A DNA stretch of 64,000 bases, taken from the NCBI RefSeq assembly GCF_900156865.1, contig NZ_LT732529.1, positions 4,264,613-4,328,612 on the forward strand, read 5' to 3'. Origin of the DNA: Litchfieldia sinesaloumensis. Its GTDB lineage: Bacteria > Bacillota > Bacilli > Bacillales > Bacillaceae_L. Below are positions 1 through 64,000 of this stretch, piece by piece. Numbering within the stretch: the first letter of the stretch is position 1; every line of letters begins with the position of its first letter. The notes beneath the pieces are model-generated. The model was given only the letters and a program-made list of their open reading frames with translations, searched no databases and was not told the origin of the DNA. The translations under genes and the position numbers were made by a program.

Positions 1-270
1 AAACTATTAGATCCGCAAAACGGTCCGTTGATTGCCGTCCGTCTGAATCTTTTGAGCCGCAAAACTTTGGGAGGACTGCAAACCGACTTGTCGAGCAGAG
101 TCCTGAATTCTGAAGGAAAGCCGGTTCCAGGGCTATACGCTGCCGGAGAAGTTTCTGGTTTTGGTGGCGGCGGTATTCACGGTTATCGTGCCCTTGAAGG
201 GACATTTGTTGGTGGTTGTCTATTTACAGGACGTGTAGCAGGACGGGCAATAGTCGCTGAATTATCGTAA
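1..270 (+). CDS. FAD-dependent dehydrogenase, C-terminal end (partial)
   Basis: The reading frame is open from the first base of the window, so only the last 89 residues are present; a TTG at 28 is an internal codon. The visible part contains GLYAAGEVSGFGGGGIHGYR followed by a segment with GCLFTGRVAGR. This is the glycine-rich closing FAD-binding segment typical of the succinate dehydrogenase/fumarate reductase flavoprotein superfamily, especially the KsdD-like FAD-binding dehydrogenases. These proteins oxidise or reduce carbon-carbon double bonds with FAD held in a Rossmann fold whose last strand is built by this segment. The substrate cannot be told from the tail alone. Family membership is well supported; 3-ketosteroid dehydrogenase activity is only a possibility. 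Confidence 0.8.
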   Translation, partial: KLLDPQNGPLIAVRLNLLSRKTLGGLQTDLSSRVLNSEGKPVPGLYAAGEVSGFGGGGIHGYRALEGTFVGGCLFTGRVAGRAIVAELS

Positions 271-485
271 GGTACTTCTAAAATATACACATATGATAGT
301 TTTTTCATTTTTAATGTTACTATGCGTACTCCAAGTGAAATCTTAATAGAATATAAGTGATAGGCTTAGAGGAGATTTTCCTTTAAGTCTTTTTAATTAC
401 AAAATTTCCACAAAATATTTAAAAACAGATGCCCCTTTTTCACCACCGCTTCTCTATAACAATGATGAAAGGGTGGTGCATTCGT

Positions 486-1352
486 ATGAATTTAAAATCG
501 GGCACAATTGATAGCTTTGAGTACTATTCAAAATTTGGAGACTTACCGGAGTTCAACAGACATATGGAGCTGTGGATGCTTAAATACAAGAATGACTTTT
601 CAAAAGGCGAACTAGTAGGGTTAAAACGCCTTGTTCGTTATTCTGCAAAAATTCCGGGGATTTGCAATGCCAAGATTGGTACGATGCTGAAGTCCATCCA
701 TGAGGAATACAATGGAAATGGTGTGTCTCGTTCGACTTTTAAACGGATGGTTCAAAAAGCAGCGGCTTTAGGTATTTTTACAGTTTATGAAACCGAGCGA
801 AAGAATGGCTCACAATCTAGCAATCTTTACGTGTTTAATCGTTACCCAAAAATGACTACAACCCACAATGAACCACCTAAAAAGGAAATTTTGAACCACC
901 CTAAAGAAACTAGTAATCCTTTTAAAACTAAACAAGATATAAAAGTACGTAAAGACGCTCCTCTAGATTTCACATTTACGAGTGATCGTGTTCCTGTTTC
1001 CTTTGTGGAAGTAGTAAAACCATTTTTTCCTGAAGCAAAAATAATTGAGGAGTATTGGAAAATGGCGACAATTGCATCTAGTAAACACAACCGTGATCAT
1101 GAGTGTGTAGATATAATTGAGCTATCTATTAAAGCCTTCAAACAAATGATTATCAAGCTAAAAAGAACTACGGTACACAATCCATTTGCCTATTTTTATG
1201 GGGTATTAACACGGAAGTTGGAAGAGTTATACTATCAGGAATTGGAAGAAGTAGAGGAATATTTCGCGGAAAGCATTAGCAAGCAGCGAAAAGAAGCATC
1301 AAAAAAATCAGAGCTATTTTTGTTACTTCAGGAGATATTGCCGCTTGCTTAG
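486..1352 (+). CDS. Winged-helix replication-initiator-like protein
   Basis: A 288-residue soluble protein. I prefer the ATG at 486 over an upstream ATG at 429 because a GGGTGG purine-rich site sits about ten bases before it. Residues ~95-140 read GVSRSTFKRMVQKAAALGIF, then a basic wing and SNLYVFNRYP. This is the winged helix-turn-helix layout seen in N-terminal domains of plasmid/phage replication initiators and DnaD-like proteins, where a polar linker with FKTKQ-type basic segments follows. The C-terminal half is helical and charged, with FAYFYGVLTRKLEELYY. I do not recognise a specific named family. It stands alone between a flavoprotein and a TetR gene, so it may be a relic of a plasmid or mobile element. 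DNA binding is likely; replication is inference. Confidence 0.7.
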   Translation: MNLKSGTIDSFEYYSKFGDLPEFNRHMELWMLKYKNDFSKGELVGLKRLVRYSAKIPGICNAKIGTMLKSIHEEYNGNGVSRSTFKRMVQKAAALGIFTVYETERKNGSQSSNLYVFNRYPKMTTTHNEPPKKEILNHPKETSNPFKTKQDIKVRKDAPLDFTFTSDRVPVSFVEVVKPFFPEAKIIEEYWKMATIASSKHNRDHECVDIIELSIKAFKQMIIKLKRTTVHNPFAYFYGVLTRKLEELYYQELEEVEEYFAESISKQRKEASKKSELFLLLQEILPLA

Positions 1353-1389
1353 GTTGTAATCGTGCAAGTGTAACCCCGAATTAAGTGTG

Positions 1390-1986
1390 TTAAGTATCGA
1401 TTTCTTTTATAACAAACCCTCTTGCCATTGTATTAAAAATACGGATGAGGCGATCTGTCATTTCACCGGGTGTGACATCAAAGTCCTGAGCAATCCAGTC
1501 CATAATTAACCCGGCTGTACCATATGCCATATAACGCTTTTGGTGGTAATCATCAACAGAAGACACGCCGTATTGAATATCAAATTTATTTTTCAATAAA
1601 TTAAAGATCGCTTCAGGCAGTTGCTGGTGAATATGTGGCAAGGTATCTTTTAATAGTATTAATGTAAAGTAATCACGGTGATCGTAAATATAATACAACA
1701 AGTCGAAGGAGTTTGTTGTTAACTCTTTTACTTGTACCCGACTATCGCTTTGGTATTTAGACATGCTGTAATACTGAATGGCTTCAAACATTTCATCCAT
1801 TAACTCTTCAACAAGATCATGTATGTTTTGATAATACACATAATAGGTTGTTCGATTAAATTGTGCGTAATCAACGATGTCCTTTACAGTGACATGACTA
1901 TATCCCTTTTTATGTACCATTTCAATAAATGCCTTTTTTAAGAAATTCTTAGTCCTTATTGCTTGGGTGGAATTAGGTTTCATCAT
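1390..1986 (-). CDS. TetR/AcrR-family transcriptional regulator
   Basis: A 198-residue repressor-type protein. The N-terminal HTH has the classic TetR pattern: FIEMVHKKGYSHVTVKDIV, then NRTTYYVYYQNIHDLVEEL at ~residues 45-65. The remaining ~130 residues form the helical ligand/dimer domain. The start is preceded by AGGAGAGG at a good distance. It is transcribed away from the zinc alcohol dehydrogenase at 2150, sharing a ~160-bp intergenic region, so by analogy it probably controls that gene, possibly the following SDR gene, and itself. The ligand is unknown. Family call is firm; target is inferred from the divergent layout. Confidence 0.9.
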   Translation of the reverse strand: MMKPNSTQAIRTKNFLKKAFIEMVHKKGYSHVTVKDIVDYAQFNRTTYYVYYQNIHDLVEELMDEMFEAIQYYSMSKYQSDSRVQVKELTTNSFDLLYYIYDHRDYFTLILLKDTLPHIHQQLPEAIFNLLKNKFDIQYGVSSVDDYHQKRYMAYGTAGLIMDWIAQDFDVTPGEMTDRLIRIFNTMARGFVIKEIDT

Positions 1987-2149
1987 ATTCCTCTCCTATT
2001 AGACAGATTTGATGAAAGTGTGGGTTTCCTCAACATTATAGCAAATTTTAAGGATGGTTTATAGAAAGAGAAACCTAGTAAACTATAATTGTAGCTAGAA
2101 TTAGTAGGGGAGTTACAAGAAAAAAATTGAGCAATTTGGAGGAGATAGT

Positions 2150-3103
2150 ATGAAAGGTTGGCTATTTTCAGGTACAAATAAACCACTCGAATTGATTGAA
2201 AAAGAAGATCCGAAAGCGATTCCAGGTCACGTAGTAATAGACGTGAAAGCTGCTGGTCTGTGCCATTCAGACGTTGCAGCATTAGAAGATCCAGGTTGGA
2301 TGCCACTTTTCCCAAATGGTCCTGTTATTATGGGACATGAGTTTGCTGGGGTTGTTATTGAAGTAGGTGAAGGTGTAGAAAATATTAAAGTTGGCGACCG
2401 TGTTGGAGCTAACCCAATGAATAGAGAAACAAAAGTAACGGCTGGGTATAACTATGACGGCGGGTATGCGGAAAAAGTGCGTGTTCCTGCAGATCAATGC
2501 GTAATCATTCCTGAAGGCGTTTCCTTTATAGAAGGGGCAGCTTCAACAGATGCAGGGATCACAGCTTATCGTGCTCTTTTCAGTATTGGACAAGCGAAAG
2601 AAGGTACAAAGCTAGGAATTATCGGAATCGGTGGTCTTGGTCAATTTGCTCTTCAAATGGCATTGATTAAAGGGTGCGAAGTGTACGCAACAGATGTTTC
2701 TGAAGGAGCTCGAAAACTTGCTGGAGAACTAGGGGCACATAAAGTATTCGATACGGTTCTAGATATGAAAGAAGCAGAATGTGACGTTATTGTGGACTTT
2801 GCTGGTTTTGGCCAAACAACTTCTGACGCACTGGAAGCTGTAAGACCAAAAGGAACAGTTGTCATTGTTGGTATGGGTAAATTAGAATCTACTATCAATA
2901 CTTACTTAATGATCACAAAAGAAATTAAGCTTTTAGGAAGCAATGGTGGGTCGGTAGAAGACCTAAAAGGTGTATACGATTGCTTCGCTACCGGTAAAAT
3001 GAATCCAGCTCTTATCACAATTCCATTTGAAGAAGTCGACAAAGGGATTGAAAAACTTAAAAATCATGAAGTAAAAGGGCGCTTAGTAGCTGTATTTGAA
3101 TAA
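2150..3103 (+). CDS. Zinc-dependent alcohol dehydrogenase (MDR family), short form
   Basis: A 317-residue medium-chain dehydrogenase preceded by a strong GGAGGAG site. Catalytic zinc ligands are visible: Cys38 in GLCHSD and His63-Glu64 in MGHEFAG. The NAD(P)-binding fold carries GIIGIGGLGQ at ~residues 155-165. The protein is shorter than the usual 340-350 residues, and the structural-zinc lobe with its four cysteines is missing. After GDRVGANP it runs straight into a short loop (MNRETKVTAGYNYDGGYAEKV). It should oxidise an alcohol or reduce an aldehyde/ketone with a nicotinamide cofactor. It lies divergent from a TetR gene and ahead of an SDR, suggesting a small oxidoreductase module. The substrate is unknown. 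Confidence 0.9.
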   Translation: MKGWLFSGTNKPLELIEKEDPKAIPGHVVIDVKAAGLCHSDVAALEDPGWMPLFPNGPVIMGHEFAGVVIEVGEGVENIKVGDRVGANPMNRETKVTAGYNYDGGYAEKVRVPADQCVIIPEGVSFIEGAASTDAGITAYRALFSIGQAKEGTKLGIIGIGGLGQFALQMALIKGCEVYATDVSEGARKLAGELGAHKVFDTVLDMKEAECDVIVDFAGFGQTTSDALEAVRPKGTVVIVGMGKLESTINTYLMITKEIKLLGSNGGSVEDLKGVYDCFATGKMNPALITIPFEEVDKGIEKLKNHEVKGRLVAVFE

Positions 3104-3122
3104 GTGCAAATTTGCTTTGAAT

Positions 3123-3171
3123 AGGGCTTGACCCCATCGTATTAAACATAAGCGTAATTTAGTCAGGCCCT
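3123..3171 (+). terminator. Possible hairpin after alcohol dehydrogenase
   Basis: AGGGCTTGAC at 3123 pairs with GTCAGGCCCT at 3162-3171 (one G-T pair), with a 29-base loop. There is no proper T-run after it, so termination strength is doubtful. Confidence 0.35.
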
Positions 3172-3276
3172 GCTTTCGTATAAGTAAATGATAAGAATAA
3201 AGGAAATTCATCGGACAAATAATAGGTCTGATGATAGATCAATATGATTTGTCAATAAAAATTGGAGGAATATGTC

Positions 3277-4020
3277 ATGGGTAAACTAGATGGTAAAGTA
3301 GCGATTATTACAGGAGCAGCACAAGGTATGGGTGCTATGCACGCTCGTAAATTCGTAGAAGAAGGGGCAAAAGTAGCCATTACTGACCTTAATCTTGAGG
3401 GTGCACAAAAACTAGCAGAAGAATTAGGAGAAAATGCAGTAGCTCTTAAACTAGATGTTGCGAATGAAGAGAATTGGATTGAAGTTGTAGCAAAAACAGA
3501 AGAAGCATTTGGTCCTATCAATGTGTTAGTAAACAACGCAGGAATTGGTATCTTCAAAACATTAGAAGAACTAACTGTAAAAGATTTTGAATTAACATTT
3601 AAGGTAGATGAGCTTGGTGTATTCTTAGGAATGCAAAAAGTATTGCCTTCAATGAAAAAAGCTGGTGTAGGTTCTATTGTTAATATTTCATCTGTAGACG
3701 GTTTGGTGAGTGCGCCAACGGCAATTGCATATAGTGCTTCTAAACATGCGGTAACTGGTATGACAAAAGGTGCAGCTGCAGAGCTTGGGCAACATAACAT
3801 CCGAGTAAATTCTGTACATCCAGGAATTATCAAAACACCTATGGCAGATCAACCAGATGTTGAAGAATACCTGAAACAACTTGAACAAGATATTCCATTA
3901 AGAAGAAGAGCAGAAGTGGAAGAAGTATCTAATTTAGTAGTATACCTTGCTTCTGATGATTCTAGCTATTCTACTGGTGCTCAATTTGTAGTAGATGGCG
4001 GAATGATTTCTGACTTATAA
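3277..4020 (+). CDS. Short-chain dehydrogenase/reductase (SDR)
   Basis: A 247-residue classical SDR. The ATG at 3277 is chosen because GGAGGA lies 8 bases before it and the protein then begins MGKLDGKVAIITGAAQGMG, the normal SDR start. The cofactor motif TGAAQGMG is at residues 12-19, NNAG follows at ~88, and the catalytic Ser139, Tyr152 and Lys156 are all in place. The closest-looking group is the 3-alpha/20-beta-hydroxysteroid-type dehydrogenases, but substrate assignment from sequence alone is unsafe. An Asp at the end of the second beta strand (ITDLN) favours NAD(H). It lies 170 bp after the zinc alcohol dehydrogenase and ends at a strong terminator. Confidence 0.92.
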   Translation: MGKLDGKVAIITGAAQGMGAMHARKFVEEGAKVAITDLNLEGAQKLAEELGENAVALKLDVANEENWIEVVAKTEEAFGPINVLVNNAGIGIFKTLEELTVKDFELTFKVDELGVFLGMQKVLPSMKKAGVGSIVNISSVDGLVSAPTAIAYSASKHAVTGMTKGAAAELGQHNIRVNSVHPGIIKTPMADQPDVEEYLKQLEQDIPLRRRAEVEEVSNLVVYLASDDSSYSTGAQFVVDGGMISDL

Positions 4021-4036
4021 TACATATAAAAAACCC

Positions 4037-4078
4037 AAAAAAGGTACAACTAGCGAATCCACTAGTTGTACCTTTTTT
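4037..4078. terminator. Bidirectional intrinsic terminator
   Basis: AAGGTACAACTAG (4041-4053) pairs perfectly with CTAGTTGTACCTT (4062-4074). A-runs and T-runs flank the stem, so it can end both the SDR transcript and the oppositely transcribed oligopeptidase. Confidence 0.85.
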
Positions 4079-4135
4079 GTAATATATTATTGATTGTCCT
4101 CTAACTAAGAACCTTACTTCTGTGTTTCGACTTTG

Positions 4136-5833
4136 TCACTGAATCTCTTGAATAACCTTTTCTAAGAATTCACCCATACGCTTAACGGCTGACTCTGAAA
4201 AATCAAAATCGACGCCAGTTTCTTGGTAAATAGCAGCGATGGATTGATTGTAATCCGCACTCGCTCCTTTTTTAAAGGATTCGATCGCTTGCTCAGGGTC
4301 TTTCTGATAATTCTCAAGTAATTGTAGAGCACCAAGCATAGACATAGAGTACTCGATATTATAGAAAGGTACTTCGAAATAATGAAGGGTACCTGCCCAG
4401 CTCATACCAATTTCTGCCTCGAATCCAGAAGTGTCAACAGGGTTTAGGCCATAACGTTTTGAGATTTCATAGTATTTTTCATCACGCTCTTTGGCGGTAT
4501 GATTAGGGTTTGTATACATCCAATGCTGGAAGAGGTCTCCTGACAATGGACCGTATAACATTGTGAATGCACGTCTTAACTCTTCACGCTGTGCGCTCTT
4601 AAAATCCTCTTCTTCTGGATAAAAACGATCTAGCTTATCCAATAAGAGTAATTCCATCCCGTGGGAATACAGTTCAGCTACTTCCATACGTTGCTGGTAA
4701 TCTTCAGTTGGGCCATGTTCAGAAAATTGAAGGTACCCATTCACCGCGTGTCCCATCTCATGAATTAATGCAATCAGTGAAAAGAAAGATGGACTGAAGT
4801 TGGCAAAGACAAAAGTATCGCCTGAAACAGGTAAGGAGGTACAGAAACCACCAGGGCTTTTACCTTTTCGATCTCCTAAATCTAGTAACCCATGCTCTCT
4901 CATGTACTCGAAACGGTCTTTAAAATATGGATCGGTTTGCCCTAGCATCTCAGAAACGCCATCCATAAGAGTAGACACCTCGGAGTATGGTGGGTTTTTC
5001 ATCAACTTTGCTGTGTTATCCCATGGACGATACGTATCGACACCAAGCTTTGTCTTAAAAACATCTGCTAGTCGATTCCAAGCTGGGATAATATGTTTCT
5101 CGACGTTTTCATGAAAGTCATAGCAGTCTTGGACACTATACTCACGATTCTTGACCACAAACATATAGTCACGATAATTTTCAAAACCTGCATTTAAAGC
5201 AATTTGATGACGTAGCTTAACCAACTCATCCATGATGGCATCCATATCGGACTTGATTTGACGATAAGCTGCCATCATCGCGTGATATGCTTTTTCTCTG
5301 ACGTCCCTGTCTAGGTTGTCAAGTTGGGATTGGATAAACGGAAAAGGCTTTTCTTCTCCTTCCCATTCAACGGTTAACCCTCCCATAATCTCACTATACT
5401 TCGTACAGAGCTCTTGTTCTTTAACCATTAAAGGAATGTTTTCTTCTCTGAACAATTTAACTTTAGACTCACGAACGCGTCGCATTAGGCCGTAACGGTC
5501 TTCATCTAATTCATCTATGTAAGGAGAGTTGATCACTTTCTCATTTAATTTTGCTTCGTATTTCATTAGAAGGGGTTGAATAACTTGCTGATCGTGAAGA
5601 TACGTTGCTTTAATGTCCGCATCCTCCGTATTTCGATAGAAGTCAACTTGGTGACCCGTAGCCGCCTCTATTATTTTAACCATTAAATCCTTTTCATCTT
5701 TCAACCAGTTTTCTAGGTCAGAACCGGATGTAATCGGAGCATCAAGCAAACTCTGAATCTGAGATTCGACTGCTTCTACATCTTTTAAATCAATTAATTC
5801 CTTATAATAATTGTGCTTACTAACTTGTGTCAT
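4136..5833 (-). CDS. M3-family oligoendopeptidase (PepF-like)
   Basis: A 565-residue zinc metallopeptidase of the M3/thimet oligopeptidase clan. The zinc motif HEMGH is at residues 358-362, and the third ligand region follows about 25 residues later in RMEVAELYSHGMELL. No signal peptide is present, so it should act in the cytoplasm on short peptides. I place the start at the ATG at 5833, where GGGAGAG is at a proper distance; the TTG two codons earlier is too close to it. Length matches the ~565-residue M3 oligoendopeptidases common in Bacillaceae. It is monocistronic between a shared terminator and the ars operon. Confidence 0.93.
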   Translation of the reverse strand: MTQVSKHNYYKELIDLKDVEAVESQIQSLLDAPITSGSDLENWLKDEKDLMVKIIEAATGHQVDFYRNTEDADIKATYLHDQQVIQPLLMKYEAKLNEKVINSPYIDELDEDRYGLMRRVRESKVKLFREENIPLMVKEQELCTKYSEIMGGLTVEWEGEEKPFPFIQSQLDNLDRDVREKAYHAMMAAYRQIKSDMDAIMDELVKLRHQIALNAGFENYRDYMFVVKNREYSVQDCYDFHENVEKHIIPAWNRLADVFKTKLGVDTYRPWDNTAKLMKNPPYSEVSTLMDGVSEMLGQTDPYFKDRFEYMREHGLLDLGDRKGKSPGGFCTSLPVSGDTFVFANFSPSFFSLIALIHEMGHAVNGYLQFSEHGPTEDYQQRMEVAELYSHGMELLLLDKLDRFYPEEEDFKSAQREELRRAFTMLYGPLSGDLFQHWMYTNPNHTAKERDEKYYEISKRYGLNPVDTSGFEAEIGMSWAGTLHYFEVPFYNIEYSMSMLGALQLLENYQKDPEQAIESFKKGASADYNQSIAAIYQETGVDFDFSESAVKRMGEFLEKVIQEIQ

Positions 5834-5950
5834 GGACAACTCTCCCCATTTAAATTGTTTAAATTATCTCAATAATAATAGTATAGCTTTTTAGTTATTA
5901 ATTCTAGTTTTTTAATGGGTTCACTTTAATCAAATACATAAAATTCATCG

Positions 5951-5979
5951 TTGAGCTTTTTATAAGAGTAGTATATTAT
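5951..5979 (+). promoter_or_regulatory. Candidate ars operon promoter
   Basis: TTGAGC at 5951-5956 and TATTAT at 5974-5979 are spaced by 17 bases, ~55 bp before the arsR start. The AT-rich stretch around and after the -10 is where an ArsR dimer would be expected to bind; no clear long inverted repeat was found. Confidence 0.45.
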
Positions 5980-6033
5980 TGTATAAGCAAAATGTTATAT
6001 AAGTGAATCCTTATGTAGGGAGGAGAAGACTGA

Positions 6034-6330
6034 ATGGAGAACATTGAATTAATGGCAAAACAGCTGAAGGCTGTAAGTGACCCCAACCGCTTAAAGCTAT
6101 TAGCATGTCTTAAAAAAGGGGAAGTCTGTGTTTGTGATTTTGTTGGTGTTTTGAATATTTCTCAACCGGCAGTTAGTCAACAATTGAAGAAGTTGAAGGA
6201 CGCTGGAATTGTTGTTGAAAGACCCTCAGGTACATGGAAACATTATCGCTTAAATGATGAGTTGCCTCCATATATTCAGTCTATTATTGATCAATTGCAA
6301 GAAATCTCAATTATAAAATGCGATTGTTAA
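6034..6330 (+). CDS. arsR: ArsR-family arsenic-responsive repressor
   Basis: A 98-residue SmtB/ArsR winged-helix repressor. The metalloid site is visible as GEVCVCDF with Cys32 and Cys34, the ELCVCD-type motif of arsenite sensors, in the helix before the recognition helix (ISQPAVSQQLKKL). The C-terminus ends in KCDC, adding possible thiol ligands. The start has AGGGAGGAG upstream. It is the first gene of a three-gene operon with an ArsB-type exporter and an arsenate reductase, which fixes its role: it should block the operon promoter until As(III)/Sb(III) binds. Confidence 0.93.
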   Translation: MENIELMAKQLKAVSDPNRLKLLACLKKGEVCVCDFVGVLNISQPAVSQQLKKLKDAGIVVERPSGTWKHYRLNDELPPYIQSIIDQLQEISIIKCDC

Positions 6331-6387
6331 TTGATCCGACATCAGGGGGATACTAATACATCTATGTAAGTAGTAGGAGGTTTTAGA

Positions 6388-7686
6388 TTGATATCAGTAC
6401 TTTTAGCTTCATTTATTTTCTTAATTACACTCGTTTTAGTTATATGGCAGCCTAAGGGTTTATCCATCGGTTGGTCTGCTTGTGGTGGAGCCGTCTTAGC
6501 CCTGCTTGTAGGAGTGGTAGATTTTAAGGATGTAGTCGATGTTACATCTATTGTTTGGAACGCCACATTAGCGTTCATTGCTATTATTATTATTTCTTTA
6601 ATCTTAGATGAAATTGGTTTTTTTGAATGGTCAGCACTACACATGGCACGAGCGGCAAAAGGCAGCGGGGTTCGGATGTTTGTGTATGTATCTATACTAG
6701 GCGCGTTGGTTGCAGCCTTATTCGCAAATGATGGAGCTGCTTTAATTTTAACTCCTATTGTATTAGCGATGGTACGAAACCTAAACTTTAATGAAAAAAT
6801 GGTATTTCCTTTTATCATGGCAAGTGGATTTATTGCAGATACAACATCACTTCCTCTCGTTGTAAGTAACTTAGTTAACATCGTATCTGCCGACTTTTTT
6901 GGTATTGGATTTGTAGAGTTTGCTTCAAGAATGATTGTTCCAAACTTCTTCTCATTAGTTGCTAGTATCTTGGTTTTATATCTATTTTTCCGTAAAAGTA
7001 TTCCAACGAATTATGATATGACTCAATTGAAGAAACCAACAGAAGCAATCCGTGATATGAAAATGTTTCGACTATCCTGGGCTGTGTTAGGGATACTACT
7101 TATTGGGTACTTTGCAAGTGAATTTACAGGAATTCCTGTATCCATTATCGCAAGTATAGTAGCCATCTTCTTCTTACTTATGGCAAAAAGAAGTAATGCT
7201 GTAAATACCAGGTCTGTTATAAAGGGAGCACCTTGGAATATCGTATTTTTCTCAATTGGTATGTATGTAGTTGTTTATGGACTTCGAAATGAAGGACTTA
7301 CGGATATATTGTCTGATCTTATTCAAGCTACAGCTGATCAAGGTCTTTTTGCAGCAACAATCGGAATGGGATTCATTGCGGCGATTCTGTCTTCAATCAT
7401 GAATAACATGCCGACAGTCATGATTGATGCTTTGGCAATCGCAGATACGAATACGACTGGAGTAATAAGAGAGGCACTAATTTATGCAAACGTGATTGGT
7501 TCAGATTTAGGACCAAAAATTACGCCTATTGGGTCTCTTGCGACATTATTATGGTTACATGTTCTTTCACAAAAAGGTGTCAAAATCTCATGGGGTACGT
7601 ATTTCAAAACAGGTATCATACTAACTATTCCAACATTGTTCATTACGTTAGTTGGATTATATATTTGGTTACTTATTATTCATTAA
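6388..7686 (+). CDS. arsB: ArsB-type arsenite efflux permease
   Basis: A 432-residue polytopic membrane protein of the ArsB/NhaD (ion transporter) superfamily with about 11-12 hydrophobic segments. Characteristic stretches include [16 protein letters not shown] near residue 115 and [13 protein letters not shown] and [20 protein letters not shown] towards the C-terminus. It starts at TTG (6388) with AGGAGG seven bases upstream. It exports As(OH)3/Sb(OH)3 across the cytoplasmic membrane. No ArsA ATPase gene is present, so it would work as a proton-driven secondary carrier. It sits between arsR and arsC, as in the B. subtilis skin-element and staphylococcal ars operons. Confidence 0.94.
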
Positions 7687-7707
7687 ACAAAAAAGGAGAT
7701 TTCGATT

Positions 7708-8127
7708 ATGTCAAAAAAAACAATTTACTTTTTATGTACAGGTAACTCATGCAGAAGCCAAATGGCAGAAGGATGGGGAAAGAAGTATTTAGGTGATGAG
7801 TGGAACGTACTAAGTGCGGGGATAGAAGCACATGGTTTAAACCCAAATGCGGTAAAAGCAATGAAAGAAGTAGGTATTGATATTTCAAACCAAACTTCAG
7901 ATATTATTGATAATGAAATCCTAAACAATGCTGATTTTGTGGTGACTCTATGCGGAGATGCAGCAGATAAATGTCCAATGACACCACCACATGTTAAACG
8001 AGATCATTGGGGCTTTGATGATCCTGCAAAAGCAGAAGGAACAGATGAAGAAAAATGGGCAGTATTCCAGCGAGTTCGTGACCAAATCGGTGAAAGAATC
8101 AAACGTTTTGCTGAAACTGGTGAATAA
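7708..8127 (+). CDS. arsC: Arsenate reductase, thioredoxin-dependent
   Basis: A 139-residue low-molecular-weight-phosphatase-fold arsenate reductase. The P-loop CTGNSCRS gives Cys10, and the relay cysteines Cys82 (TLCGDAAD) and Cys89 (KCPMTPP) are both present, as required for the thioredoxin-coupled Bacillus/Staphylococcus type. It reduces As(V) to As(III), which ArsB then exports. AAAGGAG precedes the ATG. It is the last gene of the ars operon and is followed by an intrinsic terminator. Confidence 0.97.
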
Positions 8128-8135
8128 TAAAGTCA

Positions 8136-8163
8136 AAAACCAAGAGGATTTTCTCTTGGTTTT
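8136..8163 (+). terminator. ars operon terminator
   Basis: AAAAACCAAGAG pairs with CTCTTGGTTTTT around a six-base loop and is followed by T-rich sequence, directly after arsC. Confidence 0.8.
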
Positions 8164-8627
8164 TTTGAATAATAACAGTGACAGATAATTCTTTGAATGG
8201 GAAAATAAATAAGGTACAAGCTCCTCAAAGGCATTTGTCCCCTTTTATTATTATCCTCAGTTCCTAGAATGCTCCAATCTGCTTATGTGAAAAAAATCAT
8301 GTTAAAACGAATCCAATCCTTCAAAAGTGTCACAGTAACAGCCGCAAAAAATCCGCCCTTTTCAAAGAGAAATTTAACTCGTTTCAACACCTACAAATCA
8401 AAACTTATAAATCCCATTTTAACAACAGCACAAAAAGAAGGTAGTATAAGAGTGTTATTTGGTTAATGTCAGTTGAGACTATTACAGAACTGTATTACGA
8501 ATGCTTAGACTCCTTATTGGTTACTTGCTTTAATTTCCCTCGAATCTCAACCAACCCTATGAAAGTCTGATTTCCCCTAAAATTGATTTCCCTTTTTTAG
8601 AACACAAGATGATGCTGTATTGTTATA
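8164..8627. other. Intergenic region without recognisable gene
   Basis: About 460 bases between the ars terminator and the toxin-antitoxin promoter. A 65-codon frame at 8269-8466 has no ribosome binding site and an unusual composition, so I do not call it. No repeat or RNA structure is recognised. Confidence 0.5.
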
Positions 8628-8645
8628 TTGTTCTCGTGGTATGTA

Positions 8646-8683
8646 TAGAATAATGTTATAATATGATTAGAATAATGTTATAA
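8646..8683 (+). promoter_or_regulatory. Toxin-antitoxin promoter with tandem operator repeats
   Basis: The 16-base word TAGAATAATGTTATAA occurs twice, at 8646-8661 and 8668-8683, exactly 22 bp apart (about two helical turns). A TATAAT at 8657-8662 overlaps the first copy. The second copy ends 12 bases before the antitoxin ATG. This layout fits cooperative autorepression by the antitoxin or the antitoxin-toxin complex; that role is inference. Confidence 0.6.
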
Positions 8684-8694
8684 GGGAGAATCTT

Positions 8695-8973
8695 ATGAAT
8701 ATCAAACCTTCAACAACAATTCGCCAAGACTATAATGGATTTTCAAAATATTGTCATGAATTAGATGAACCAGTGGTACTCACTCGTAATGGTGAAGCTG
8801 ATTTGGTCGTGATGAGTCATGAAACATTCAGAAGAATGGAAGCAAGATATAAACTCCAATCCAAGCTTTTGGTTGCAGAAAAGCAGGTTGCGGAAGGCGC
8901 AAAATTAGTAAATCATGATGATGTAATCGAAACCATTCGGAGAAAAATTAATGCAGCAAAAGAAAGAAATTAA
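8695..8973 (+). CDS. Type II antitoxin, Phd/YefM family
   Basis: A 92-residue protein of the Phd/YefM fold: TTIRQDYNGFSKYCHELDEPVVLTRNGEADLVVMS is the usual beta-alpha core (residues ~7-43) that dimerises and binds DNA, and the charged helical C-terminus should wrap the toxin. AAGGGAGAA precedes the ATG. The last 23 bases overlap the start of the toxin gene, giving translational coupling. It neutralises the toxin and, as usual for the family, probably represses the promoter through the two direct repeats just upstream. Confidence 0.9.
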   Translation: MNIKPSTTIRQDYNGFSKYCHELDEPVVLTRNGEADLVVMSHETFRRMEARYKLQSKLLVAEKQVAEGAKLVNHDDVIETIRRKINAAKERN

Positions 8974-9286
8974 ATATACTCCTTCTGCAATAGACGATAT
9001 GGATGAAATCTTTTCCTATATTTCACACGATAATGTTGCCGCTGGCGAAAGACTCCTTGAAAATCTAGATTTCCAAATAGAAGGCCTTGCTGAATTTCCT
9101 TATATAGGTACAGTGCTTTCTGAGGAGAAATATACTCTAGTTGGACGGGGCTTTCGATTTATAGTAGTACCTCCATATCTGATTTTTTATAAAATAATGG
9201 ATGATTCAATTATTATTCATAGGATATTACATGGGAGAAGAGATTTTCTTCGTGAACTATTTGATGATTTTCAAAAGGAAAAGTAA
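8951..9286 (+). CDS. Type II toxin, RelE/ParE superfamily
   Basis: A 111-residue basic toxin. KYTPSAIDDMDEIFSYIS opens the fold, followed by GERLLENLDFQIEGLAEFPYIG, and the C-terminus has YLIFYKIMDDSIIIHRILHGRRDF. This pattern (helical hairpin, then a strand ending in RILHGRRD) is that of the ParE/RelE family associated with Phd/YefM antitoxins. RelE-type members cleave mRNA on the ribosome and ParE-type members poison gyrase; sequence alone does not decide. Its start lies inside the antitoxin gene in another frame (23-bp overlap). Confidence 0.88.
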   Translation: MQQKKEIKYTPSAIDDMDEIFSYISHDNVAAGERLLENLDFQIEGLAEFPYIGTVLSEEKYTLVGRGFRFIVVPPYLIFYKIMDDSIIIHRILHGRRDFLRELFDDFQKEK

Positions 9287-9385
9287 ATTACCTCTGTATG
9301 TATATGTCCACAATATAAAAGAAGATATAGCTTCTTTCATAACACAAATTTACGATGTGGATGTAAAGTATGTAGTCGAAATTAT

Positions 9386-9412
9386 AAAAGCCTAGTCTAA
9401 GAGCGGGCTTTT
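9386..9412 (+). terminator. Terminator after toxin gene
   Basis: AAAAGCC pairs with GGCTTTT around a 13-base loop and is followed by TGTTT, between the toxin gene and truA. Confidence 0.5.
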
Positions 9413-9485
9413 GTTTATCATTTATAATCTACGGGACGTCATAGTGAAGGTAGAATGCAAATAGTAACTCAATAAGGAGAACGCA

Positions 9486-10223
9486 ATGAACAATTATAAA
9501 TTAACGATTCAATATGATGGTGGCCGTTACAAGGGGTGGCAACGCCTTGGGAATAGTGACAATACAATTCAAGGTAAAATTGAAAATGTATTAACAGAGA
9601 TGGCAGGAGAAAAGATCGAGATCATTGGATCAGGTAGAACAGATGCAGGAGTACATGCTCTTGCTCAAATCGCTAATTTTAAAATGCGTAAAGATGCAAC
9701 CGAAGAAGATGTCCAGCAGTATCTAAATAGATATCTTCCTAATGACATTAGTGTTGTGGATGTAACACTAACACATGACCGATTTCATGCTCGCTATAAT
9801 GCGAAGGATAAAACCTATTTATATAAGATTTGGAACAAGCAGTACTCACATCCCTTCATGCGAAAGTACAGTATGCATGTGGAGGAAAAGCTTGATGTTG
9901 AAAAAATGAGAAGGGCATCTCACTATTTTCTTGGCAAGCATGACTTTACTTCCTATTCCAACGCAAAGTCGAAGAAAAAGTCCATGGTGCGTGAAATATA
10001 CTCACTTGAGATAGCTGAAAATGAGGGCTTTATTGAAATCAAAGTGCGAGGCAATGGCTTCCTATACAATATGGTGAGAAAAATTGTAGGAACGTTAATT
10101 GAAGTTGGATTAGGAGAGAAAGATGCTGCATCCATTCCGAGTATTCTCGAATCAAAAGAAAGAATTCAAACAGGTCGTCTGGCGGATGCAGAAGGGTTGT
10201 ATTTGGAGAAGGTTGGGTTTTAA
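9486..10223 (+). CDS. truA: tRNA pseudouridine synthase A (TruA), possibly a second copy
   Basis: A 245-residue TruA with the catalytic Asp53 in GSGRTDAGVHA. It isomerises uridines 38-40 in the tRNA anticodon arm. AATAAGGAG precedes the ATG. Most Bacillaceae have truA in the ribosomal-protein cluster (next to ecfT, rplM, rpsI). Here it stands alone beside a toxin-antitoxin pair and an oxidoreductase, so it is likely the second TruA-like paralogue known from some Bacillus genomes. The family call is certain; paralogue status is inference from context. Confidence 0.93.
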   Translation: MNNYKLTIQYDGGRYKGWQRLGNSDNTIQGKIENVLTEMAGEKIEIIGSGRTDAGVHALAQIANFKMRKDATEEDVQQYLNRYLPNDISVVDVTLTHDRFHARYNAKDKTYLYKIWNKQYSHPFMRKYSMHVEEKLDVEKMRRASHYFLGKHDFTSYSNAKSKKKSMVREIYSLEIAENEGFIEIKVRGNGFLYNMVRKIVGTLIEVGLGEKDAASIPSILESKERIQTGRLADAEGLYLEKVGF

Positions 10224-10291
10224 ACTATCACCTTTTGATACAGCGTTTATTAATGGTAAAACTGTGAGAGGCCGAAGAGAGGGATTTGATA

Positions 10292-11203
10292 GTGATAAAA
10301 ATCGGAGTTATTGGACTTGGAGATATTGCCCAAAAAGCGTATCTTCCCGTTTATAGTGGATTAAAGGAAATAGAGTTTCATTTTTACACAAGAAACCAAG
10401 AAAAGTTACAAGCGATTGCTGACCAGTATCGGTTTGAACATATACACACAAATCTTGAATCTCTGGTGGAGAGTGGAATTAAGGGAGCGTTCGTCCATTC
10501 AGCGACATCTTCACATGAAGAAATTGTTGAGATGCTTCTTCATCATGGAATCCATGTGTTTGTGGATAAGCCAATTACAAACAACTATGAAAGTGCTAAG
10601 AGATTAGTTGAACTGGCGGAGGATCGAGGTCTTATTCTTATGGTCGGGTTTAATCGTAGATTTGCCCCTTCGTATGTAAGTTTAAAAGAAGCATCAGATC
10701 CGAATATGGTGCTGGTTCAGAAAAACCGAAATAATTTGCCTGGTGAGCCAAGAACGTTTATTTTTGATGACTTTATCCATGTAGTAGATACGATGAGGTA
10801 TTTATTCCCTCACCCGATTGAAGATTTAATCGTGAATGGCCGTCTGGAAAATGGATCTTTATATCATGTTGTCTTTCAATTAGTATCGAAAAGTGGCACG
10901 GCAATCGGCATTATGAATAGGGATAATGGAACAACTGAGGAGATTGCCCAAGTTATGGGGCCGTTGGAGAAACGTACGGTCACCAATGTATCCAATCTGG
11001 TTATTTCGAAGGGATTGGAAAATAGTGAAGTTCGTAGCAGTGATTGGGAGCCAACCTTGGTTAAAAGAGGGTTCGAGCAAATGGTAAACGATTTTATTCA
11101 CGCCATCAGCACAAATTCAGAACCTCTCATTTCTGCACGAGATGCATTGAAAACACATGAAATTTGTGAAGAAATTCTAAAGAAATTAGCGGAAAAGAAG
11201 TAG
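10292..11203 (+). CDS. Gfo/Idh/MocA-family oxidoreductase
   Basis: A 303-residue NAD(P)-dependent oxidoreductase. The N-terminal Rossmann fold begins MIKIGVIGLGDIAQKAYLP, and the family signature DKPITNN (the E/D-K-P motif) is at ~residue 95. The C-terminal alpha/beta domain includes DDFIHVVDTMRYLFP, where His and Asp sit in the usual catalytic area. I choose the GTG at 10292 because GAGAGGGA lies nine bases upstream; a TTG two codons earlier is too close. These enzymes act on sugars, inositols or related polyols; the substrate is unknown. It follows truA by 68 bp and ends at a terminator. Confidence 0.9.
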   Translation: MIKIGVIGLGDIAQKAYLPVYSGLKEIEFHFYTRNQEKLQAIADQYRFEHIHTNLESLVESGIKGAFVHSATSSHEEIVEMLLHHGIHVFVDKPITNNYESAKRLVELAEDRGLILMVGFNRRFAPSYVSLKEASDPNMVLVQKNRNNLPGEPRTFIFDDFIHVVDTMRYLFPHPIEDLIVNGRLENGSLYHVVFQLVSKSGTAIGIMNRDNGTTEEIAQVMGPLEKRTVTNVSNLVISKGLENSEVRSSDWEPTLVKRGFEQMVNDFIHAISTNSEPLISARDALKTHEICEEILKKLAEKK

Positions 11204-11233
11204 TAGTATACAAATATGCTGCATAGGATAAAT

Positions 11234-11267
11234 AAAAGGCACCACTCCTTAAGGATTGGTGCTTTTT
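11234..11267 (+). terminator. Terminator after Gfo/Idh/MocA gene
   Basis: GCACCA at 11239-11244 pairs with TGGTGC at 11257-11262, with flanking A- and T-runs, in the 300-bp gap before the next gene. The rest of that gap is AT-rich with no further gene seen. Confidence 0.6.
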
Positions 11268-11506
11268 AGCGTGTGAGCAGCATGGATTATGCAGTGGAAA
11301 CAAATAATAAAATTTTATTTTACCTTATAGCAAATTGGGTTGTCAACAATAAATTTGTGGTTTTTACAAAAAAATGTTACAATACTCTTACAATTGTTTT
11401 TTTGACTAAAGGAAAAGTCGTGTGGGCTTTAAAAGGTAAGTTATTTGAATGAATAATCGGTAGGTACTAGTATCTGAATATTTATTCTACAAGGAGGACT
11501 AGAATA

Positions 11507-12361
11507 ATGAATCTAATCAATAAGAAAGTTACACACAAGCGTTTTGGCATGGGAAGTGTCGTTGATCATAATGACTCAAGTATTGAAATACATTTTGAAT
11601 CGGAAAATAAAAAATTTGTTTTCCCTGATGTATTCGCAAAGCACCTAAAACTGCATGATAAAAATATCGCGAATTCTCTTGAAAAATTGATACGAGAGAA
11701 GCAAGCGGAACTTAAGCAGGAAGAAGAGAAGAAGGAAGAGGCAATTAAATTACAACGAAAAAAACACGAACTTCGTTTGGAATATGAAAAACTTATGAAA
11801 AATCATAAGCTTCATCCGGAATCTCAAATGGTTTTCTGGTGTGACACCGAAGAACAGGCTAGTTCTCTTTCTGAGTGGAAGGTTTTTTCAGGTTTGATTA
11901 AAAGTGGTGTAAATAAAGGAAAGCCCAACAAACCTATCCGTCTACACCAAAATAGCGCTGTTCTTTTAACATCAGTTGATTCTAGTAAGCCTGAAAAAGA
12001 CAGACGTATCTTAGGCGTGTATATGGTGAGTGAAGGCTTTATTGGTAAGCTTTGTGAAGACGGAAATATTCCTGCACATTCAAAATACAGACTCCAACTT
12101 ACAGAACAAGAATCGGATCAGATGCTTTTCTGGAACTATTACGTAAATGAAAAGCTTCCTCACAGGATGACTTGGAATACAGGTAAATACCGCTATTTTG
12201 AGAATCTGTGGATGGCTCAAATTTTACGTGATATCGTATCGTTGAAAAGTGACTCACGGGAAAAAGAGCTTGCACAACAGTTCTTTGAACACTTTTGTAA
12301 AATCAACCAGATAACAGAGCAAGACTTACCAAAGGCTAATGGCGCTTTAATGCGTAATTAG
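11507..12361 (+). CDS. Uncharacterised protein: KOW/CarD-like N-terminus, coiled coil, C-terminal domain
   Basis: A 284-residue soluble protein with AAGGAGG upstream. Residues ~5-45 (VTHKRFGMGSVVDHNDSSIEIHF) look like a small beta-barrel of the Tudor/KOW/CarD kind. Residues ~58-97 are a highly charged coiled coil (EKLIREKQAELKQEEEKKEEA and following). The rest is a folded domain with MVFWCDTEEQASSLSEWKVFSGLI and LFWNYYVNEKLPHRMTWNTGKYRYF. I have seen the N-terminal pattern in Bacillales hypothetical proteins but know no function. No signal peptide or membrane segment. It is monocistronic. Confidence 0.75.
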   Translation: MNLINKKVTHKRFGMGSVVDHNDSSIEIHFESENKKFVFPDVFAKHLKLHDKNIANSLEKLIREKQAELKQEEEKKEEAIKLQRKKHELRLEYEKLMKNHKLHPESQMVFWCDTEEQASSLSEWKVFSGLIKSGVNKGKPNKPIRLHQNSAVLLTSVDSSKPEKDRRILGVYMVSEGFIGKLCEDGNIPAHSKYRLQLTEQESDQMLFWNYYVNEKLPHRMTWNTGKYRYFENLWMAQILRDIVSLKSDSREKELAQQFFEHFCKINQITEQDLPKANGALMRN

Positions 12362-12466
12362 TGGGTAGCAATAAGAATAAGGCAAACCTACATAATTTAC
12401 CGCCCATTACTAAATGCGGTTTTTAGCTTATATAAAGCTGTCGCTTGGTTTGAGTTGGTTAATAGG

Positions 12467-12508
12467 AAAGCAGCTGATATAGAGTGAATCTATACCTTCT
12501 GCTTTTTT
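12467..12508 (+). terminator. Intrinsic terminator upstream of speG
   Basis: AAAGCAG (12467-12473) pairs with CTGCTTT (12499-12505), with an inner TATAG/CTATA stem, and is followed by a T-run. It probably ends the transcript of the uncharacterised gene at 11507. Confidence 0.6.
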
Positions 12509-12660
12509 GTAGTTGTCTTACCTTTTTGACGTGTCTATAAAAAAGCGAGCGAATTCCTTGGCTCTTGAAAACAGCTGAAGTTTTTTCGAAAAAAAGTCAA
12601 TAAAAGGGGTAAAAAGGAAATACTTAATTGTAAGAGGTTCGAATTCGGAGGATGAAGGTA

Positions 12661-13176
12661 ATGAGTGATGTAAAATTAAGGCCATTAGAACGAGTGGACT
12701 TAGGATTTGTCCACAAATTAAATATTAATGCAAACATCATGTCTTATTGGTTTGAGGAGCCATATGAGTCATTTGTAGAATTACAGGATTTATATGATAA
12801 ACATATTCACGATCAGGGTGAACGAAGATTTATTGTGCAAAAAGGCGATGAAATGGTAGGACTGGTAGAATTAGTAGAGATAGATTATATCCATCGTCGG
12901 GTTGAATTCCAAATTATTATTGATCCAAATCACCAAGGACATGGATATGCCAAGTCTGCAACATACTTAGCAATGGACTATGCGTTTTCCGTTTTAAATA
13001 TGTATAAACTGTATTTAATCGTTGATAAAACCAATGAAAAGGCGATACACATTTATCAAAAACTTGGTTTTCAGTTTGAAGGAGAACTAATCGATGAATT
13101 TTTCGTTGGTGGCGAATATCATAATGCAATAAGAATGTGTATGTTCCAACATCAGTATTTTAGTAGGGATTCTTGA
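12661..13176 (+). CDS. speG: Spermidine N1-acetyltransferase
   Basis: A 171-residue GNAT acetyltransferase that matches E. coli-type SpeG closely over its whole length: [50 protein letters not shown], and [19 protein letters not shown] near the C-terminus. The acetyl-CoA loop is HQGHGYA. It acetylates spermidine or spermine, relieving polyamine stress. I choose ATG 12661 because GGAGG ends nine bases before it; the ATG at 12652 overlaps that site. It is a single gene followed by a repeat array. High similarity to a Gram-negative protein makes transfer possible, but SpeG is also known in Bacillus. Confidence 0.94.
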
Positions 13177-13236
13177 GGCTTATTAGAAAAACACGTTTAA
13201 AAAATAAATGCCCTATCGTTAGATTATGCGCAGTAG

Positions 13237-13657
13237 CACCAAATCTGGTAAAAGCATGCATAACCTACATTTGCGCATGCTTTAATAGCACTTTTACTTT
13301 AAAACCATTTGCAAATGGATAAACATTCCAAATAATGTCACTTTTGGACCTGTATTTACCTGATATTGGAACTTTCGCATGAAATAATGGCACCCAATCT
13401 AGTAAAAGCATGCATAACCTACATTTGCGCATGCTTTAATAGCAATTTTACTTTAAAACCATGCGCAAATGGATAAGTATTCCAAATAATGTCGCGTTTG
13501 GACCTATATTTACCTAATATTGGAACATTCGCATGAAATAGTGGCACCCAATCTAGTAAAAGCATGCATAACCTACATTTTCGCATACTTTAATAGTATT
13601 TTAACTTTAAAACCATTTGTAAATGGATAAACATTCCAAATAATGCCGCATTTGGAC
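13237..13657. repeat. Array A1: ~154-bp tandem repeats (2.7 copies)
   Basis: Three tandem units start at 13237, 13391 and 13545, exactly 154 bp apart; the third is cut at ~13657. Each contains a hairpin with AAAGCATGC facing GCATGCTTT (perfect in the first two units), then a palindrome of the type CCATTTGCAAATGG, and a GGAAC..TCGCATG segment. Copies differ by scattered substitutions. No coding frame is conserved. Related units form arrays at 20518 and 35659 (see findings). The array sits in the space downstream of both speG and the ABC ATPase gene. Confidence 0.9.
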
Positions 13658-13683
13658 AGAATAGAAAGACTACCTACTATAAA

Positions 13684-13724
13684 GGCCTATTCCTCCTGCG
13701 TGATATATGCAGATGGAATAGGCC
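13684..13724 (-). terminator. Terminator of the ABC ATPase gene
   Basis: GGCCTATTCC (13684-13693) pairs perfectly with GGAATAGGCC (13715-13724), eight bases beyond the stop of the minus-strand ATPase gene. Confidence 0.6.
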
Positions 13725-13731
13725 ACGTTAA

Positions 13732-15453
13732 TTATGCTAATACGAAATGTCCAGGTTTTACTTCCTGTAATGTCTCTTGACTGAAATCAAAACTGGGCAA
13801 TTCCGACATTTCTTGCTTCAGTTTATTTCTCTCGATTGCAGGGTCCGGAACTGGGACTGTTGCTAGCAGTGATTTTGTGTAAGGATGGAGCGGATTGCCA
13901 TAAAGTTCTTCACTTTCGGCAAGTTCAATAATCTTACCTGCATTCATAACGGCCACTCTGTCACTGATATGCTTCACCATCGATAGATCATGGGCGATAA
14001 ATAAGTAGGTTAACCCCAGTTTTTTCTGTAAGTCTTTTAATAGGTCCACGATTTGTGCTTGCATGGATACATCCAGCGCAGATAACGGTTCATCACAAAC
14101 AATGAATTTTGGATTTACGGCAAGAGCCCGGGCGATACCAATTCGTTGGCGCTGACCACCTGAAAATTCATGTGGGAATCGTTGTGCATGTTCTTTTTCC
14201 AGGCCGACAAGCTCTAATAACTCCTCAACGCGAGCCTTCCGTTCTGCCTTGTTTTTCACCAATTTGTGAATATCTAAGGAATGTCCGATAATATCTAGAA
14301 CCTTCATGCGCGGATTAAGTGATGCATATGGATCTTGGAAGATAATCTGGATTTCCCTGCGAAGTTGCTTTAATTCTTTCTTATTTAGTCGATTGATCGC
14401 AATACCCTTATAGAGGATTTCTCCTTCGGTTGCATCTTGCAAGCGTAACAACAGCCTTCCGGTGGTCGATTTTCCAGAGCCTGATTCACCAACGAGGCCC
14501 AGGGTTTCGCCCGGTTGAATCGAAAAGCTAATAGAATCGACAGCTTTTAACGTTCTACCTCCGCCTAATGGATAGATCTGCTTTAATTTTCGTACCTCAA
14601 GTAAGGGGCGATCTGGATTAATATCTTCTGGTAAATCGAGTTGACCCTTCGGTTGTTTCTTTTCATCTAACCGAGGTAAGGCATTTAATAGTTTTTTTGT
14701 ATAAGGATGTTGAGGTGAGGAGAATATCTTCTCTGTTGTATTGGTCTCAACGACTTCTCCCTTTTTCATGACAACAACCCGGTCACACATTCCTGCAACA
14801 ACCCCTAGATCATGAGTGATTAAGATGATGGAAGTGCCGAACTGCTTTTGTATTTTCTTCATCAAACGTAAGATTTGTGCCTGAATTGTTACATCAAGTG
14901 CTGTTGTTGGTTCATCTGCAATCAATAACTTCGGTCGACACGCAAGTGCCATGGCAATCATAGCTCGCTGTCTCATACCTCCTGAAAACTCATGAGGGTA
15001 TTGATTGTACCGTTCTTCTGGGTTTTTAATTCCGACCAGTTGCAGCATTTCGATGGACTGTTGCTTAGCATCTTTTGATGATAGACCTTGATGCTTAATT
15101 AAGACTTCGTCGATTTGTTTTCCGACCTTAATGGTTGGATTTAATGAGGACATGGGGTCCTGGAAAATCATACTAATCTCTTTTCCGCGAACTTTCTCCA
15201 TTTCGTTATCAGTAAAAGAAGAAATCTGTTTACCGTCAAATTCAATAGAACCTTCTTTCATTAATGCTGGGGGGGACGGTAACAGCTTCATAATCGATCG
15301 AGCCGTAACGCTTTTCCCAGAACCAGACTCTCCAACTATACCAAGTGTCTCCCCTTTGCGAACGTCGAAGGTAACGCCTTTGACAGCTTCGAAATCTTCA
15401 TTATTAGATAGGAAAGATATATGCAAATTGTTGACTGTAAGTAATTTTTCCAT
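13732..15453 (-). CDS. Peptide-type ABC transporter ATPase, DppD-DppF fusion
   Basis: A 573-residue protein with two complete ABC ATPase domains in one chain. The first Walker A is GESGSGKS at residues 41-48, with signature SGGMRQR; the second Walker A ([12 protein letters not shown]) is near residue 320, with signature SGGQRQR. Each also has a Walker B and switch histidine ([32 protein letters not shown]). Both halves carry the oligopeptide-type C-terminal tail ([11 protein letters not shown]). It energises import of peptides or nickel-type substrates. It is transcribed divergently from the permease and binding-protein genes starting at 15610; the shared 156-bp region probably holds both promoters. 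Fused ATPases of this type occur elsewhere (e.g. GsiA). Confidence 0.93.
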
Positions 15454-15609
15454 TGTGAAGTGCCTCTTTTTCTAGTAATTATATATATGAATTTTTTTAA
15501 GTTGACATGTAAATGCTTTATCAATATACTTTTATACTGTTACAGGTTTTAATATACACTAAAACAATCGGAATTATCAAGATTTATAATCTCCTAGGGG
15601 GGTGAGTAT

Positions 15610-17040
15610 TTGCTTTCTGAACAGGATCGTACAAAAGAACAAATAGATTCTAGATTTGCAAAATACTATCGTATTATTCGTTCACAGCCTTTATTGCATT
15701 TTTTCTTTATACTACTTGGGCTTCCTGTTCATTTGGTTACTTGGATTTATTACCAATTTAAATCTACTAACTCGTCTTATAAGCAATTACTCCAAAAAGA
15801 GACAGAAGCGATTCAACACTCTGCTACATACGGCGAATGGATTGAGCGTTACGAAGACCAATATAAAAGTAAAAAGCGATATTTCAATGAACCGTTAAAT
15901 GAGCAAGAGATGCATCGTGAGGCTAGGGAGCTTGCAGATGAACAGGCTGAAGACTTGGCTAAAGCTAGAATGATAGATAGTAACATTAAAGAATCGACCT
16001 ATCAACAATTCTTTGAAGGGTGTTTAAATAAGCCTTCCTTTATTAGGGTTAGTTTTATACCAGGTATCCTCATGTATTTGTTCTTATGGATTTATTCCAA
16101 ATATATTCTACGATATATATTCGAGCGCTTACTGATGACGATCTTCGTGATTGTATCGGTAGCATTCTTTGTTTTTACAATTTTGCACTTTTCACCATCG
16201 GATCCAGCTGCAAACATTCTAGGGGAAGCAGCTACGATGGAACAGCGAGAGGAATTTAATCGCCAATACGGTCTCGATAGGCCGTATATCGTACAGCTTA
16301 CGGATGCAATAAAAGGGATCCTAACCTTCGATTTAGGGTTTTCCTATACAGGTAATGAGAACATTGCCGAAAGCATAGCGAATAAGTTTCCTATTACGTT
16401 GTTAATTGCCGTATTATCCTTGTTGATGGCTATCATTATAGCGATTCCAGTTGGTATTATATCGGCAGCAAAGCGTAATTCCATTTGGGATTACAGTTTT
16501 ATGTTTATCGCCCTAATCGGGTTATCGATACCAAATTTCTGGCAGGGATTAGTATTTATTTTAAACTTCTCTATTAAATGGCATTTGTTACCGGCGACCT
16601 ATTCACCAAAAGACTGGCTCTCCATTATTATGCCGGTTATTGTACTCGGAACAGGTTTGACGGCATCGATTGCTCGGATGACACGTTCATCCATTCTTGA
16701 GGTAATCAATGAGGATTACATTGTGACAGCGAAGGCCAAGGGATTGAAGCCTAGAAAGATTTTAATCCAGCATGCTTTAAGGAATGCGATGATTCCAATT
16801 ATTACTGTGATCGGCTTACAGTTTGGCGGAATGCTTGGTGGTGCCGCAGTTACGGAGAAGGTCTTCAATATAAGCGGATTAGGAAGCTATATAGTGGATA
16901 AGCAATTTGTACCTGATATTCCATCAATCTTGGCCGGAGTGGTCTATATCGCAATTACAATTTCTCTTGTAAACCTTGTGGTTGATATAATTTACGCATT
17001 ATTGAATCCGAGAATTCGTTCTCAAATGAAAAGTTCTTAA
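15610..17040 (+). CDS. Peptide-type ABC permease (DppB-like) with long N-terminal extension
   Basis: A 476-residue inner-membrane permease starting at TTG with AGGGGGGTGAG upstream. The last ~310 residues are a normal DppB/OppB permease: FERLLMTIFVIVSVAFFVF at the start, NRQYGLDRPYIVQ, and the coupling helix region EDYIVTAKAKGLKPRKIL. Ahead of it lies a ~160-residue extension not found in DppB: a membrane segment at ~28-48, a charged soluble stretch with EQEMHREARELADEQAED, then another hydrophobic stretch at ~150-165. It pairs with the extended DppC-like protein next door (12 bp to its ATG). The extension may contact the binding protein; that is inference. Confidence 0.9.
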   Translation: MLSEQDRTKEQIDSRFAKYYRIIRSQPLLHFFFILLGLPVHLVTWIYYQFKSTNSSYKQLLQKETEAIQHSATYGEWIERYEDQYKSKKRYFNEPLNEQEMHREARELADEQAEDLAKARMIDSNIKESTYQQFFEGCLNKPSFIRVSFIPGILMYLFLWIYSKYILRYIFERLLMTIFVIVSVAFFVFTILHFSPSDPAANILGEAATMEQREEFNRQYGLDRPYIVQLTDAIKGILTFDLGFSYTGNENIAESIANKFPITLLIAVLSLLMAIIIAIPVGIISAAKRNSIWDYSFMFIALIGLSIPNFWQGLVFILNFSIKWHLLPATYSPKDWLSIIMPVIVLGTGLTASIARMTRSSILEVINEDYIVTAKAKGLKPRKILIQHALRNAMIPIITVIGLQFGGMLGGAAVTEKVFNISGLGSYIVDKQFVPDIPSILAGVVYIAITISLVNLVVDIIYALLNPRIRSQMKSS

Positions 17041-17052
17041 GAGGTGAATGAA

Positions 17053-18546
17053 ATGACGCCACAACAGGAGTTTACACTAAAACAATCACAAGATTATAAG
17101 AATGCTAATTTCTCTCTGAGTCTTTCATTCGTATTAACGTTGATATTTGCTTTCAACGCCTATGATTTTTCACAAGGGATTTGGAGTGTAGCATGGGTAA
17201 TTGTATCGGCTGCTTATTTTGTTACAACCATATGGCAAGGTCTCATTGCTCTTCTTCTCAGAAAGGATTTAGTAACCTTCGGGGCTGTTCAGAAGCGCAC
17301 AAGACTCTTGAGTGCTGTTCAAATACTCAGCATTTTTGTCGGGAATATCTTTACCGCGACATTTGCGTTTCGAATGTTAAAAAAGAAGGACTCGATTGAG
17401 TACACGTTTGCCTATTATATGTTTCTTACGCATTTTCTGGTTTTTGCCATTTCACTGTTCAATTTGTTTAAACCATATGTTTCGAATAGTTTCGTGATTA
17501 CGATGACACTATTACTAGTCGCGATGGTCATAGAGTTCATCCTGATCATCATCCTTGCTAGAACTGATTTAGAAAAGGGTGTAAAACCACTTTTTAAATG
17601 GTTTGGTATTATCGTATTTTTGATTGGACTAACAGGTAACTTTTTTGGTTTAATACTTGGCTATAGTTTGGTAATGAAGTCAGTAAGCAGTGATGGATCC
17701 ACCATTGATAAATGGAATAAATTTTGGTTGAGCATGGCCAATAATTTTACTGCTATGCTTGGGTTTTTATTCGTGTTTTTAATGTTTGCGATCTCAATTG
17801 TTAGTTACGGAACCTTTGTTGGTACCTTTGCTACAGACAATGCCTATGATTCACTCCTTTTAGAACCAAGCTTGGCACATCCTTTTGGCACCGATAATTT
17901 TGGTAGAGATGTCTTTACTCGAATTATTTTTGGAGCAAGGATTTCCTTGATTGTGGGTCTATTGACAACAGTAATCCCATTAGTAATTGGTGGATTTCTA
18001 GGTGCCATCTCTGGTTATTATCAAAAAGCGGTTGATAATATTATTATGAGATTGCTAGATGTGCTGTACGCTGTGCCAGGGATTCTTTTAGCGATTGCGA
18101 TTATAGCCGCATTTGGATCAAGTACGTTTAATTTAATTATCGCATTAAGTGTTGGTTCTATTCCGACCTATGCGAGAACGATGCGGGCAAATGTCTTGAT
18201 GGTTTCAAACTTGGAATTTGTTGAAGCAGCCAAAGCGTTAGGAGAAAAAGAATGGAAAATAATCTTTAAACAGATTGTTCCCAATGCCTTTGCTCCGATG
18301 ATAGTTAAAGCTTCGTTAACAATTGGTACGGCAGTTATTGCGACAAGTTCATTAAGTTTCTTAGGCTTGGGTGTGGAACCACATATTCCTGAATGGGGCA
18401 ATATACTAAAAATCGGAAGTATGTATCTAGAAACCAACCCATACTTAGCGATTTTTCCTGGTATCGCGATTATTCTATTGGTTCTCTCCTTTAACTTCCT
18501 GGGGGATGGTTTACGGGATGCGCTAGATCCAAAATTAGATTCATAG
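17053..18546 (+). CDS. Peptide-type ABC permease (DppC-like) with extra membrane segments
   Basis: A 497-residue permease. ATG 17053 is chosen because GAGGTG lies six bases before it. The C-terminal ~240 residues are a standard DppC: HPFGTDNFGRDVFTRIIFGA and the coupling segment EAAKALGEKEWKII, ending FNFLGDGLRDALDPKL. Ordinary DppC proteins are ~290-300 residues with one segment before this motif. Here about 280 residues precede it, with six to seven hydrophobic stretches. The insertion replaces the usual short N-terminus and makes this a much larger membrane protein. It is co-transcribed with the DppB-like gene and the binding-protein gene. Confidence 0.9.
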   Translation: MTPQQEFTLKQSQDYKNANFSLSLSFVLTLIFAFNAYDFSQGIWSVAWVIVSAAYFVTTIWQGLIALLLRKDLVTFGAVQKRTRLLSAVQILSIFVGNIFTATFAFRMLKKKDSIEYTFAYYMFLTHFLVFAISLFNLFKPYVSNSFVITMTLLLVAMVIEFILIIILARTDLEKGVKPLFKWFGIIVFLIGLTGNFFGLILGYSLVMKSVSSDGSTIDKWNKFWLSMANNFTAMLGFLFVFLMFAISIVSYGTFVGTFATDNAYDSLLLEPSLAHPFGTDNFGRDVFTRIIFGARISLIVGLLTTVIPLVIGGFLGAISGYYQKAVDNIIMRLLDVLYAVPGILLAIAIIAAFGSSTFNLIIALSVGSIPTYARTMRANVLMVSNLEFVEAAKALGEKEWKIIFKQIVPNAFAPMIVKASLTIGTAVIATSSLSFLGLGVEPHIPEWGNILKIGSMYLETNPYLAIFPGIAIILLVLSFNFLGDGLRDALDPKLDS

Positions 18547-18593
18547 TTTTTACTTTTAAATAACAATACAAAACGAAATGAGGTTCAATACTA

Positions 18594-20384
18594 ATGAAGA
18601 AATTAGGTTTTCTACTACTAGCACTTATGCTGCTTTTAACAGGCTGTCTTCAAACTGAATCAGATGTAAGTGATGATGCTAAATCAGATTCAAAAGGGGA
18701 AGCACCAACGATTGAAATTTTAGGAATGGCAACAAGCGAAGATGATATGAACATTTTACGTGACCAGTTAACAAAAAGTGGTTTCAGTGTAAAATTAAAT
18801 ATCCAACCAGATTACGGCAGCTTTACTGCACAAAAAGAAGCGGGTAATTTTGATCTAGCAGTAAGTAGCTGGACAACTGTTACGGGTAACCCAGATTACG
18901 CCGTTCGTTCCTTATTTACTTCTGACGGTGATAATAGCTTATTCGCTGATGAAAAAGTGGATGAATTAGTTGAAAAAGCAGCTACTCAATTACCAGAAGA
19001 ATACCAAGAAACATACAAAGAATTAGAACAACACGTTGTTTTAGATAATGCCTATATTGTACCGCTATTTACTTCCTATAAAGCGCAAGCTGTTAACGAA
19101 CAATTGATAGATGAATCAACTGTTCGTCTACCAAAATCAAGAGCGGCAGTGTGGGAAAAATATGATTTCAAAGATCAATCAAAACGTGATAGTGAGGCGT
19201 TGATTGTACATCAGGCTATTGGCTCGTTAACTTCTTTAGACCCAATCAAAGGTAATGATGGTTCAATCAATACATTAAATACAAATATGTATGTACGTTT
19301 AGTAAACCTAACTGATGATGACCAAGTAGTATCCGATGGTTCTCTTTCTCTAAATCATGCGATTGCTGAAGGAAGCGAAGACTACTACTTCTTACTTCGT
19401 GATGATATTAATTTCGCGGCTGTAAGTGATAATAAAGCAGTTGATACGGGTGAACGTGTTGGAGCAGAAGATGTTGTCTTTTCTCTAAACCGTGCAAAGG
19501 ATTCAAAATCTGTTCCTGACCACCGTACATTCAGTCTGCATGAAAACATGGAAGAAATCTCGATCGTGACTGATGCAAGCGAGCTTGATGGAAAAACGGC
19601 AGATGGCAAAACAATTCGTGAAGCACTAGAAGATGGAATTGGCCAAGAAATCTCTCAATTAGTATCAGATAAAACAAAAGCAGATAACAATTCTGGTGTG
19701 TATCAGGTTGTGAAAGTAACAACTGTGAACCCATTCCCACAGGTATTGAATTATTTAGCTCACCAATCTGCTGGTATCGTTTCACAAAAACAAGTGGAAA
19801 GCATCAATACGTATGATGTAGCAAGCTTTGATATTAATAAAGATATCCCTTATGGAGATCAACGAACTGTAACAGAAGGGGCAAGCTACGATAATCATCT
19901 ATATGCGAGTGGCCCATATATCTTAACTTCTAAAAATGATTATGAAGCACATTTTGTTAAAAACCCTGCTTATATGGCTGGAACCGAAAATGAACCGAAC
20001 ATCTCTGAAGTTGTTGTGAAGTTCATCCAAGATTCAGACAGTGCTTTATCTGCATTACGTAACGGAGAAATTCATATTTTAAATGGTGTACCTGAAACAA
20101 AATATGATCTTGTAAACGAAGATGAAAAATTAACACTTCAACAAAACAAGAGTAATGGAGTTTCTTACCTTGCATTCAATATGAATGGCCGTGAAGTGTC
20201 AGAAAGCGCAGCATTACGTAAGGCAATTCTTTATTCTGTGAACCAAGAGGAATTCATTACGTTCTACCAAGGTAACAAAATGAAGGCTGTTTCAACAGTA
20301 AGTCCTCTAGTTAACACAGGTTTAGAAGTTGTTGCCGATAGTGCAAAAGCAAAAGAATTTTTGAATGAGTATTTGAGTAAATAA
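18594..20384 (+). CDS. Peptide-type solute-binding lipoprotein with apparently circularly permuted halves
   Basis: A 596-residue lipoprotein (lipobox LLTGC, Cys18). In SBP_bac_5 proteins (DppA/OppA) the order is: N-terminal LDP region, AEDV-F-S motif, G-PY motif, LR-A-Y motif, AK-LL, then a C-terminal part with FD-W-PD and Y-LEQ. Here the C-terminal part comes first: residues ~37-195 hold GNFDLAVSSWTTVTGNPDY and YKELEQHVVLDNAYIVPLF. The N-terminal part follows: LTSLDP (~210), GAEDVVFSLNRAKDS (~290), YASGPYILTSKNDYEAHFV (~440), LRKAILYSVNQEEF (~540), and the chain stops after AKEFLNEYLSK. Function should still be substrate capture for the ABC permeases just upstream. The permutation is my reading of family motifs. 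Confidence 0.88.
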   Translation: MKKLGFLLLALMLLLTGCLQTESDVSDDAKSDSKGEAPTIEILGMATSEDDMNILRDQLTKSGFSVKLNIQPDYGSFTAQKEAGNFDLAVSSWTTVTGNPDYAVRSLFTSDGDNSLFADEKVDELVEKAATQLPEEYQETYKELEQHVVLDNAYIVPLFTSYKAQAVNEQLIDESTVRLPKSRAAVWEKYDFKDQSKRDSEALIVHQAIGSLTSLDPIKGNDGSINTLNTNMYVRLVNLTDDDQVVSDGSLSLNHAIAEGSEDYYFLLRDDINFAAVSDNKAVDTGERVGAEDVVFSLNRAKDSKSVPDHRTFSLHENMEEISIVTDASELDGKTADGKTIREALEDGIGQEISQLVSDKTKADNNSGVYQVVKVTTVNPFPQVLNYLAHQSAGIVSQKQVESINTYDVASFDINKDIPYGDQRTVTEGASYDNHLYASGPYILTSKNDYEAHFVKNPAYMAGTENEPNISEVVVKFIQDSDSALSALRNGEIHILNGVPETKYDLVNEDEKLTLQQNKSNGVSYLAFNMNGREVSESAALRKAILYSVNQEEFITFYQGNKMKAVSTVSPLVNTGLEVVADSAKAKEFLNEYLSK

Positions 20385-20401
20385 GTTAGGTTAAAATGAT
20401 G

Positions 20402-20446
20402 AAGTGCCCGTCTCTTGTGTGGTTTGAATAAGAGGCGGGCACTTTT
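20402..20446 (+). terminator. Terminator of the permease/binding-protein operon
   Basis: AAGTGCCCGTCTCTT (20402-20416) pairs with AAGAGGCGGGCACTT (20430-20444), with one mismatch, and is followed by TTGT. Confidence 0.85.
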
Positions 20447-20517
20447 GTGGTTTAGACATGTGGTAAGGGGCGCGTGGCTTTATATTGGATGTTAATCATT
20501 TGAGCGTGTGCTTAATG

Positions 20518-20990
20518 CATGCGAATGTTGGTTATGCGCATGGTTTTAACACATTTTTCTTTTAAAAAGATGTAGAAATGGAAAATAATAAGATTTTTGA
20601 TCAATGTGTAGGCCATATTTTCCAAGTCCTGGAACTAGCGCGTGCGGAATTACCAACCGACCCATCGAAAGCATGCGAATAGTGGATTTGCGCATGGTTT
20701 TAACACTTTTTTCTTTTAAAAAGATGTGAAAGTGGAAAATAATAACTTTTTTTGATCAATGTTGAGGCTATGTTTTCCAAGTCCTGGAACTTGCGCATGC
20801 GGAAATACCAACCGACCCATCGAAAGCATGCGAATAGTGGATTTGCGCATGGTTTTAACACTTTTTTCTTTTAAAAAGATGTGAAAGTGGAAAAAAATAA
20901 CATTTTTGATCAATGTGTAGGCCGTATTTTCCAAGTCCTGGAACTAGCGCATGCAAAGTTACCATCCGACCCATCAAGTACATGCGAATG
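20518..20990. repeat. Array A2: ~154-bp tandem repeats (3 copies plus fragment)
   Basis: GCATGCG-type unit starts occur at 20518, 20671, 20826 and (degenerate) 20980, spaced 153, 155 and 154 bp. Each full unit holds CATGCG facing CGCATG around ~13 bases, then GGTTTTAACAC, TTTTAAAAAGATG, and CCAAGTCCTGGAACT. The sequence differs from array A1, but order of elements and unit length agree. Apparent minus-strand frames across it repeat the same peptide and are by-products of the repeat. It lies between the transporter operon terminator and the dihydrouridine synthase gene. Confidence 0.9.
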
Positions 20991-21175
20991 TTTCGTTTAA
21001 TCTCAAAAATATCTCGGAACAAAACTGGATGACCTATTATAAAATCCAATCTGGTGAAAATAAACAGTTTCAATCTGTTTGATAAAAAGTGTGGAATCAT
21101 GATATAAGTGTAAAAGATGATATTTTGGGAGTAGGTGTAACCTAGCATCCCATAATGAGAGGATTTGAATGAAAG

Positions 21176-22138
21176 ATGAACGAAAATTTCTGGCGTGAAT
21201 TACCACGGCCATTTTTTATACTAGCACCCATGGAAGACGTGACAGATGTTGTCTTTCGGCATGTCGTTAGTAAAGCGGCGAGACCAGATGTGTTTTTTAC
21301 GGAGTTTACAAACACGGACAGTTACTGTCATCCAGAAGGACAGCAAAGTGTACGAGGACGTTTGACGTTTACAGAAGATGAACAACCTATTGTGGCACAT
21401 ATATGGGGCGATAAACCTGAACACTTCCGGAAAATGAGTATCGGTATGGCTGAACAAGGTTTTCGGGGTATCGATATCAATATGGGCTGTCCTGTAGATA
21501 ATGTGATTGAGGATGGAAAAGGATGCGGACTGATTCGTCGTCCAGAGGTTGCAGCTGAATTAATCCAAGCAGCAAAAGCAGGTGGATTGCCTGTAAGTGT
21601 GAAAACAAGGCTTGGTTTCGCAGAAGTTGACGAATGGCGTGACTGGCTCACACACATATTGAAACAAGACATTGTTAATTTATCGATTCATTTGCGTACA
21701 AGAGAGGAAATGAGCAAAGTGGATGCTCATTGGGAATTGATACCGGAGATCAAGAAACTTCGTGATGAGGTGGCCCCAAATACTCTTTTAACGATTAATG
21801 GCGATATTCCTGATCACCAAACGGGTATGAAGCTCGCTCAACAATACGGTGTGGATGGAATTATGATAGGGCGAGGGATTTTTAAAAACCCGTTTGCCTT
21901 TGAGAAGGAACCAAGAGAACATAGCAGTGAGGAATTGCTTGAACTTCTGCGATTGCATCTTGATCTTTTTGACGAGTATGCACATTTGCAGTCACGTTCT
22001 TTGGGACAACTTCGTCGCTTTTTTAAGATTTATGTTAAGGGATTTCGAGGGGCAAGTGAGTTAAGAAACCAGTTGATGAGCGCAAAGTCAACGGATGCAG
22101 TGCGCGAATTACTAGATGAGTTTCAGTCGGAGTCTTGA
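21176..22138 (+). CDS. tRNA-dihydrouridine synthase
   Basis: A 320-residue FMN-dependent Dus-family TIM barrel. Visible signatures are [18 protein letters not shown] at the N-terminus, [19 protein letters not shown] at ~residues 100-118 (the Cys after the glycine is in the position of the catalytic acid region), VSVKTRLGF, and [16 protein letters not shown] near the FMN phosphate site. It reduces uridine in tRNA D-loops using NADPH. The start at 21176 is preceded by AGAGGA 12 bases away. It looks like the second Dus type found in many Firmicutes rather than the DusB in the folate/pab cluster. It is monocistronic. Confidence 0.92.
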
Positions 22139-22213
22139 TCTTGATGCAACGGGGAACAGTAAACTAGTGTCTTACAGATAGGCATTACAAATTTCACTAT
22201 AGAATTAATATTT

Positions 22214-22249
22214 TCCCGGATTGCTTCAAAGGAATCCGGGATTTTTTTT
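22214..22249 (+). terminator. Terminator after dus gene
   Basis: TCCCGGATT pairs perfectly with AATCCGGGA around a ten-base loop and is followed by eight T residues. Confidence 0.85.
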
Positions 22250-22333
22250 CGTCCGCCACTATTTGATTGAACGACTAGAGATGAGGCATAATAAAAACGA
22301 TTATTAGAGGCACAAGAATGAGAGTGATTAGGT

Positions 22334-23107
22334 TTGATTGATATTAGTAAAATTATTCAAGGGAAAAGTTTAACGGATTTAGACGTTCAAATCGTTAAAT
22401 ATATCGTAAGTAATATTGATAATGTTTTACAAAAAGGAGTACGTGAAATTGCTAAAGAGAATTTCACATCGCCTGCTACTGTTATTCGCTTATCGAAAAA
22501 GTTAGGCTATACCGGATTTGTGGATATGTATTATCAACTCTTACCAATGATTAAGAAGGTAGAGGTACCCCAAAATGGTGAAACAGAAGACTTTTTGCAG
22601 ATAACTCAATCTGATTTTTTAACCCTAAATTCAATAGAAAATATTGAAACATTTATCAGGAAAGTTTTACAACTAGAGCAGAAATATATATTTATATATG
22701 CCACCGGTTTTTCATCCATAGCTGCAGAGTATTTTTATAAAAAACTATTAGTATTAGGTCGGAAAACAATTATTGCCAGCGCTACTGATTCAGTTGGCAT
22801 ATTTGAAAATAACCTTGAGGATATCGGGGCATTAGTTGTTATATCAAAGTCGGGTGAGACACAAACTGTAATTGATAAGTTGCATGCAGCCAAAGAACAT
22901 CATGTGTTTACTGCATCTTTCACGAAGGAAACGGAGAATCGTATTGCCGAACTATCTGAATTAAATTTTAAAATTTCGGATGACAATAAGCTAGATGATC
23001 GAAATATGCTGCCAAACAGCTTCTTTCCTAAAATGCTATTGCTATTTGAATTCATTCTTAAGCAGTATGTTGAGAATCTAAGCGCGAAAAAGAATAGTAA
23101 CCAATGA
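22334..23107 (+). CDS. MurR/RpiR-family regulator of the alpha-glucoside operon
   Basis: A 257-residue regulator starting at TTG. Residues ~1-80 are the RpiR HTH (VREIAKENFTSPATVIRLSKKLG). Residues ~105-240 form a SIS sugar-isomerase domain that senses phosphosugars (YIFIYATGFSSIAAEYFYKK, VVISKSGETQTVIDKL). It lies directly upstream of an EIICB and a GH4 6-phospho-alpha-glucosidase, the same trio as glvR/glvC/glvA in B. subtilis. It therefore probably responds to maltose 6-phosphate or a related 6-phosphoglucoside. The ribosome site is weak (GATTAGG). Confidence 0.9.
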   Translation: MIDISKIIQGKSLTDLDVQIVKYIVSNIDNVLQKGVREIAKENFTSPATVIRLSKKLGYTGFVDMYYQLLPMIKKVEVPQNGETEDFLQITQSDFLTLNSIENIETFIRKVLQLEQKYIFIYATGFSSIAAEYFYKKLLVLGRKTIIASATDSVGIFENNLEDIGALVVISKSGETQTVIDKLHAAKEHHVFTASFTKETENRIAELSELNFKISDDNKLDDRNMLPNSFFPKMLLLFEFILKQYVENLSAKKNSNQ

Positions 23108-23138
23108 AACGTGTTTCAATATGTGAAACACGTTTTTA
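23107..23138 (+). terminator. Perfect hairpin between regulator and PTS gene
   Basis: AAACGTGTTTCA (23107-23118, overlapping the regulator stop codon) pairs perfectly with TGAAACACGTTT (23124-23135), followed by TT. It can act as a partial terminator separating regulator and transporter levels; an operator role is also possible. Confidence 0.6.
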
Positions 23139-23225
23139 ATCATGCTGAAACTATCGACTATAAAACGCTTGCATTGTATTCTAAACGTGTCGAAAGAAAT
23201 TAAGTGATGTAGGAGGTGCGGCTAA

Positions 23226-24827
23226 ATGAAAGCTCAATTGATGGAAGGTATGCAGCGCTTTTCAAAAGCGATGTTCATTCCAGTGCTTATTTTGCCGATT
23301 GCAGGTATATTAATTGCTCTAGGAAATTTATTTACAAATGCAAGGTTATTAGAAGTTATTCCATTTTTAGATAATCCTATTACGACTGGCTTCGGTTCAA
23401 TATTAACCGGATCGCTTGTTTCGATACTTGGAAACTTGGGACTGATTTTCTGTGTTGGTATTACTGTAGGGTTAGCTAATAAGGAAAAAGCAGTTGCTGG
23501 TTTTACAGCTTTGTTAGGTTATTTGGTATTTGTGAATGCGATGAATCGTTTTATGGACCTAAGCGGGGTATTGTTCCAAGGTGACTCCCTGCAAGGTACT
23601 GGACAAACTCTTGTTTTAGGTGTTCAAATCCTTGATATGGGCGTTTTTCTCGGAATTATTCTTGGGATTGTAACCGCTCTCGTTCATAACAGATTTGTTG
23701 ATATAGAATTTAACGGTGCTTTCCAAATCTACGGTGGATCTCGTTTTGTTTTTATTGTACTCATTCCAGTAGTTGTACTTTTATCCATCGCTCTAACGTA
23801 TATTTGGCCGTTCTTCCAAGGTGGCATTAACAATCTTGGTACGCTTATAAATCACAGTGGTAGCTTTGGGATATTCTTATACGGTATGTTGGAACGTTTA
23901 TTAATTCCAACTGGGCTGCACCACTTAATCTATACACCATTTTTATACACTTCATTAGGTGGTGTAGCAGAGGTTGGTGGACAAGTCTTTGAAGGTGCTA
24001 GAAATATTTACTATGCGGAGATAGCAGATCCAACTGTAAAACAGCTTTCGTCATCCGTTGTTTGGGATGCACGTGGTATTTCAAAAATGTTTGGTCTAAT
24101 TGGTGCTTGTTTAGCGATGTATCATACGGCAAGGCCTGAAAACAAGGCAAAGGTTAAGGCAATTTTGATTCCTGCCGCCGTTACTTCTTTTATCGCTGGT
24201 GTTACAGAACCAATTGAATTCTCGTTCATGTTCGTTGCACCATTACTATTTGTTGTACATGCTGCTTTAAGTGGCTTAGCAATGGTGACATTTAGTCTCT
24301 TAGATGTAAGAGCAATTGGGCCGAACGGTATGATTGACTTCCTGTTGTTCAATTTACCACTTGGAATCGAAAAAACAAGCTGGCCTATGTACATTTTAAT
24401 CGGTTTAGTCTTCTTTGTTATCTACTATGTCCTATTCCGCTTCTTAATTCAGAAATTTAACTTCAAGACAGTCGGAAGAGAAGAAGAAGGCCAAGAGACA
24501 AAATTATATACGAAGAAGGATCTAAAGGAAAAGCAAAGCCAAGAAAAAACTGGAACCTCTGGTTCGCAAGGTTCAACTGGTATTGCTCCAGTAATTGTGG
24601 ATGCTTTAGGTGGAGCAAGTAACATTCAAACAGTAACAAATTGTTATACTAGGCTTCGTTTAACGTTGGATAATCCAGAGATGGTTAATGAGGAAGTCTT
24701 GAAACGTGAAACAGGTGCCAGTGGAGTTGTAATTAAGGATAAAAATGTTCAGGTTGTTTATGGCCTACAGGTGACAACGGTAAGAAAAGCTGTTGACAGC
24801 TATTTAGGATTAACAACAGACGAATAA
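23226..24827 (+). CDS. PTS alpha-glucoside transporter, EIICB
   Basis: A 533-residue phosphotransferase-system permease. About ten membrane segments make the EIIC domain (residues ~1-420; GNLGLIFCVGITVGLANKEK and GVTEPIEFSFMFVAPLLF are hallmark stretches). After a polar linker comes an EIIB domain with phospho-acceptor Cys473 in VTNCYTRLRL. It imports and phosphorylates maltose or a related alpha-glucoside at C6. No EIIA domain is fused, so a separate EIIA (e.g. glucose-type) must serve it. GTAGGAGGTG precedes the ATG. It is followed by the GH4 gene after 44 bp. Confidence 0.93.
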   Translation: MKAQLMEGMQRFSKAMFIPVLILPIAGILIALGNLFTNARLLEVIPFLDNPITTGFGSILTGSLVSILGNLGLIFCVGITVGLANKEKAVAGFTALLGYLVFVNAMNRFMDLSGVLFQGDSLQGTGQTLVLGVQILDMGVFLGIILGIVTALVHNRFVDIEFNGAFQIYGGSRFVFIVLIPVVVLLSIALTYIWPFFQGGINNLGTLINHSGSFGIFLYGMLERLLIPTGLHHLIYTPFLYTSLGGVAEVGGQVFEGARNIYYAEIADPTVKQLSSSVVWDARGISKMFGLIGACLAMYHTARPENKAKVKAILIPAAVTSFIAGVTEPIEFSFMFVAPLLFVVHAALSGLAMVTFSLLDVRAIGPNGMIDFLLFNLPLGIEKTSWPMYILIGLVFFVIYYVLFRFLIQKFNFKTVGREEEGQETKLYTKKDLKEKQSQEKTGTSGSQGSTGIAPVIVDALGGASNIQTVTNCYTRLRLTLDNPEMVNEEVLKRETGASGVVIKDKNVQVVYGLQVTTVRKAVDSYLGLTTDE

Positions 24828-24856
24828 ACAAGTATTAAAAAAACAAAGAATGCTAG

Positions 24857-26197
<1,341 letters not shown>

Positions 26198-26270
26198 TAA
26201 ATCAAACACTCAGCATTGTGTAGCTTTGTAGTTACTTTAAGAGTTAACTAGAAAAATAGAATATTAAGCT

Positions 26271-26322
26271 AAAGGGCTGTCATCAAAAGTCATAATCAAT
26301 GATTTTTCGGACAGCCCCTTTA
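26271..26322. terminator. Terminator after GH4 gene
   Basis: AAGGGCTGTC pairs with GACAGCCCCTT (one bulge), with inner ATCA/TGAT pairing, and ends in a T/A-rich stretch. It could serve both strands. Confidence 0.7.
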
Positions 26323-26346
26323 TATATATAAGCCTTTTAAGTGCTA

Positions 26347-26418
26347 TTATACATGTAAAGATATATAGCAATCCTCATATAATACCTCCATTTTACTTTT
26401 CTCATGAACTACCTTCAT
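26347..26418 (-). CDS. Possible 23-residue small protein
   Basis: On the minus strand an ATG at 26418 follows AAGGAAG by eight bases and opens a 23-codon frame (MKVVHEKSKMEVLYEDCYIS, then LHV) that stops at 26347, just before the bidirectional hairpin at 26271-26322. I know no homologue. Good ribosome site and following terminator are the only support; it may be chance. Confidence 0.25.
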   Translation of the reverse strand: MKVVHEKSKMEVLYEDCYISLHV

Positions 26419-26548
26419 CCCTTTAACTTCCTTTTGTTACGTCTAATCTTATGGTTACGAATAAAGTATGATTCAATGAATGAAAAACAGTGGCAATATA
26501 GAAACTATATTCAAATATATATAGTGGGATTTTGAAAGGATGTATCAA

Positions 26549-29197
26549 ATGGAGTTTTATCGTCAGGATAAAGAGGATGTATTACAGTCCCTGGAATCCT
26601 CTATGAATGGACTGGGACAGGAAGAGGTAAAAAGTCGGCTCGAGAAAGATGGCTATAATGAAATTAAAGATCGAGAGAAAGTGCCAACTTGGAAGCTCTT
26701 TATAGAAACGTTTAAAGACCCGATGGTACTTGTTTTATTAATCGCAGCAGGAATTCAAGTGGCTTTAGGGAGTCTCGTTGAATCGCTCATTATTTTGCTC
26801 GTGATTATTTTAAATTCAATCATTAGTGTTGTTCAAACGAAGAAGGCAGAAAGCTCGTTGGAAGCATTGCGAAGCATGTCAGCTCCTGAAGCGAAGGTCA
26901 TTAGGAAGGGAACCAAACAAAAGATACCAGCACGTGAATTGGTTCCTGGAGATATTGTGCTATTAGAAGCTGGTGATTATGTCCCTGCGGATGGCCGAAT
27001 TTTACAGGGAGCATCTTTAAAAGTTAACGAAGGAATGCTTACAGGAGAGTCTGAAGCGGTTGAGAAAAATTCCGACACGATCTTAGATGACGCTCCTTTA
27101 GGGGACAGGCTCAATGTGGTATATAGTGGTTCCCTTGTTGTTTATGGTAATGGTACCTTTGTGGTTACAGGAACAGGGGAAAAGACGGAGATTGGTAAAA
27201 TCGCGGATATGCTTAATAAAGCAGAGCAAAAACAAACTCCGCTGCAAAGAAAGCTTGAACATTTTAGTAAAAGGCTCGGAATTGCTATTTTAATTTTGAG
27301 CATTCTTATTTTTGCATTACAAGCTGGTCGAATTTGGTTTGGTGCCGATAATGTTGATATGGGAACAGCACTTTTAAAAGCATTAATGTTTTCGGTGGCT
27401 GTTGCTGTTGCTGCCATACCTGAAGCGTTATCTGCAATCGTTACGATTGTACTTTCAGTTGGGACCAATAAAATGGCGAAACAACATGCAATCATTCGAA
27501 AACTGCCTGCCGTAGAGACTTTAGGTTCAGCAAGTGTGATTGCTACCGACAAAACAGGGACGTTAACACAAAATAAAATGACTGTTACTGATTATTTTGT
27601 GCCTGGAAACTCGAACAAGCAGTTAAATGGGAATCCGGAAAGTTGGAGTGCATCAGAAAAACTGTTAGTTCAAATCGCCGTCCTCTGTAATGATTCCTAT
27701 ATTAATAACGAGGGGAAAGAAATTGGTGACCCTACTGAAGTGGCACTGATTCATTTTGCCAATCAGAACAACAAAGACTATGAGGAGATTAGGAAAACCT
27801 ACCCGCGAGAAGAGGAGCTTCCTTTTGACTCTGATCGAAAATTAATGTCCACTGTTAACACAATTGATAATGAACGATTGATGTTAACGAAGGGTGGGCC
27901 AGATGTCATGTTCTCCCGAGCAAGTCATGTGCTAATTGATGGAAAGGAAGAGCCTCTAACAGAGGAAAGACTTAATGAATTACAACAGGAAAATGAGAGC
28001 TTTTCACGTCAAGCCCTAAGGGTATTAGCTTATGGTTATAAAAAGCTGCCAAAGGACCAGCAGTCGATTTCAGAGAGTGATGAACATGAATTAACATTAG
28101 TGGGCCTTACAGCAATGATTGATCCACCTAGAGAAGAGGTTTATGAAGCAATACGAAACGCAACGAGTGCAGGTATTAAGACGGTTATGATTACCGGAGA
28201 TCATAAAACAACCGCACAAGCAATTGGGCGCGATATTGGACTCATGGATGAGGATGATATTGCTGTATCTGGACAGGAACTAGACGCGATGTCTGATGAA
28301 GAATTAGACCAGAAACTAGAAGATATTTCTGTATACGCACGGGTATCGCCAGAAAATAAAATCCGTATTGTCCAGGCATGGCAACGTAAAAATCAAGTTA
28401 CAGCGATGACTGGTGATGGCGTTAATGACGCACCTGCATTGAAACAAGCAGATATTGGTGTAGCAATGGGGAGCGGGACGGATGTAGCAAAGGATGCTGC
28501 TGCCATGATTTTAACGGATGATAACTTTGCTTCGATTGTACGAGCGGTAGAAGTGGGACGGACCGTTTATAATAACATTAAAAAGGCAATTGGCTATTTA
28601 TTTGCCGGTAATATCGGGGCGATTATTACTATTATTTATGCGGTATTGTTAAATCTACCGAATCCTTTTACAGCTCTACAACTTTTATTTATCAATTTGG
28701 TCAATGATTCGTTACCAGCCATTGCGCTGGGAGTGGAAAAGCCTGAACCGAATGTGATGAAAAAGAAACCTCGTGATCCAGAAGAAGGAATTTTTGCTGG
28801 TGGGACATTACTCGCTGTAATTGTCCGTGGAACATTGATTGGTATAGCTGTGATTATTTCGTTCCATCTCGGTCTAGAACATTCAACAGATATGGGCGTG
28901 GCAATGGCTTTTACAACATTAATTCTTTCTAGAACCTTACAAACATTCCCAGCACGCTCAAACGTACAAACGGCTATTCAGGCTGGTTTCTTTAGAAATA
29001 AGGCTGTGATAGGAGCGGTGCTTGTAGGCTTTCTACTGTATGGCATCACCGTTCTTCCAGTTGTCCGTGAAATTTTTATGATTCCTTCTGACTTTGGTTG
29101 GGACGAATGGTTAATTGCTACCGGTCTCGCACTTCTTGCCGTCATCTTGATGGAAGTGTTTAAAATGCTAAAAAATAAATTTTTAAAAAACGGCTAA
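26549..29197 (+). CDS. P-type calcium ATPase (type IIA, YloB-like)
   Basis: An 882-residue cation pump. The phosphorylated Asp334 lies in DKTGTLTQNKMT. TGESEAVEK is the actuator motif, KGGPDVM the nucleotide-binding part, and MTGDGVNDAPALKQADIG the hinge. Membrane helix 4 has AAIPEALSAIV, and helix 6 has NLVNDSLPAIALG, so the Glu, Asn and Asp of the calcium site are present as in SERCA-type pumps and B. subtilis YloB. It exports Ca2+ from the cytoplasm. ATG 26549 is chosen because the ATG at 26540 directly abuts GAAAGG. It is monocistronic. Confidence 0.93.
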   Translation: MEFYRQDKEDVLQSLESSMNGLGQEEVKSRLEKDGYNEIKDREKVPTWKLFIETFKDPMVLVLLIAAGIQVALGSLVESLIILLVIILNSIISVVQTKKAESSLEALRSMSAPEAKVIRKGTKQKIPARELVPGDIVLLEAGDYVPADGRILQGASLKVNEGMLTGESEAVEKNSDTILDDAPLGDRLNVVYSGSLVVYGNGTFVVTGTGEKTEIGKIADMLNKAEQKQTPLQRKLEHFSKRLGIAILILSILIFALQAGRIWFGADNVDMGTALLKALMFSVAVAVAAIPEALSAIVTIVLSVGTNKMAKQHAIIRKLPAVETLGSASVIATDKTGTLTQNKMTVTDYFVPGNSNKQLNGNPESWSASEKLLVQIAVLCNDSYINNEGKEIGDPTEVALIHFANQNNKDYEEIRKTYPREEELPFDSDRKLMSTVNTIDNERLMLTKGGPDVMFSRASHVLIDGKEEPLTEERLNELQQENESFSRQALRVLAYGYKKLPKDQQSISESDEHELTLVGLTAMIDPPREEVYEAIRNATSAGIKTVMITGDHKTTAQAIGRDIGLMDEDDIAVSGQELDAMSDEELDQKLEDISVYARVSPENKIRIVQAWQRKNQVTAMTGDGVNDAPALKQADIGVAMGSGTDVAKDAAAMILTDDNFASIVRAVEVGRTVYNNIKKAIGYLFAGNIGAIITIIYAVLLNLPNPFTALQLLFINLVNDSLPAIALGVEKPEPNVMKKKPRDPEEGIFAGGTLLAVIVRGTLIGIAVIISFHLGLEHSTDMGVAMAFTTLILSRTLQTFPARSNVQTAIQAGFFRNKAVIGAVLVGFLLYGITVLPVVREIFMIPSDFGWDEWLIATGLALLAVILMEVFKMLKNKFLKNG

Positions 29198-29302
29198 GAG
29201 GTAAAGTCAGTTGACGCAATCCTATAAATTGAATTAAGATAAACTGAACTTGGTACCTGTTGCGATACGTGACAGGTACTAGTCTTGATATGGAGGTCAA
29301 CG

Positions 29303-29803
29303 ATGGATAATAACGATATATTAATTCGATTAAGATATGCACTGGAAATAAAAAATAAAGAAATGGCTGAGATTTTTCAGCTTGGTGGTGTCGAAGTCTC
29401 AGTGCCAGAAGTGACAAAGATACTCACAAAGACATACGACGAGGACGACCTTGAGAATGAAGATCAAATTAAATGCACTCACAGTATGTTAGATTCATTT
29501 TTGAATGGACTTATTATTTATAAAAGAGGAAAACAAGAGCCCAAACCTGGACAGCCTACTCCACCAGAAACTCCTTTAAAGACGAGTGGAAACGTAAATA
29601 ATCTCCTTTTAAAGAAAGTAAAAATCGCTTTGGCATTAACGACTGAGGATATGCTAGACATCTTTGATTATGCAGGGTTACGGGTTACAAAAGGAGAACT
29701 AGGGGCCTTGTTGCGTAAAGAAGGACATAAGAATTACAAAGAGTGTGGAGATAATTTCGCCAGAAACTTCTTAAAAGGGTTAGCGATCAAATACAGGGGA
29801 TAG
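29303..29803 (+). CDS. DUF1456 (YehS-like) protein
   Basis: A 166-residue protein of two similar halves (residues ~3-75 and ~100-165), each with a helix pattern like NDILIRLRYALEIKNKEMAE and NNLLLKKVKIALALTTEDML, joined by a proline-rich linker. This duplicated layout is that of DUF1456/YehS. The function is not known to me. ATG 29303 has GGAGGT five bases before it. A small cytoplasmic protein, placed between the Ca-ATPase and a HAD phosphatase with no clear functional link. Confidence 0.88.
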   Translation: MDNNDILIRLRYALEIKNKEMAEIFQLGGVEVSVPEVTKILTKTYDEDDLENEDQIKCTHSMLDSFLNGLIIYKRGKQEPKPGQPTPPETPLKTSGNVNNLLLKKVKIALALTTEDMLDIFDYAGLRVTKGELGALLRKEGHKNYKECGDNFARNFLKGLAIKYRG

Positions 29804-29873
29804 TTCTTGAAATACATATTTAACATAGGTAAAAACATAGGTTTTTTTAAATGTAAAAGAAAGAGGGATTCAC

Positions 29874-30443
29874 ATCAATATTTTATGGGATTTTGACGGA
29901 ACGCTGTTTAACACCTATCCGGCACTAGTAAAGGGATTTATCCATCTGAGCGGTAAGGATTTGGATCCGAATGAAGTGCTGAAGTGGTTAAAGGTTAACT
30001 CAAAAGTGGCCTTTCAACACTATGGAATTGATGAGAACAAGCGTAACGAATACATCAAATTATATAATCAATATTCATTTGATAGTGCTCCCTTTGAGCA
30101 TTTAGAAGAGGTATTAAACATTGCCGATGACAATTTTATTGTCACGCACCGGGATAAGGAATCTACCCTGTTCCTTTTGGAAAAGTTTAATTTACTCCAT
30201 TACTTTAAGGTCGTAGTTTCAGTAGAAGAAGAAGGATTTGACCGAAAGCCACATGCAGCATCGTATAAACATGTGATCAAGGATTATCCCATTGATTTAG
30301 TGATTGGCGACCGTGAGCTAGACTTAATTCCAGCTAGAGAATTAGGAATCAAGACAGTTGCCTTTGAAAATGAGGCTATTGATGCAGACTTTCATCTGGA
30401 AAACTATGCAGACTTTAAAACGCACGTCCTTCCGTATCTATAA
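29874..30443 (+). CDS. HAD-superfamily phosphatase with apparent non-AUG start
   Basis: A HAD hydrolase of ~190 residues: motif I is ILWDFDGTLF, motif II FIVTHRD, motif III near DRKP, motif IV VIGDRELDLIPA. All catalytic parts are present. The frame upstream of WDFDGT contains no ATG, GTG or TTG before a stop at 29838. A good AAGAGGG site lies at 29861-29867; six bases later is ATC (29874), giving M-N-I-L-W-D-F-D, and ATT (29868) is the only other near-cognate choice. The next ordinary start (TTG at 29961) would delete the active site. Rare ATC/ATT initiation, or a base error or mutation, explains this. Confidence 0.75.
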   Translation: MNILWDFDGTLFNTYPALVKGFIHLSGKDLDPNEVLKWLKVNSKVAFQHYGIDENKRNEYIKLYNQYSFDSAPFEHLEEVLNIADDNFIVTHRDKESTLFLLEKFNLLHYFKVVVSVEEEGFDRKPHAASYKHVIKDYPIDLVIGDRELDLIPARELGIKTVAFENEAIDADFHLENYADFKTHVLPYL

Positions 30444-30741
30444 GCGTTCTATTTTTAGTAACCGTACATAATCAAACTAGAGGACCCTTAATTCACTTCA
30501 TTGTAAAATTTAATAGAAGATAGTAGAGGCTGTGTCTAAAGAGTCATTGGAAGTTGACTTTTTAGGGTAGCCTCTTATTTTTATATAGTTATAAACTATT
30601 TTCCTAATGCTAATCTTGTGAATAATGTTCCTATTCTGGACTTCTTAAAATCCCTATTAATTTATTTATTATTCCCCTATAATTCTTAGTGACCTTAATA
30701 ATAATTATTAGAAAATTTAAATAACAGAAAGGGAAGGTATA
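30444..30741. other. Intergenic region with one hairpin
   Basis: GAGGCT at ~30526 pairs with AGCCTC at ~30570, with an inner GTCA/TGAC-type stem, a form common at Bacillus gene ends. The rest is AT-rich leader of the AbgT gene. Confidence 0.45.
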
Positions 30742-32271
30742 ATGTCAAATTCCAATAAAAAGGGTTTTATCATGCGTTCTTTAGATGGCATTGAACGTGT
30801 GGGGAATAAGCTGCCACATCCGGTAACATTGTTTGCAATTTTTGCATTAGTTGTACTTGTTCTTTCGGCTCTATTTGCGAAAATGGGCTTAAAAGTAGAA
30901 GATCCTCTAAATGAAGGGGAATTTATTCACGTTAAAAATCTATTAAACTCTGAGGGAATCGTCTATTTGTTTGATAGTATGGTTACAAACTTTACGGGGT
31001 TTGCACCTCTCGGAACAGTTCTAGTTACCATGTTAGGTATTGGAATTGCAGAGCGTTCTGGTTTAATTAGTGCTGCCTTACGCGGACTAGTTACGTCTGT
31101 ACCTAAGCAACTGATAACAGCAGCGCTTGTGTTTGGTGGTATCATGTCAAGTATGGCCGCTGATGCTGGTTATGTAGTCCTTACTCCACTAGGAGCAGTA
31201 TTGTTCGCAGGTTTAGGAAGACATCCTTTAGCTGGTTTAGCAGCAGCATTTGCAGGGGTATCTGGAGGGTTCAGTGCAAACTTACTCTTAACGTCGCTAG
31301 ATCCATTGTTAGGTGGCCTAACACAAGATGCAGCAGCCATTCTAAATCCTGAATATGCTGAAACGATAAACTACGCAATGAACTACTACTTCATGTTTGC
31401 TTCTGTATTTGTTTTAACAATTGTTGGTACGTTAGTAACAGAGAAAGTGATTGAACCACGATTAGGTAAATATGAGGGACAAGTTAAGGAAGATGTAGAT
31501 TACTTAAAACCGGAAGAGAAAAAGGGATTATGGGCAGCATTGTTTGTGTTTATCGCTACGGCTGCTGTGATGGCTCTTCTAGTCATTCCTGAATGGGGAC
31601 CATTACGTGGGGGAGAAGAGAATATTATCGATGCACCGTTCTTCCACTCGCTAGTTCCAATTATTCTTATTATGTTCTTTATTCCTGGATTCGTTTATGG
31701 GAAAATCACTAAATCGATTAAAAATGATAAAGATGTTGCAAATCAGTTATCTGAAACAATGGCGACAATGGGATCATATATTGTCCTAGCATTTGTGGCA
31801 GCTCAATTTGTTGCATACTTTAGTGAATCTAAATTAGGGCTAGTGTTAGCTGTAAACGGTGCTGAATTCCTTGAAGCAACAGGATTTAAGGGGATTCCAC
31901 TTATTCTAGCATTTATTCTTGTATCAGGATTCATCAATCTATTTATCGGTAGTGCATCTGCAAAATGGGCAATCATGGCGCCGGTATTCGTTCCGATTAT
32001 GATGAACCTAGGGTATTCACCAGAGTTAACACAACTCGTGTACCGAATTGCTGATTCAACAACGAATGTTATCTCACCTCTAATGCCTTATTTCGCAATC
32101 GTTATTGCGTTTGCGCAAAAGTATGATAAAAAGGTTGGTATCGGTACTTTAATTTCCACAATGCTTCCATATTCAATTGCATTTACAGTGGTATGGGTGC
32201 TCATGTTAATTATCTGGATGCTAACAGGTGTAGATATCGGACCAGGTTCTCCGATACATTATAATCAATAA
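30742..32271 (+). CDS. AbgT-family transporter
   Basis: A 509-residue membrane protein with about eleven to twelve hydrophobic segments. The start RSLDGIERVGNKLPHPVTLF and the segment VSGFINLFIGSASAKWAIMAPVF (split by the membrane) are hallmarks of the AbgT (p-aminobenzoyl-glutamate/sulfonamide) family. Characterised members either import p-aminobenzoyl-glutamate (E. coli AbgT) or export sulfonamides (MtrF, YdaH). Direction is not decidable here. AGAAAGGGAAGG precedes the ATG. It is monocistronic with a terminator. Confidence 0.93.
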   Translation: MSNSNKKGFIMRSLDGIERVGNKLPHPVTLFAIFALVVLVLSALFAKMGLKVEDPLNEGEFIHVKNLLNSEGIVYLFDSMVTNFTGFAPLGTVLVTMLGIGIAERSGLISAALRGLVTSVPKQLITAALVFGGIMSSMAADAGYVVLTPLGAVLFAGLGRHPLAGLAAAFAGVSGGFSANLLLTSLDPLLGGLTQDAAAILNPEYAETINYAMNYYFMFASVFVLTIVGTLVTEKVIEPRLGKYEGQVKEDVDYLKPEEKKGLWAALFVFIATAAVMALLVIPEWGPLRGGEENIIDAPFFHSLVPIILIMFFIPGFVYGKITKSIKNDKDVANQLSETMATMGSYIVLAFVAAQFVAYFSESKLGLVLAVNGAEFLEATGFKGIPLILAFILVSGFINLFIGSASAKWAIMAPVFVPIMMNLGYSPELTQLVYRIADSTTNVISPLMPYFAIVIAFAQKYDKKVGIGTLISTMLPYSIAFTVVWVLMLIIWMLTGVDIGPGSPIHYNQ

Positions 32272-32289
32272 AAAATGATTGAAACTTTT

Positions 32290-32321
32290 TGGCTCAGTTC
32301 TTGAACTGGGCCATTTTTTTT
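32290..32321 (+). terminator. Terminator after AbgT gene
   Basis: TGGCTCAGTTC faces GAACTGGGCCA with one G-T pair and a tight loop, followed by eight T residues. Confidence 0.85.
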
Positions 32322-32408
32322 AAAAAAGTAAAAATATATATATCCAAAAAAAGTGGTGTACGTAGGATCAAATCCAAATACACCACTTTGATTTTTATAT
32401 ATATTAAT

Positions 32409-32726
32409 CTATTTGTTGGGCTCTATCCAATTTTGAGACCATTGTTCAATATCTCTAATAATAGGCTCGATAGATCTACCTTTTTCCGTTAATGAGTATT
32501 CAATGATAACGGGTGTTTCTGGAATGACCTCACGTTTCACTATTTTTTGTTCCTCTAAATCCTTTAAGCGATCAGATAGAACTTTCCCACTTATACCAAT
32601 CGCAGACTGAATTTCACTAAAACGTTGTGTTCCTAACAATAATTGATATATGACTAATGCTGTCCATTTTTGACTTAGCAATGAGATGGCTTTTTCAAAC
32701 CTTGGGCAAATCGTTGTTTGTTTCAT
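32409..32726 (-). CDS. HxlR-family regulator, CatR/YodB-like redox sensor
   Basis: A 105-residue winged-helix regulator. It starts at 32726, where GAGAGGTGA is correctly spaced; an upstream ATG would add 11 residues without a site. The single early cysteine (KQTTICPRF, Cys7) is in the position of the thiol used by B. subtilis YodB and CatR to sense quinones and diamide. RFSEIQSAIGISGKVLSDRLKDLE is the HTH region. It is divergent from a CatE-like dioxygenase gene, matching the CatR-catDE link in B. subtilis. It probably represses that gene through the inverted repeat at 32822-32842. Confidence 0.9.
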   Translation of the reverse strand: MKQTTICPRFEKAISLLSQKWTALVIYQLLLGTQRFSEIQSAIGISGKVLSDRLKDLEEQKIVKREVIPETPVIIEYSLTEKGRSIEPIIRDIEQWSQNWIEPNK

Positions 32727-32795
32727 TTTCTTCACCTCTCCTGTTTTATAATATAACATATTTTATTAGTAACTAACTAACAAAAATTAGGTAAC

Positions 32796-32842
32796 TTGAC
32801 AACACGTTATTTTAATAGTAAAGTTACTTACATTAAGTAACT
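32796..32842 (+). promoter_or_regulatory. Promoter and candidate CatR-type operator
   Basis: TTGACA (32796-32801), 17 bases, TAAAGT (32819-32824). Overlapping the -10 is a perfect inverted repeat AGTTACTTA-CAT-TAAGTAACT (32822-32842). A further GTAACTAACTAAC-like half-site cluster is at ~32768. A repressor here would block the dioxygenase promoter. Confidence 0.7.
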
Positions 32843-32937
32843 AAGTTATTTTAAAGAGAAAACAATAAGATACAAATTTTGAACTGGGCATAATAGCAGT
32901 ATTGTATTTACTTAATTGAATTAGTAGGGGGATTACA

Positions 32938-33789
32938 ATGGGATATCACAGTAAACCAACAACATTTGTCGGCCATGTCAGTATTAAAGTAGAGGACTTA
33001 AATAGATCGTTACAGTTTTACAAAGAAATTATTGGATTTGATATTTTAGAACAAACCACATCAACAGCAAGGCTTACTACAGATGGTAAAACAAGCATTT
33101 TATCACTGGAACAACCTGAAGATGTAAGACCAAAAGAAGCTAGAACGACGGGTCTGTATCACTTTGCTTTACTTTTACCTCAAAAGTCAGATCTAGCTAA
33201 TATCGTCATTCATCTGGTAAATAAGGGTATTCGTTTCGGATCATCCGACCATCTTGTTAGCGAAGCATTGTATTTGAATGATCCTGACGGTAACCAAATT
33301 GAAATTTATACCGATCGAGATCCTTCAAAATGGAGATGGGATGGCGAAGAAGTGGCAATGACAGTCGACCCATTAGATTTTGATACGCTTTTAAAAAGTG
33401 CTAATCCTGATACTGGGTGGAAGGGTCTTCCAAATGGGACAGTAATGGGACATATTCATTTACATGTTGCAGAACTAAAAAAGACAGAAGAGTTTTATGT
33501 AAAGGGATTAGGATTTGATGTTGTCAATCGTTATGGAACACAAGCCTTATTCCTTTCAAAAGGAAAGTACCATCATCATATTGGAGTGAATACTTGGAAT
33601 GGAGTCGGAGCTCCTAAGCCAGCTGAAAATAGTGTCGGTTTGCAGTCATTTACACTAGTACTTCCGGATGAGAAAGCGATTGAACAGACAATTGCTAGCT
33701 TAGAACAAATCGAAGTGCCTGTTACAGAAGAAAACGGTAAAATTTTCACTTATGATCCATCTGGAAATCGGATTGAATTAGCTGTTTAA
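32938..33789 (+). CDS. catE: Catechol 2,3-dioxygenase-like VOC protein (CatE-like)
   Basis: A 283-residue protein with two vicinal-oxygen-chelate repeats (residues ~12-130 and ~165-283). It aligns well with B. subtilis CatE: SLQFYKEIIGFDIL, TTGLYHFALLLP, SEALYLNDPDGNQIEIY, and GHIHLHVAELKKTEEFYVKGLGFD, KYHHHIGVNTW. Metal ligands would be His and Glu in the second module (GHIHLHV, HHHIG). It opens catechol rings, removing toxic quinone precursors. TAGGGGGATTAC precedes the ATG. It is followed 16 bp later by a luciferase-like monooxygenase and faces a CatR-like regulator. Confidence 0.88.
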   Translation: MGYHSKPTTFVGHVSIKVEDLNRSLQFYKEIIGFDILEQTTSTARLTTDGKTSILSLEQPEDVRPKEARTTGLYHFALLLPQKSDLANIVIHLVNKGIRFGSSDHLVSEALYLNDPDGNQIEIYTDRDPSKWRWDGEEVAMTVDPLDFDTLLKSANPDTGWKGLPNGTVMGHIHLHVAELKKTEEFYVKGLGFDVVNRYGTQALFLSKGKYHHHIGVNTWNGVGAPKPAENSVGLQSFTLVLPDEKAIEQTIASLEQIEVPVTEENGKIFTYDPSGNRIELAV

Positions 33790-33805
33790 GTAAGGAGGAA
33801 TAGGC

Positions 33806-34864
33806 TTGTCTACATTAAAACAGAATGGTATTGAGGTAGGTATATATACACTAGCAGATATAGGCCCGAACCCCCTAACAGGAAAAACGATTAGTCCAAA
33901 GGAGAGAATGGATAACATCATTGAGGCAGCAAAACTGGCTGATGAAGCTGGACTAGATATATTCGGGGTCGGGGAGCATCATCGATTAGATTATGCTGTT
34001 TCCTCTCCGGCTGTTGTATTATCAGCCATTGCTGCGCTGACAGAGCGTATTAAGTTAACAAGTACGACAAGTGTTTTAAGCACGCTTGACCCTGTTCGGT
34101 TATTTGAAGACTTCGCTACACTAGATTTAATCTCAGGTGGACGTGCAGAGATATTAGCTGGTCGAGGTGCATTTGTTGAATCATTTCCACTCTTTGGCTA
34201 TAGCACAAATGATTATAATGAATTGTTTAGTGAGCATATGGATTTGTTATTGCAACTAAATGAAAATGAGATTGTTACTTGGAATGGAAAATTCCGTTCT
34301 TCGCTTAAAAATGCAGAAATTGCTCCTCGTCCTGTGCAAAAGCAACTACCCATTTGGATTGGAGTAGGTGGTACACCTGAGAGTGCTGCGCGAGCAGGGA
34401 GGTTAGGAGTCGGCATGGCCTTAGCGATACTTGGTGGAGATCTAAAGAGATTTAAACCATTAGTGGATATCTACCGAGGTGCAGGGGTGGAAGCTGGTCA
34501 TTCTCCAGAAGAATTAAACATCGGTGTAACGGGACATACGTATCTTGCTGAAACGACAGAAAAAGCAAAGGATGAATTTTATCCTTACTACTCAAATTAT
34601 TGGTATTATGTTAATCGTCAACGGGGATTGGGGACGAGAATGTCAAGAAACGATTTTGAACAATTAGCAAGTCCACAAAATGCCTTATTTGTTGGAAGTC
34701 CAGAACTTATTGTGGAGAAGATCCTTCGCCAACATGAATTGTTTGGACATAGCCGTTTCTTAGCACAAATTGATATTGGTGGAATTCCATTCGATAGAGT
34801 CGCAAGAAATATAGAATTACTAGCAACTGAGGTTATACCTGCATTAAAGAAGGCGTTTAGTTGA
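33806..34864 (+). CDS. LLM-class flavin-dependent oxidoreductase
   Basis: A 352-residue bacterial-luciferase-like TIM barrel. It begins at TTG with AGGAGG upstream. Typical stretches are AKLADEAGLDIFGVGEHHR, IKLTSTTSVLSTLDPVRLFED and ISGGRAEILAGRGAF. Such enzymes use FMNH2 or F420 to oxidise a substrate; the non-Cys active-site loop and GEHHR motif fit the FMN-dependent group. Transcribed together with the CatE-like gene, it probably serves the same aromatic/quinone detoxification. The terminator lies 25 bp downstream. Confidence 0.9.
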   Translation: MSTLKQNGIEVGIYTLADIGPNPLTGKTISPKERMDNIIEAAKLADEAGLDIFGVGEHHRLDYAVSSPAVVLSAIAALTERIKLTSTTSVLSTLDPVRLFEDFATLDLISGGRAEILAGRGAFVESFPLFGYSTNDYNELFSEHMDLLLQLNENEIVTWNGKFRSSLKNAEIAPRPVQKQLPIWIGVGGTPESAARAGRLGVGMALAILGGDLKRFKPLVDIYRGAGVEAGHSPEELNIGVTGHTYLAETTEKAKDEFYPYYSNYWYYVNRQRGLGTRMSRNDFEQLASPQNALFVGSPELIVEKILRQHELFGHSRFLAQIDIGGIPFDRVARNIELLATEVIPALKKAFS

Positions 34865-34888
34865 AAAATTCAAGTCTAAATATTAAAG

Positions 34889-34925
34889 TAGGCAACTGCC
34901 CCATAGTGGGAAGTTGCCTATTTTA
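34889..34925 (+). terminator. Terminator after LLM oxidoreductase
   Basis: TAGGCAACT pairs perfectly with AGTTGCCTA around a 14-base loop, followed by TTTTATTTTTT. Confidence 0.85.
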
Positions 34926-34968
34926 TTTTTTACTAAATCATAGGCCCATTGATTATTTAAAACTAAAA

Positions 34969-34988
34969 AATTTGACCTGGGTCAAATT
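34969..34988. promoter_or_regulatory. Perfect 20-bp palindrome upstream of DoxX gene
   Basis: AATTTGACC-TG-GGTCAAATT is a perfect two-fold symmetric site, with no T-run, 107 bp before the DoxX start. It resembles an operator rather than a terminator. The cognate regulator is unknown. Confidence 0.5.
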
Positions 34989-35059
34989 AAAAATTACAAG
35001 AGGGCCTTAAAATGAGAGTAACAAGAAGAGATGAAGTGTAGCACATCTTTAGTAGTGAT

Positions 35060-35075
35060 TGTGAAAAAATTCACA
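35060..35075. promoter_or_regulatory. FNR/CRP-type palindrome in DoxX leader
   Basis: TGTGA-AAAAAT-TCACA matches the Bacillus Fnr consensus TGTGA-N6-TCACA exactly. It is 20 bases before the DoxX ATG, overlapping the leader rather than an activator position, so repression is more likely. Binding is inferred. Confidence 0.5.
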
Positions 35076-35095
35076 TTAAAAAGGAGAGATTATTA

Positions 35096-35590
35096 ATGAT
35101 TAAACTTATACAGGGTAAAAAAATGGCCATTGTATGGACAATAGTGCGTGTTTGGTTAGGACTTCAATGGATAGAAGCGGGTTATCTAAAGATTAAACAT
35201 GGATTTGATGCAGGTGGATTTATTCAGGCAGCCGCCGATTCACCTTCAGTTCTAAGTTGGTATGCTAGCTTCCTTAAAAAAGTTGCGTTACCCAATATAG
35301 AGCTCTTCAACATTCTTGTCCCTTGGGGAGAATTCCTTGTTGGCTTAGGATTAATTGTAGGACTAGCAACAATCCCGGCATTGATTGCGGGTGCCTTCAT
35401 GAATGTTAATTTTATAATGGCAGGGGTAGGATTAAATAGCCTCGATATGAAGCTCTTCGTAGTGGCAATGATTCTACTATTAGTTGGAGCGGGAAGGCAT
35501 TACTACGGACTCGACAGATTTGCTATACGCTATATAAAAGCACTCGGAACTAAAAATGATACTGTTAATGAAATAAACGTTTCTGCTTAA
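35096..35590 (+). CDS. DoxX-family membrane protein
   Basis: A 164-residue protein with four hydrophobic segments (~9-25, ~75-92, ~97-115, ~120-140) and the DoxX/DoxD pattern VRVWLGLQWIEAGYLKI and VPWGEFLVGLGLIVGL. DoxX-type proteins include the thiosulfate:quinone oxidoreductase small subunit and B. subtilis CatD; the role is often unclear. AAGGAGAG precedes the ATG. The gene has its own upstream palindromes, so it is not simply the third gene of the catE operon, though it may share its theme. Confidence 0.85.
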   Translation: MIKLIQGKKMAIVWTIVRVWLGLQWIEAGYLKIKHGFDAGGFIQAAADSPSVLSWYASFLKKVALPNIELFNILVPWGEFLVGLGLIVGLATIPALIAGAFMNVNFIMAGVGLNSLDMKLFVVAMILLLVGAGRHYYGLDRFAIRYIKALGTKNDTVNEINVSA

Positions 35591-35658
35591 AAGAAAATAC
35601 ACATAAAGTTTGACCTCAAGCTTTCGCATGCATTTCTGTGGGGCGCCAGTAAAATGGG

Positions 35659-36125
35659 ATGCGCAAAATCCATTAAGTGGAAATAATCTCCTATAAAACG
35701 GCTGGGATTTCAATATATTTCCACATCCGCATCATTTCTAAGCAACAATATGATAAAAGCATGCGCAAATAGAAATGCGCATGTTATTAGGTGAGTAGAC
35801 CATAAAGAACCATGCGCAAAACCCACAAAGTGGAAATAAACCCCTATAAAACGGCTGGAATTTCAATATTCTTCCATATGCACATCGATTCTAAGCATCA
35901 ATACGATAAAAGCATGCGCAAATAGAAAAGTGTTCTTAGATAAGTAGACCGTAAAGAACCATGCGCAAAATCCATTAAGTGGAAATAATCTCCTATAAAA
36001 CGGCTGGGATTTCAATATATTTCCACCTGCACATCAATTCTAAGCATCAATACGATAAAAGCATGCGCAAATAGAAATGCACATGTTTTTAGGTGGGTAG
36101 ACCGTAAAGAATCATGCGCAAAACC
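35659..36125. repeat. Array A3: ~150-bp tandem repeats (3 copies plus fragment)
   Basis: The word ATGCGCAAAA starts at 35659, 35812, 35961 and 36114 (spacing 153, 149, 153). AAAAGCATGCGC occurs at 35755, 35908 and 36057. In units 1 and 3 it can fold on a following GCGCATG or GCACATG; unit 2 has lost that arm. Units also carry CCTATAAAACGGCTGG and TTTCAATAT. A degenerate start is visible at ~35620. Element order matches array A1 (AAAAGCATGC, hairpin, AACCATGCGCAAA). It fills most of the 738-bp gap between the DoxX and deacetylase genes. Confidence 0.88.
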
Positions 36126-36208
36126 CTAAATTAGTAAAACGCACCTGTTAGTACCTGGCACGGAGACATCACTATATAAAGAAAAACACTTTCTCACTAT
36201 AATAAAAG

Positions 36209-36238
36209 AAAATTCAATCAAACGCTTGATTGAATTTT
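36209..36238. terminator. Perfect 13-bp inverted repeat downstream of deacetylase gene
   Basis: AAAATTCAATCAA-ACGC-TTGATTGAATTTT is perfect. A second copy of the right arm (TTTGATTGAATTTTT) lies at ~36277. It could terminate the minus-strand deacetylase transcript or be an operator; GC content of the stem is low. Confidence 0.45.
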
Positions 36239-36328
36239 GGAAACGGCTATTCCAAAAGGTTTACAAGCTAAACAAATGTTTGATTGAATTTTTGTTCGTA
36301 TTCCAATTGCATATCTTACGATAACACT

Positions 36329-37093
36329 CTATTCTAAAAATGGAACTGTAATTATTTCTGAGAGTGTAACAAGTTCTGCTTCTTTTTCGTACTCAGGAAT
36401 ATAGGTTTTTAAGGCACTGACGACACGATCTCCAGTAATCCCAACATGTCCAATCGCTATGATTTGTTCATGCTTTTGTAATTGTTTTGTTATTTTAGAC
36501 GCTTGACGATAGATATGAGTTTCAGAATATACGTGGTCAAAAAATATATCGTTTTCTAAATATGGAACAGATAATTCTTTTGCAAGTTTGGGGATGACAC
36601 TTTTTCTGGCTGTTTTACTATCGAGATAATAGAGGTTACGTTCCTTGCAAACCTCAAGAATAATCCTCATGATTCGTTTATCTTCGGTTACTTTGGAGCC
36701 CATATGATGATTCATTCCCACGGCATATGGAACATTATCAATCGCACTTTCAATCCTCTTCCTAACTTCTTTATCACTTAGATCAGAAGTAATTGCCCCA
36801 GGCCCTAACCAGCTTTTTTTACCATGCTTTGGTTCCATAGGTACATGAACGATCACCTCATGCCCTTTCGCATGTGCTAATTTAGCATCCTGTTCTGTTG
36901 TAGGTAAGAAGGGCATTACAGCTACAGTAAGTGGTATCGGTAATTCTAGTATCTCTTCAGTACCATCCATATCATTACCGAAATCATCAATCACGATGGC
37001 AAGGACTTTTTTCGAATCCTTTATTTCTGTGGCATGACTTTCGGTTGTGAAACTAAACAAGAGTAGAATGAGTGTAAGAAGTTTTAATTTCAT
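36329..37093 (-). CDS. Divergent polysaccharide deacetylase (YibQ-type)
   Basis: A 254-residue protein with a clear Sec signal peptide (LKLLTLILLLFSFTTESHA, residues ~2-21). The mature part matches the divergent polysaccharide deacetylase family (Polysacc_deac_2, YibQ): LAIVIDDFGND, LPIPLTVAVMPFLP, GHEVIVHVPMEPKHG, GMNHHMGSKVTED, GHVGITGDRVV. The Asp and His residues of the NodB-like metal site are present in variant form. It should act at the cell wall; the substrate is not established. AAAAAGGAG precedes the ATG. It is divergent from the CoA-disulfide reductase gene. Confidence 0.9.
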   Translation of the reverse strand: MKLKLLTLILLLFSFTTESHATEIKDSKKVLAIVIDDFGNDMDGTEEILELPIPLTVAVMPFLPTTEQDAKLAHAKGHEVIVHVPMEPKHGKKSWLGPGAITSDLSDKEVRKRIESAIDNVPYAVGMNHHMGSKVTEDKRIMRIILEVCKERNLYYLDSKTARKSVIPKLAKELSVPYLENDIFFDHVYSETHIYRQASKITKQLQKHEQIIAIGHVGITGDRVVSALKTYIPEYEKEAELVTLSEIITVPFLE

Positions 37094-37177
37094 TGTGAAC
37101 TCCTTTTTCTTTTAAGGTCTCACAAAAATGACCTTTTCATTCGGAAATAGGATACACACGGCGTAAAATGTATAACA

Positions 37178-37267
37178 TTGACTTTTTACCCCACGGGGTA
37201 TAAAATTACACATGTAGTGATATTTCAAACAAACTTTTTAAAATCAAATAAATACCCATATGGGTAT
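37178..37267 (+). promoter_or_regulatory. Promoter with two CsoR/CstR-type operators
   Basis: TTGACT (37178-37183), 17 bases, TAAAAT (37201-37206). Inside the spacer is TACCCC-AC-GGGGTA (37187-37200), and downstream is the perfect palindrome ATACCCATATGGGTAT (37252-37267). Both match the ACCC-N-GGGT operators of CsoR/CstR-family repressors. Such a regulator is encoded at 39132. Confidence 0.8.
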
Positions 37268-37332
37268 GAACAAAATTGTTAAAAATTGAAATTTAGGACA
37301 GATATAATAAAAGAAGAATTGGAGGGTTTTCT

Positions 37333-39027
37333 ATGTCAAAGAAGGTAGTAGTTGTCGGTGGGGTCGCAGGTGGTGCATCAGTTGCAGCAAGGGTAAGGCG
37401 ATTAGATGAGAATGCAGAGGTAATTATGTTTGAAAAGGGTCCTCATGTTTCGTTTTCCAACTGTTCATTGCCCTATCATTTAAGTGGGATTGTTGAAGAT
37501 AGTGAGAAACTTGTCTTAATGTCCCCTGAAATGTTTAAAAATAGATACAATATTGAAGCGAGAGTCCATCAAGAGGTTATCAAAATTAACCGTGAGCTGA
37601 AAACAATAACGGTTAAGGATTGGGTAACAAATAATACCTATGAAGAATCATATGATAAATTAGTACTCTCACCAGGTGCTACACCAATTCGTCCCAACAT
37701 AGAGGGAATCAATAATTCGAATGTCTTTACAGTACGTAATGTAGCTGATATTGAGAGAATTAATTCATATATTAAACAAAATGGTATTAAGGATGTAGCA
37801 GTTATTGGTGGAGGTTATATTGGGGTAGAGGTTGCGGAAAATCTGAAATTAGCTGATTATAATGTAACTTTGGTTGAGTTTGCGGATCAAGTTATGGCTC
37901 CTTTTGATTATGATATGGCACAAATCCTTCATAAAGAAATGATGGACCATGGTCTAAACCTTATTGTTAATGATGGATTAGCCAAAATTGAGGATGGATT
38001 TGTCACAACAAATTCAGGTAAGAAAATCGATGCACAGGCGGTCGTTTTAGCTATAGGTGTAAAACCTGAGACAAGCATAGCGGCGGAGGCGGGTCTGGAA
38101 GTTGGTGAGACTGGTGCGATTAAAGTAGATCATAACTACTTAACAAATGATAAAAGTATTTATGCGGTTGGTGATGCGATTGAGGTGTACCATCGCTTAT
38201 TACACAAGCCAACTAGATTAGCTTTAGCAGGTCCTGCCCAAAAGCAAGCAAGGGCAGCTGCCGACCATATGTATGGTATACCTAGTAGAAATTTAGGTGT
38301 CATAGGATCATCATCGATTCATCTCTTTGATCTAAATGCAGCTTCGACTGGACTCAATGCTAGAGTAGCAGAGCAGGCAGGAATGAACTATGATTATGTG
38401 TATTTAATGCCAGGGGATAAAGTAGGATTGATGCCAAACAGTAATCCCATGCATTTTAAGTTGATCTATGAATATCCGACAGGACGGATTCTAGGTGCTC
38501 AAGCAATTGGAAAAGGAAATGTAGATAAACGAATTGATGTCATAGCTACAATGATTACGATGAATGGAACACTAGAGGACCTAAAAGATCTTGAATTGAC
38601 TTATTCACCAATGCTAGGAACTGCGAAAGATGTAGTAAATCATGCGGCTTTGGTCGGTTTAAATTTACTTCAGGGAAGGTATAAAGAAGTGAAGGTCTCT
38701 CAAGTTCGTGACTTAGTAGAAAATCACGCGTTCATAATTGATGCTCGTGAAAAAGGTGAATATAAGGCAGGGCATTTTAAAAATGCAGTTAACATTCCAT
38801 TAAGTGAATTTAGGAATAGACTCGATGAAATTCCAAGCGACCAGCCTGTATATATTCACTGTCGATCAGGTCAAAGAAGCTATAATATGGTGATGGCCCT
38901 GCAACATCTAGGGTATGAGAATGTCTACAATATCTCTGGATCTTATTTAGGGGTTAACCTTTATGAATACTTCAATGATGTTGTAACAGGTAGAGAAAAA
39001 ATTGTAACGGAATATAATTTTAAATAA
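37333..39027 (+). CDS. cdr: CoA-disulfide reductase with C-terminal rhodanese domain
   Basis: A 564-residue flavoprotein. Residues ~1-450 are a pyridine-nucleotide disulfide reductase of the CoADR type (VVVGGVAGGASVAARVRR for FAD, VAVIGGGYIGVEVAENL for NADH), with single active Cys44 in SFSNCSLPY. Residues ~465-560 are a rhodanese with Cys510 in IHCRSGQRS. Such fusions reduce CoA disulfides, polysulfides or persulfides. AATTGGAGG precedes the ATG. CstR-type operators upstream and a CstR-type gene downstream show it belongs to reactive-sulfur defence. Confidence 0.93.
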   Translation: MSKKVVVVGGVAGGASVAARVRRLDENAEVIMFEKGPHVSFSNCSLPYHLSGIVEDSEKLVLMSPEMFKNRYNIEARVHQEVIKINRELKTITVKDWVTNNTYEESYDKLVLSPGATPIRPNIEGINNSNVFTVRNVADIERINSYIKQNGIKDVAVIGGGYIGVEVAENLKLADYNVTLVEFADQVMAPFDYDMAQILHKEMMDHGLNLIVNDGLAKIEDGFVTTNSGKKIDAQAVVLAIGVKPETSIAAEAGLEVGETGAIKVDHNYLTNDKSIYAVGDAIEVYHRLLHKPTRLALAGPAQKQARAAADHMYGIPSRNLGVIGSSSIHLFDLNAASTGLNARVAEQAGMNYDYVYLMPGDKVGLMPNSNPMHFKLIYEYPTGRILGAQAIGKGNVDKRIDVIATMITMNGTLEDLKDLELTYSPMLGTAKDVVNHAALVGLNLLQGRYKEVKVSQVRDLVENHAFIIDAREKGEYKAGHFKNAVNIPLSEFRNRLDEIPSDQPVYIHCRSGQRSYNMVMALQHLGYENVYNISGSYLGVNLYEYFNDVVTGREKIVTEYNFK

Positions 39028-39049
39028 ATTTTATAAATGGAGCAAAAAT

Positions 39050-39085
39050 AAAACAACAGGGTTTCTAAATCCCTGTTGTTTTAGC
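39050..39085 (+). terminator. Terminator between CoADR and regulator
   Basis: AAAACAACAGGG pairs perfectly with CCCTGTTGTTTT around a nine-base loop. The regulator gene 47 bp later therefore likely has its own promoter or depends on read-through. Confidence 0.8.
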
Positions 39086-39131
39086 TTAAGATTAGATTTG
39101 AGAATCAACCCTATCGAAAGGGGGCACTTAC

Positions 39132-39392
39132 ATGGATTATGATGAAAAGACAAAAAATAGGATTAAACGTATTGAAGGGCAATTGCGTGGTATCTTACGT
39201 ATGATGGAAGAAAATAAAGAATGCAAAGACGTTATTACACAGCTGTCCGCTGCAAGAACTGCCATTGATCGTACAATTGGTGTAATTGTAAGCTCTAATC
39301 TAGTTTCGTGCGTACGAGATGCAGATGAAAAAGGAGAAAATACAGAGGGTTTGGTTAAAGAAGCTGTAGAGTTACTTGTTAGAAGTAGGTAA
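39132..39392 (+). CDS. cstR: CsoR-family regulator, CstR-type persulfide sensor
   Basis: An 86-residue DUF156/CsoR-fold helical repressor: NRIKRIEGQLRGILRMMEEN starts the fold. Cys31 (KECKDV) and Cys60 (LVSCVRD) are present, but the residue four before Cys60 is Asn instead of the copper-binding His of CsoR. This Cys-Asn-Cys pattern is that of CstR, which senses persulfides through the two thiols. Operators of the right type lie before the CoADR-rhodanese gene, the evident target. GAAAGGGGG precedes the ATG. Confidence 0.88.
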   Translation: MDYDEKTKNRIKRIEGQLRGILRMMEENKECKDVITQLSAARTAIDRTIGVIVSSNLVSCVRDADEKGENTEGLVKEAVELLVRSR

Positions 39393-39674
39393 AAAGCCAC
39401 ATTAACCATTGCTGGAAATTTGGGACCTGTATGGGTCTTTTTTATCTTGATGGGAAGTTCTAAGTTATATTACGATGATTTAAGGCATTTCTCGAAGATC
39501 GAAAAATATTACCATTTACGACTGTTCATACGATATAAAGTAGGTTAATCCTTATGAATACTGGGTTAACGCTAGTTTTTGTATAAAAGTCGTTTCCGTT
39601 GATTCTTTTATTATTTTGATATACCATTATTTCGAGATACCTTGATTAAAGATAAATGGAGGAGACTTTATATA

Positions 39675-40307
39675 ATGAATATATTAGTAGTAAAAGCGAA
39701 TAATCGTCCAGCTTCTGAAGCTGTTTCAAGTAAAATGTATGAAACTTTCATAAACAACCTAGAAGGTGTAAATGTGGAAACTTACGATGTTTTTGCAGAA
39801 GATATGCCTTACCTTGGTCAAGATCTATTCAATGCTTTCGGTAAATTAGAATCTGGCGAAGAAATGACAGACGTAGAACAACGTATTTTAGCAGCAAAAC
39901 AAAAAGCGATGGATGCATTAACTGCAGCAGACGTAGTTGTATTTGCTTTCCCATTATGGAACTTAACAATTCCAGCTAAATTACAAACATTTATCGACTA
40001 TGTGTACCAAGCAGGGTACTCTTTCAAATATGATGAAAATGGTCAAGCAGTACAATTAATGACTGACAAAAAAGCGATTATTCTAAGTGCTCGTGGTGGG
40101 ATTTACTCAACACCTGAAACAGCTCCAATGGAGATGGCAGCAACTTATATTAAAAACGTTGTTGGTGGAGTATTTGGTATGGAAATTAAGGATGAAGTTA
40201 TTATTGAAGGTCATGCGGCAGCACCAGATCAAGCTGAAAAAATTATTGCTGAAGGTCTAGAAAAAATTGAAGCTGTAGCTAAAAGTTTATCAGCCGTATT
40301 AGTTTAA
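39675..40307 (+). CDS. azoR: FMN-dependent NADH-azoreductase
   Basis: A 210-residue flavodoxin-fold protein. ATG 39675 follows GGAGGAGA at a good distance; an upstream TTG frame is not needed. MNILVVKANNRPASEAVSSKMYETF, FAFPLWNLTIPAKLQTFIDYVYQAGYSF (two consecutive stretches) and ILSARGGIYSTPE are the AzoR signatures that bind FMN. It reduces azo compounds and quinones by two electrons. Several neighbours also deal with quinones or reactive sulfur. It is a single gene with its own terminator. Confidence 0.93.
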   Translation: MNILVVKANNRPASEAVSSKMYETFINNLEGVNVETYDVFAEDMPYLGQDLFNAFGKLESGEEMTDVEQRILAAKQKAMDALTAADVVVFAFPLWNLTIPAKLQTFIDYVYQAGYSFKYDENGQAVQLMTDKKAIILSARGGIYSTPETAPMEMAATYIKNVVGGVFGMEIKDEVIIEGHAAAPDQAEKIIAEGLEKIEAVAKSLSAVLV

Positions 40308-40322
40308 TATGTATGTATTCAC

Positions 40323-40353
40323 AAGGGATTGGCTTTGAGCCAGTCCCTTTTTC
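40323..40353 (+). terminator. azoR terminator
   Basis: AAGGGATTGGCT pairs perfectly with AGCCAGTCCCTT and is followed by TTTCTT. Confidence 0.85.
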
Positions 40354-40421
40354 TTATACTGACACAACGTTATTCTAAAACCATCGTTTTGTAATGATTT
40401 ATAAGTAGAAATCGACCATTT

Positions 40422-40437
40422 TGTGACATTTCTCACA
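40422..40437. promoter_or_regulatory. FNR/CRP-type palindrome before GGDEF-EAL gene
   Basis: TGTGA-CATTTC-TCACA matches the TGTGA-N6-TCACA consensus exactly. A TATAAT at 40466-40471 would put the transcription start near 40478 and the box centre at about -48. In the remaining ~140-bp leader I recognise no riboswitch. Confidence 0.5.
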
Positions 40438-40619
40438 TTACTAAGTGCTTTGGTACTTCTTGAAATATAATAGGTAGTAAGTAATGTAGTAGATGATAAG
40501 GGGCTTCTGAAAACTTCTAGAGAATAATCCCTTTAAAAACTTCTAAATTTATATCCTCAATACAAGTGCCTGAGAGGTACATCTTCACTTAACAAAAATA
40601 ATACTACTGGTGATAACTT

Positions 40620-42773
40620 ATGAGAATTATAGATACAGGTGAAAAAGTACTTACTGAAGTTAATCCGCAATCAAAAGGTAGGGAGCAGACTACTATTAAT
40701 CATGTATTAAAAGAACTTGAGATGATGAAGTATGCACTTGATCAATCTTCTATTGTGGCAATAACCGATAACCATGGAAGGATTACCTATGCAAATGAGC
40801 AATTTTGCAAAATGTCACAGTATACATACGAAGAACTTATCGGTCAGGACCACAGTATTTTAAACTCAGGTCACCACCCGCCCGTGTTCTTTAAAAACAT
40901 GTGGGCGACAATTGGAAGAGGAAAAACATGGCGTGGTGAATTAAAAAATCAGGCAAAGGATGGAAGCTACTATTGGGTCGATACGACAATTGTCCCCTTT
41001 TTAAACAACAAGGGTAAACCCTATCAATATATCTCTATTCGAAATGACATTACTACCAGAAAGAATATAGAAGAGAGTTTAATACAAAGTGAGGAAAAAT
41101 ATCGTATAATCGCAGAGAACTCATCAGATTTAATTTCAATCATTGATAGCGATGGCAATTATGAATATGCATCGCCTTCCCATTCTGCTCATCTTGGATA
41201 TAGTTTAGAAGAAATTCAGTCGAGTACGATATTTCGTTGGATTGATGAACATGATCGAGCAATAGTGAGATCTCATATACAAGATATCATTGGAAATGTA
41301 CAACGGTTTTCGCAACTCCAGCTACGATTGAAGACAAAAAGAGGGAAGTTGATTGATGTCGAGGCTACTCTGAACCCTATTAGAGATAACTCTGGACAAA
41401 TCAGGCATATTTTGTTTGTTACTCGGGATATTACAGAGAGAAAAAAGACAGAAAATATGATCTACCATCTAGCCTTCTATGATACATTAACTGATTTACC
41501 TAATCGCAGACTCTTCATGGATTTACTATACAAAGAAGTTAAGAAAGCTGAAAAATGTCAATTGAAAATTGGGTTAATTTCCGTTGATATTGACCGTTTT
41601 AAATATATCAATGATTTGTGTGGGCACGAGATTGGAGATCTTATCTTAGTTGAGACAGCTCAACGTATAAATAATCATATCCGAAAAGAGGATGTAGTAT
41701 CTCGCTTTGGTGGAGATGAATTTACAATTATGATTAAGAATGTTTCTAGTAGGTCAGAAATTGAGGAAGTTGCACAGCGATTTCTCACATACTTCCGAAA
41801 CCCTATTATTATGGGGGAACGATCCTTTACAATTTCATGCAGTTTTGGAATAGCGATGTATCCAGATGATGCAGAGGATGCTGATACACTAATAAAGCGA
41901 TCGAACATTGCTCTAAATGCTGTTAAAGAAAGCGGAAGAAATGACTATTTGCTTTTTGAAGAAGAAATGGAAAGACGGTCTCTAGAACGAATTCAGTTTG
42001 AACATGAGTTAAGGCAGTCCATACATTCCGAGCAGTTCTTTATTGAATACCAGCCTAAAATTGATCTAGTAACAACTCAAATCGTTGGGCTAGAGGCTTT
42101 AATGAGGTGGAGGCATCCTGCATTAGGATTAATATCACCGTCAACATTTATTCCGTTGGCTGAGGAAACAGGTCTAATCTTACCTCTAGGGGAATGGATA
42201 CTTCGAAAAGCATGTGAGCAAAATAAGGAGTGGCAAAACCAAGGATTTGAACCAGTCCGAGTTTCTGTCAATTTATCGGTCCAACAGTTGGGTCAACCTA
42301 AACTTATAAACCTAATTAAGCAGATTCTAGAAGATACTAAATTAAATCCTAAATGGTTAGAGCTCGAAATCACAGAAAGTATTTTTGCTGATATTGAGAA
42401 TGTCGCACCCGTTCTTCAAAAGATAAAAGACCTTGGGATACATCTCTCAATTGATGATTTTGGTACTGGTTATAGTTCGTTAAGTTATCTTAAAAGCTTG
42501 CCAATCGACATCTTAAAAATAGACGCCTCTTTTATCAGGGATTTACCGAATGATGAAGAAAGCAATGCTATTGTTAAGGCTATCATTACTTTCGCAAAAA
42601 CACTTAACCTGGACGTAATTGCAGAAGGAATTGAAAACAAAGAGCAATTGCTTCTTCTAATCGAGAATGGGTGTGACAAGGGGCAGGGGTATTTCTATAG
42701 TAGACCATTGCCAAGCTTGGAAGTAGCGAGGTTATTCAGCAAACCTTATGAAAGAGAAACGGTGTTAATGTGA
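40620..42773 (+). CDS. PAS-PAS-GGDEF-EAL cyclic-di-GMP signalling protein
   Basis: A 717-residue soluble protein. Two PAS/PAC sensor modules (residues ~35-155 and ~160-280; ITYANEQFCKMSQYTYEEL, YEYASPSHSAHLGYSLEEI) precede a GGDEF domain (~285-445) with intact SRFGGDEF and an EAL domain (~455-710) with intact EALMRWRHP and DDFGTGYSSLSYL. Both making and breaking c-di-GMP are possible from the residues. There are no membrane segments, so the signal is cytosolic. The weak ribosome site is GGTGAT. An FNR-type box ~190 bp upstream hints at oxygen control, which would suit a PAS sensor. Confidence 0.93.
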   Translation: MRIIDTGEKVLTEVNPQSKGREQTTINHVLKELEMMKYALDQSSIVAITDNHGRITYANEQFCKMSQYTYEELIGQDHSILNSGHHPPVFFKNMWATIGRGKTWRGELKNQAKDGSYYWVDTTIVPFLNNKGKPYQYISIRNDITTRKNIEESLIQSEEKYRIIAENSSDLISIIDSDGNYEYASPSHSAHLGYSLEEIQSSTIFRWIDEHDRAIVRSHIQDIIGNVQRFSQLQLRLKTKRGKLIDVEATLNPIRDNSGQIRHILFVTRDITERKKTENMIYHLAFYDTLTDLPNRRLFMDLLYKEVKKAEKCQLKIGLISVDIDRFKYINDLCGHEIGDLILVETAQRINNHIRKEDVVSRFGGDEFTIMIKNVSSRSEIEEVAQRFLTYFRNPIIMGERSFTISCSFGIAMYPDDAEDADTLIKRSNIALNAVKESGRNDYLLFEEEMERRSLERIQFEHELRQSIHSEQFFIEYQPKIDLVTTQIVGLEALMRWRHPALGLISPSTFIPLAEETGLILPLGEWILRKACEQNKEWQNQGFEPVRVSVNLSVQQLGQPKLINLIKQILEDTKLNPKWLELEITESIFADIENVAPVLQKIKDLGIHLSIDDFGTGYSSLSYLKSLPIDILKIDASFIRDLPNDEESNAIVKAIITFAKTLNLDVIAEGIENKEQLLLLIENGCDKGQGYFYSRPLPSLEVARLFSKPYERETVLM

Positions 42774-42801
42774 TAAGAGCAATGAAAAGTTAAACTAAGA
42801 C

Positions 42802-42850
42802 AAAAAAAGCACCTTTCCCTCAGTCTATCTGGGGGTAAGGCGCTTTTTTT
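42802..42850. terminator. Shared terminator between convergent genes
   Basis: AAAAAGC/GCTTTTT and CCTT/AAGG with inner CAG/CTG pairing form one long imperfect stem flanked by A- and T-runs, serving both convergent genes. Confidence 0.75.
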
Positions 42851-42860
42851 TGGTTACTAT

Positions 42861-43583
42861 TTATTTTCCAATGAACATTTGTGTCCAATAATTTCCTTCA
42901 ACATGACCTACACCAATATGAGTAAAGGTAGAGCTTAATATGTTTTTTCGATGTCCTTCGCTGTTCATCCAAGCATTCACAACTTCTTGTGGAGAGCGTT
43001 GGCCCATTGCAATATTTTCACCAGCCGCACGGTATTGAACACCAAATTGCTTCATCATCTCGAATGGTGAACCATAGGTTGGGCTTGTGTGAGAAAAGTA
43101 ACCGTTTTGCTTCATATCAGATGATTTAAGTCTAGCAACTTCACTCAATTTTACATCGAGTTTAAGAGGTTGTAAGCCGTACTTTGCACGCTCATTATTC
43201 GTTAATGTCACAACTTCTTGCTCAAACTGACTTACTGAGTGAGTAGCCGGGTTCGTTGTTTCATTAGTTGGTTCTGATGGTTTTGGTTGAACAGGCTGTT
43301 GAGTAACAGGTTCCTTAACAGGTTCTTGTGCCTTTGGTGCTGTTGGCTGTTCAACTGGTTGTGCTGGTTCCTCTACCTTAGGTTGCGTTTGATTGTATTG
43401 GGAATAATATTTTTTTAATATACTTTGAATCAAGTCATTCCAATTCGTAGTTTGGTTAACTGAAACCACGTAACGACCTTCATAAACATTTTTAGAACTA
43501 TCTAATTCTGACGCAGAACTAGCTAACGGCCCTGTTACTAATAGAGCGCCTGCGACTACTAATGATAATACAGTTTTCTTCAT
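42861..43583 (-). CDS. Secreted CAP-domain protein (YkwD-like)
   Basis: A 240-residue exported protein: signal peptide VLSLVVAGALLVTGPLASSA (residues ~5-24), a short N-terminal segment, a Pro/Glu/Gln-rich linker (~70-110), then a CAP/SCP domain (~118-240). The CAP signatures are NNERAKYGLQPLKLD, YFSHTSPTYGSPFEMM, AGENIA and WMNSEGHRKNILS, with the conserved His and Glu residues. B. subtilis YkwD and spore proteins such as SafA neighbours carry similar domains; activity is unknown. AAGGAGG precedes the ATG. Confidence 0.9.
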   Translation of the reverse strand: MKKTVLSLVVAGALLVTGPLASSASELDSSKNVYEGRYVVSVNQTTNWNDLIQSILKKYYSQYNQTQPKVEEPAQPVEQPTAPKAQEPVKEPVTQQPVQPKPSEPTNETTNPATHSVSQFEQEVVTLTNNERAKYGLQPLKLDVKLSEVARLKSSDMKQNGYFSHTSPTYGSPFEMMKQFGVQYRAAGENIAMGQRSPQEVVNAWMNSEGHRKNILSSTFTHIGVGHVEGNYWTQMFIGK

Positions 43584-44055
43584 ATTCAGTCCTCCTTGTT
43601 ATGTGTACCACTGATACATCACCATCATAGCACGCGTTTTTTGTAATAATTAAGGAAGACTTTTCCTTATCTACCTTTTCTACTATATTAATCCCGAGCA
43701 ATAGTTGAAAAATAATAGATTTGGCACATTCAAGATACAATTTAGTTCTGACTAATTGGTAAAAAAGGAAGAAAACACTAGGAATCTCCTATTGACAGGT
43801 CTCCACAAAACGCCAAAACATGACAAAAATTACTACAACATAACAATTGTGTCGATAGCACGCATGAACTGATTTCGAATCCCACATTTTTGGAGAACCT
43901 GTCCAAATTTTTTGTGTTTTACTATTGCGAGTTTTGTGTGTTTTTGTGGTAATATATTAGTATATGTTCTTGTTAAAGTACTCTATTATAGTTAATTATT
44001 TTTGAGTACTAGGGACCATACTAATAGAGGGTATCAATTAGTAATAGGAGGCATT
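43584..44055. other. Divergent intergenic region, no gene seen
   Basis: About 470 bases between the CAP-protein gene and the GH3 gene, transcribed away from each other. AT-rich, with AGTACT at ~43977 and GAGTACT at ~44005 as a loose inverted pair. I find no convincing RNA element or small gene. Confidence 0.5.
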
Positions 44056-46182
44056 ATGTTGGAAAATAACCAAAGTCAGCCGGAATTAGAAGTAAGAGTG
44101 AAAAATATCATTGATGTCGATAATCTTAAGTTTAAAGATTTAAATAACAATGGGAAGCTTGATCCATATGAGGATTGGCGCTTAAGCCCAAAAGAGCGTG
44201 CAGAGAATCTGGTATCACTGATGAATATCGATGAAAAAATCGGTATGATGCTTATCAATACCCGTAGAATGGGGCTCTCTCAAAAAGATAAAAGCAAAAC
44301 AAGCCATGATGGTGTAATAGATGAAGCAATTGTTGAAAAGGGCGAGAATATATTTGCCATTGCTAAGATGTATGGTACAACACATACGATTGCAAATATG
44401 CATTTACGTCATTTTATTTTAAGGGACAATTATAGTCCTGCTGAAATGGCAGAGTGGATTAATAAAATGAACGAAATCGCAGAGGGAACACGCCTAGGTA
44501 TACCTGTTATCATTGCTTCGAATTCTAGAAATGAAAATGCTGAGCCTGTATTTGGCATGAATGATGCAGCGGGGATTTTCTCTACTTGGCCAGGTACATT
44601 AGGACTTGCTGCAGCAGCTAAGGGCGACATCAAAAATGGTGGGGACGCTTCACTCATCAGCGAATTTGCTAGAATTGCACGTAAAGAATGGGACGCAACT
44701 GGAATTAGAAAAGGTTATATGTATATGGCTGATGTTGTGACAGATCCAAGATGGCAACGTACATATGGAACGTTCGGTGAAGACCCAGAATTTATTGCCG
44801 ATGTAATCGGTCGTATTATCGACGAGTTCCAAGGTGAAGAGTTAGGAAAGAATAGTATTTCCATGACAACGAAGCATTTCCCAGGTGGGGGCGCAAGAGA
44901 AAATGGTTTTGACCCTCATTATGAGGAAGGAAAGTGGAACCTATATCCAACTCCAGGAAGCTTAGAAAAATATCACTTACCACCATTTAGAGCAGCAGCT
45001 GAACATGGAACTTCTTCAATCATGCCTTATTACTCGATTCCAAGCATTAAGAAGAGCGTGGTTCAAGACTTCGAAGGTGAAGATATCCCGTTTGAAGAGG
45101 TTGGCTTTACGTTTAATCATTATTTCTTAAATAAAATCCTTCGTGAAAAGCTTGGATTCAAAGGCTATATAAATAGTGATAGTGGTATCGTTAACAAAAT
45201 GAGCTGGGGCATGGAAAATAGCAGTGAAGCAGAACGATTTGCGAAAGCAATTAATGCAGGTACTGATTTAGTAGCTGATACAAATGATATTGAAAATCTT
45301 AGAATGGCAATCAGCAGAGGCTGGATTAGTGAAAAGCGTATAGATGAAGCAAATGTAAGATTGCTGACAGAAATGTTTACTCTAGGTTTATTTGATGACC
45401 GCACGTACAACTCTCCAGAAAAAGCTACTGAAGTTATTCGTACACCTGAACATTGGGATGCGGCATATGAAGCACATAAAAAGTCTGTAACCATCCTTAA
45501 GAACTCTAATGAAACTCTACCTTTAACAGCTGACAAGCTAACTGATAAAAAGGTTTATGTGGAAGTTTTCCATAAGGAACTAGAGAAAGCAGCATCCTTC
45601 ACTGAACAAGCTAGAAGTCAGGCTAAGGAACTTGGACTATTTACTCTGACAGAAAACTATGAAGAGGCCGATACAGCTATTCTTTTCTTAAATCCAAAAT
45701 CCGGTGCTTATTTCGATGCCACTCCAGGGTTATTAGAGCTTGAAATCTGTGAAGATAAGGTAAACACGGCATTGGATGGTGCCTTGTATCAAGAGACTAC
45801 ATTAAGTAAAATGAAACATCTTAAAGAAATTGCAGACAGCATTCATAACCGTGGTGGAAAAGTAATCATGAGTGTAAATGTTGTATTGCCATGGATTCTC
45901 GGTAATGTTGAGCCGTTAGCTGATGCTCTTATCGCCGGCTATGATACATTCTTTAATGCACAGTTTGAAGTAATGGCAGGTAACTACAAGCCATCAGGCG
46001 TATTACCATTGACATTGCCTGCAAGTGACCATGTTATTGCAGTTAAACAGGATGGTGAATGTGTATCTCCAAATGACGTACCTGGTTATGATAAAGACAA
46101 ATACATGCCAGCAGGATTAAGCTATGCATACAAGGATAGCGACGGCAACGTATACAAACTAGGCCACGGATTAACCTATTAA
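44056..46182 (+). CDS. GH3-family beta-glycosidase with N-terminal calcium-loop motif
   Basis: A 708-residue GH3 enzyme. ATG 44056 follows AGGAGG; earlier codons have no site. The catalytic domain (~60-480) includes DVVTDPRWQRTYGTFGEDP, KHFPGGGARENGFDPH, and the nucleophile Asp375 in GYINSDSG; the alpha/beta sandwich domain follows (~490-690). Before the barrel, DLNNNGKLDPYED (28-40) is an EF-hand/dockerin-like calcium loop. There is no signal peptide, so it probably hydrolyses imported beta-glucosides or xylosides in the cytoplasm. The substrate is not deducible. It is monocistronic and ends at a terminator. Confidence 0.9.
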   Translation: MLENNQSQPELEVRVKNIIDVDNLKFKDLNNNGKLDPYEDWRLSPKERAENLVSLMNIDEKIGMMLINTRRMGLSQKDKSKTSHDGVIDEAIVEKGENIFAIAKMYGTTHTIANMHLRHFILRDNYSPAEMAEWINKMNEIAEGTRLGIPVIIASNSRNENAEPVFGMNDAAGIFSTWPGTLGLAAAAKGDIKNGGDASLISEFARIARKEWDATGIRKGYMYMADVVTDPRWQRTYGTFGEDPEFIADVIGRIIDEFQGEELGKNSISMTTKHFPGGGARENGFDPHYEEGKWNLYPTPGSLEKYHLPPFRAAAEHGTSSIMPYYSIPSIKKSVVQDFEGEDIPFEEVGFTFNHYFLNKILREKLGFKGYINSDSGIVNKMSWGMENSSEAERFAKAINAGTDLVADTNDIENLRMAISRGWISEKRIDEANVRLLTEMFTLGLFDDRTYNSPEKATEVIRTPEHWDAAYEAHKKSVTILKNSNETLPLTADKLTDKKVYVEVFHKELEKAASFTEQARSQAKELGLFTLTENYEEADTAILFLNPKSGAYFDATPGLLELEICEDKVNTALDGALYQETTLSKMKHLKEIADSIHNRGGKVIMSVNVVLPWILGNVEPLADALIAGYDTFFNAQFEVMAGNYKPSGVLPLTLPASDHVIAVKQDGECVSPNDVPGYDKDKYMPAGLSYAYKDSDGNVYKLGHGLTY

Positions 46183-46252
46183 GGAAAAGGGGCCGGTTCC
46201 TTGTCCCACTTATCTTGATTGAAGTGGGATAGGGGACATTCTTCTGTCCATA

Positions 46253-46291
46253 AAAAACGTCAAACCTTATTTTTTAGAGTTTGACGTTTTT
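46253..46291 (+). terminator. GH3 gene terminator
   Basis: AAAAACGTCAAAC pairs perfectly with GTTTGACGTTTTT. It can also serve the convergent Lin0512 gene. An additional GTCCCAC/GTGGGAT hairpin lies at ~46203-46232. Confidence 0.85.
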
Positions 46292-46299
46292 GTTGTTTA

Positions 46300-46659
46300 T
46301 TAATATCCGACTTCAACTGATGCGACAACGATATACATTAAATCATTTTGGTCGCCTTTTTCTTCAATCACAATTCCACTTGTTGTCAGCATGCCTCCAT
46401 CCATCACTTCCACTGTTTTTTTTCCGAATGGAATGGTCTCCTTAACAGCCTCGATATCAAGCAGTTCTTTGTCACAAGGTACCGCTAATTTTACATTTAC
46501 AACCATATTATCTAAACTATTTCCTGGTAGGACAGAACGAATGCCAGGCATTGAATTGAAATGGATTGCATTCTTCACAGCACGAACGGCAGCCTTCGTA
46601 ATATTTTGGCCGTGAACATCAATCCCCATCCCAGTCTCGATAAACATCAATTTCTCCAT
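46300..46659 (-). CDS. Lin0512-family protein
   Basis: A 119-residue protein. The second ATG (46659) is preferred because GAGGTG is six bases before it. MFIETGMGIDVHGQNITKA and AVRAVKNAIHFNSMPGI, with VVNVKLAVPCDKELLD further on, match the small Lin0512 family found in bacteria and archaea. The fold is predicted alpha/beta; function is unknown to me. Convergent with the GH3 gene. Confidence 0.85.
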   Translation of the reverse strand: MEKLMFIETGMGIDVHGQNITKAAVRAVKNAIHFNSMPGIRSVLPGNSLDNMVVNVKLAVPCDKELLDIEAVKETIPFGKKTVEVMDGGMLTTSGIVIEEKGDQNDLMYIVVASVEVGY

Positions 46660-46862
46660 AACATACACCTCATTAAAAAGTATTTGCTTCTATTTTACCA
46701 AAAAACAGTGGGACAAGTGGATAGGTACCGCTGCCAACCACTTTTTTGGTCGAAACAATTCAACCTTTTTTAGCGAGATATATATAGTTTTGGGTGTTGA
46801 TAATGATTGAGGACATGTAATACCGTGTCCCTCCTGTTTTTTAACAGTCAACAAGGAGCCTC

Positions 46863-48290
46863 TCAAGACACGATCTCAAATACTGTCCCTTTATTATAAT
46901 CAGTTACTTTCATCGAGCCATGAGTTCCTAGATATAACCTCGTTTGGTTAAGGTTTGTTCCTAAGCTAACGAAATATGCGGATTGAGACCCGAAGTCATA
47001 GACGGTGTCTATAAGTTGGTAGTTATTTGATTTACCTCCAGTTCGCGCTCGAGTATATGCTAAAGCTCCTTTAACTGAGGGTTGCGATTCATCCTTACGG
47101 GCAAAATCAGTAAATACGACACTTCCTGATAAGGCTGGGATTTGGTTTCCCATATAGACTTGCACTCCTGTAAGCGCAGTTCCTTTAAATGTATTGGTAC
47201 GAGGATCCTGATGGTAATAACTTGTAAGAGGGTGAATCCGGCGCACTAAAGTTTCAATTGCTTCTTGATAAAAGGCAATCGACTTTTCATCCAAATCCTC
47301 ATTTGTATTACAATTCTTTATTATCGTTGTTGGCAAATCACCTTCCCATCCTCTCCAACCTAGGTTAATAAACCCATCTTGGTCTGTTGGAGACAAATCC
47401 GGTGTTCCTGGAAGAACAATGGATCTGTTCCTGTGATCCACGAGCTGAGTAACAGGAATAGGTTTGTAGTGGACAAATGAAAAGATGGATTCGACTAGTT
47501 CCTGTCCGACATTCCCGACATATTTTATAAACTGATTTTGATATCTTTGATAGGTTATTCCGAGTATATTTCGAACTCCTTTGGCTGTAACGGTAAGTGT
47601 TTCCTGAATTCTAACAGGCAGTTCATTGAAACGCGAGACAACTGGTGGATTATTCATTGTGTTTTTATTTACATCAATCTCAATAATCTTCCCACATATC
47701 TCCATTGCATCCTGACTTAAATTGAATGGGTCATAGCCTGAACCACCATCACCAGTGGTTAGTACAAGTTTCCCTGTTTCAGGTGAAAATTGTAAGCTGT
47801 TTACGCCATTATGGTTTGAAAAGGGTCTTCTAAGATTAAGGATCGTTCTTCGTTTTTGCGGTTGGCCGTTAGTTTGTAAAATCCATTCCTCAACCGTATC
47901 GATATGGTCATATTGGGTATCTCGATTTGTCCACTTTAGTGATAATGTTTTTGGATCGCAGGGGTCAGGAGTATACGACTTAGGAAGAGCACCTGGACCT
48001 TGTGTTCCAGCTACAGAATAATGAAGGTAAAACAAGCCGTTATTATTAAATTGGGGGTGAAACGCTAGTCCTAACAATCCTCGTTCGTCATATCCACCGA
48101 GTTCAATAATGCGAGAGCGGATATCTAAAAAAGTCCTTATCTCTCCGTTACCTACGAAGAAAATCTCTCCCACCTGTGTTGCAATAAATAGTCTTTCCAT
48201 GGAATCTCCAGGAAGTAAGGCTGTTTTCAATACGGTGGGTAAATTTAACCTATTTACAATAGGGTGTAATCGAACCTTAAGTTGTGTCAA
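46863..48290 (-). CDS. Sorbosone/glucose dehydrogenase-like beta-propeller protein
   Basis: A 475-residue protein starting at TTG (48290) with GAGGG eight bases before. Blade motifs such as MERLFIATQVGEIFFV, GYDERGLLGLAFHPQFNNNG, SNHNGVNSLQFSPETGKLVL and TTGDGGSGYDPFN are those of the GSDH/HHIP family, six-bladed propellers related to PQQ-dependent sugar dehydrogenases. The catalytic-type His (NHNG) is present. There is no signal peptide, unusual since PQQ enzymes act outside the membrane. PQQ use is not proven. The far end faces a small membrane-protein gene on the other strand. Confidence 0.85.
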   Translation of the reverse strand: MTQLKVRLHPIVNRLNLPTVLKTALLPGDSMERLFIATQVGEIFFVGNGEIRTFLDIRSRIIELGGYDERGLLGLAFHPQFNNNGLFYLHYSVAGTQGPGALPKSYTPDPCDPKTLSLKWTNRDTQYDHIDTVEEWILQTNGQPQKRRTILNLRRPFSNHNGVNSLQFSPETGKLVLTTGDGGSGYDPFNLSQDAMEICGKIIEIDVNKNTMNNPPVVSRFNELPVRIQETLTVTAKGVRNILGITYQRYQNQFIKYVGNVGQELVESIFSFVHYKPIPVTQLVDHRNRSIVLPGTPDLSPTDQDGFINLGWRGWEGDLPTTIIKNCNTNEDLDEKSIAFYQEAIETLVRRIHPLTSYYHQDPRTNTFKGTALTGVQVYMGNQIPALSGSVVFTDFARKDESQPSVKGALAYTRARTGGKSNNYQLIDTVYDFGSQSAYFVSLGTNLNQTRLYLGTHGSMKVTDYNKGTVFEIVS

Positions 48291-48399
48291 ACAGTTTACC
48301 CTCTTTCTACTGGTGTCTTTTTATCAGAATATGAATAGTAATGAACTATTAGTACTCAATGGGGGTCTGCCTTTAGGACCTATTAGGGAGCGATGTCAG

Positions 48400-48984
48400 A
48401 TGCAGTCGTTACGAAAAAAAGTAAAATCGATTGTATGGGGAGAAGATATCTACCCAACAATTGAAGGATACTCTAAGACAACAAAACTTATTATTGGAGC
48501 ATTACTAGGTTCATTAACTGTCATTTTACAATCAGCTGGAATTTTTGCAGGGTTAGGTTATGTACTAAGCATGATGAGTACTGGACCGCTAGTAGTGGCG
48601 TGTCTTCTGTCGCTCAAAATTGGTGTGATGACTTATTTAGTAACTTCATTATTATTGGTATTCATTCAGCCAACTGAGCTCTTGGTTTTCCTTTTTACTA
48701 CAGGACTATTAGGCTTAAGTTTAGGTATTGGACTGACTTATTTTAAGAAAAGAATGTATGTGGTTTTATTTGCGGCGCTATGTTTGACAATAGGGATTTG
48801 TACGCTCCTATATGGGTTTAAATTTGCAGTTTTAGGATCGTCGGTATCAGTTCAAATAAATGGCAAACTTATTCTCGGGACATTCCTTTTTTCTTTACTG
48901 TATAGCTGGATATGGCAGAAGATAAGCAGATCGCTCATTAAAATCTTAAACAAAATACCTAATTCACGACGGGGGGAGAAGTAG
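48400..48984 (+). CDS. Small multi-pass membrane protein
   Basis: A 194-residue protein. ATG 48400 has AGGGAG nine bases upstream. Five to six hydrophobic segments run from ~25 to ~170, ending in a basic tail (NKIPNSRRGEK). TKLIIGALLGSLTVILQSAG near the N-terminus and the tight segment spacing recall ECF-transporter S-components or DUF2232-like proteins, but I cannot assign a family. It lies between a propeller dehydrogenase and wrbA. Confidence 0.65.
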   Translation: MQSLRKKVKSIVWGEDIYPTIEGYSKTTKLIIGALLGSLTVILQSAGIFAGLGYVLSMMSTGPLVVACLLSLKIGVMTYLVTSLLLVFIQPTELLVFLFTTGLLGLSLGIGLTYFKKRMYVVLFAALCLTIGICTLLYGFKFAVLGSSVSVQINGKLILGTFLFSLLYSWIWQKISRSLIKILNKIPNSRRGEK

Positions 48985-49082
48985 AAAACAGTCCCTTCTG
49001 CATATAAACAATTAATTAAAGTCATAATAGAATTGGTAAGATTTGAAAAACTACATTTCAAAGAAAGAAGGAGAATACGACA

Positions 49083-49694
49083 GTGTCAAATGTAAAACTA
49101 GCGGTCATTTTCTACAGCATGGGTGGTACAAATTATCAGTTATCGAAATGGGCAGAAGAAGGGGCGAAAGAAGCAGGTGCTGAGGTTAAAGTATTAAAGG
49201 TTCAAGAATTAGCACCAGAATCTGTAATTGAGTCAAATGAGGCTTGGAAAGCAACTGTCGAAGCAACAAAAGATGTGCCTGTGGTTACTTCTGAAGATAT
49301 TGAATGGGCAGATGCAATTATTTTCAGTGTACCGACTCGTTTCGGGAATATGCCTTCTCAAATGAAGCAGTTCCTAGATACTCAAGGTGGACTTTGGGCG
49401 ACAGGTAAAACAGTTAATAAAGTTGTAAGTGCAATGACTTCTGCTCAAAATCCACATGGTGGACAAGAAGCAACAATTCTATCATTATACACTAGCATGA
49501 TGCACTGGGGCGCGATTATAGCTACTCCTGGTTATACGGATCCAATTATATTTGGTGCGGGTGGGAATCCTTACGGTACAAGCGTAACAGTAGGTCAGGA
49601 TGGAAAAATGATTGAAGATGTACAAGCAGCGGTTAAGCATCAGGCAAAGCGAACTGTCACTGTTGCAGAGTGGGTTAAAAAAGGAAATCAATAA
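49083..49694 (+). CDS. wrbA: NAD(P)H:quinone oxidoreductase, WrbA type
   Basis: A 203-residue flavodoxin-like protein starting at GTG with GAAGGAGA upstream. The signature FSVPTRFGNMPSQMKQFLD and FMN loop MTSAQNPHGGQEATILSLY (residues ~115-135), followed by MMHWGAIIATPGY, are those of WrbA. It reduces quinones to hydroquinones with NAD(P)H, protecting from one-electron cycling. It ends with a terminator and is monocistronic. Confidence 0.92.
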   Translation: MSNVKLAVIFYSMGGTNYQLSKWAEEGAKEAGAEVKVLKVQELAPESVIESNEAWKATVEATKDVPVVTSEDIEWADAIIFSVPTRFGNMPSQMKQFLDTQGGLWATGKTVNKVVSAMTSAQNPHGGQEATILSLYTSMMHWGAIIATPGYTDPIIFGAGGNPYGTSVTVGQDGKMIEDVQAAVKHQAKRTVTVAEWVKKGNQ

Positions 49695-49701
49695 AAGTCA
49701 A

Positions 49702-49735
49702 AGCCAACCGAAAATTTCGGTTGGCTATTTTTTGT
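49702..49735 (+). terminator. wrbA terminator
   Basis: AGCCAACCG pairs with CGGTTGGCT around AAAATTT, followed by ATTTTTTG. Confidence 0.8.
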
Positions 49736-49788
49736 TTTATGGAGAAATTGTTTGGTTTATAAAATTTAAATTAAGAAAGTCAACCGAA

Positions 49789-49815
49789 TGTTAAAGATTG
49801 TAAAAATACGGTAAA
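49789..49815 (-). promoter_or_regulatory. Candidate PhoP box upstream of ugp operon
   Basis: Read on the minus strand, three hexamers TTTACC, TTTACA and TTAACA occur 11 and 10 bp apart (plus-strand starts 49810, 49799, 49789). This is the TT(A/T)ACA direct-repeat layout of Bacillus PhoP sites. Distance to the ugpC ATG is ~63 bp. Orientation is opposite to the operon, so its effect is uncertain. Confidence 0.45.
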
Positions 49816-49877
49816 AGGGCTTTTTTGAGCCGAAAATTGTGGTTAAATGGGAATGTAATTTAGAGAGGAGGCTACGC

Positions 49878-50999
49878 ATGAGTCAGGTCGAGTTGATTAA
49901 CATCTCCAAATCATACGATAAGCAAAAGGATGTTTTAAATGAAATCAATGTTTCCATTAAGGAAGGGGAGTTCTTTGTACTTGTTGGTCCATCTGGATCT
50001 GGGAAGAGCACGTTGCTCAGGATGATAGCGGGACTTGAAGAAATCTCCGGAGGGATACTGAAGATAAATAATGAAGCGGTCAATCATCTTCCGCCGAAAA
50101 ATCGAGATTTATCGATGGTCTTTCAAAATTACGCGTTATATCCGCATTTAACTGTTGAACAGAATATCCTGTTTGGTTTAAAAGCAAGAAAGGTCGATAA
50201 AAAGGAACAGCAAAAAAGGCTAACTGAAGCAGCAGAAATGTTAGGCTTAAGCGAACTATTGAAACGTAAACCAAGAGAGCTTTCTGGTGGTCAAAGACAA
50301 CGTGTTGCACTTGGGCGGTCGGTTGTAAGTCATGCACCACTATGTTTAATGGATGAGCCATTATCGAATCTAGACGCCAAACTTCGTGCAAACATGCGAG
50401 TTCAAATACGGAGACTGCAAAAGAGTTTAGGGTTAACAATGATCTATGTAACGCATGATCAAGTTGAAGCCATGACGATGGGTGACCGTATTATGGTACT
50501 TAATGAAGGGAAAATTCAACAAGTCGGTAAACCAATTACCTTATATAATGAACCGGAGAATTTATTTGTTGCTTCCTTCATCGGCTCTCCAAAGATGAAT
50601 CTAGGTAAGGCTGTTTTTACAGAAGATAGTTCACAACTTGTCATTGAAAATCAAATACATATCACAATCGACCCAATAATGGTCAAGGATCTACCTAGGA
50701 ATCGAAATCTCGTTGTGGGTATTCGTCCCGAGCATTTGATGCCGGGTTTTGAAAAAGAAAATCATATTACATACTTAGAAGCTGTAAATGTTGAGCAATT
50801 AGGAAATGAAACATCGATTGCGTTTGATATTGGTTCAGAATTATGGACAGCAAAATGGCCAGGACAGTGGAGAATCCAATACGGGCAAAGAGTTCCTGTG
50901 CAAATTGCGCCAGAACATATTTTGTTTTTTGATGGGGATACAGGCAATTTACTTAAATCTGCGAATATCGGAAAAAGACAAGAGGTTGTCGCGATATGA
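49878..50999 (+). CDS. ugpC: Glycerol-3-phosphate-type ABC importer ATPase (UgpC/MsmK family)
   Basis: A 373-residue ABC ATPase with Walker A GPSGSGKST, signature LSGGQRQR, and a C-terminal TOBE regulatory domain (VGIRPEHL). ATG 49878 follows GAGGAGG; earlier codons have no site. It powers the UgpA/E permeases; the last four bases (ATGA) overlap ugpA, so the genes are translationally coupled. UgpC/MsmK ATPases are similar for sugars and glycerol phosphate; context with GDPD supports the latter. Confidence 0.92.
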   Translation: MSQVELINISKSYDKQKDVLNEINVSIKEGEFFVLVGPSGSGKSTLLRMIAGLEEISGGILKINNEAVNHLPPKNRDLSMVFQNYALYPHLTVEQNILFGLKARKVDKKEQQKRLTEAAEMLGLSELLKRKPRELSGGQRQRVALGRSVVSHAPLCLMDEPLSNLDAKLRANMRVQIRRLQKSLGLTMIYVTHDQVEAMTMGDRIMVLNEGKIQQVGKPITLYNEPENLFVASFIGSPKMNLGKAVFTEDSSQLVIENQIHITIDPIMVKDLPRNRNLVVGIRPEHLMPGFEKENHITYLEAVNVEQLGNETSIAFDIGSELWTAKWPGQWRIQYGQRVPVQIAPEHILFFDGDTGNLLKSANIGKRQEVVAI

Positions 51000-51937
51000 G
51001 TGTGATTAGCCCGGTCATTGAAAATAAATCCATAGAATTTCAATTTGAAAGAGCTAAAAAGCAAAAACGGATTGCAAGCTTACTAAAAGGAATTCTTTTC
51101 TTATTACCTTCTATTATACTGTTTAGTGTTTTTCTGTTTTATCCGTTGTTTAAGACGTTGTATTTGAGTTTTTTTCTGACTGATGCAAAAGGAGCTACAA
51201 CGGTATTTGTTGGACTAGAAAACTATCTGTATATGTTTTCGGACCCGATATTTATAAAAAGTTTTAAAAATACGTTTCTATTTGTACTCTATACGGTTCC
51301 GGCAACAGTTGTCGTCAGCTTGTTTTTAGCTGTTATTTCGAATGAAAAACTAAAAGGGATTGGCTTTTTTCGAACCATTTTTACTTCCACTATGGGGATA
51401 TCAGTTGCAGCTGCATCTGTGTTTTGGCTGTATCTATTCAACCCGACAATGGGGTTATTAAACCAAGTATTGAACATGTTTGGGGTAGAATCAATCGGCT
51501 GGCTTACTGATCCAAAGTGGGCAATGATTGCCATCGCCATAACGACCATATGGATGAATATTGGCTTCACCTTTTTAATATTATTAGGCGGATTACAATC
51601 GATTGATACTTCTTTATATGAAAGTGCGGATATTGAGGGATCAGGTTATTTTTATAAGTTTAGAAGAATTACAGTTCCTATGCTTTCGCCCACCTTGTTT
51701 TTTGTCATTACGGTGTCTATTATCAACTCGTTCCAAACGTTTGGACAAATCGATATCTTAACACAGGGCGGACCAGCAAATGAAACCAATCTTATCGTGT
51801 ACTCCATATACCGAGAAGCATTTGTGAACTATCAGTTTGGTTCAGCTAGTGCCCAGGCCATTGTGTTATTCATCCTTATATTACTGATGACTGCACTGCA
51901 ATTTAAGCTAGGCGAGAGGAGGGTTCACTATCAATGA
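50996..51937 (+). CDS. ugpA: ABC permease UgpA-like
   Basis: A 313-residue permease with six membrane segments (~30-50, ~95-118, ~128-150, ~180-200, ~230-250, ~285-302) and the coupling loop ESADIEGSGYFYKFRRITVP. It matches sugar/glycerol-3-phosphate permeases of the MalF/UgpA kind. It overlaps ugpC and ugpE by four bases each. Confidence 0.9.
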   Translation: MSVISPVIENKSIEFQFERAKKQKRIASLLKGILFLLPSIILFSVFLFYPLFKTLYLSFFLTDAKGATTVFVGLENYLYMFSDPIFIKSFKNTFLFVLYTVPATVVVSLFLAVISNEKLKGIGFFRTIFTSTMGISVAAASVFWLYLFNPTMGLLNQVLNMFGVESIGWLTDPKWAMIAIAITTIWMNIGFTFLILLGGLQSIDTSLYESADIEGSGYFYKFRRITVPMLSPTLFFVITVSIINSFQTFGQIDILTQGGPANETNLIVYSIYREAFVNYQFGSASAQAIVLFILILLMTALQFKLGERRVHYQ

Positions 51938-52749
51938 TTTTGCCATTGGGGAGAAAGCTAATCTTCTATCTTTTATTGATACTATCAGCACTTCTTATTG
52001 CTGGACCTGCTGTAATGGCGATTGTAATGAGTTTTATGACAAACCAAGATATCTTAACTGCCAGTATGCCAAGTACTTTAACAGTGGACAACTACATAGC
52101 TGCTTTTGAACGATTTCCGTTAATTCAATTTTTGATTAATAGTTTTGTAGTTTCTGTTTTGATTATGCTTGGACAACTTGCTTTATCAAGTCTAGCAGCC
52201 TATGCTTTTGTATTTTTAGAATTTAAAGGTAGAGACCTACTCTTTTATTTGTTTATCGCAACCATGATGGTTCCCTTTGAGGCTTCCATCATTCCAAACT
52301 TTCATATTATCCGTGATCTAGGCTGGATTGATAGTTACGCAGGATTAACAATTCCATTCTTTGCAACAACCTTTGGAACTTTTTTGTTAAGACAAAACTT
52401 CAAGCAGATACCAAAAGAGTTAAGAGAAGCAAGCCAAATTGCTGGTATTGGTGATTTTAAATTTTTCTTAACAGTGGTTTTGCCTGTGTCAAAGACAAGT
52501 TTAGTGACATTGGGGATTTACGGATTTTTAACATCGTGGAACATGTATCTATGGCCACTACTAGCAACTACTAACGATACGGTTCGGACGATACAAATTG
52601 GTCTGAAGCAATTGCAAACACAGGAACAATTAAACGAATGGGGTGTCATTATGGCAGGCGCTGTTATTGTCATCATCCCAACATTAATTTTGCTTTTCCT
52701 CGGACAGAAGAAGTTACAAACAGGTTTAACAGAGGGTGCTGTGAAATAA
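51934..52749 (+). CDS. ugpE: ABC permease UgpE-like
   Basis: A 271-residue permease of the MalG/UgpE kind with six membrane segments. The coupling loop is ELREASQIAGIGDFKFFLTV. VPFEASIIPNFHIIRDLGWID and SWNMYLWPLLATTN are the conserved UgpE stretches. It overlaps ugpA by four bases, and GAGAGGAGG lies upstream of its ATG. Confidence 0.92.
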   Translation: MILPLGRKLIFYLLLILSALLIAGPAVMAIVMSFMTNQDILTASMPSTLTVDNYIAAFERFPLIQFLINSFVVSVLIMLGQLALSSLAAYAFVFLEFKGRDLLFYLFIATMMVPFEASIIPNFHIIRDLGWIDSYAGLTIPFFATTFGTFLLRQNFKQIPKELREASQIAGIGDFKFFLTVVLPVSKTSLVTLGIYGFLTSWNMYLWPLLATTNDTVRTIQIGLKQLQTQEQLNEWGVIMAGAVIVIIPTLILLFLGQKKLQTGLTEGAVK

Positions 52750-52793
52750 CAAATCTCTCGAATCCAATAACTTTTTAAAAAGGAGAATTTAGA

Positions 52794-54164
52794 ATGAAAA
52801 AAATCATGATGTTCCTTGCGTTAGGTTTGGTTTTACTATTGGCAGCATGTGCTGGAGGAGAAGCTACAGCTGGAGATAGCTCCACAAAAACGGGGTCAGA
52901 AAAAAGTGAATCAGGTTCAGAGGAGAAAAATGAGCCACAGGTTGTGACATTCTGGCATTCTATGGGTGGAGCGGGTCAGGAAGCGTTAGATGGTATTGTT
53001 GCAGACTTCAATAGCTCTCAAGAAGAAATCCAAGTAAATGCAGAATACCAAGGTACATATGATGAATCATTAACAAAATTCAATGCCGTTGCAGGTACTG
53101 ATAGTGCACCAACGATGATTCAAACGTTTGAAATTGGTACGATGTCTATGATCAATAGTGGGAATATCGTTCCAATCCAGGAATTAATTGATGCAGATGG
53201 GTATGACATGAGTGGATTAGAGGAAAACATTATTAATTACTATTCATTAGATGGAAAGTTTTACTCAATGCCATTTAACTCCTCAACACCTGTTATGTAC
53301 TATAACAAAGATGCATTTGAAGCAGCTGGTTTAGATCCAGAAGCTCCTCCGGCAACATATGAAGAAGTTGAAGCTGCAGGTAAAGCAATTGTTGAAAATA
53401 ATTCTGAAATGAAAGGTTTTGCATTACAAGCATATGGTTGGTTATGGGAGCAGTTATTAGCAAACCAAGGTGCATTGCTTCTAAATAATGATAATGGCCG
53501 TTCTGACACTCCGACTGAGATTGGTTGGACTGAAGAAGAAGGAAAATCCATCTTTGAATGGGTAAAACGTATGGTAGATGACGGTACATTTGCGAACTAT
53601 GGAACAAATGGAGATAACATGGTTGCTGGATTCTTAGCAGGTGATGTAGCAATGTTCTTACAATCCTCAGCAAGTGCAAGAAATGTAATTGATAATGCTC
53701 CGTTTGAAGTAGGGATTGCTTTCTTACCACATCCGGAAAACAAAGAACGAGAAGGGGTAGTCATTGGAGGTGCGAGCCTTTGGATGATTGATGAAAAACC
53801 TGAGGCAGAAACAAAAGCAGCTTGGGAATTCATGAAGTATTTACAGACTCCTGAAGTTCAAGCAAAATGGCATGTTGGTACAGGGTATTTCGCGATTAAC
53901 CCAGATGCTTATGAGCAACAAACAGTAATTGATGCACATGCAGAAAAACCACAATTAAAAGTAACAGTCGAACAATTACAAGCAACGAAATCATCATTTG
54001 CGACACAAGGTGCACTAATGGATATGCTTCCACAAGGAAGAAAAGTAATGGAAACAGCCCTAGAATCCGTATATAACGGCGGAGATATCGACGAAGCCTA
54101 CAACACGGCAGTTGACCAATTCAACAAAGCTATCGAACAAGCAAACAAAGCCAGAGCAAACTAA
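52794..54164 (+). CDS. ugpB: Glycerol-3-phosphate-type solute-binding lipoprotein (UgpB-like)
   Basis: A 456-residue lipoprotein: signal FLALGLVLLLAAC with lipidated Cys19, a Ser/Glu/Lys-rich linker, then an extracellular binding protein of family 1. VTFWHSMGGAGQEALDGIV and YSMPFNSSTPVMYYNKDAFEAAG (in two parts) and GGASLWMI are UgpB-like. It captures glycerol-3-phosphate or glycerophosphodiesters outside the cell. AAAGGAG precedes the ATG. Confidence 0.9.
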   Translation: MKKIMMFLALGLVLLLAACAGGEATAGDSSTKTGSEKSESGSEEKNEPQVVTFWHSMGGAGQEALDGIVADFNSSQEEIQVNAEYQGTYDESLTKFNAVAGTDSAPTMIQTFEIGTMSMINSGNIVPIQELIDADGYDMSGLEENIINYYSLDGKFYSMPFNSSTPVMYYNKDAFEAAGLDPEAPPATYEEVEAAGKAIVENNSEMKGFALQAYGWLWEQLLANQGALLLNNDNGRSDTPTEIGWTEEEGKSIFEWVKRMVDDGTFANYGTNGDNMVAGFLAGDVAMFLQSSASARNVIDNAPFEVGIAFLPHPENKEREGVVIGGASLWMIDEKPEAETKAAWEFMKYLQTPEVQAKWHVGTGYFAINPDAYEQQTVIDAHAEKPQLKVTVEQLQATKSSFATQGALMDMLPQGRKVMETALESVYNGGDIDEAYNTAVDQFNKAIEQANKARAN

Positions 54165-54171
54165 GTGAAAT

Positions 54172-54198
54172 GGGACACGGGGACAGGTACCGTGTCCT
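54172..54198 (+). terminator. Hairpin between ugpB and GDPD genes
   Basis: GGGACACGG pairs with CCGTGTCCT (one G-T) around GGACAGGTA. There is no T-run, so it may be mRNA processing/stability structure. Similar words recur near other gene ends (see findings). Confidence 0.5.
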
Positions 54199-54280
54199 AC
54201 CATTTTCTGACAAAAACTATCCAATTGGGTCGGAGGGGATTCTCCCTCGTCCTTATTCAAATTTGAAGGGAAGGGTTTTG

Positions 54281-55126
54281 ATGACGAAAATTTATGGACA
54301 TCGTGGTGCAAAAGGTATCTATCCTGAAAACACATTGCTTAGTTTAAAAAAGGCAATTGAGCAAGGTGTTGATGGTTTAGAAATTGATGTTCATCTTACA
54401 AAAGATGGAGAAGTGGTAGTGATTCACGATGAAACACTTGAGCGGACGACAACTGGCTCCGGCTGGATCAAAGATTTAACGCTAGCAGAAATTAAGCAAT
54501 ACAGTGCAGGAAAAAGGTTTGCTCATTTTGAAAAATATGAGAAAGAGTGGGACAATGAACAGGTTCCGACGCTTGAGGAGGTACTAGAATTAATCTCACC
54601 TTACCAAGTTGAGCTAAATATAGAGCTAAAAACCTATTCAGTACCATATGAAGGGATAGAAGAGAAGGTTCTAAAAATAGTAGACCAACATGCAAAAGAG
54701 CTGAAAGTGAACTACTCGTCCTTTCATTTGCCTACAATCTTGCGAATAAAGAAGCTAGATTCAAGTGCTAACATCGCGTTGCTATTGAATGACGGTGTAT
54801 CTCTTCCACACGATTATCTCGAGGAATTGGATCTGGAAGCCTTTCATTTAAACAAAACCATTCTATTGCCTAAAGTTGAATTGTTTCAGCAGTTACTGGA
54901 ATTTGACAAACATCTTCCAATCGAAGTAATCACCTACCTTAACAACCGAATCAATGAAGATTATGTAGATTGTCTTCATGGACTCTATGATAAAGTAAGG
55001 GTTTGGACGGTCAATGAACCACATGAGATTGAAAAAATATTGAAGTTACAAGTCAATGCCATAATCACTGATTATCCAGATTTAGCAATACGTATTAAAG
55101 AAGAGCAACTGAAGGTTAAAGCGTAG
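54281..55126 (+). CDS. ugpQ: Glycerophosphodiester phosphodiesterase
   Basis: A 281-residue GDPD-family TIM barrel. ATG 54281 is preferred: GAAGGGAAGG precedes it and IYGHRGAKGIYPENT follows, the normal family start. GHRG..PENT gives the catalytic His and metal Glu, and EIDVHLTKDGEVVVIHDETLERTT (two stretches) carries the other metal ligands and second His. There is no signal peptide, so it cleaves imported glycerophosphodiesters to glycerol-3-phosphate plus an alcohol in the cytoplasm. Placement after ugpCAEB makes a complete uptake-and-use unit. Confidence 0.92.
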   Translation: MTKIYGHRGAKGIYPENTLLSLKKAIEQGVDGLEIDVHLTKDGEVVVIHDETLERTTTGSGWIKDLTLAEIKQYSAGKRFAHFEKYEKEWDNEQVPTLEEVLELISPYQVELNIELKTYSVPYEGIEEKVLKIVDQHAKELKVNYSSFHLPTILRIKKLDSSANIALLLNDGVSLPHDYLEELDLEAFHLNKTILLPKVELFQQLLEFDKHLPIEVITYLNNRINEDYVDCLHGLYDKVRVWTVNEPHEIEKILKLQVNAIITDYPDLAIRIKEEQLKVKA

Positions 55127-55203
55127 GTACACGGGGAAAGGTCCAGTGTACCACTATAATGGTGAAGAGGGAAAAGGAGATGTCCCTCTGGTCCAGTAAA
55201 AAT

Positions 55204-55227
55204 GGCCATGGGTCAATGCCCATGGCC
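55204..55227. terminator. Hairpin between convergent GDPD and DUF4956 genes
   Basis: GGCCATGGG pairs perfectly with CCCATGGCC (six-base loop). T-rich sequence is weak on either side; likely shared terminator of the convergent units. Confidence 0.6.
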
Positions 55228-55233
55228 AATGCT

Positions 55234-55902
55234 TTAATTTTTCGATTGTAAATATGAGAGTGAAACCTTTAAGTTCGCATTCCTTTCGCGAATGGCATTA
55301 AGTAAATCGTGATCCTTTGTCGATATTTTGTTACGGATTGCAAATGTATATAAGATCATCGTACCTAGATTTGTTGTTTCAACTTGACGTAGTACATTAT
55401 ACTCCGTATATTTGTCTAAAATATCGTTAAATAAATCCTCATAATTTAAGTTCTCAGGTACTGTTATTTTTAAGATTTGAGTATCCTTACCTCTTCCATA
55501 ATCAAATTTGTACAATAAAAACAACACTAAACACGAGAAAACAGTTAAAACAATAGCTAAGCTAATTTGATAAAGTCCTGCCGTCATTCCAACACAAAGT
55601 CCGAAGAAGATATAGGCAATATCCTTTGCATCTGTTACTGCGCTTCGGAAACGAATGAGGGAAAAAATCGCGAATAATCCGAATGCGACTCCTGCATTAT
55701 TACTAACCACATTCATTACGACTGATACAACTACACTCATGATAATAATTGTGTGTACAAACGATTGTGAATAACGTTCACCTTGAAAGGTTAACTGATA
55801 CACTTTTGTAATCGCCAGGCTAAGAATTGCTGCAGTAGCCATCGCAAACATAGTCATGAGAATTGAAGATTCTGTTCCTTGCCCATTAAATAATACATCC
55901 AT
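55234..55902 (-). CDS. DUF4956 membrane protein
   Basis: A 222-residue protein with about four hydrophobic segments in its first 130 residues and a soluble C-terminal domain (YEDLFNDILDKYTEYNVLRQVETTN). The stretch AGVAFGLFAIFSLIRFRSA and following DAKDIAYIFFGL is the DUF4956 signature. Genes of this family regularly sit beside VTC-domain polyphosphate polymerase genes, as here (the upstream gene ends one base before this ATG). It may form a channel or anchor for polyphosphate; function is not established. Confidence 0.88.
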   Translation of the reverse strand: MDVLFNGQGTESSILMTMFAMATAAILSLAITKVYQLTFQGERYSQSFVHTIIIMSVVVSVVMNVVSNNAGVAFGLFAIFSLIRFRSAVTDAKDIAYIFFGLCVGMTAGLYQISLAIVLTVFSCLVLFLLYKFDYGRGKDTQILKITVPENLNYEDLFNDILDKYTEYNVLRQVETTNLGTMILYTFAIRNKISTKDHDLLNAIRERNANLKVSLSYLQSKN

Positions 55903-55903
55903 T

Positions 55904-56662
55904 TTATCCGACTCCTATCATTACTTTTTCATTCATTATTTTAGTAGGTATAGATTCTCCTCTTAGTAACTCCATACTTGTACAGAACTTTGAGGCGCTT
56001 CTTTGTTCGCAATTTAAATCTTGTAAAAATCGAGTTAACCATAATGGCACGCTATGAGTAACTTTGACTTCTAGCACGACTAGATTAGGATCAATAATGT
56101 GTTCACCATAGGGGCCGTACTCGATATTTAGGTCTTCATTACGGCATCTTAAATTTAAATCAAAGGTAACCCGTAAATCAGGATCGGTGATGCAATGAAA
56201 TGCATGCCGGTCATAGCTTACAACCATTTCGGGATCTAACTGATAAAATCTACGGAAATAATCAACTTCCTTGAAGATTTGCGGATTAGAAGTTTGGTAA
56301 TTGCAAAGGTCTCTATCTGGTTTATTGATATAGCGATACGCATCCATTAAAGGAATCGCCGTTCTCCTTTTATTAACCACATTGTTATGCTTTTGCTTCA
56401 CCTCAAAAAAAGCTGTCCCATTGATGTCCGTCTCGTCATAAATTCGCAATCTAAGTTTTTGCCTAAATTTTAGCTTGTTTTTCGTTTCAAAATAAATTTG
56501 TCGTTCGTCATTATCAAAATATAGACTCGTCACGGTATACCGTCCTGCATTACCGAATTTATCGTAGCGCATATAGGGATACATTAAATCAACTAGCGCT
56601 TCATATTGATATCTGGTAATTAGATATTTTTGTTCTCGTCGGCTAAATATTTCTATTGCCAA
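55904..56662 (-). CDS. VTC-domain polyphosphate polymerase
   Basis: A 252-residue protein of the VTC/CYTH-like tunnel fold. REQKYLITRYQYEALVDLM gives the basic start; YFDNDERQIYFETKNKLKFRQK and RLRIYD give the Lys/Arg-rich tunnel; AFFEVKQKHN, KRRT and VVLEVKVTH supply the acidic and basic active residues known from yeast Vtc4. It probably makes polyphosphate from nucleotide phosphate. TTG start with GGGAAAGG close by. It forms a two-gene operon with DUF4956, next to an organophosphate-uptake operon. Confidence 0.88.
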   Translation of the reverse strand: MAIEIFSRREQKYLITRYQYEALVDLMYPYMRYDKFGNAGRYTVTSLYFDNDERQIYFETKNKLKFRQKLRLRIYDETDINGTAFFEVKQKHNNVVNKRRTAIPLMDAYRYINKPDRDLCNYQTSNPQIFKEVDYFRRFYQLDPEMVVSYDRHAFHCITDPDLRVTFDLNLRCRNEDLNIEYGPYGEHIIDPNLVVLEVKVTHSVPLWLTRFLQDLNCEQRSASKFCTSMELLRGESIPTKIMNEKVMIGVG

Positions 56663-57022
56663 AACCTTTCCCGCCTTCCTTCTTATTACATGATGAACTC
56701 GTTATTAACGATATCTTCATATTAAATTTACAATCTTAAAAACTACTGAAAGAAACATGAGAAATTGATGAGAAGATGAGAGGTTTAGAACTGGTTGTAT
56801 CTAACCCTTCTCTAGCTTGTCACGATAGGGCGCTCGCTCAGCGCTTTTCTTATTAAATACGACTTTAGACGTATTTAATATTTAGACTCTAGTTGGTTAA
56901 ACGGATTCCCATCATTTTGTATGATTTAAGAAACTAATCTTTCTTGATAATCAACTAAGATCAATATGAGTGAAAAATATGGTTGCGAATGCGATATGGA
57001 GATAAATGAAGGATGGATAATA
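56663..57022. other. Divergent intergenic region
   Basis: About 360 bases. AAATACG at ~56855 pairs with CGTATTT at ~56870; GGCGCTCGCTCAGCGCTTTTCT at ~56828 is a GC-rich island that can form a short hairpin. No gene or known RNA motif is recognised. Confidence 0.4.
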
Positions 57023-57589
57023 ATGAGAGAAAAAAAGATATATATACTTTTAACAGATACAGGAACATTATTTACAAAGCTAATAAAGTTATTTACGAAA
57101 AAGCCATATAATCATGCGTCAATATCCTTCGACTGTGAATTGTCAGAGGTTTATAGTTTTGGTAGGAAAACAGCTAAGAACCCTTTTATTGGTGGATTTG
57201 TAAAAGAGGATGTGAAGAGGGGGTTGTTTAAGCAGGCAGATTGTATTATCTATTCGTATACCGTTACAGAGGTTGAAAAGAAAAAGATGAGAAACTGTAT
57301 TAACGAAATTGAAAAACAAAAGGGAGAATATCGCTATAATTTCATAGGGTTATTTGGAGTTATGTTTAATAAACCAATGAGAAGAAAGAAGGCTTTCTTC
57401 TGTTCACAGTTTGTTGCATCCGTACTAAAGGAATGTGACAGCATCTACTTTGAAAAACCCCTATCTCTAATTTCACCAGATGACCTTCAACAGCTATCTA
57501 CATTACATTTTGTGTATGAGGGAGAGTTAGCAGGTTATCATAAAAATAAAGAAGAATTAAGAGTTCCAGCTCGTTTAATCCCTGCATGA
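57023..57589 (+). CDS. Permuted papain-like (YiiX/NlpC-P60 superfamily) hydrolase
   Basis: A 188-residue protein. ATG 57023 follows GAAGGA; the longer frame from 56966 has no site. KPYNHASIS near the N-terminus provides His31, and KKAFFCSQFVASVLK provides Cys127. The His-before-Cys order is that of permuted papain-like enzymes of the YiiX/YebB group, the reverse of normal NlpC/P60. Such proteins cut amide or ester bonds in lipids or peptides. There is no signal peptide. The role is unknown. Confidence 0.8.
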   Translation: MREKKIYILLTDTGTLFTKLIKLFTKKPYNHASISFDCELSEVYSFGRKTAKNPFIGGFVKEDVKRGLFKQADCIIYSYTVTEVEKKKMRNCINEIEKQKGEYRYNFIGLFGVMFNKPMRRKKAFFCSQFVASVLKECDSIYFEKPLSLISPDDLQQLSTLHFVYEGELAGYHKNKEELRVPARLIPA

Positions 57590-57743
57590 GTGTGAAAGGT
57601 TTTTAAATAGTTTTGAGTCTTTCTATAAGGGTAATAAACTTTAGTTGTCTAGGATGACAAAAAATTATACGACTTATTATGAAAAATTATTAGAACACTC
57701 TCTGTCCCAATGTACTTCGCATGGTATTTCCTTAAAATAAGAA

Positions 57744-57772
57744 TTGTATAAAGTGAGCCATTTTGTTATCAT
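57744..57772 (+). promoter_or_regulatory. Promoter of leader peptide/MFS pump
   Basis: TTGTAT (57744-57749), 17 bases, TATCAT (57767-57772). Start of transcription would be near 57779, ~27 bases before the leader-peptide start codon. Confidence 0.6.
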
Positions 57773-57805
57773 AATAAAGATTATAAAGAAATGGAGGTTT
57801 TCCTG

Positions 57806-57853
57806 GTGACAGCGTCAATGAGATTACGATTCCCAACTTTCTTCGTTAACTAA
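57806..57853 (+). CDS. Regulatory leader peptide MTASMRLRFPTFFVN
   Basis: A 15-codon frame starting at GTG (57806) with GGAGGT seven bases before. Its first eight residues, MTASMRLR, equal what I recall as the leader peptide of the macrolide pump gene mef in streptococci. RLR is an Arg-X-Arg motif known to stall ribosomes carrying macrolides. A hairpin (GCTCTG/CAGAGC, 57866-57885) and a terminator-like stem (57938-57968) follow, then the MFS gene at 58048. Ribosome stalling on this frame would favour read-through. Peptide identity is seen; mechanism is inferred from mef and erm systems. Confidence 0.85.
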   Translation: MTASMRLRFPTFFVN

Positions 57854-57937
57854 ATACGTTTGAAAGCTCTGCCTACGTTCAGAGCAACGGGATAAGTCTG
57901 TCTATTTTAAAAGGAAACCTATATTTGACGGTTATTT

Positions 57938-57968
57938 AAAAAGAGGGGCAAGGGTTCCCTCTTTTTTT
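57938..57968 (+). terminator. Attenuator terminator before MFS pump
   Basis: AAAAAGAGGG-type arm (57938-57947) pairs with CCCTCTTTTT (57957-57966), followed by T residues. It lies between leader peptide and pump gene, where an intrinsic terminator would switch expression. Confidence 0.75.
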
Positions 57969-58047
57969 GTTGCTCAAAAATAAGTTGAAGGAAGCGATGT
58001 AGGCGAAGAGTAAAGTAAAAAAATCATTAGAAATGAGTTGGTAATCT

Positions 58048-59298
58048 ATGAGTACGATAGAAAAGAATCTAAAAGAGAATTGGTTAAAAAATATTATTCT
58101 CTTTTTAAGTAGCCAGACGATTTCCCTTTTCGGGTCGTCTTTGGTTCAATACGCAATCATGTGGCATATCACGCTTGCAACGGAATCTGGTTTGATGATG
58201 ACGTTGTATATCATCTGTGGGTTTATTCCAACCTTTTTCATGTCGCCAGTCGGTGGGGTGTGGGCAGATCGGTATAACCGAAAAATGCTGATTATCCTAG
58301 CAGACGGACTTATTGCAGTTTCAACCTTAATCCTTGCAATTCTCTACCTAATGGGATTTGATGCAATTTGGTTACTTTTTGTAATGGCGGCGGTACGTGC
58401 CTTTGGAACTGGAATTCAAATGCCTGCTGTCAGTGCGATTTTACCGCAGATTGTCCCAAAAGATAAACTAACGAAGGTAAACGGAACGAATGGAAGTATC
58501 CAGGCAATTATCATGTTTGTGTCTCCGATGGTTAGTGCAGCATTATTGGGATTGACCTCGATTGAAATTATCTTTTTCATCGATGTGATTACTGCTGCAA
58601 TTGCTATATTTACTCTGCTTTTCTTTTTGAAAATTTCCGTGCATGAGAAGGCAGCGGAAAAGCAAACAACAAGCTATTTTAGCGACTTTAAGCAAGGGTT
58701 ACATTATGTGAACAATCATCAATTTCTCAAAAAGTTCTTCATGTTCTTTGCAGTCTTCTTTGTTTTAATGGCGCCTGCAGCATTTTTGACACCACTACAG
58801 GTTACACGGAGTTTCGGTGGAGACGAATGGAGATTAGCAGCAATCGAAATCGCCTTCTCGATTGGTATGATGGTTGGTGGAGGAATCATCGCGACTTGGG
58901 GCGGCTTTGAGAATAAAATAAAAACATTGGGATTCGCAAGTGTTATTATGGGTGCTTGCACATTAGCACTTGGGGTTGTTCCGAACTTTTGGGTTTATTT
59001 TGCCTTCATGGCATTATTCGGATTGGCCATGCCGATCTTTAATACACCAGCAACCGTTTTGCTACAGGAGAAGGTAGAAGAAGATTATCTAGGAAGAGTC
59101 TTCGGGGTAATGGGCATGATTTCAACTTCCATGATGCCGCTTGGTATGCTTATATTTGGTCCAATTGCAGACATTATCAAGATTGAATGGCTGCTAGTTG
59201 GCACCGGCATTTTTATCATCATCCTAGCTATCTTCCTTGGGAGAAATAAAGTATTAATTGAAGCGGGTAAACCTGAATTAAAAGAATCAGAAGGGTAA
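58048..59298 (+). CDS. MFS efflux pump (Mef-like, MFS_3 group)
   Basis: A 416-residue transporter with 12 membrane segments. FIPTFFMSPVGGVWADRYNRKM is the conserved MFS loop 2-3 signature. Length and layout fit the Mef/MFS_3 group (Mef is ~405 residues), though overall sequence differs from streptococcal Mef. The ribosome site is weak (GAGTTGG), fitting a gene controlled in its leader. With the MTASMRLR leader upstream, macrolides or ribosome-targeting drugs are plausible substrates; this is inference. An intrinsic terminator follows. Confidence 0.88.
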   Translation: MSTIEKNLKENWLKNIILFLSSQTISLFGSSLVQYAIMWHITLATESGLMMTLYIICGFIPTFFMSPVGGVWADRYNRKMLIILADGLIAVSTLILAILYLMGFDAIWLLFVMAAVRAFGTGIQMPAVSAILPQIVPKDKLTKVNGTNGSIQAIIMFVSPMVSAALLGLTSIEIIFFIDVITAAIAIFTLLFFLKISVHEKAAEKQTTSYFSDFKQGLHYVNNHQFLKKFFMFFAVFFVLMAPAAFLTPLQVTRSFGGDEWRLAAIEIAFSIGMMVGGGIIATWGGFENKIKTLGFASVIMGACTLALGVVPNFWVYFAFMALFGLAMPIFNTPATVLLQEKVEEDYLGRVFGVMGMISTSMMPLGMLIFGPIADIIKIEWLLVGTGIFIIILAIFLGRNKVLIEAGKPELKESEG

Positions 59299-59300
59299 AA

Positions 59301-59338
59301 CGAAGGACAGAACCGGTTTTATTAGGTTCTGTCCTTTT
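59301..59338. terminator. Terminator after MFS pump
   Basis: AAGGACAGAACC pairs perfectly with GGTTCTGTCCTT around a ten-base loop, in the gap between convergent genes. Confidence 0.8.
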
Positions 59339-59374
59339 CGATTTGGTTATTGGATAGTCCTTACTATCCATGTA

Positions 59375-60148
59375 TTACATTTTAATAGCAACTCTTTTTG
59401 TCATCAGGCGGATAAGCCAGATTGAAAGTAGGATGATTAGCAGTATGCTTATTAACGCGAAAGCCGACGGCAGAAAATCTAAAGATGAGAACCAACCCGG
59501 TATCGGTAAATCCAAAGAAATTCTCAGTAGAGTGTCTTTCAGCATTTTAATATTAATTCCAATTAAAATAAATCCAATCCCAACTATGACATCAAATCGA
59601 TAGAAACTAGCACTGATTAACCATCCAAGTAAGTAATACACGAAAATATTTAGACTAAGAACACCCATAGCCAACAGCCAATTATCCTGGGGATCAACGT
59701 GAGGAGATATAATAATAGACTGGACAATTTCTCCAATAATGTGATCACCAACGTCAACACTATTTATGGTTTGTTCTTTATAAGCTATATTAAAAAAATG
59801 TAAGATGAATTTTTCAAGAAAAGATACAATGATTGTAACGATTGGAATGAGAATGGATAAACCAATGGAAGCAATAACCGTCCCCATAAAATAATCTTTC
59901 CTTGTTACGCCGTTACCTACATAGTGAGGAAGAAAGTATATAGACAGCAGGCCAATTACCAACATGTAAATACTACCTGCAATAAAAATCGAACTAAAGT
60001 ATCCCTCAATCTCATTTCCTTGGCTACCTGCAATCACTGATTTAACAATGTTAATAATGAGCATAACTCCTAGAAATCCACCCGTCCAAATGGACTGGAC
60101 AACGAACATGTCAGTCGCGACTTTACGGAAAATGGGCTGTTGTTTCAT
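59375..60148 (-). CDS. ABC-2 type transporter permease (YtrC/D-like)
   Basis: A 257-residue membrane protein with six hydrophobic segments (~20-40, ~55-75, ~95-118, ~155-175, ~190-210, ~228-248). It overlaps the ATPase stop codon by four bases (ATGA), the third gene of a GntR-ATPase-permease operon. The substrate is unknown; related YtrABCDEF systems answer cell-wall antibiotics. Confidence 0.8.
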   Translation of the reverse strand: MKQQPIFRKVATDMFVVQSIWTGGFLGVMLIINIVKSVIAGSQGNEIEGYFSSIFIAGSIYMLVIGLLSIYFLPHYVGNGVTRKDYFMGTVIASIGLSILIPIVTIIVSFLEKFILHFFNIAYKEQTINSVDVGDHIIGEIVQSIIISPHVDPQDNWLLAMGVLSLNIFVYYLLGWLISASFYRFDVIVGIGFILIGINIKMLKDTLLRISLDLPIPGWFSSLDFLPSAFALISILLIILLSIWLIRLMTKRVAIKM

Positions 60149-61017
60149 ATCTTATTTCCTCCTTGAGTAAGATGGACAAACAATTCTTGAAGGGAGACGG
60201 GTGCTATTTCAAGTCCTTTAGTAAATGCGTTTGCTCTGTCTTGCTCGCTAAGTTCTCCAAAAACAGTCACAGATTTTGTACTTCCTAACTGCTGAGAGTT
60301 AATTTGCTTCATAGATGCTACAAATTCATCTACTAATTCTGCATTCCCCGTAATTGTAGCTCCCCTTGAGAGTAGCGAATCTGTCTCCTCTTGAAGCAAA
60401 ATACAACCATTATCTAATAAAATCACTTCATCAAATAAATAATCCATTTCCGATACAAGATGGGTTGATAAGATAATCATTCTTGGATGCTTTTCCTGAT
60501 CTTCTAGAAGCTCTTTATAAAATAGTTCCCTGGACGGTGCATCCATCCCAAGATATACCTCATCCATTATCGTGATGGGTGCACGGCTTGCTAACCCTAT
60601 GATGACATTTAGTGATGATTGCATTCCCTTTGAAAATTGTTTAATTGGTTTCTTTTTATCAAGATTAAATTTGTCTACAAGATAATTGGCATAATCCCTA
60701 TCAAAATGAGGGCGATATCGTTGTACATCTTCAAGCATTTCGACAACATTATCAGATTCGTCTTTATACTCTTTGTTATATAGAAATAGTACTTGTTGCA
60801 TCAAGTTAGCATTTTCAAATGGTTCTTCCCCATTAATGGTGACCATTCCAGCCGATGGTTCACGGAAAGAGGCTAGGACGGAAAGAAGAGAAGTTTTGCC
60901 CGCGCCATTTCTTCCTAATAATCCATATATTTTTTCGTGGCGTAACTCAAACGTAACATCTTTAAGTGCATGGTGATTACCGTATTTAACCTGCAGGTTT
61001 TCCGCCTTTATCTTCAC
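60145..61017 (-). CDS. ABC transporter ATPase (YtrB-like)
   Basis: A 290-residue single ABC ATPase starting at GTG that overlaps the regulator stop (GTGA). Walker A is GLLGRNGAGKTS; the signature is degenerate, KQFSKGMQSSLNVI; Walker B is ITIMDEVYLGMD, with Val-Tyr after Glu instead of Pro. LSTHLVSEMDYLFDEVILL has the switch His. Such changes are usual for the YtrB group. It partners the permease downstream. Confidence 0.88.
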   Translation of the reverse strand: MKIKAENLQVKYGNHHALKDVTFELRHEKIYGLLGRNGAGKTSLLSVLASFREPSAGMVTINGEEPFENANLMQQVLFLYNKEYKDESDNVVEMLEDVQRYRPHFDRDYANYLVDKFNLDKKKPIKQFSKGMQSSLNVIIGLASRAPITIMDEVYLGMDAPSRELFYKELLEDQEKHPRMIILSTHLVSEMDYLFDEVILLDNGCILLQEETDSLLSRGATITGNAELVDEFVASMKQINSQQLGSTKSVTVFGELSEQDRANAFTKGLEIAPVSLQELFVHLTQGGNKI

Positions 61018-61391
61018 TCTAAATCACGACCTTTTACATTTTTAATAAACTCAATAATTTCATCTTCCTTGATACCGAGCTTGTAAGCTTCTTGAACTAA
61101 CTTGACCACATAATCATCAATAAACGAGTCTTTGCGTTTTTGAATGAGCTTTTCTTTAGCCCCTTGCGCTACAAACATACCAATGCCTCTCTTCTTAAAA
61201 AGAATTCCCTCTTCAACTAATTGGTTCACACCTTTTGAAACCGTGACATGATTAATCTTATAAAAGCTCACTAGTTGATTAGTTGAAGGTGCTTGCTCTC
61301 CTTCTTTCAGTTGATCATTAAGAATTTGGTCCTCAATCTTTTCACGAACTTGCAAATAGATTGGTTTATCTTGATCAAATGATTTACTCAT
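61014..61391 (-). CDS. GntR-family regulator, YtrA subfamily
   Basis: A 125-residue GntR protein with the short YtrA-type C-terminus. DKPIYLQVREKIEDQILND starts the winged helix; STNQLVSFYKINHVTVSKGVNQLVEEG holds the recognition helix. It is first in the operon with ATPase and permease, which it surely represses. A perfect inverted repeat lies upstream at 61431-61460. Confidence 0.92.
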   Translation of the reverse strand: MSKSFDQDKPIYLQVREKIEDQILNDQLKEGEQAPSTNQLVSFYKINHVTVSKGVNQLVEEGILFKKRGIGMFVAQGAKEKLIQKRKDSFIDDYVVKLVQEAYKLGIKEDEIIEFIKNVKGRDLE

Positions 61392-61430
61392 AATAATCGC
61401 CTACTATTCTTTAGTTATGTTATCTGCGTA

Positions 61431-61460
61431 TATGGTTATATAGTTATGTATATAACCATA
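61431..61460 (-). promoter_or_regulatory. Operator-like inverted repeat upstream of ytrA-like gene
   Basis: TATGGTTATA (61431-61440) and TATAACCATA (61451-61460) are perfect complements with a 10-bp spacer, about two helical turns between centres, 40 bp before the regulator start. This suits a GntR dimer; binding is inferred. Confidence 0.6.
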
Positions 61461-61689
61461 ATAGAATTTTATTAGTATGTCAATAACTAAACTGTTTAGA
61501 AATCATAATGGTAATGAACGTGCGTCTGAATAAGGGAAGTTGTACGTTTTTGTAGGGATATTAGGGGAAAAACGATATACCACCACACCGTAAAACGATA
61601 AAAGCTATACCGATTATAAAATATGAAAAATAGCACCTATGACTAACGACCTAAAAATTTATATATTTAAAAATTTCAGAAGAAAGGGA

Positions 61690-61718
61690 TTGACATATAG
61701 TCAAATCCCGTGTAATTT
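61690..61718 (+). promoter_or_regulatory. Promoter of S-box operon
   Basis: TTGACA (61690-61695), 17 bases, TAATTT (61713-61718), ~35 bp before the riboswitch. The -35 is part of an inverted repeat TTGAC-ATATA-GTCAA (61690-61704) that could also bind a repressor. Confidence 0.55.
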
Positions 61719-61752
61719 AGTAACAACAAATAAAATTAAATATCATTTTTTT

Positions 61753-61855
61753 CTTATCCAGAGAGGTGGAGGGACTGGCCCGTTGAAGCCTCGGCAACAG
61801 ACAATATGTACTGTGCCAATTCCAGCAAGCGTTAAGCTTGACAGATAGGAAGAGT
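61753..61855 (+). ncRNA. S-box (SAM-I) riboswitch
   Basis: The classic S-box words appear in order: CTTATCCAGAGAGGTGGAGG at the start, then GACTGGCCC, TTGAAGCC, CGGCAACAG, a variable stem, GTGCCAATTCC, AGCAAGC, a short hairpin, and GACAGATAGGAAGA at the end. This is the SAM-I aptamer. With the terminator at 61877 it should shut transcription when S-adenosylmethionine is plentiful. It controls the YezD gene and, subject to the following terminator, the sulfur genes behind it. Confidence 0.96.
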
Positions 61856-61876
61856 GTATTGAACTATTCATGTATG

Positions 61877-61904
61877 CCCTCTTCTTGATAGAAGTGGGTT
61901 TTTA
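61877..61904 (+). terminator. S-box expression-platform terminator
   Basis: CCC-CTTCT pairs with AGAAG-GGG (one T-T mismatch), followed by TTTTTATTTT, 22 bases after the aptamer. Confidence 0.8.
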
Positions 61905-61986
61905 TTTTGGCCAAAATAATCTAATTGCCGCACTGGTCAACCAGTGGCAATTAAATGATATACATCCTTGAATAAGGGGGAGTTAC

Positions 61987-62175
61987 ATGGCGAAACTAGA
62001 TGATTCGATAGTGAAGCATATTTTATCTAGCTTGGAAGATTTGGAATTTGGATCTATTGTGATTACCGTCCACAATGGGGAAATCACCCAAATTGATGCG
62101 ACGGAGAAAAGGCGTTTTGCATTAAAAAAAACCTCTTCACCCCATCAACAAATAACGAATAAAAACACTAAATAA
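61987..62175 (+). CDS. yezD: YezD-family small protein (DUF2292)
   Basis: A 62-residue protein: ILSSLEDLEFGSIVITVHNG and EITQIDATEKRRF are the DUF2292/YezD signature. Such small proteins are usually found next to sulfate, sulfonate or other sulfur-source genes. Function is unknown. AAGGGGGAG precedes the ATG. It is directly after the S-box. Confidence 0.9.
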   Translation: MAKLDDSIVKHILSSLEDLEFGSIVITVHNGEITQIDATEKRRFALKKTSSPHQQITNKNTK

Positions 62176-62193
62176 CTTGCCGATTAGACCACT

Positions 62194-62255
62194 AAAGGCA
62201 TCTTTATTTTCAAAGCGTCCATAAATGACGCTTTAGATAAAGATGCCTTTTTTTA
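62194..62255 (+). terminator. Long hairpin between yezD and FMN reductase gene
   Basis: AAAGGCATCTTTAT pairs perfectly with ATAAAGATGCCTTT, with an inner AAAGCGTC/GACGCTTT stem, followed by seven T. A strong terminator; later genes need read-through or a second promoter. Confidence 0.85.
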
Positions 62256-62305
62256 TTCGATTTTGATGTGTACATTTTATAGCCAAATATGAAAGGATGA
62301 TCAAA

Positions 62306-62851
62306 ATGAGTGAAATTATACTTTTGTCAGGAAGCCCTTCGGAGTATTCAAGAACAGATTTGGTTTTGCAATATGCTGGAACGAAGCTTAAACAAGAGGG
62401 TTATTCCATAACACATGTTTCCGTTAGGGATATTCCAGCTGATGACATTTTTAATCTAAGGTTTGACAGCCCAGCCTTGAAGGAACTCACTCTACTTATC
62501 CAAGGGGCAGATGGGGTAATAGTGGGGTCGCCTGTTTATAAAGCCGCCTACACTGGAGTATTGAAGGCTTTGCTAGACTTACTGCCGCAAGATGTGTTAG
62601 CTGGTAAAACAGTTCTGCCCATCATGACTGGTGGTAGTCCAGCCCATTTACTCGCAATTGAGTACAGTCTTAAACCTTTATTGTCAGCACTAAAGGGGCA
62701 GAGCCAACAGGGTGTTTATTTCCAAGATTGCCAGATTGATAAGAAGCAGGTAGGGAATCCAATTATCGACGTCAATGTGTTAGAAAGACTTAAAAAAGAG
62801 CTTTATTACTTCGTGGAAACTGTAAATAGGAAAAGGGATTACGTCCTTTAA
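62306..62851 (+). CDS. NADPH-dependent FMN reductase (SsuE-like)
   Basis: A 181-residue flavodoxin-fold reductase. ATG 62306 is preferred because the ATG at 62297 abuts GAAAGG. IILLSGSPSEYSRTDLVLQYA, VIVGSPVYKAAYTGVLKALLDLLP and MTGGSPAHLL match SsuE/MsuE-type FMN reductases. It supplies reduced flavin to a two-component monooxygenase; the next gene is one. It acts in organosulfur use. Confidence 0.92.
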   Translation: MSEIILLSGSPSEYSRTDLVLQYAGTKLKQEGYSITHVSVRDIPADDIFNLRFDSPALKELTLLIQGADGVIVGSPVYKAAYTGVLKALLDLLPQDVLAGKTVLPIMTGGSPAHLLAIEYSLKPLLSALKGQSQQGVYFQDCQIDKKQVGNPIIDVNVLERLKKELYYFVETVNRKRDYVL

Positions 62852-62889
62852 GGAATTTTAATAAATACAATAAAAAGGAGCTACTTATT

Positions 62890-64000
62890 ATGACAAAGAA
62901 GAGAATTTATTTAAATGCATTTGATATGAACTGTGTTGGGCACCAATCTCCAGGATTATGGTCACATCCAGACGATCAATCACATCGCTATAAAGACAGC
63001 GAGTATTGGATTGAACTAGCAAAGATTTTAGAAAAGGGAAGGTTCGATGCTATTTTTCTAGCGGATGTATTAGGGCCTTATGATGTCTATCAAGGGTCTA
63101 GAGATGCGGCGATTCGTCAAGGTACACAAACACCTGTTAATGACCCATCACTTGTTGTTCCATTAATGTCAGCAGTAACAAAGCATTTAGGATTTGGGGT
63201 TACTGCATCTGTTACTCATGAGCATCCTTATACATTTGCCCGTCGTATGTCGACACTTGATCATATTACGAAGGGACGTGTGGGCTGGAATATCGTCACA
63301 TCCTATCTGAAAAGTGCAGCTGTTAATATGGGATTGGAAGACCAAATTAAACATGATGAGCGCTATGACATAGCTGATGAATATTTACAAGTTTGCTATA
63401 AACTATGGGAAGGAAGTTGGGAGGATGATGCTGTTTTATTAGACAAAGAGAATCGGATTTTCGCAGACCCAAGTAAGGTACATGATATCAATCATGAAGG
63501 TAAGTATTACAAAGTTCCAGGTGCGCATTTATGTGAACCGTCTCTACAACGTACGCCTGTGCTCTACCAAGCTGGAACCTCTTCGAAAGGCCGGGCATTC
63601 GCTGGTAAGCATGCTGAATTAATTTTTATTGGTGCTCCAACTAAAAATGCGGCTAAACATTCTGTACAGAAACTACGTGAAGAGGCCATTAAGTCCGGGC
63701 GTGCACCCGAGGAACTTAAAATACTGTCATGTATCACTCCAATTGTTGGTCGAACAGAAGAAGAGGCCAACGAAAAATTCAATGAGTATCAAAAACATGT
63801 AAGCTATGAGGGGGCATTAGCACTTCTAGGTGGCTGGACAGGAATTGATTTCTCAGAGTATGGTCCAGATGAAAATCTTAAGTTTGTAAAAAATGATGCT
63901 ATTCAATCGACGGTTGAGAACTTTACAAGAATTGATTCTGATAAAAAGTGGACGATTGATGAAATTAAAAAATATACAGGAATTGGTGGGTTAGGACCTG
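62890..64000 (+). CDS. NtaA/SnaA/DszA-type flavin monooxygenase (partial, runs off the end)
   Basis: The frame from ATG 62890 (AAGGAG nine bases before) is open to the window end, 370 codons. KKRIYLNAFDMNCVGHQSPG, GRFDAIFLADVLGPYDVYQG, THEHPYTFARRMSTLDHITKG, RVGWNIVTSY and APTKNAAKHSVQKL are the NtaA/SnaA/DszA family signatures. Two-component FMNH2-dependent enzymes of this family oxidise e.g. dibenzothiophene sulfone, nitrilotriacetate or methionine/cysteine derivatives (YtnJ). S-box control points to a sulfur substrate. Confidence 0.93.
   Translation, partial: MTKKRIYLNAFDMNCVGHQSPGLWSHPDDQSHRYKDSEYWIELAKILEKGRFDAIFLADVLGPYDVYQGSRDAAIRQGTQTPVNDPSLVVPLMSAVTKHLGFGVTASVTHEHPYTFARRMSTLDHITKGRVGWNIVTSYLKSAAVNMGLEDQIKHDERYDIADEYLQVCYKLWEGSWEDDAVLLDKENRIFADPSKVHDINHEGKYYKVPGAHLCEPSLQRTPVLYQAGTSSKGRAFAGKHAELIFIGAPTKNAAKHSVQKLREEAIKSGRAPEELKILSCITPIVGRTEEEANEKFNEYQKHVSYEGALALLGGWTGIDFSEYGPDENLKFVKNDAIQSTVENFTRIDSDKKWTIDEIKKYTGIGGLGP

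Follow-up and report, generated by a model that had tools for sequence, protein, structure and literature searches.

Sequence analysis identifies a naturally permuted cluster C binding protein in a probable GisABCD-type importer cassette

Results

The lipoprotein gene studied here lies in the window (the whole 64,000-nucleotide stretch of Litchfieldia sinesaloumensis DNA that was analysed), and its product, judged from its sequence, is a natural circular permutation of a cluster C substrate-binding protein (SBP), a member of a large and well-studied family of nutrient receptors. Taken as a whole, the explanation we prefer and consider probable is that the protein would be the SBP of a GisABCD-type importer, derived from the cluster C family by a single permutation and taking a thiol peptide as GisD does. 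Natural, widespread permutants of cluster C binding proteins have apparently not been described so far: no natural SBP_bac_5 permutant was recognised in the literature at the level of titles and abstract openings, with most subscription journals outside the scope of the search, and the string 'permut' is absent from the main texts of PMC10355420, PMC12510641 and PMC5020093, their supplements not included. Within these limits, the statement in a preliminary description of this DNA that no permuted class C SBP was known to its author can stand. Circular permutants made in the laboratory for biosensors, as far as the accessible parts of that literature go, share the permuted order but are engineered, whereas the window protein is natural. 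A natural permutant would offer a ready test of the roles that the termini and the position of the lipid anchor play in ABC importers.

The family blocks occur once each, in inverted order

The gene and the parts of its product are as follows.

18594-20384, plus strand: permuted SBP_bac_5 lipoprotein gene (GisD-type), an intact open reading frame with an ATG start, 596 amino acids
18594-18647, plus strand: lipoprotein signal peptide including the lipobox cysteine Cys18 (LTGC), from sequence and alignment
18702-19178, plus strand: block that ends a normal SBP, here first (residues 37-195; PF00496 positions 299-367 and the C-terminal part), from profiles and alignment
19140-19199, plus strand: segment in which the former C-terminus is fused to the former mature N-terminus (residues ~183-202), from alignment and model
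19191-20381, plus strand: block that begins a normal SBP, here last (residues 200-596; PF00496 positions 19-275), from profiles and alignment

Searching the window protein with the Pfam profile PF00496 (hmmscan) produces two stretches in inverted order, with residues 264-592 aligning to profile positions 19-275 and residues 46-114 to positions 299-367. The whole protein scores 136.9 bits against a gathering score of 32.4, which meets the test for membership in SBP_bac_5 (cluster C); scored separately, one half reaches 112.6 bits and the other 31.2 bits, slightly short of the gathering score. The collinear PF00496 block order is not met, making the protein a permuted variant of the family, and the collinear fit that would have refuted the preliminary description did not appear. 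A phmmer search of PDB chains showed the inversion as well, for instance in the match to 5u4o, in which residues 428-558 of the query align to 190-317 of the chain and residues 53-158 to 380-489.

The block order was analysed further with a profile of 13 SBPs in normal order (GsiB, DppA, NikA and OppA of E. coli and nine from the fetched loci), against which the window protein was rotated with every residue tried as the start. In its native order the protein matches in two pieces, HMM 37-356 (114.0 bits) and HMM 380-512 (55.1 bits), whereas the mature sequence, once residue 181 or 182 is made its first, gives a single collinear piece covering HMM 38-512 with 174.2 bits; the comparison of native and rotated order proposed in the preliminary description is thereby settled in favour of the rotated one, here with our own profile. 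The twelve best starts all fall between residues 177 and 193 (173.7-174.2 bits). For GsiB and DppA, used as controls and rotated in steps of ten, the unrotated order has the top score, and of 200 letter-shuffled sequences 141 were reported, with a top score of 2.4 bits. Together with the inverted PF00496 stretches, the single rotated piece bears out the claims that the N- and C-terminal halves are swapped behind a normal lipoprotein signal and that the presence of each block once means a permutation. As all family blocks are single-copy and the rotated protein forms one piece, truncation and a simple fusion of two genes are excluded.

The predicted structure retains the cluster C fold

A model of the native sequence (AlphaFold2, 29 alignment rows) has a mean pLDDT of 85.6 and a pTM of 0.81, and the only runs with pLDDT below 50 are residues 1-9 and 11-33. 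The fusion segment has mean pLDDT values of 76 for residues 181-190 and 95 for residues 191-200, and no internal signal peptide was found where the former C-terminal region joins the former mature N-terminus. The top PDB match in Foldseek is E. coli YliB, that is GsiB (1uqw; E 9.7e-14, prob 1.00), with NikZ and then DppA following at prob 1.00, and 104 PDB chains match the model with E values up to 0.001. TM by target lies between 0.30 and 0.54 among the 50 best rows; because Foldseek alignments follow sequence order, each covers only part of the permuted fold. According to the model, the window protein is still a protein of the two-lobed cluster C fold, and the absence of the family fold that would have spoken against the preliminary description was not observed. 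GsiB, the closest match by structure, and DppA, matched by sequence as well as structure, both differ from the window protein in having the normal block order. Folded alone (165 residues), the front block was modelled poorly with a mean pLDDT of 61, which we count against our preferred explanation; no fold search was made from this model.

When the proteins are aligned together, the native C-terminus (…SAKAKEFLNEYLSK) falls opposite DppA …AKALLKEAGLEK370, and 371GFSIDLW is matched by the native start (APTIEILG), which places the cut point just behind the AKxLLxEAG helix in a loop that tolerates insertions. Longer stretches occur at this point in the normal SBPs NikA, L002, L004 and L094, in agreement with the earlier proposal that the new termini lie in a loop. 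This loop is presumably on the C-lobe. Under our preferred explanation the family underwent one old circular permutation, which, as the sequences show, joined the old C- and N-termini and opened new ones after the AKxLLxEAG helix. Most plausibly, we infer, the gene was duplicated in tandem, the copies fused and their outer halves were lost, with the front signal peptide kept. The permuted SBP would then be tethered through Cys18, which is invariant in the 29-row alignment, ahead of the former C-terminal block.

The cassette has the layout of gisABCD

The SBP gene (D) is the last in a four-gene cassette consisting of a divergent A followed by B, C and D.

13732-15453, minus strand: GisA-type fused double ATPase (two ABC_tran stretches and oligo_HPY), divergent
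15610-17040, plus strand: GisB-type permease, 476 amino acids, BPD_transp_1 at residues 278-470
15610-16104, plus strand: N-terminal extension of permease B, residues 1-165; every class-sample genome where it was detected also has the permuted SBP
17044-18546, plus strand: GisC-type permease, 500 amino acids, BPD_transp_1 at residues 316-498
17044-17703, plus strand: N-terminal extension of permease C, residues 1-220, with six extra hydrophobic segments (hydropathy scan)

The same layout (A minus; B, C and D plus) is found in 99 of the 102 loci with D, not de-duplicated, the exceptions being L093 and L166, where D stands alone, and L106, which lacks A. After de-duplication, B, C and the ATPase are each present in 97/98 loci, and no ORF cluster beyond A-D is common to more than 19/98 (L093, L094 and duplicate loci were left out of this count). 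In L106 (G1133:C12), the distance of B and C from D exceeds the usual one by about 2 kb, pointing to an insert between C and D, and A was not found in the stretch.

A divergent gisA next to gisBCD, with ggt following, is the published S. aureus layout. The S. aureus GisABCD-Ggt system (SAUSA300_0200-0204; PMC10355420) resembles the window in its cassette, gene directions and permuted order (the last from OR845000, L190), as well as in its lipoprotein SBP, fused double ATPase and longer-than-usual permeases. The window meets two marks of GisD, the divergent gisA beside gisBCD and the permuted order of the staphylococcal protein: L090-L092 align end to end with P0001, and OR845000 matches residues 35-592 of the window protein in one piece. 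L190 (OR845000.1), which carries the whole cassette and ggt, comes from a record that gives S. aureus as the host, and L090-L092 were called staphylococcal by similarity. OR845000.1 and OR849883.1 are unannotated records named Staphylococcus phages, both with a GisD match, and probably represent host chromosome in a phage assembly.

By gene layout, the window protein belongs to the GisD family of GisABCD-Ggt, with no letter-by-letter comparison with SAUSA300_0203. Since the layout is that of gisABCD-ggt, a glutathione importer, the permuted type very probably works in S. aureus, again with the SAUSA300_0203 sequence uncompared, and would there serve sulfur nutrition according to the available part of PMC10355420. 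Placing the window protein with GisD allows a function to be proposed. In the sections of the two papers open to us, gis and ggt mutants grow poorly on GSH or GSSG as sulfur source (Lensmire et al. 2023, PMC10355420), and analysis of a gisD mutant indicates that growth at 250 µM GSH or less depends on Gis (2025, PMC12510641). The window importer therefore likely takes up glutathione or gamma-glutamyl peptides; binding and uptake are inferred by analogy, the genetic evidence coming from S. aureus only. By the example of S. aureus GisD, the ligand of the permuted SBP would be a small thiol peptide, and most likely either glutathione, reduced or as the disulfide, or a gamma-glutamyl peptide akin to it. 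As is general for the ABC importer family, the SBP would hand this ligand over to the B/C permease, which the fused double ATPase would power.

An alternative we regard as possible, if unlikely, accepts the same permuted SBP and cassette and assigns glutathione to the staphylococci only, with the Bacillales substrate being another di- or tripeptide, a metal-metallophore or an opine-like compound. It is favoured by the identity of only 37-41% between the window protein and the three aligned staphylococcal members, which counts against the link to GisD, and by the distribution of ggt, which directly follows the cassette in four staphylococcal loci (L090, L091, L092 and L190) and was found beside it nowhere else among the 103 loci searched, so that this mark of GisD is missing in the window. 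The only PF01019 match in the window's genome, L191 (G000:C3:3298487-3299971), lies away from the cassette; by eye it has no evident signal peptide and may be a Ggt of the cytoplasmic kind reported for S. aureus. Further points for a different substrate are the best-scoring model for permease B, Opp2B 'nickel ABC transporter permease' with 284 bits, and the listing of SAUSA300_0203 as a nickel/peptide SBP in PMC5020093. They are opposed by permease C, which scores best with GsiD of E. coli, by the ATPase, for which GsiA is the second-best full-length model, and by the constancy of the layout of what is one cassette, although none of the matches of A, B or C reaches the model cut-off apart from generic ATPase ones. 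NCBIfam models likewise gave no match at cut-off on the window protein, a failure that the permutation may help to explain.

The residues of the binding site do not decide between glutathione and other substrates. In DppA, R383 and D436 hold the ends of the dipeptide, according to the accessible part of PMC12136057; at the equivalent positions the permuted SBPs have a gap (29/29) and Val (29/29), so theirs is not a DppA-like dipeptide site. GsiB, with Ser at both positions, also lacks these residues, and since both are missing in 8/13 of the normal SBPs too, their absence is not specific to glutathione. The organisation of the E. coli systems differs from the window as well: gsiA is in an operon with gsiBCD whereas A is divergent in the window, and DppD and DppF are separate genes in contrast to the fused window ATPase.

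Extended permeases accompany the permuted SBP

The window permeases are much longer than E. coli GsiC and GsiD (306 and 303 amino acids by their genes, against 476 and 500). In permease B, about 100 polar residues lie between two extra hydrophobic segments, and the membrane side of the extension was left undecided by charge, with 17.7 K+R against 15.3 D+E averaged over 98 sequences. For GisB and GisC, the part of PMC10355420 available gives nine segments each. Residues 1-165 of permease B were matched in 31/396 genomes of the class sample, and all 31 are among the 35/398 with a D match (Fisher p about 4e-42, with no correction for descent or operon linkage). The D-match genomes lacking an extension match are three taken for staphylococci and one fragment genome (G1101); staphylococcal B is also long (448 amino acids in L090) though unmatched by the query. 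Across the loci, the query matched 92/103 at 1e-5, missing the staphylococcal loci, L093, L094 and L166, and also L095, L096 and L179, the last three of which have long B frames.

These counts support co-inheritance of the permuted SBP and the extended permease, which would have been passed on together; as the genes share one operon, their co-occurrence is no proof of a mechanical link. The earlier suggestion that a relocated anchor fits the extended permeases is thus upheld in so far as all class-sample genomes with the extension also have permuted D, while the fit itself remains unproven. A tentative hypothesis, which we would not expect to hold, is that the permutation is an adaptation in which a shift of the anchor to the C-lobe side, away from the N-lobe, re-orients the SBP, with the B and C extensions providing a matching docking surface and an SBP-permease geometry unlike that of Dpp or Opp. 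If it were true, all GisABCD systems, that of S. aureus among them, would represent a sub-type of peptide importer that is new in structure.

The permuted family is widespread in Bacilli and forms one clade

Permuted order was found in 121 of the 124 distinct homologues drawn from 155 loci, confirming the expectation of the preliminary description that other genomes would have the same order; 120 passed the permuted-order rule and L083, whose piece starts one profile column before the threshold, was added by eye. The three exceptions, L093, L058 and L157, are all broken or partial, and L094 and L063 have no D. In L093 (G1101:C11), no more of the permuted SBP than about 212 residues at its C-terminal end is left as an open frame. 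L157 (Sporosarcina aquimarina) is interrupted near residue 50 by a single in-frame stop, either genuine or due to a sequencing error, and is otherwise collinear with the query over 17-593. L058 (NZ_CP077929.1, an S. aureus plasmid record, 3677-13457) is a broken copy with a gisD piece in one open frame and the same ATPase protein listed twice.

Full-length collinear relatives are present in 3/9 genomes of the genus sample, 3/17 of the family sample and 24/397 of the order sample. The phylum sample has collinear relatives in 4/398 genomes, the window's own included, and a fifth match that is a normal SBP. In the genome samples examined, the permuted family is confined to Bacilli. The named GTDB collection added 299 confirmed stretches out of 331, the best 80 of which include Oceanobacillus, Sporosarcina, Psychrobacillus, Lederbergia, Cytobacillus, Rossellomorea, Paenibacillus, Lysinibacillus and other genera; the closest named relative among the matches listed is F. 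onubensis (Fredinandcohnia) with 89%. The 2023 paper, in its accessible part, describes complete GisABCD-Ggt systems as confined to the S. aureus cluster (PMC10355420), and the cassette is now known far beyond that Staphylococcus clade, there without an adjacent ggt. A contig titled Arthrobacter beigongshangensis (L146) carries a 70% identical copy and is probably a misnamed or contaminated record.

In a tree of 29 permuted and 13 normal SBPs, the permuted proteins group together in a single clade (support 0.915, branch length 1.36), which fits a single permutation event. Trees of the separate halves have the same nearest normals, L010, L015 and L001; the clade of the shorter half has a support of only 0.196, and with 13 normals the parent sub-family is unresolved. 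These trees bear on the possibility that half genes of two SBP paralogues were fused, instead of one protein being permuted. Because tandem fusion and trimming are the probable route of the permutation, two parents are conceivable in principle, but the single-copy blocks, the one rotated piece over HMM 38-512 and the three normals shared by both halves, weakly supported as the shorter half is, render such an origin very improbable beside the permutation of one protein. An assembly or gene-calling artefact in one genome, for which we found no evidence, can be set aside given the uninterrupted permuted order in 121/124 distinct homologues from many genera.

The flanks of the cassette

The region between the divergent A and B contains a conserved element.

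15558-15576, plus strand: conserved A-B intergenic element with a GGAAT core, consensus TAAAnTATACTATACnnATCGGAATnATGCAATT over 41/98 intergenic regions, regulator unidentified

Its TCGGAAT motif, found in 41/98 A-B intergenic regions, has a density of 2.1 per kb there versus 0.21 per kb in the loci overall. We take the GGAAT half to resemble CymR boxes. When two mismatches at most were allowed, a motif search of the window's own genome did not rise above noise (74 matches against 103 for the reversed control), and CymR control of the cassette is for this reason not claimed. Two of the three other one-mismatch sites have no ORF of at least 80 amino acids starting within 250 bases downstream and one has an unidentified 102-amino-acid ORF. 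An Rfam search of positions 13000-21200 gave no known RNA at E up to 1. On the 3' side of the SBP gene, before a dus-like gene, positions 20514-20989 consist of about three head-to-tail copies of a ~155-bp repeat, with one 155-nt copy pair being 94% identical.
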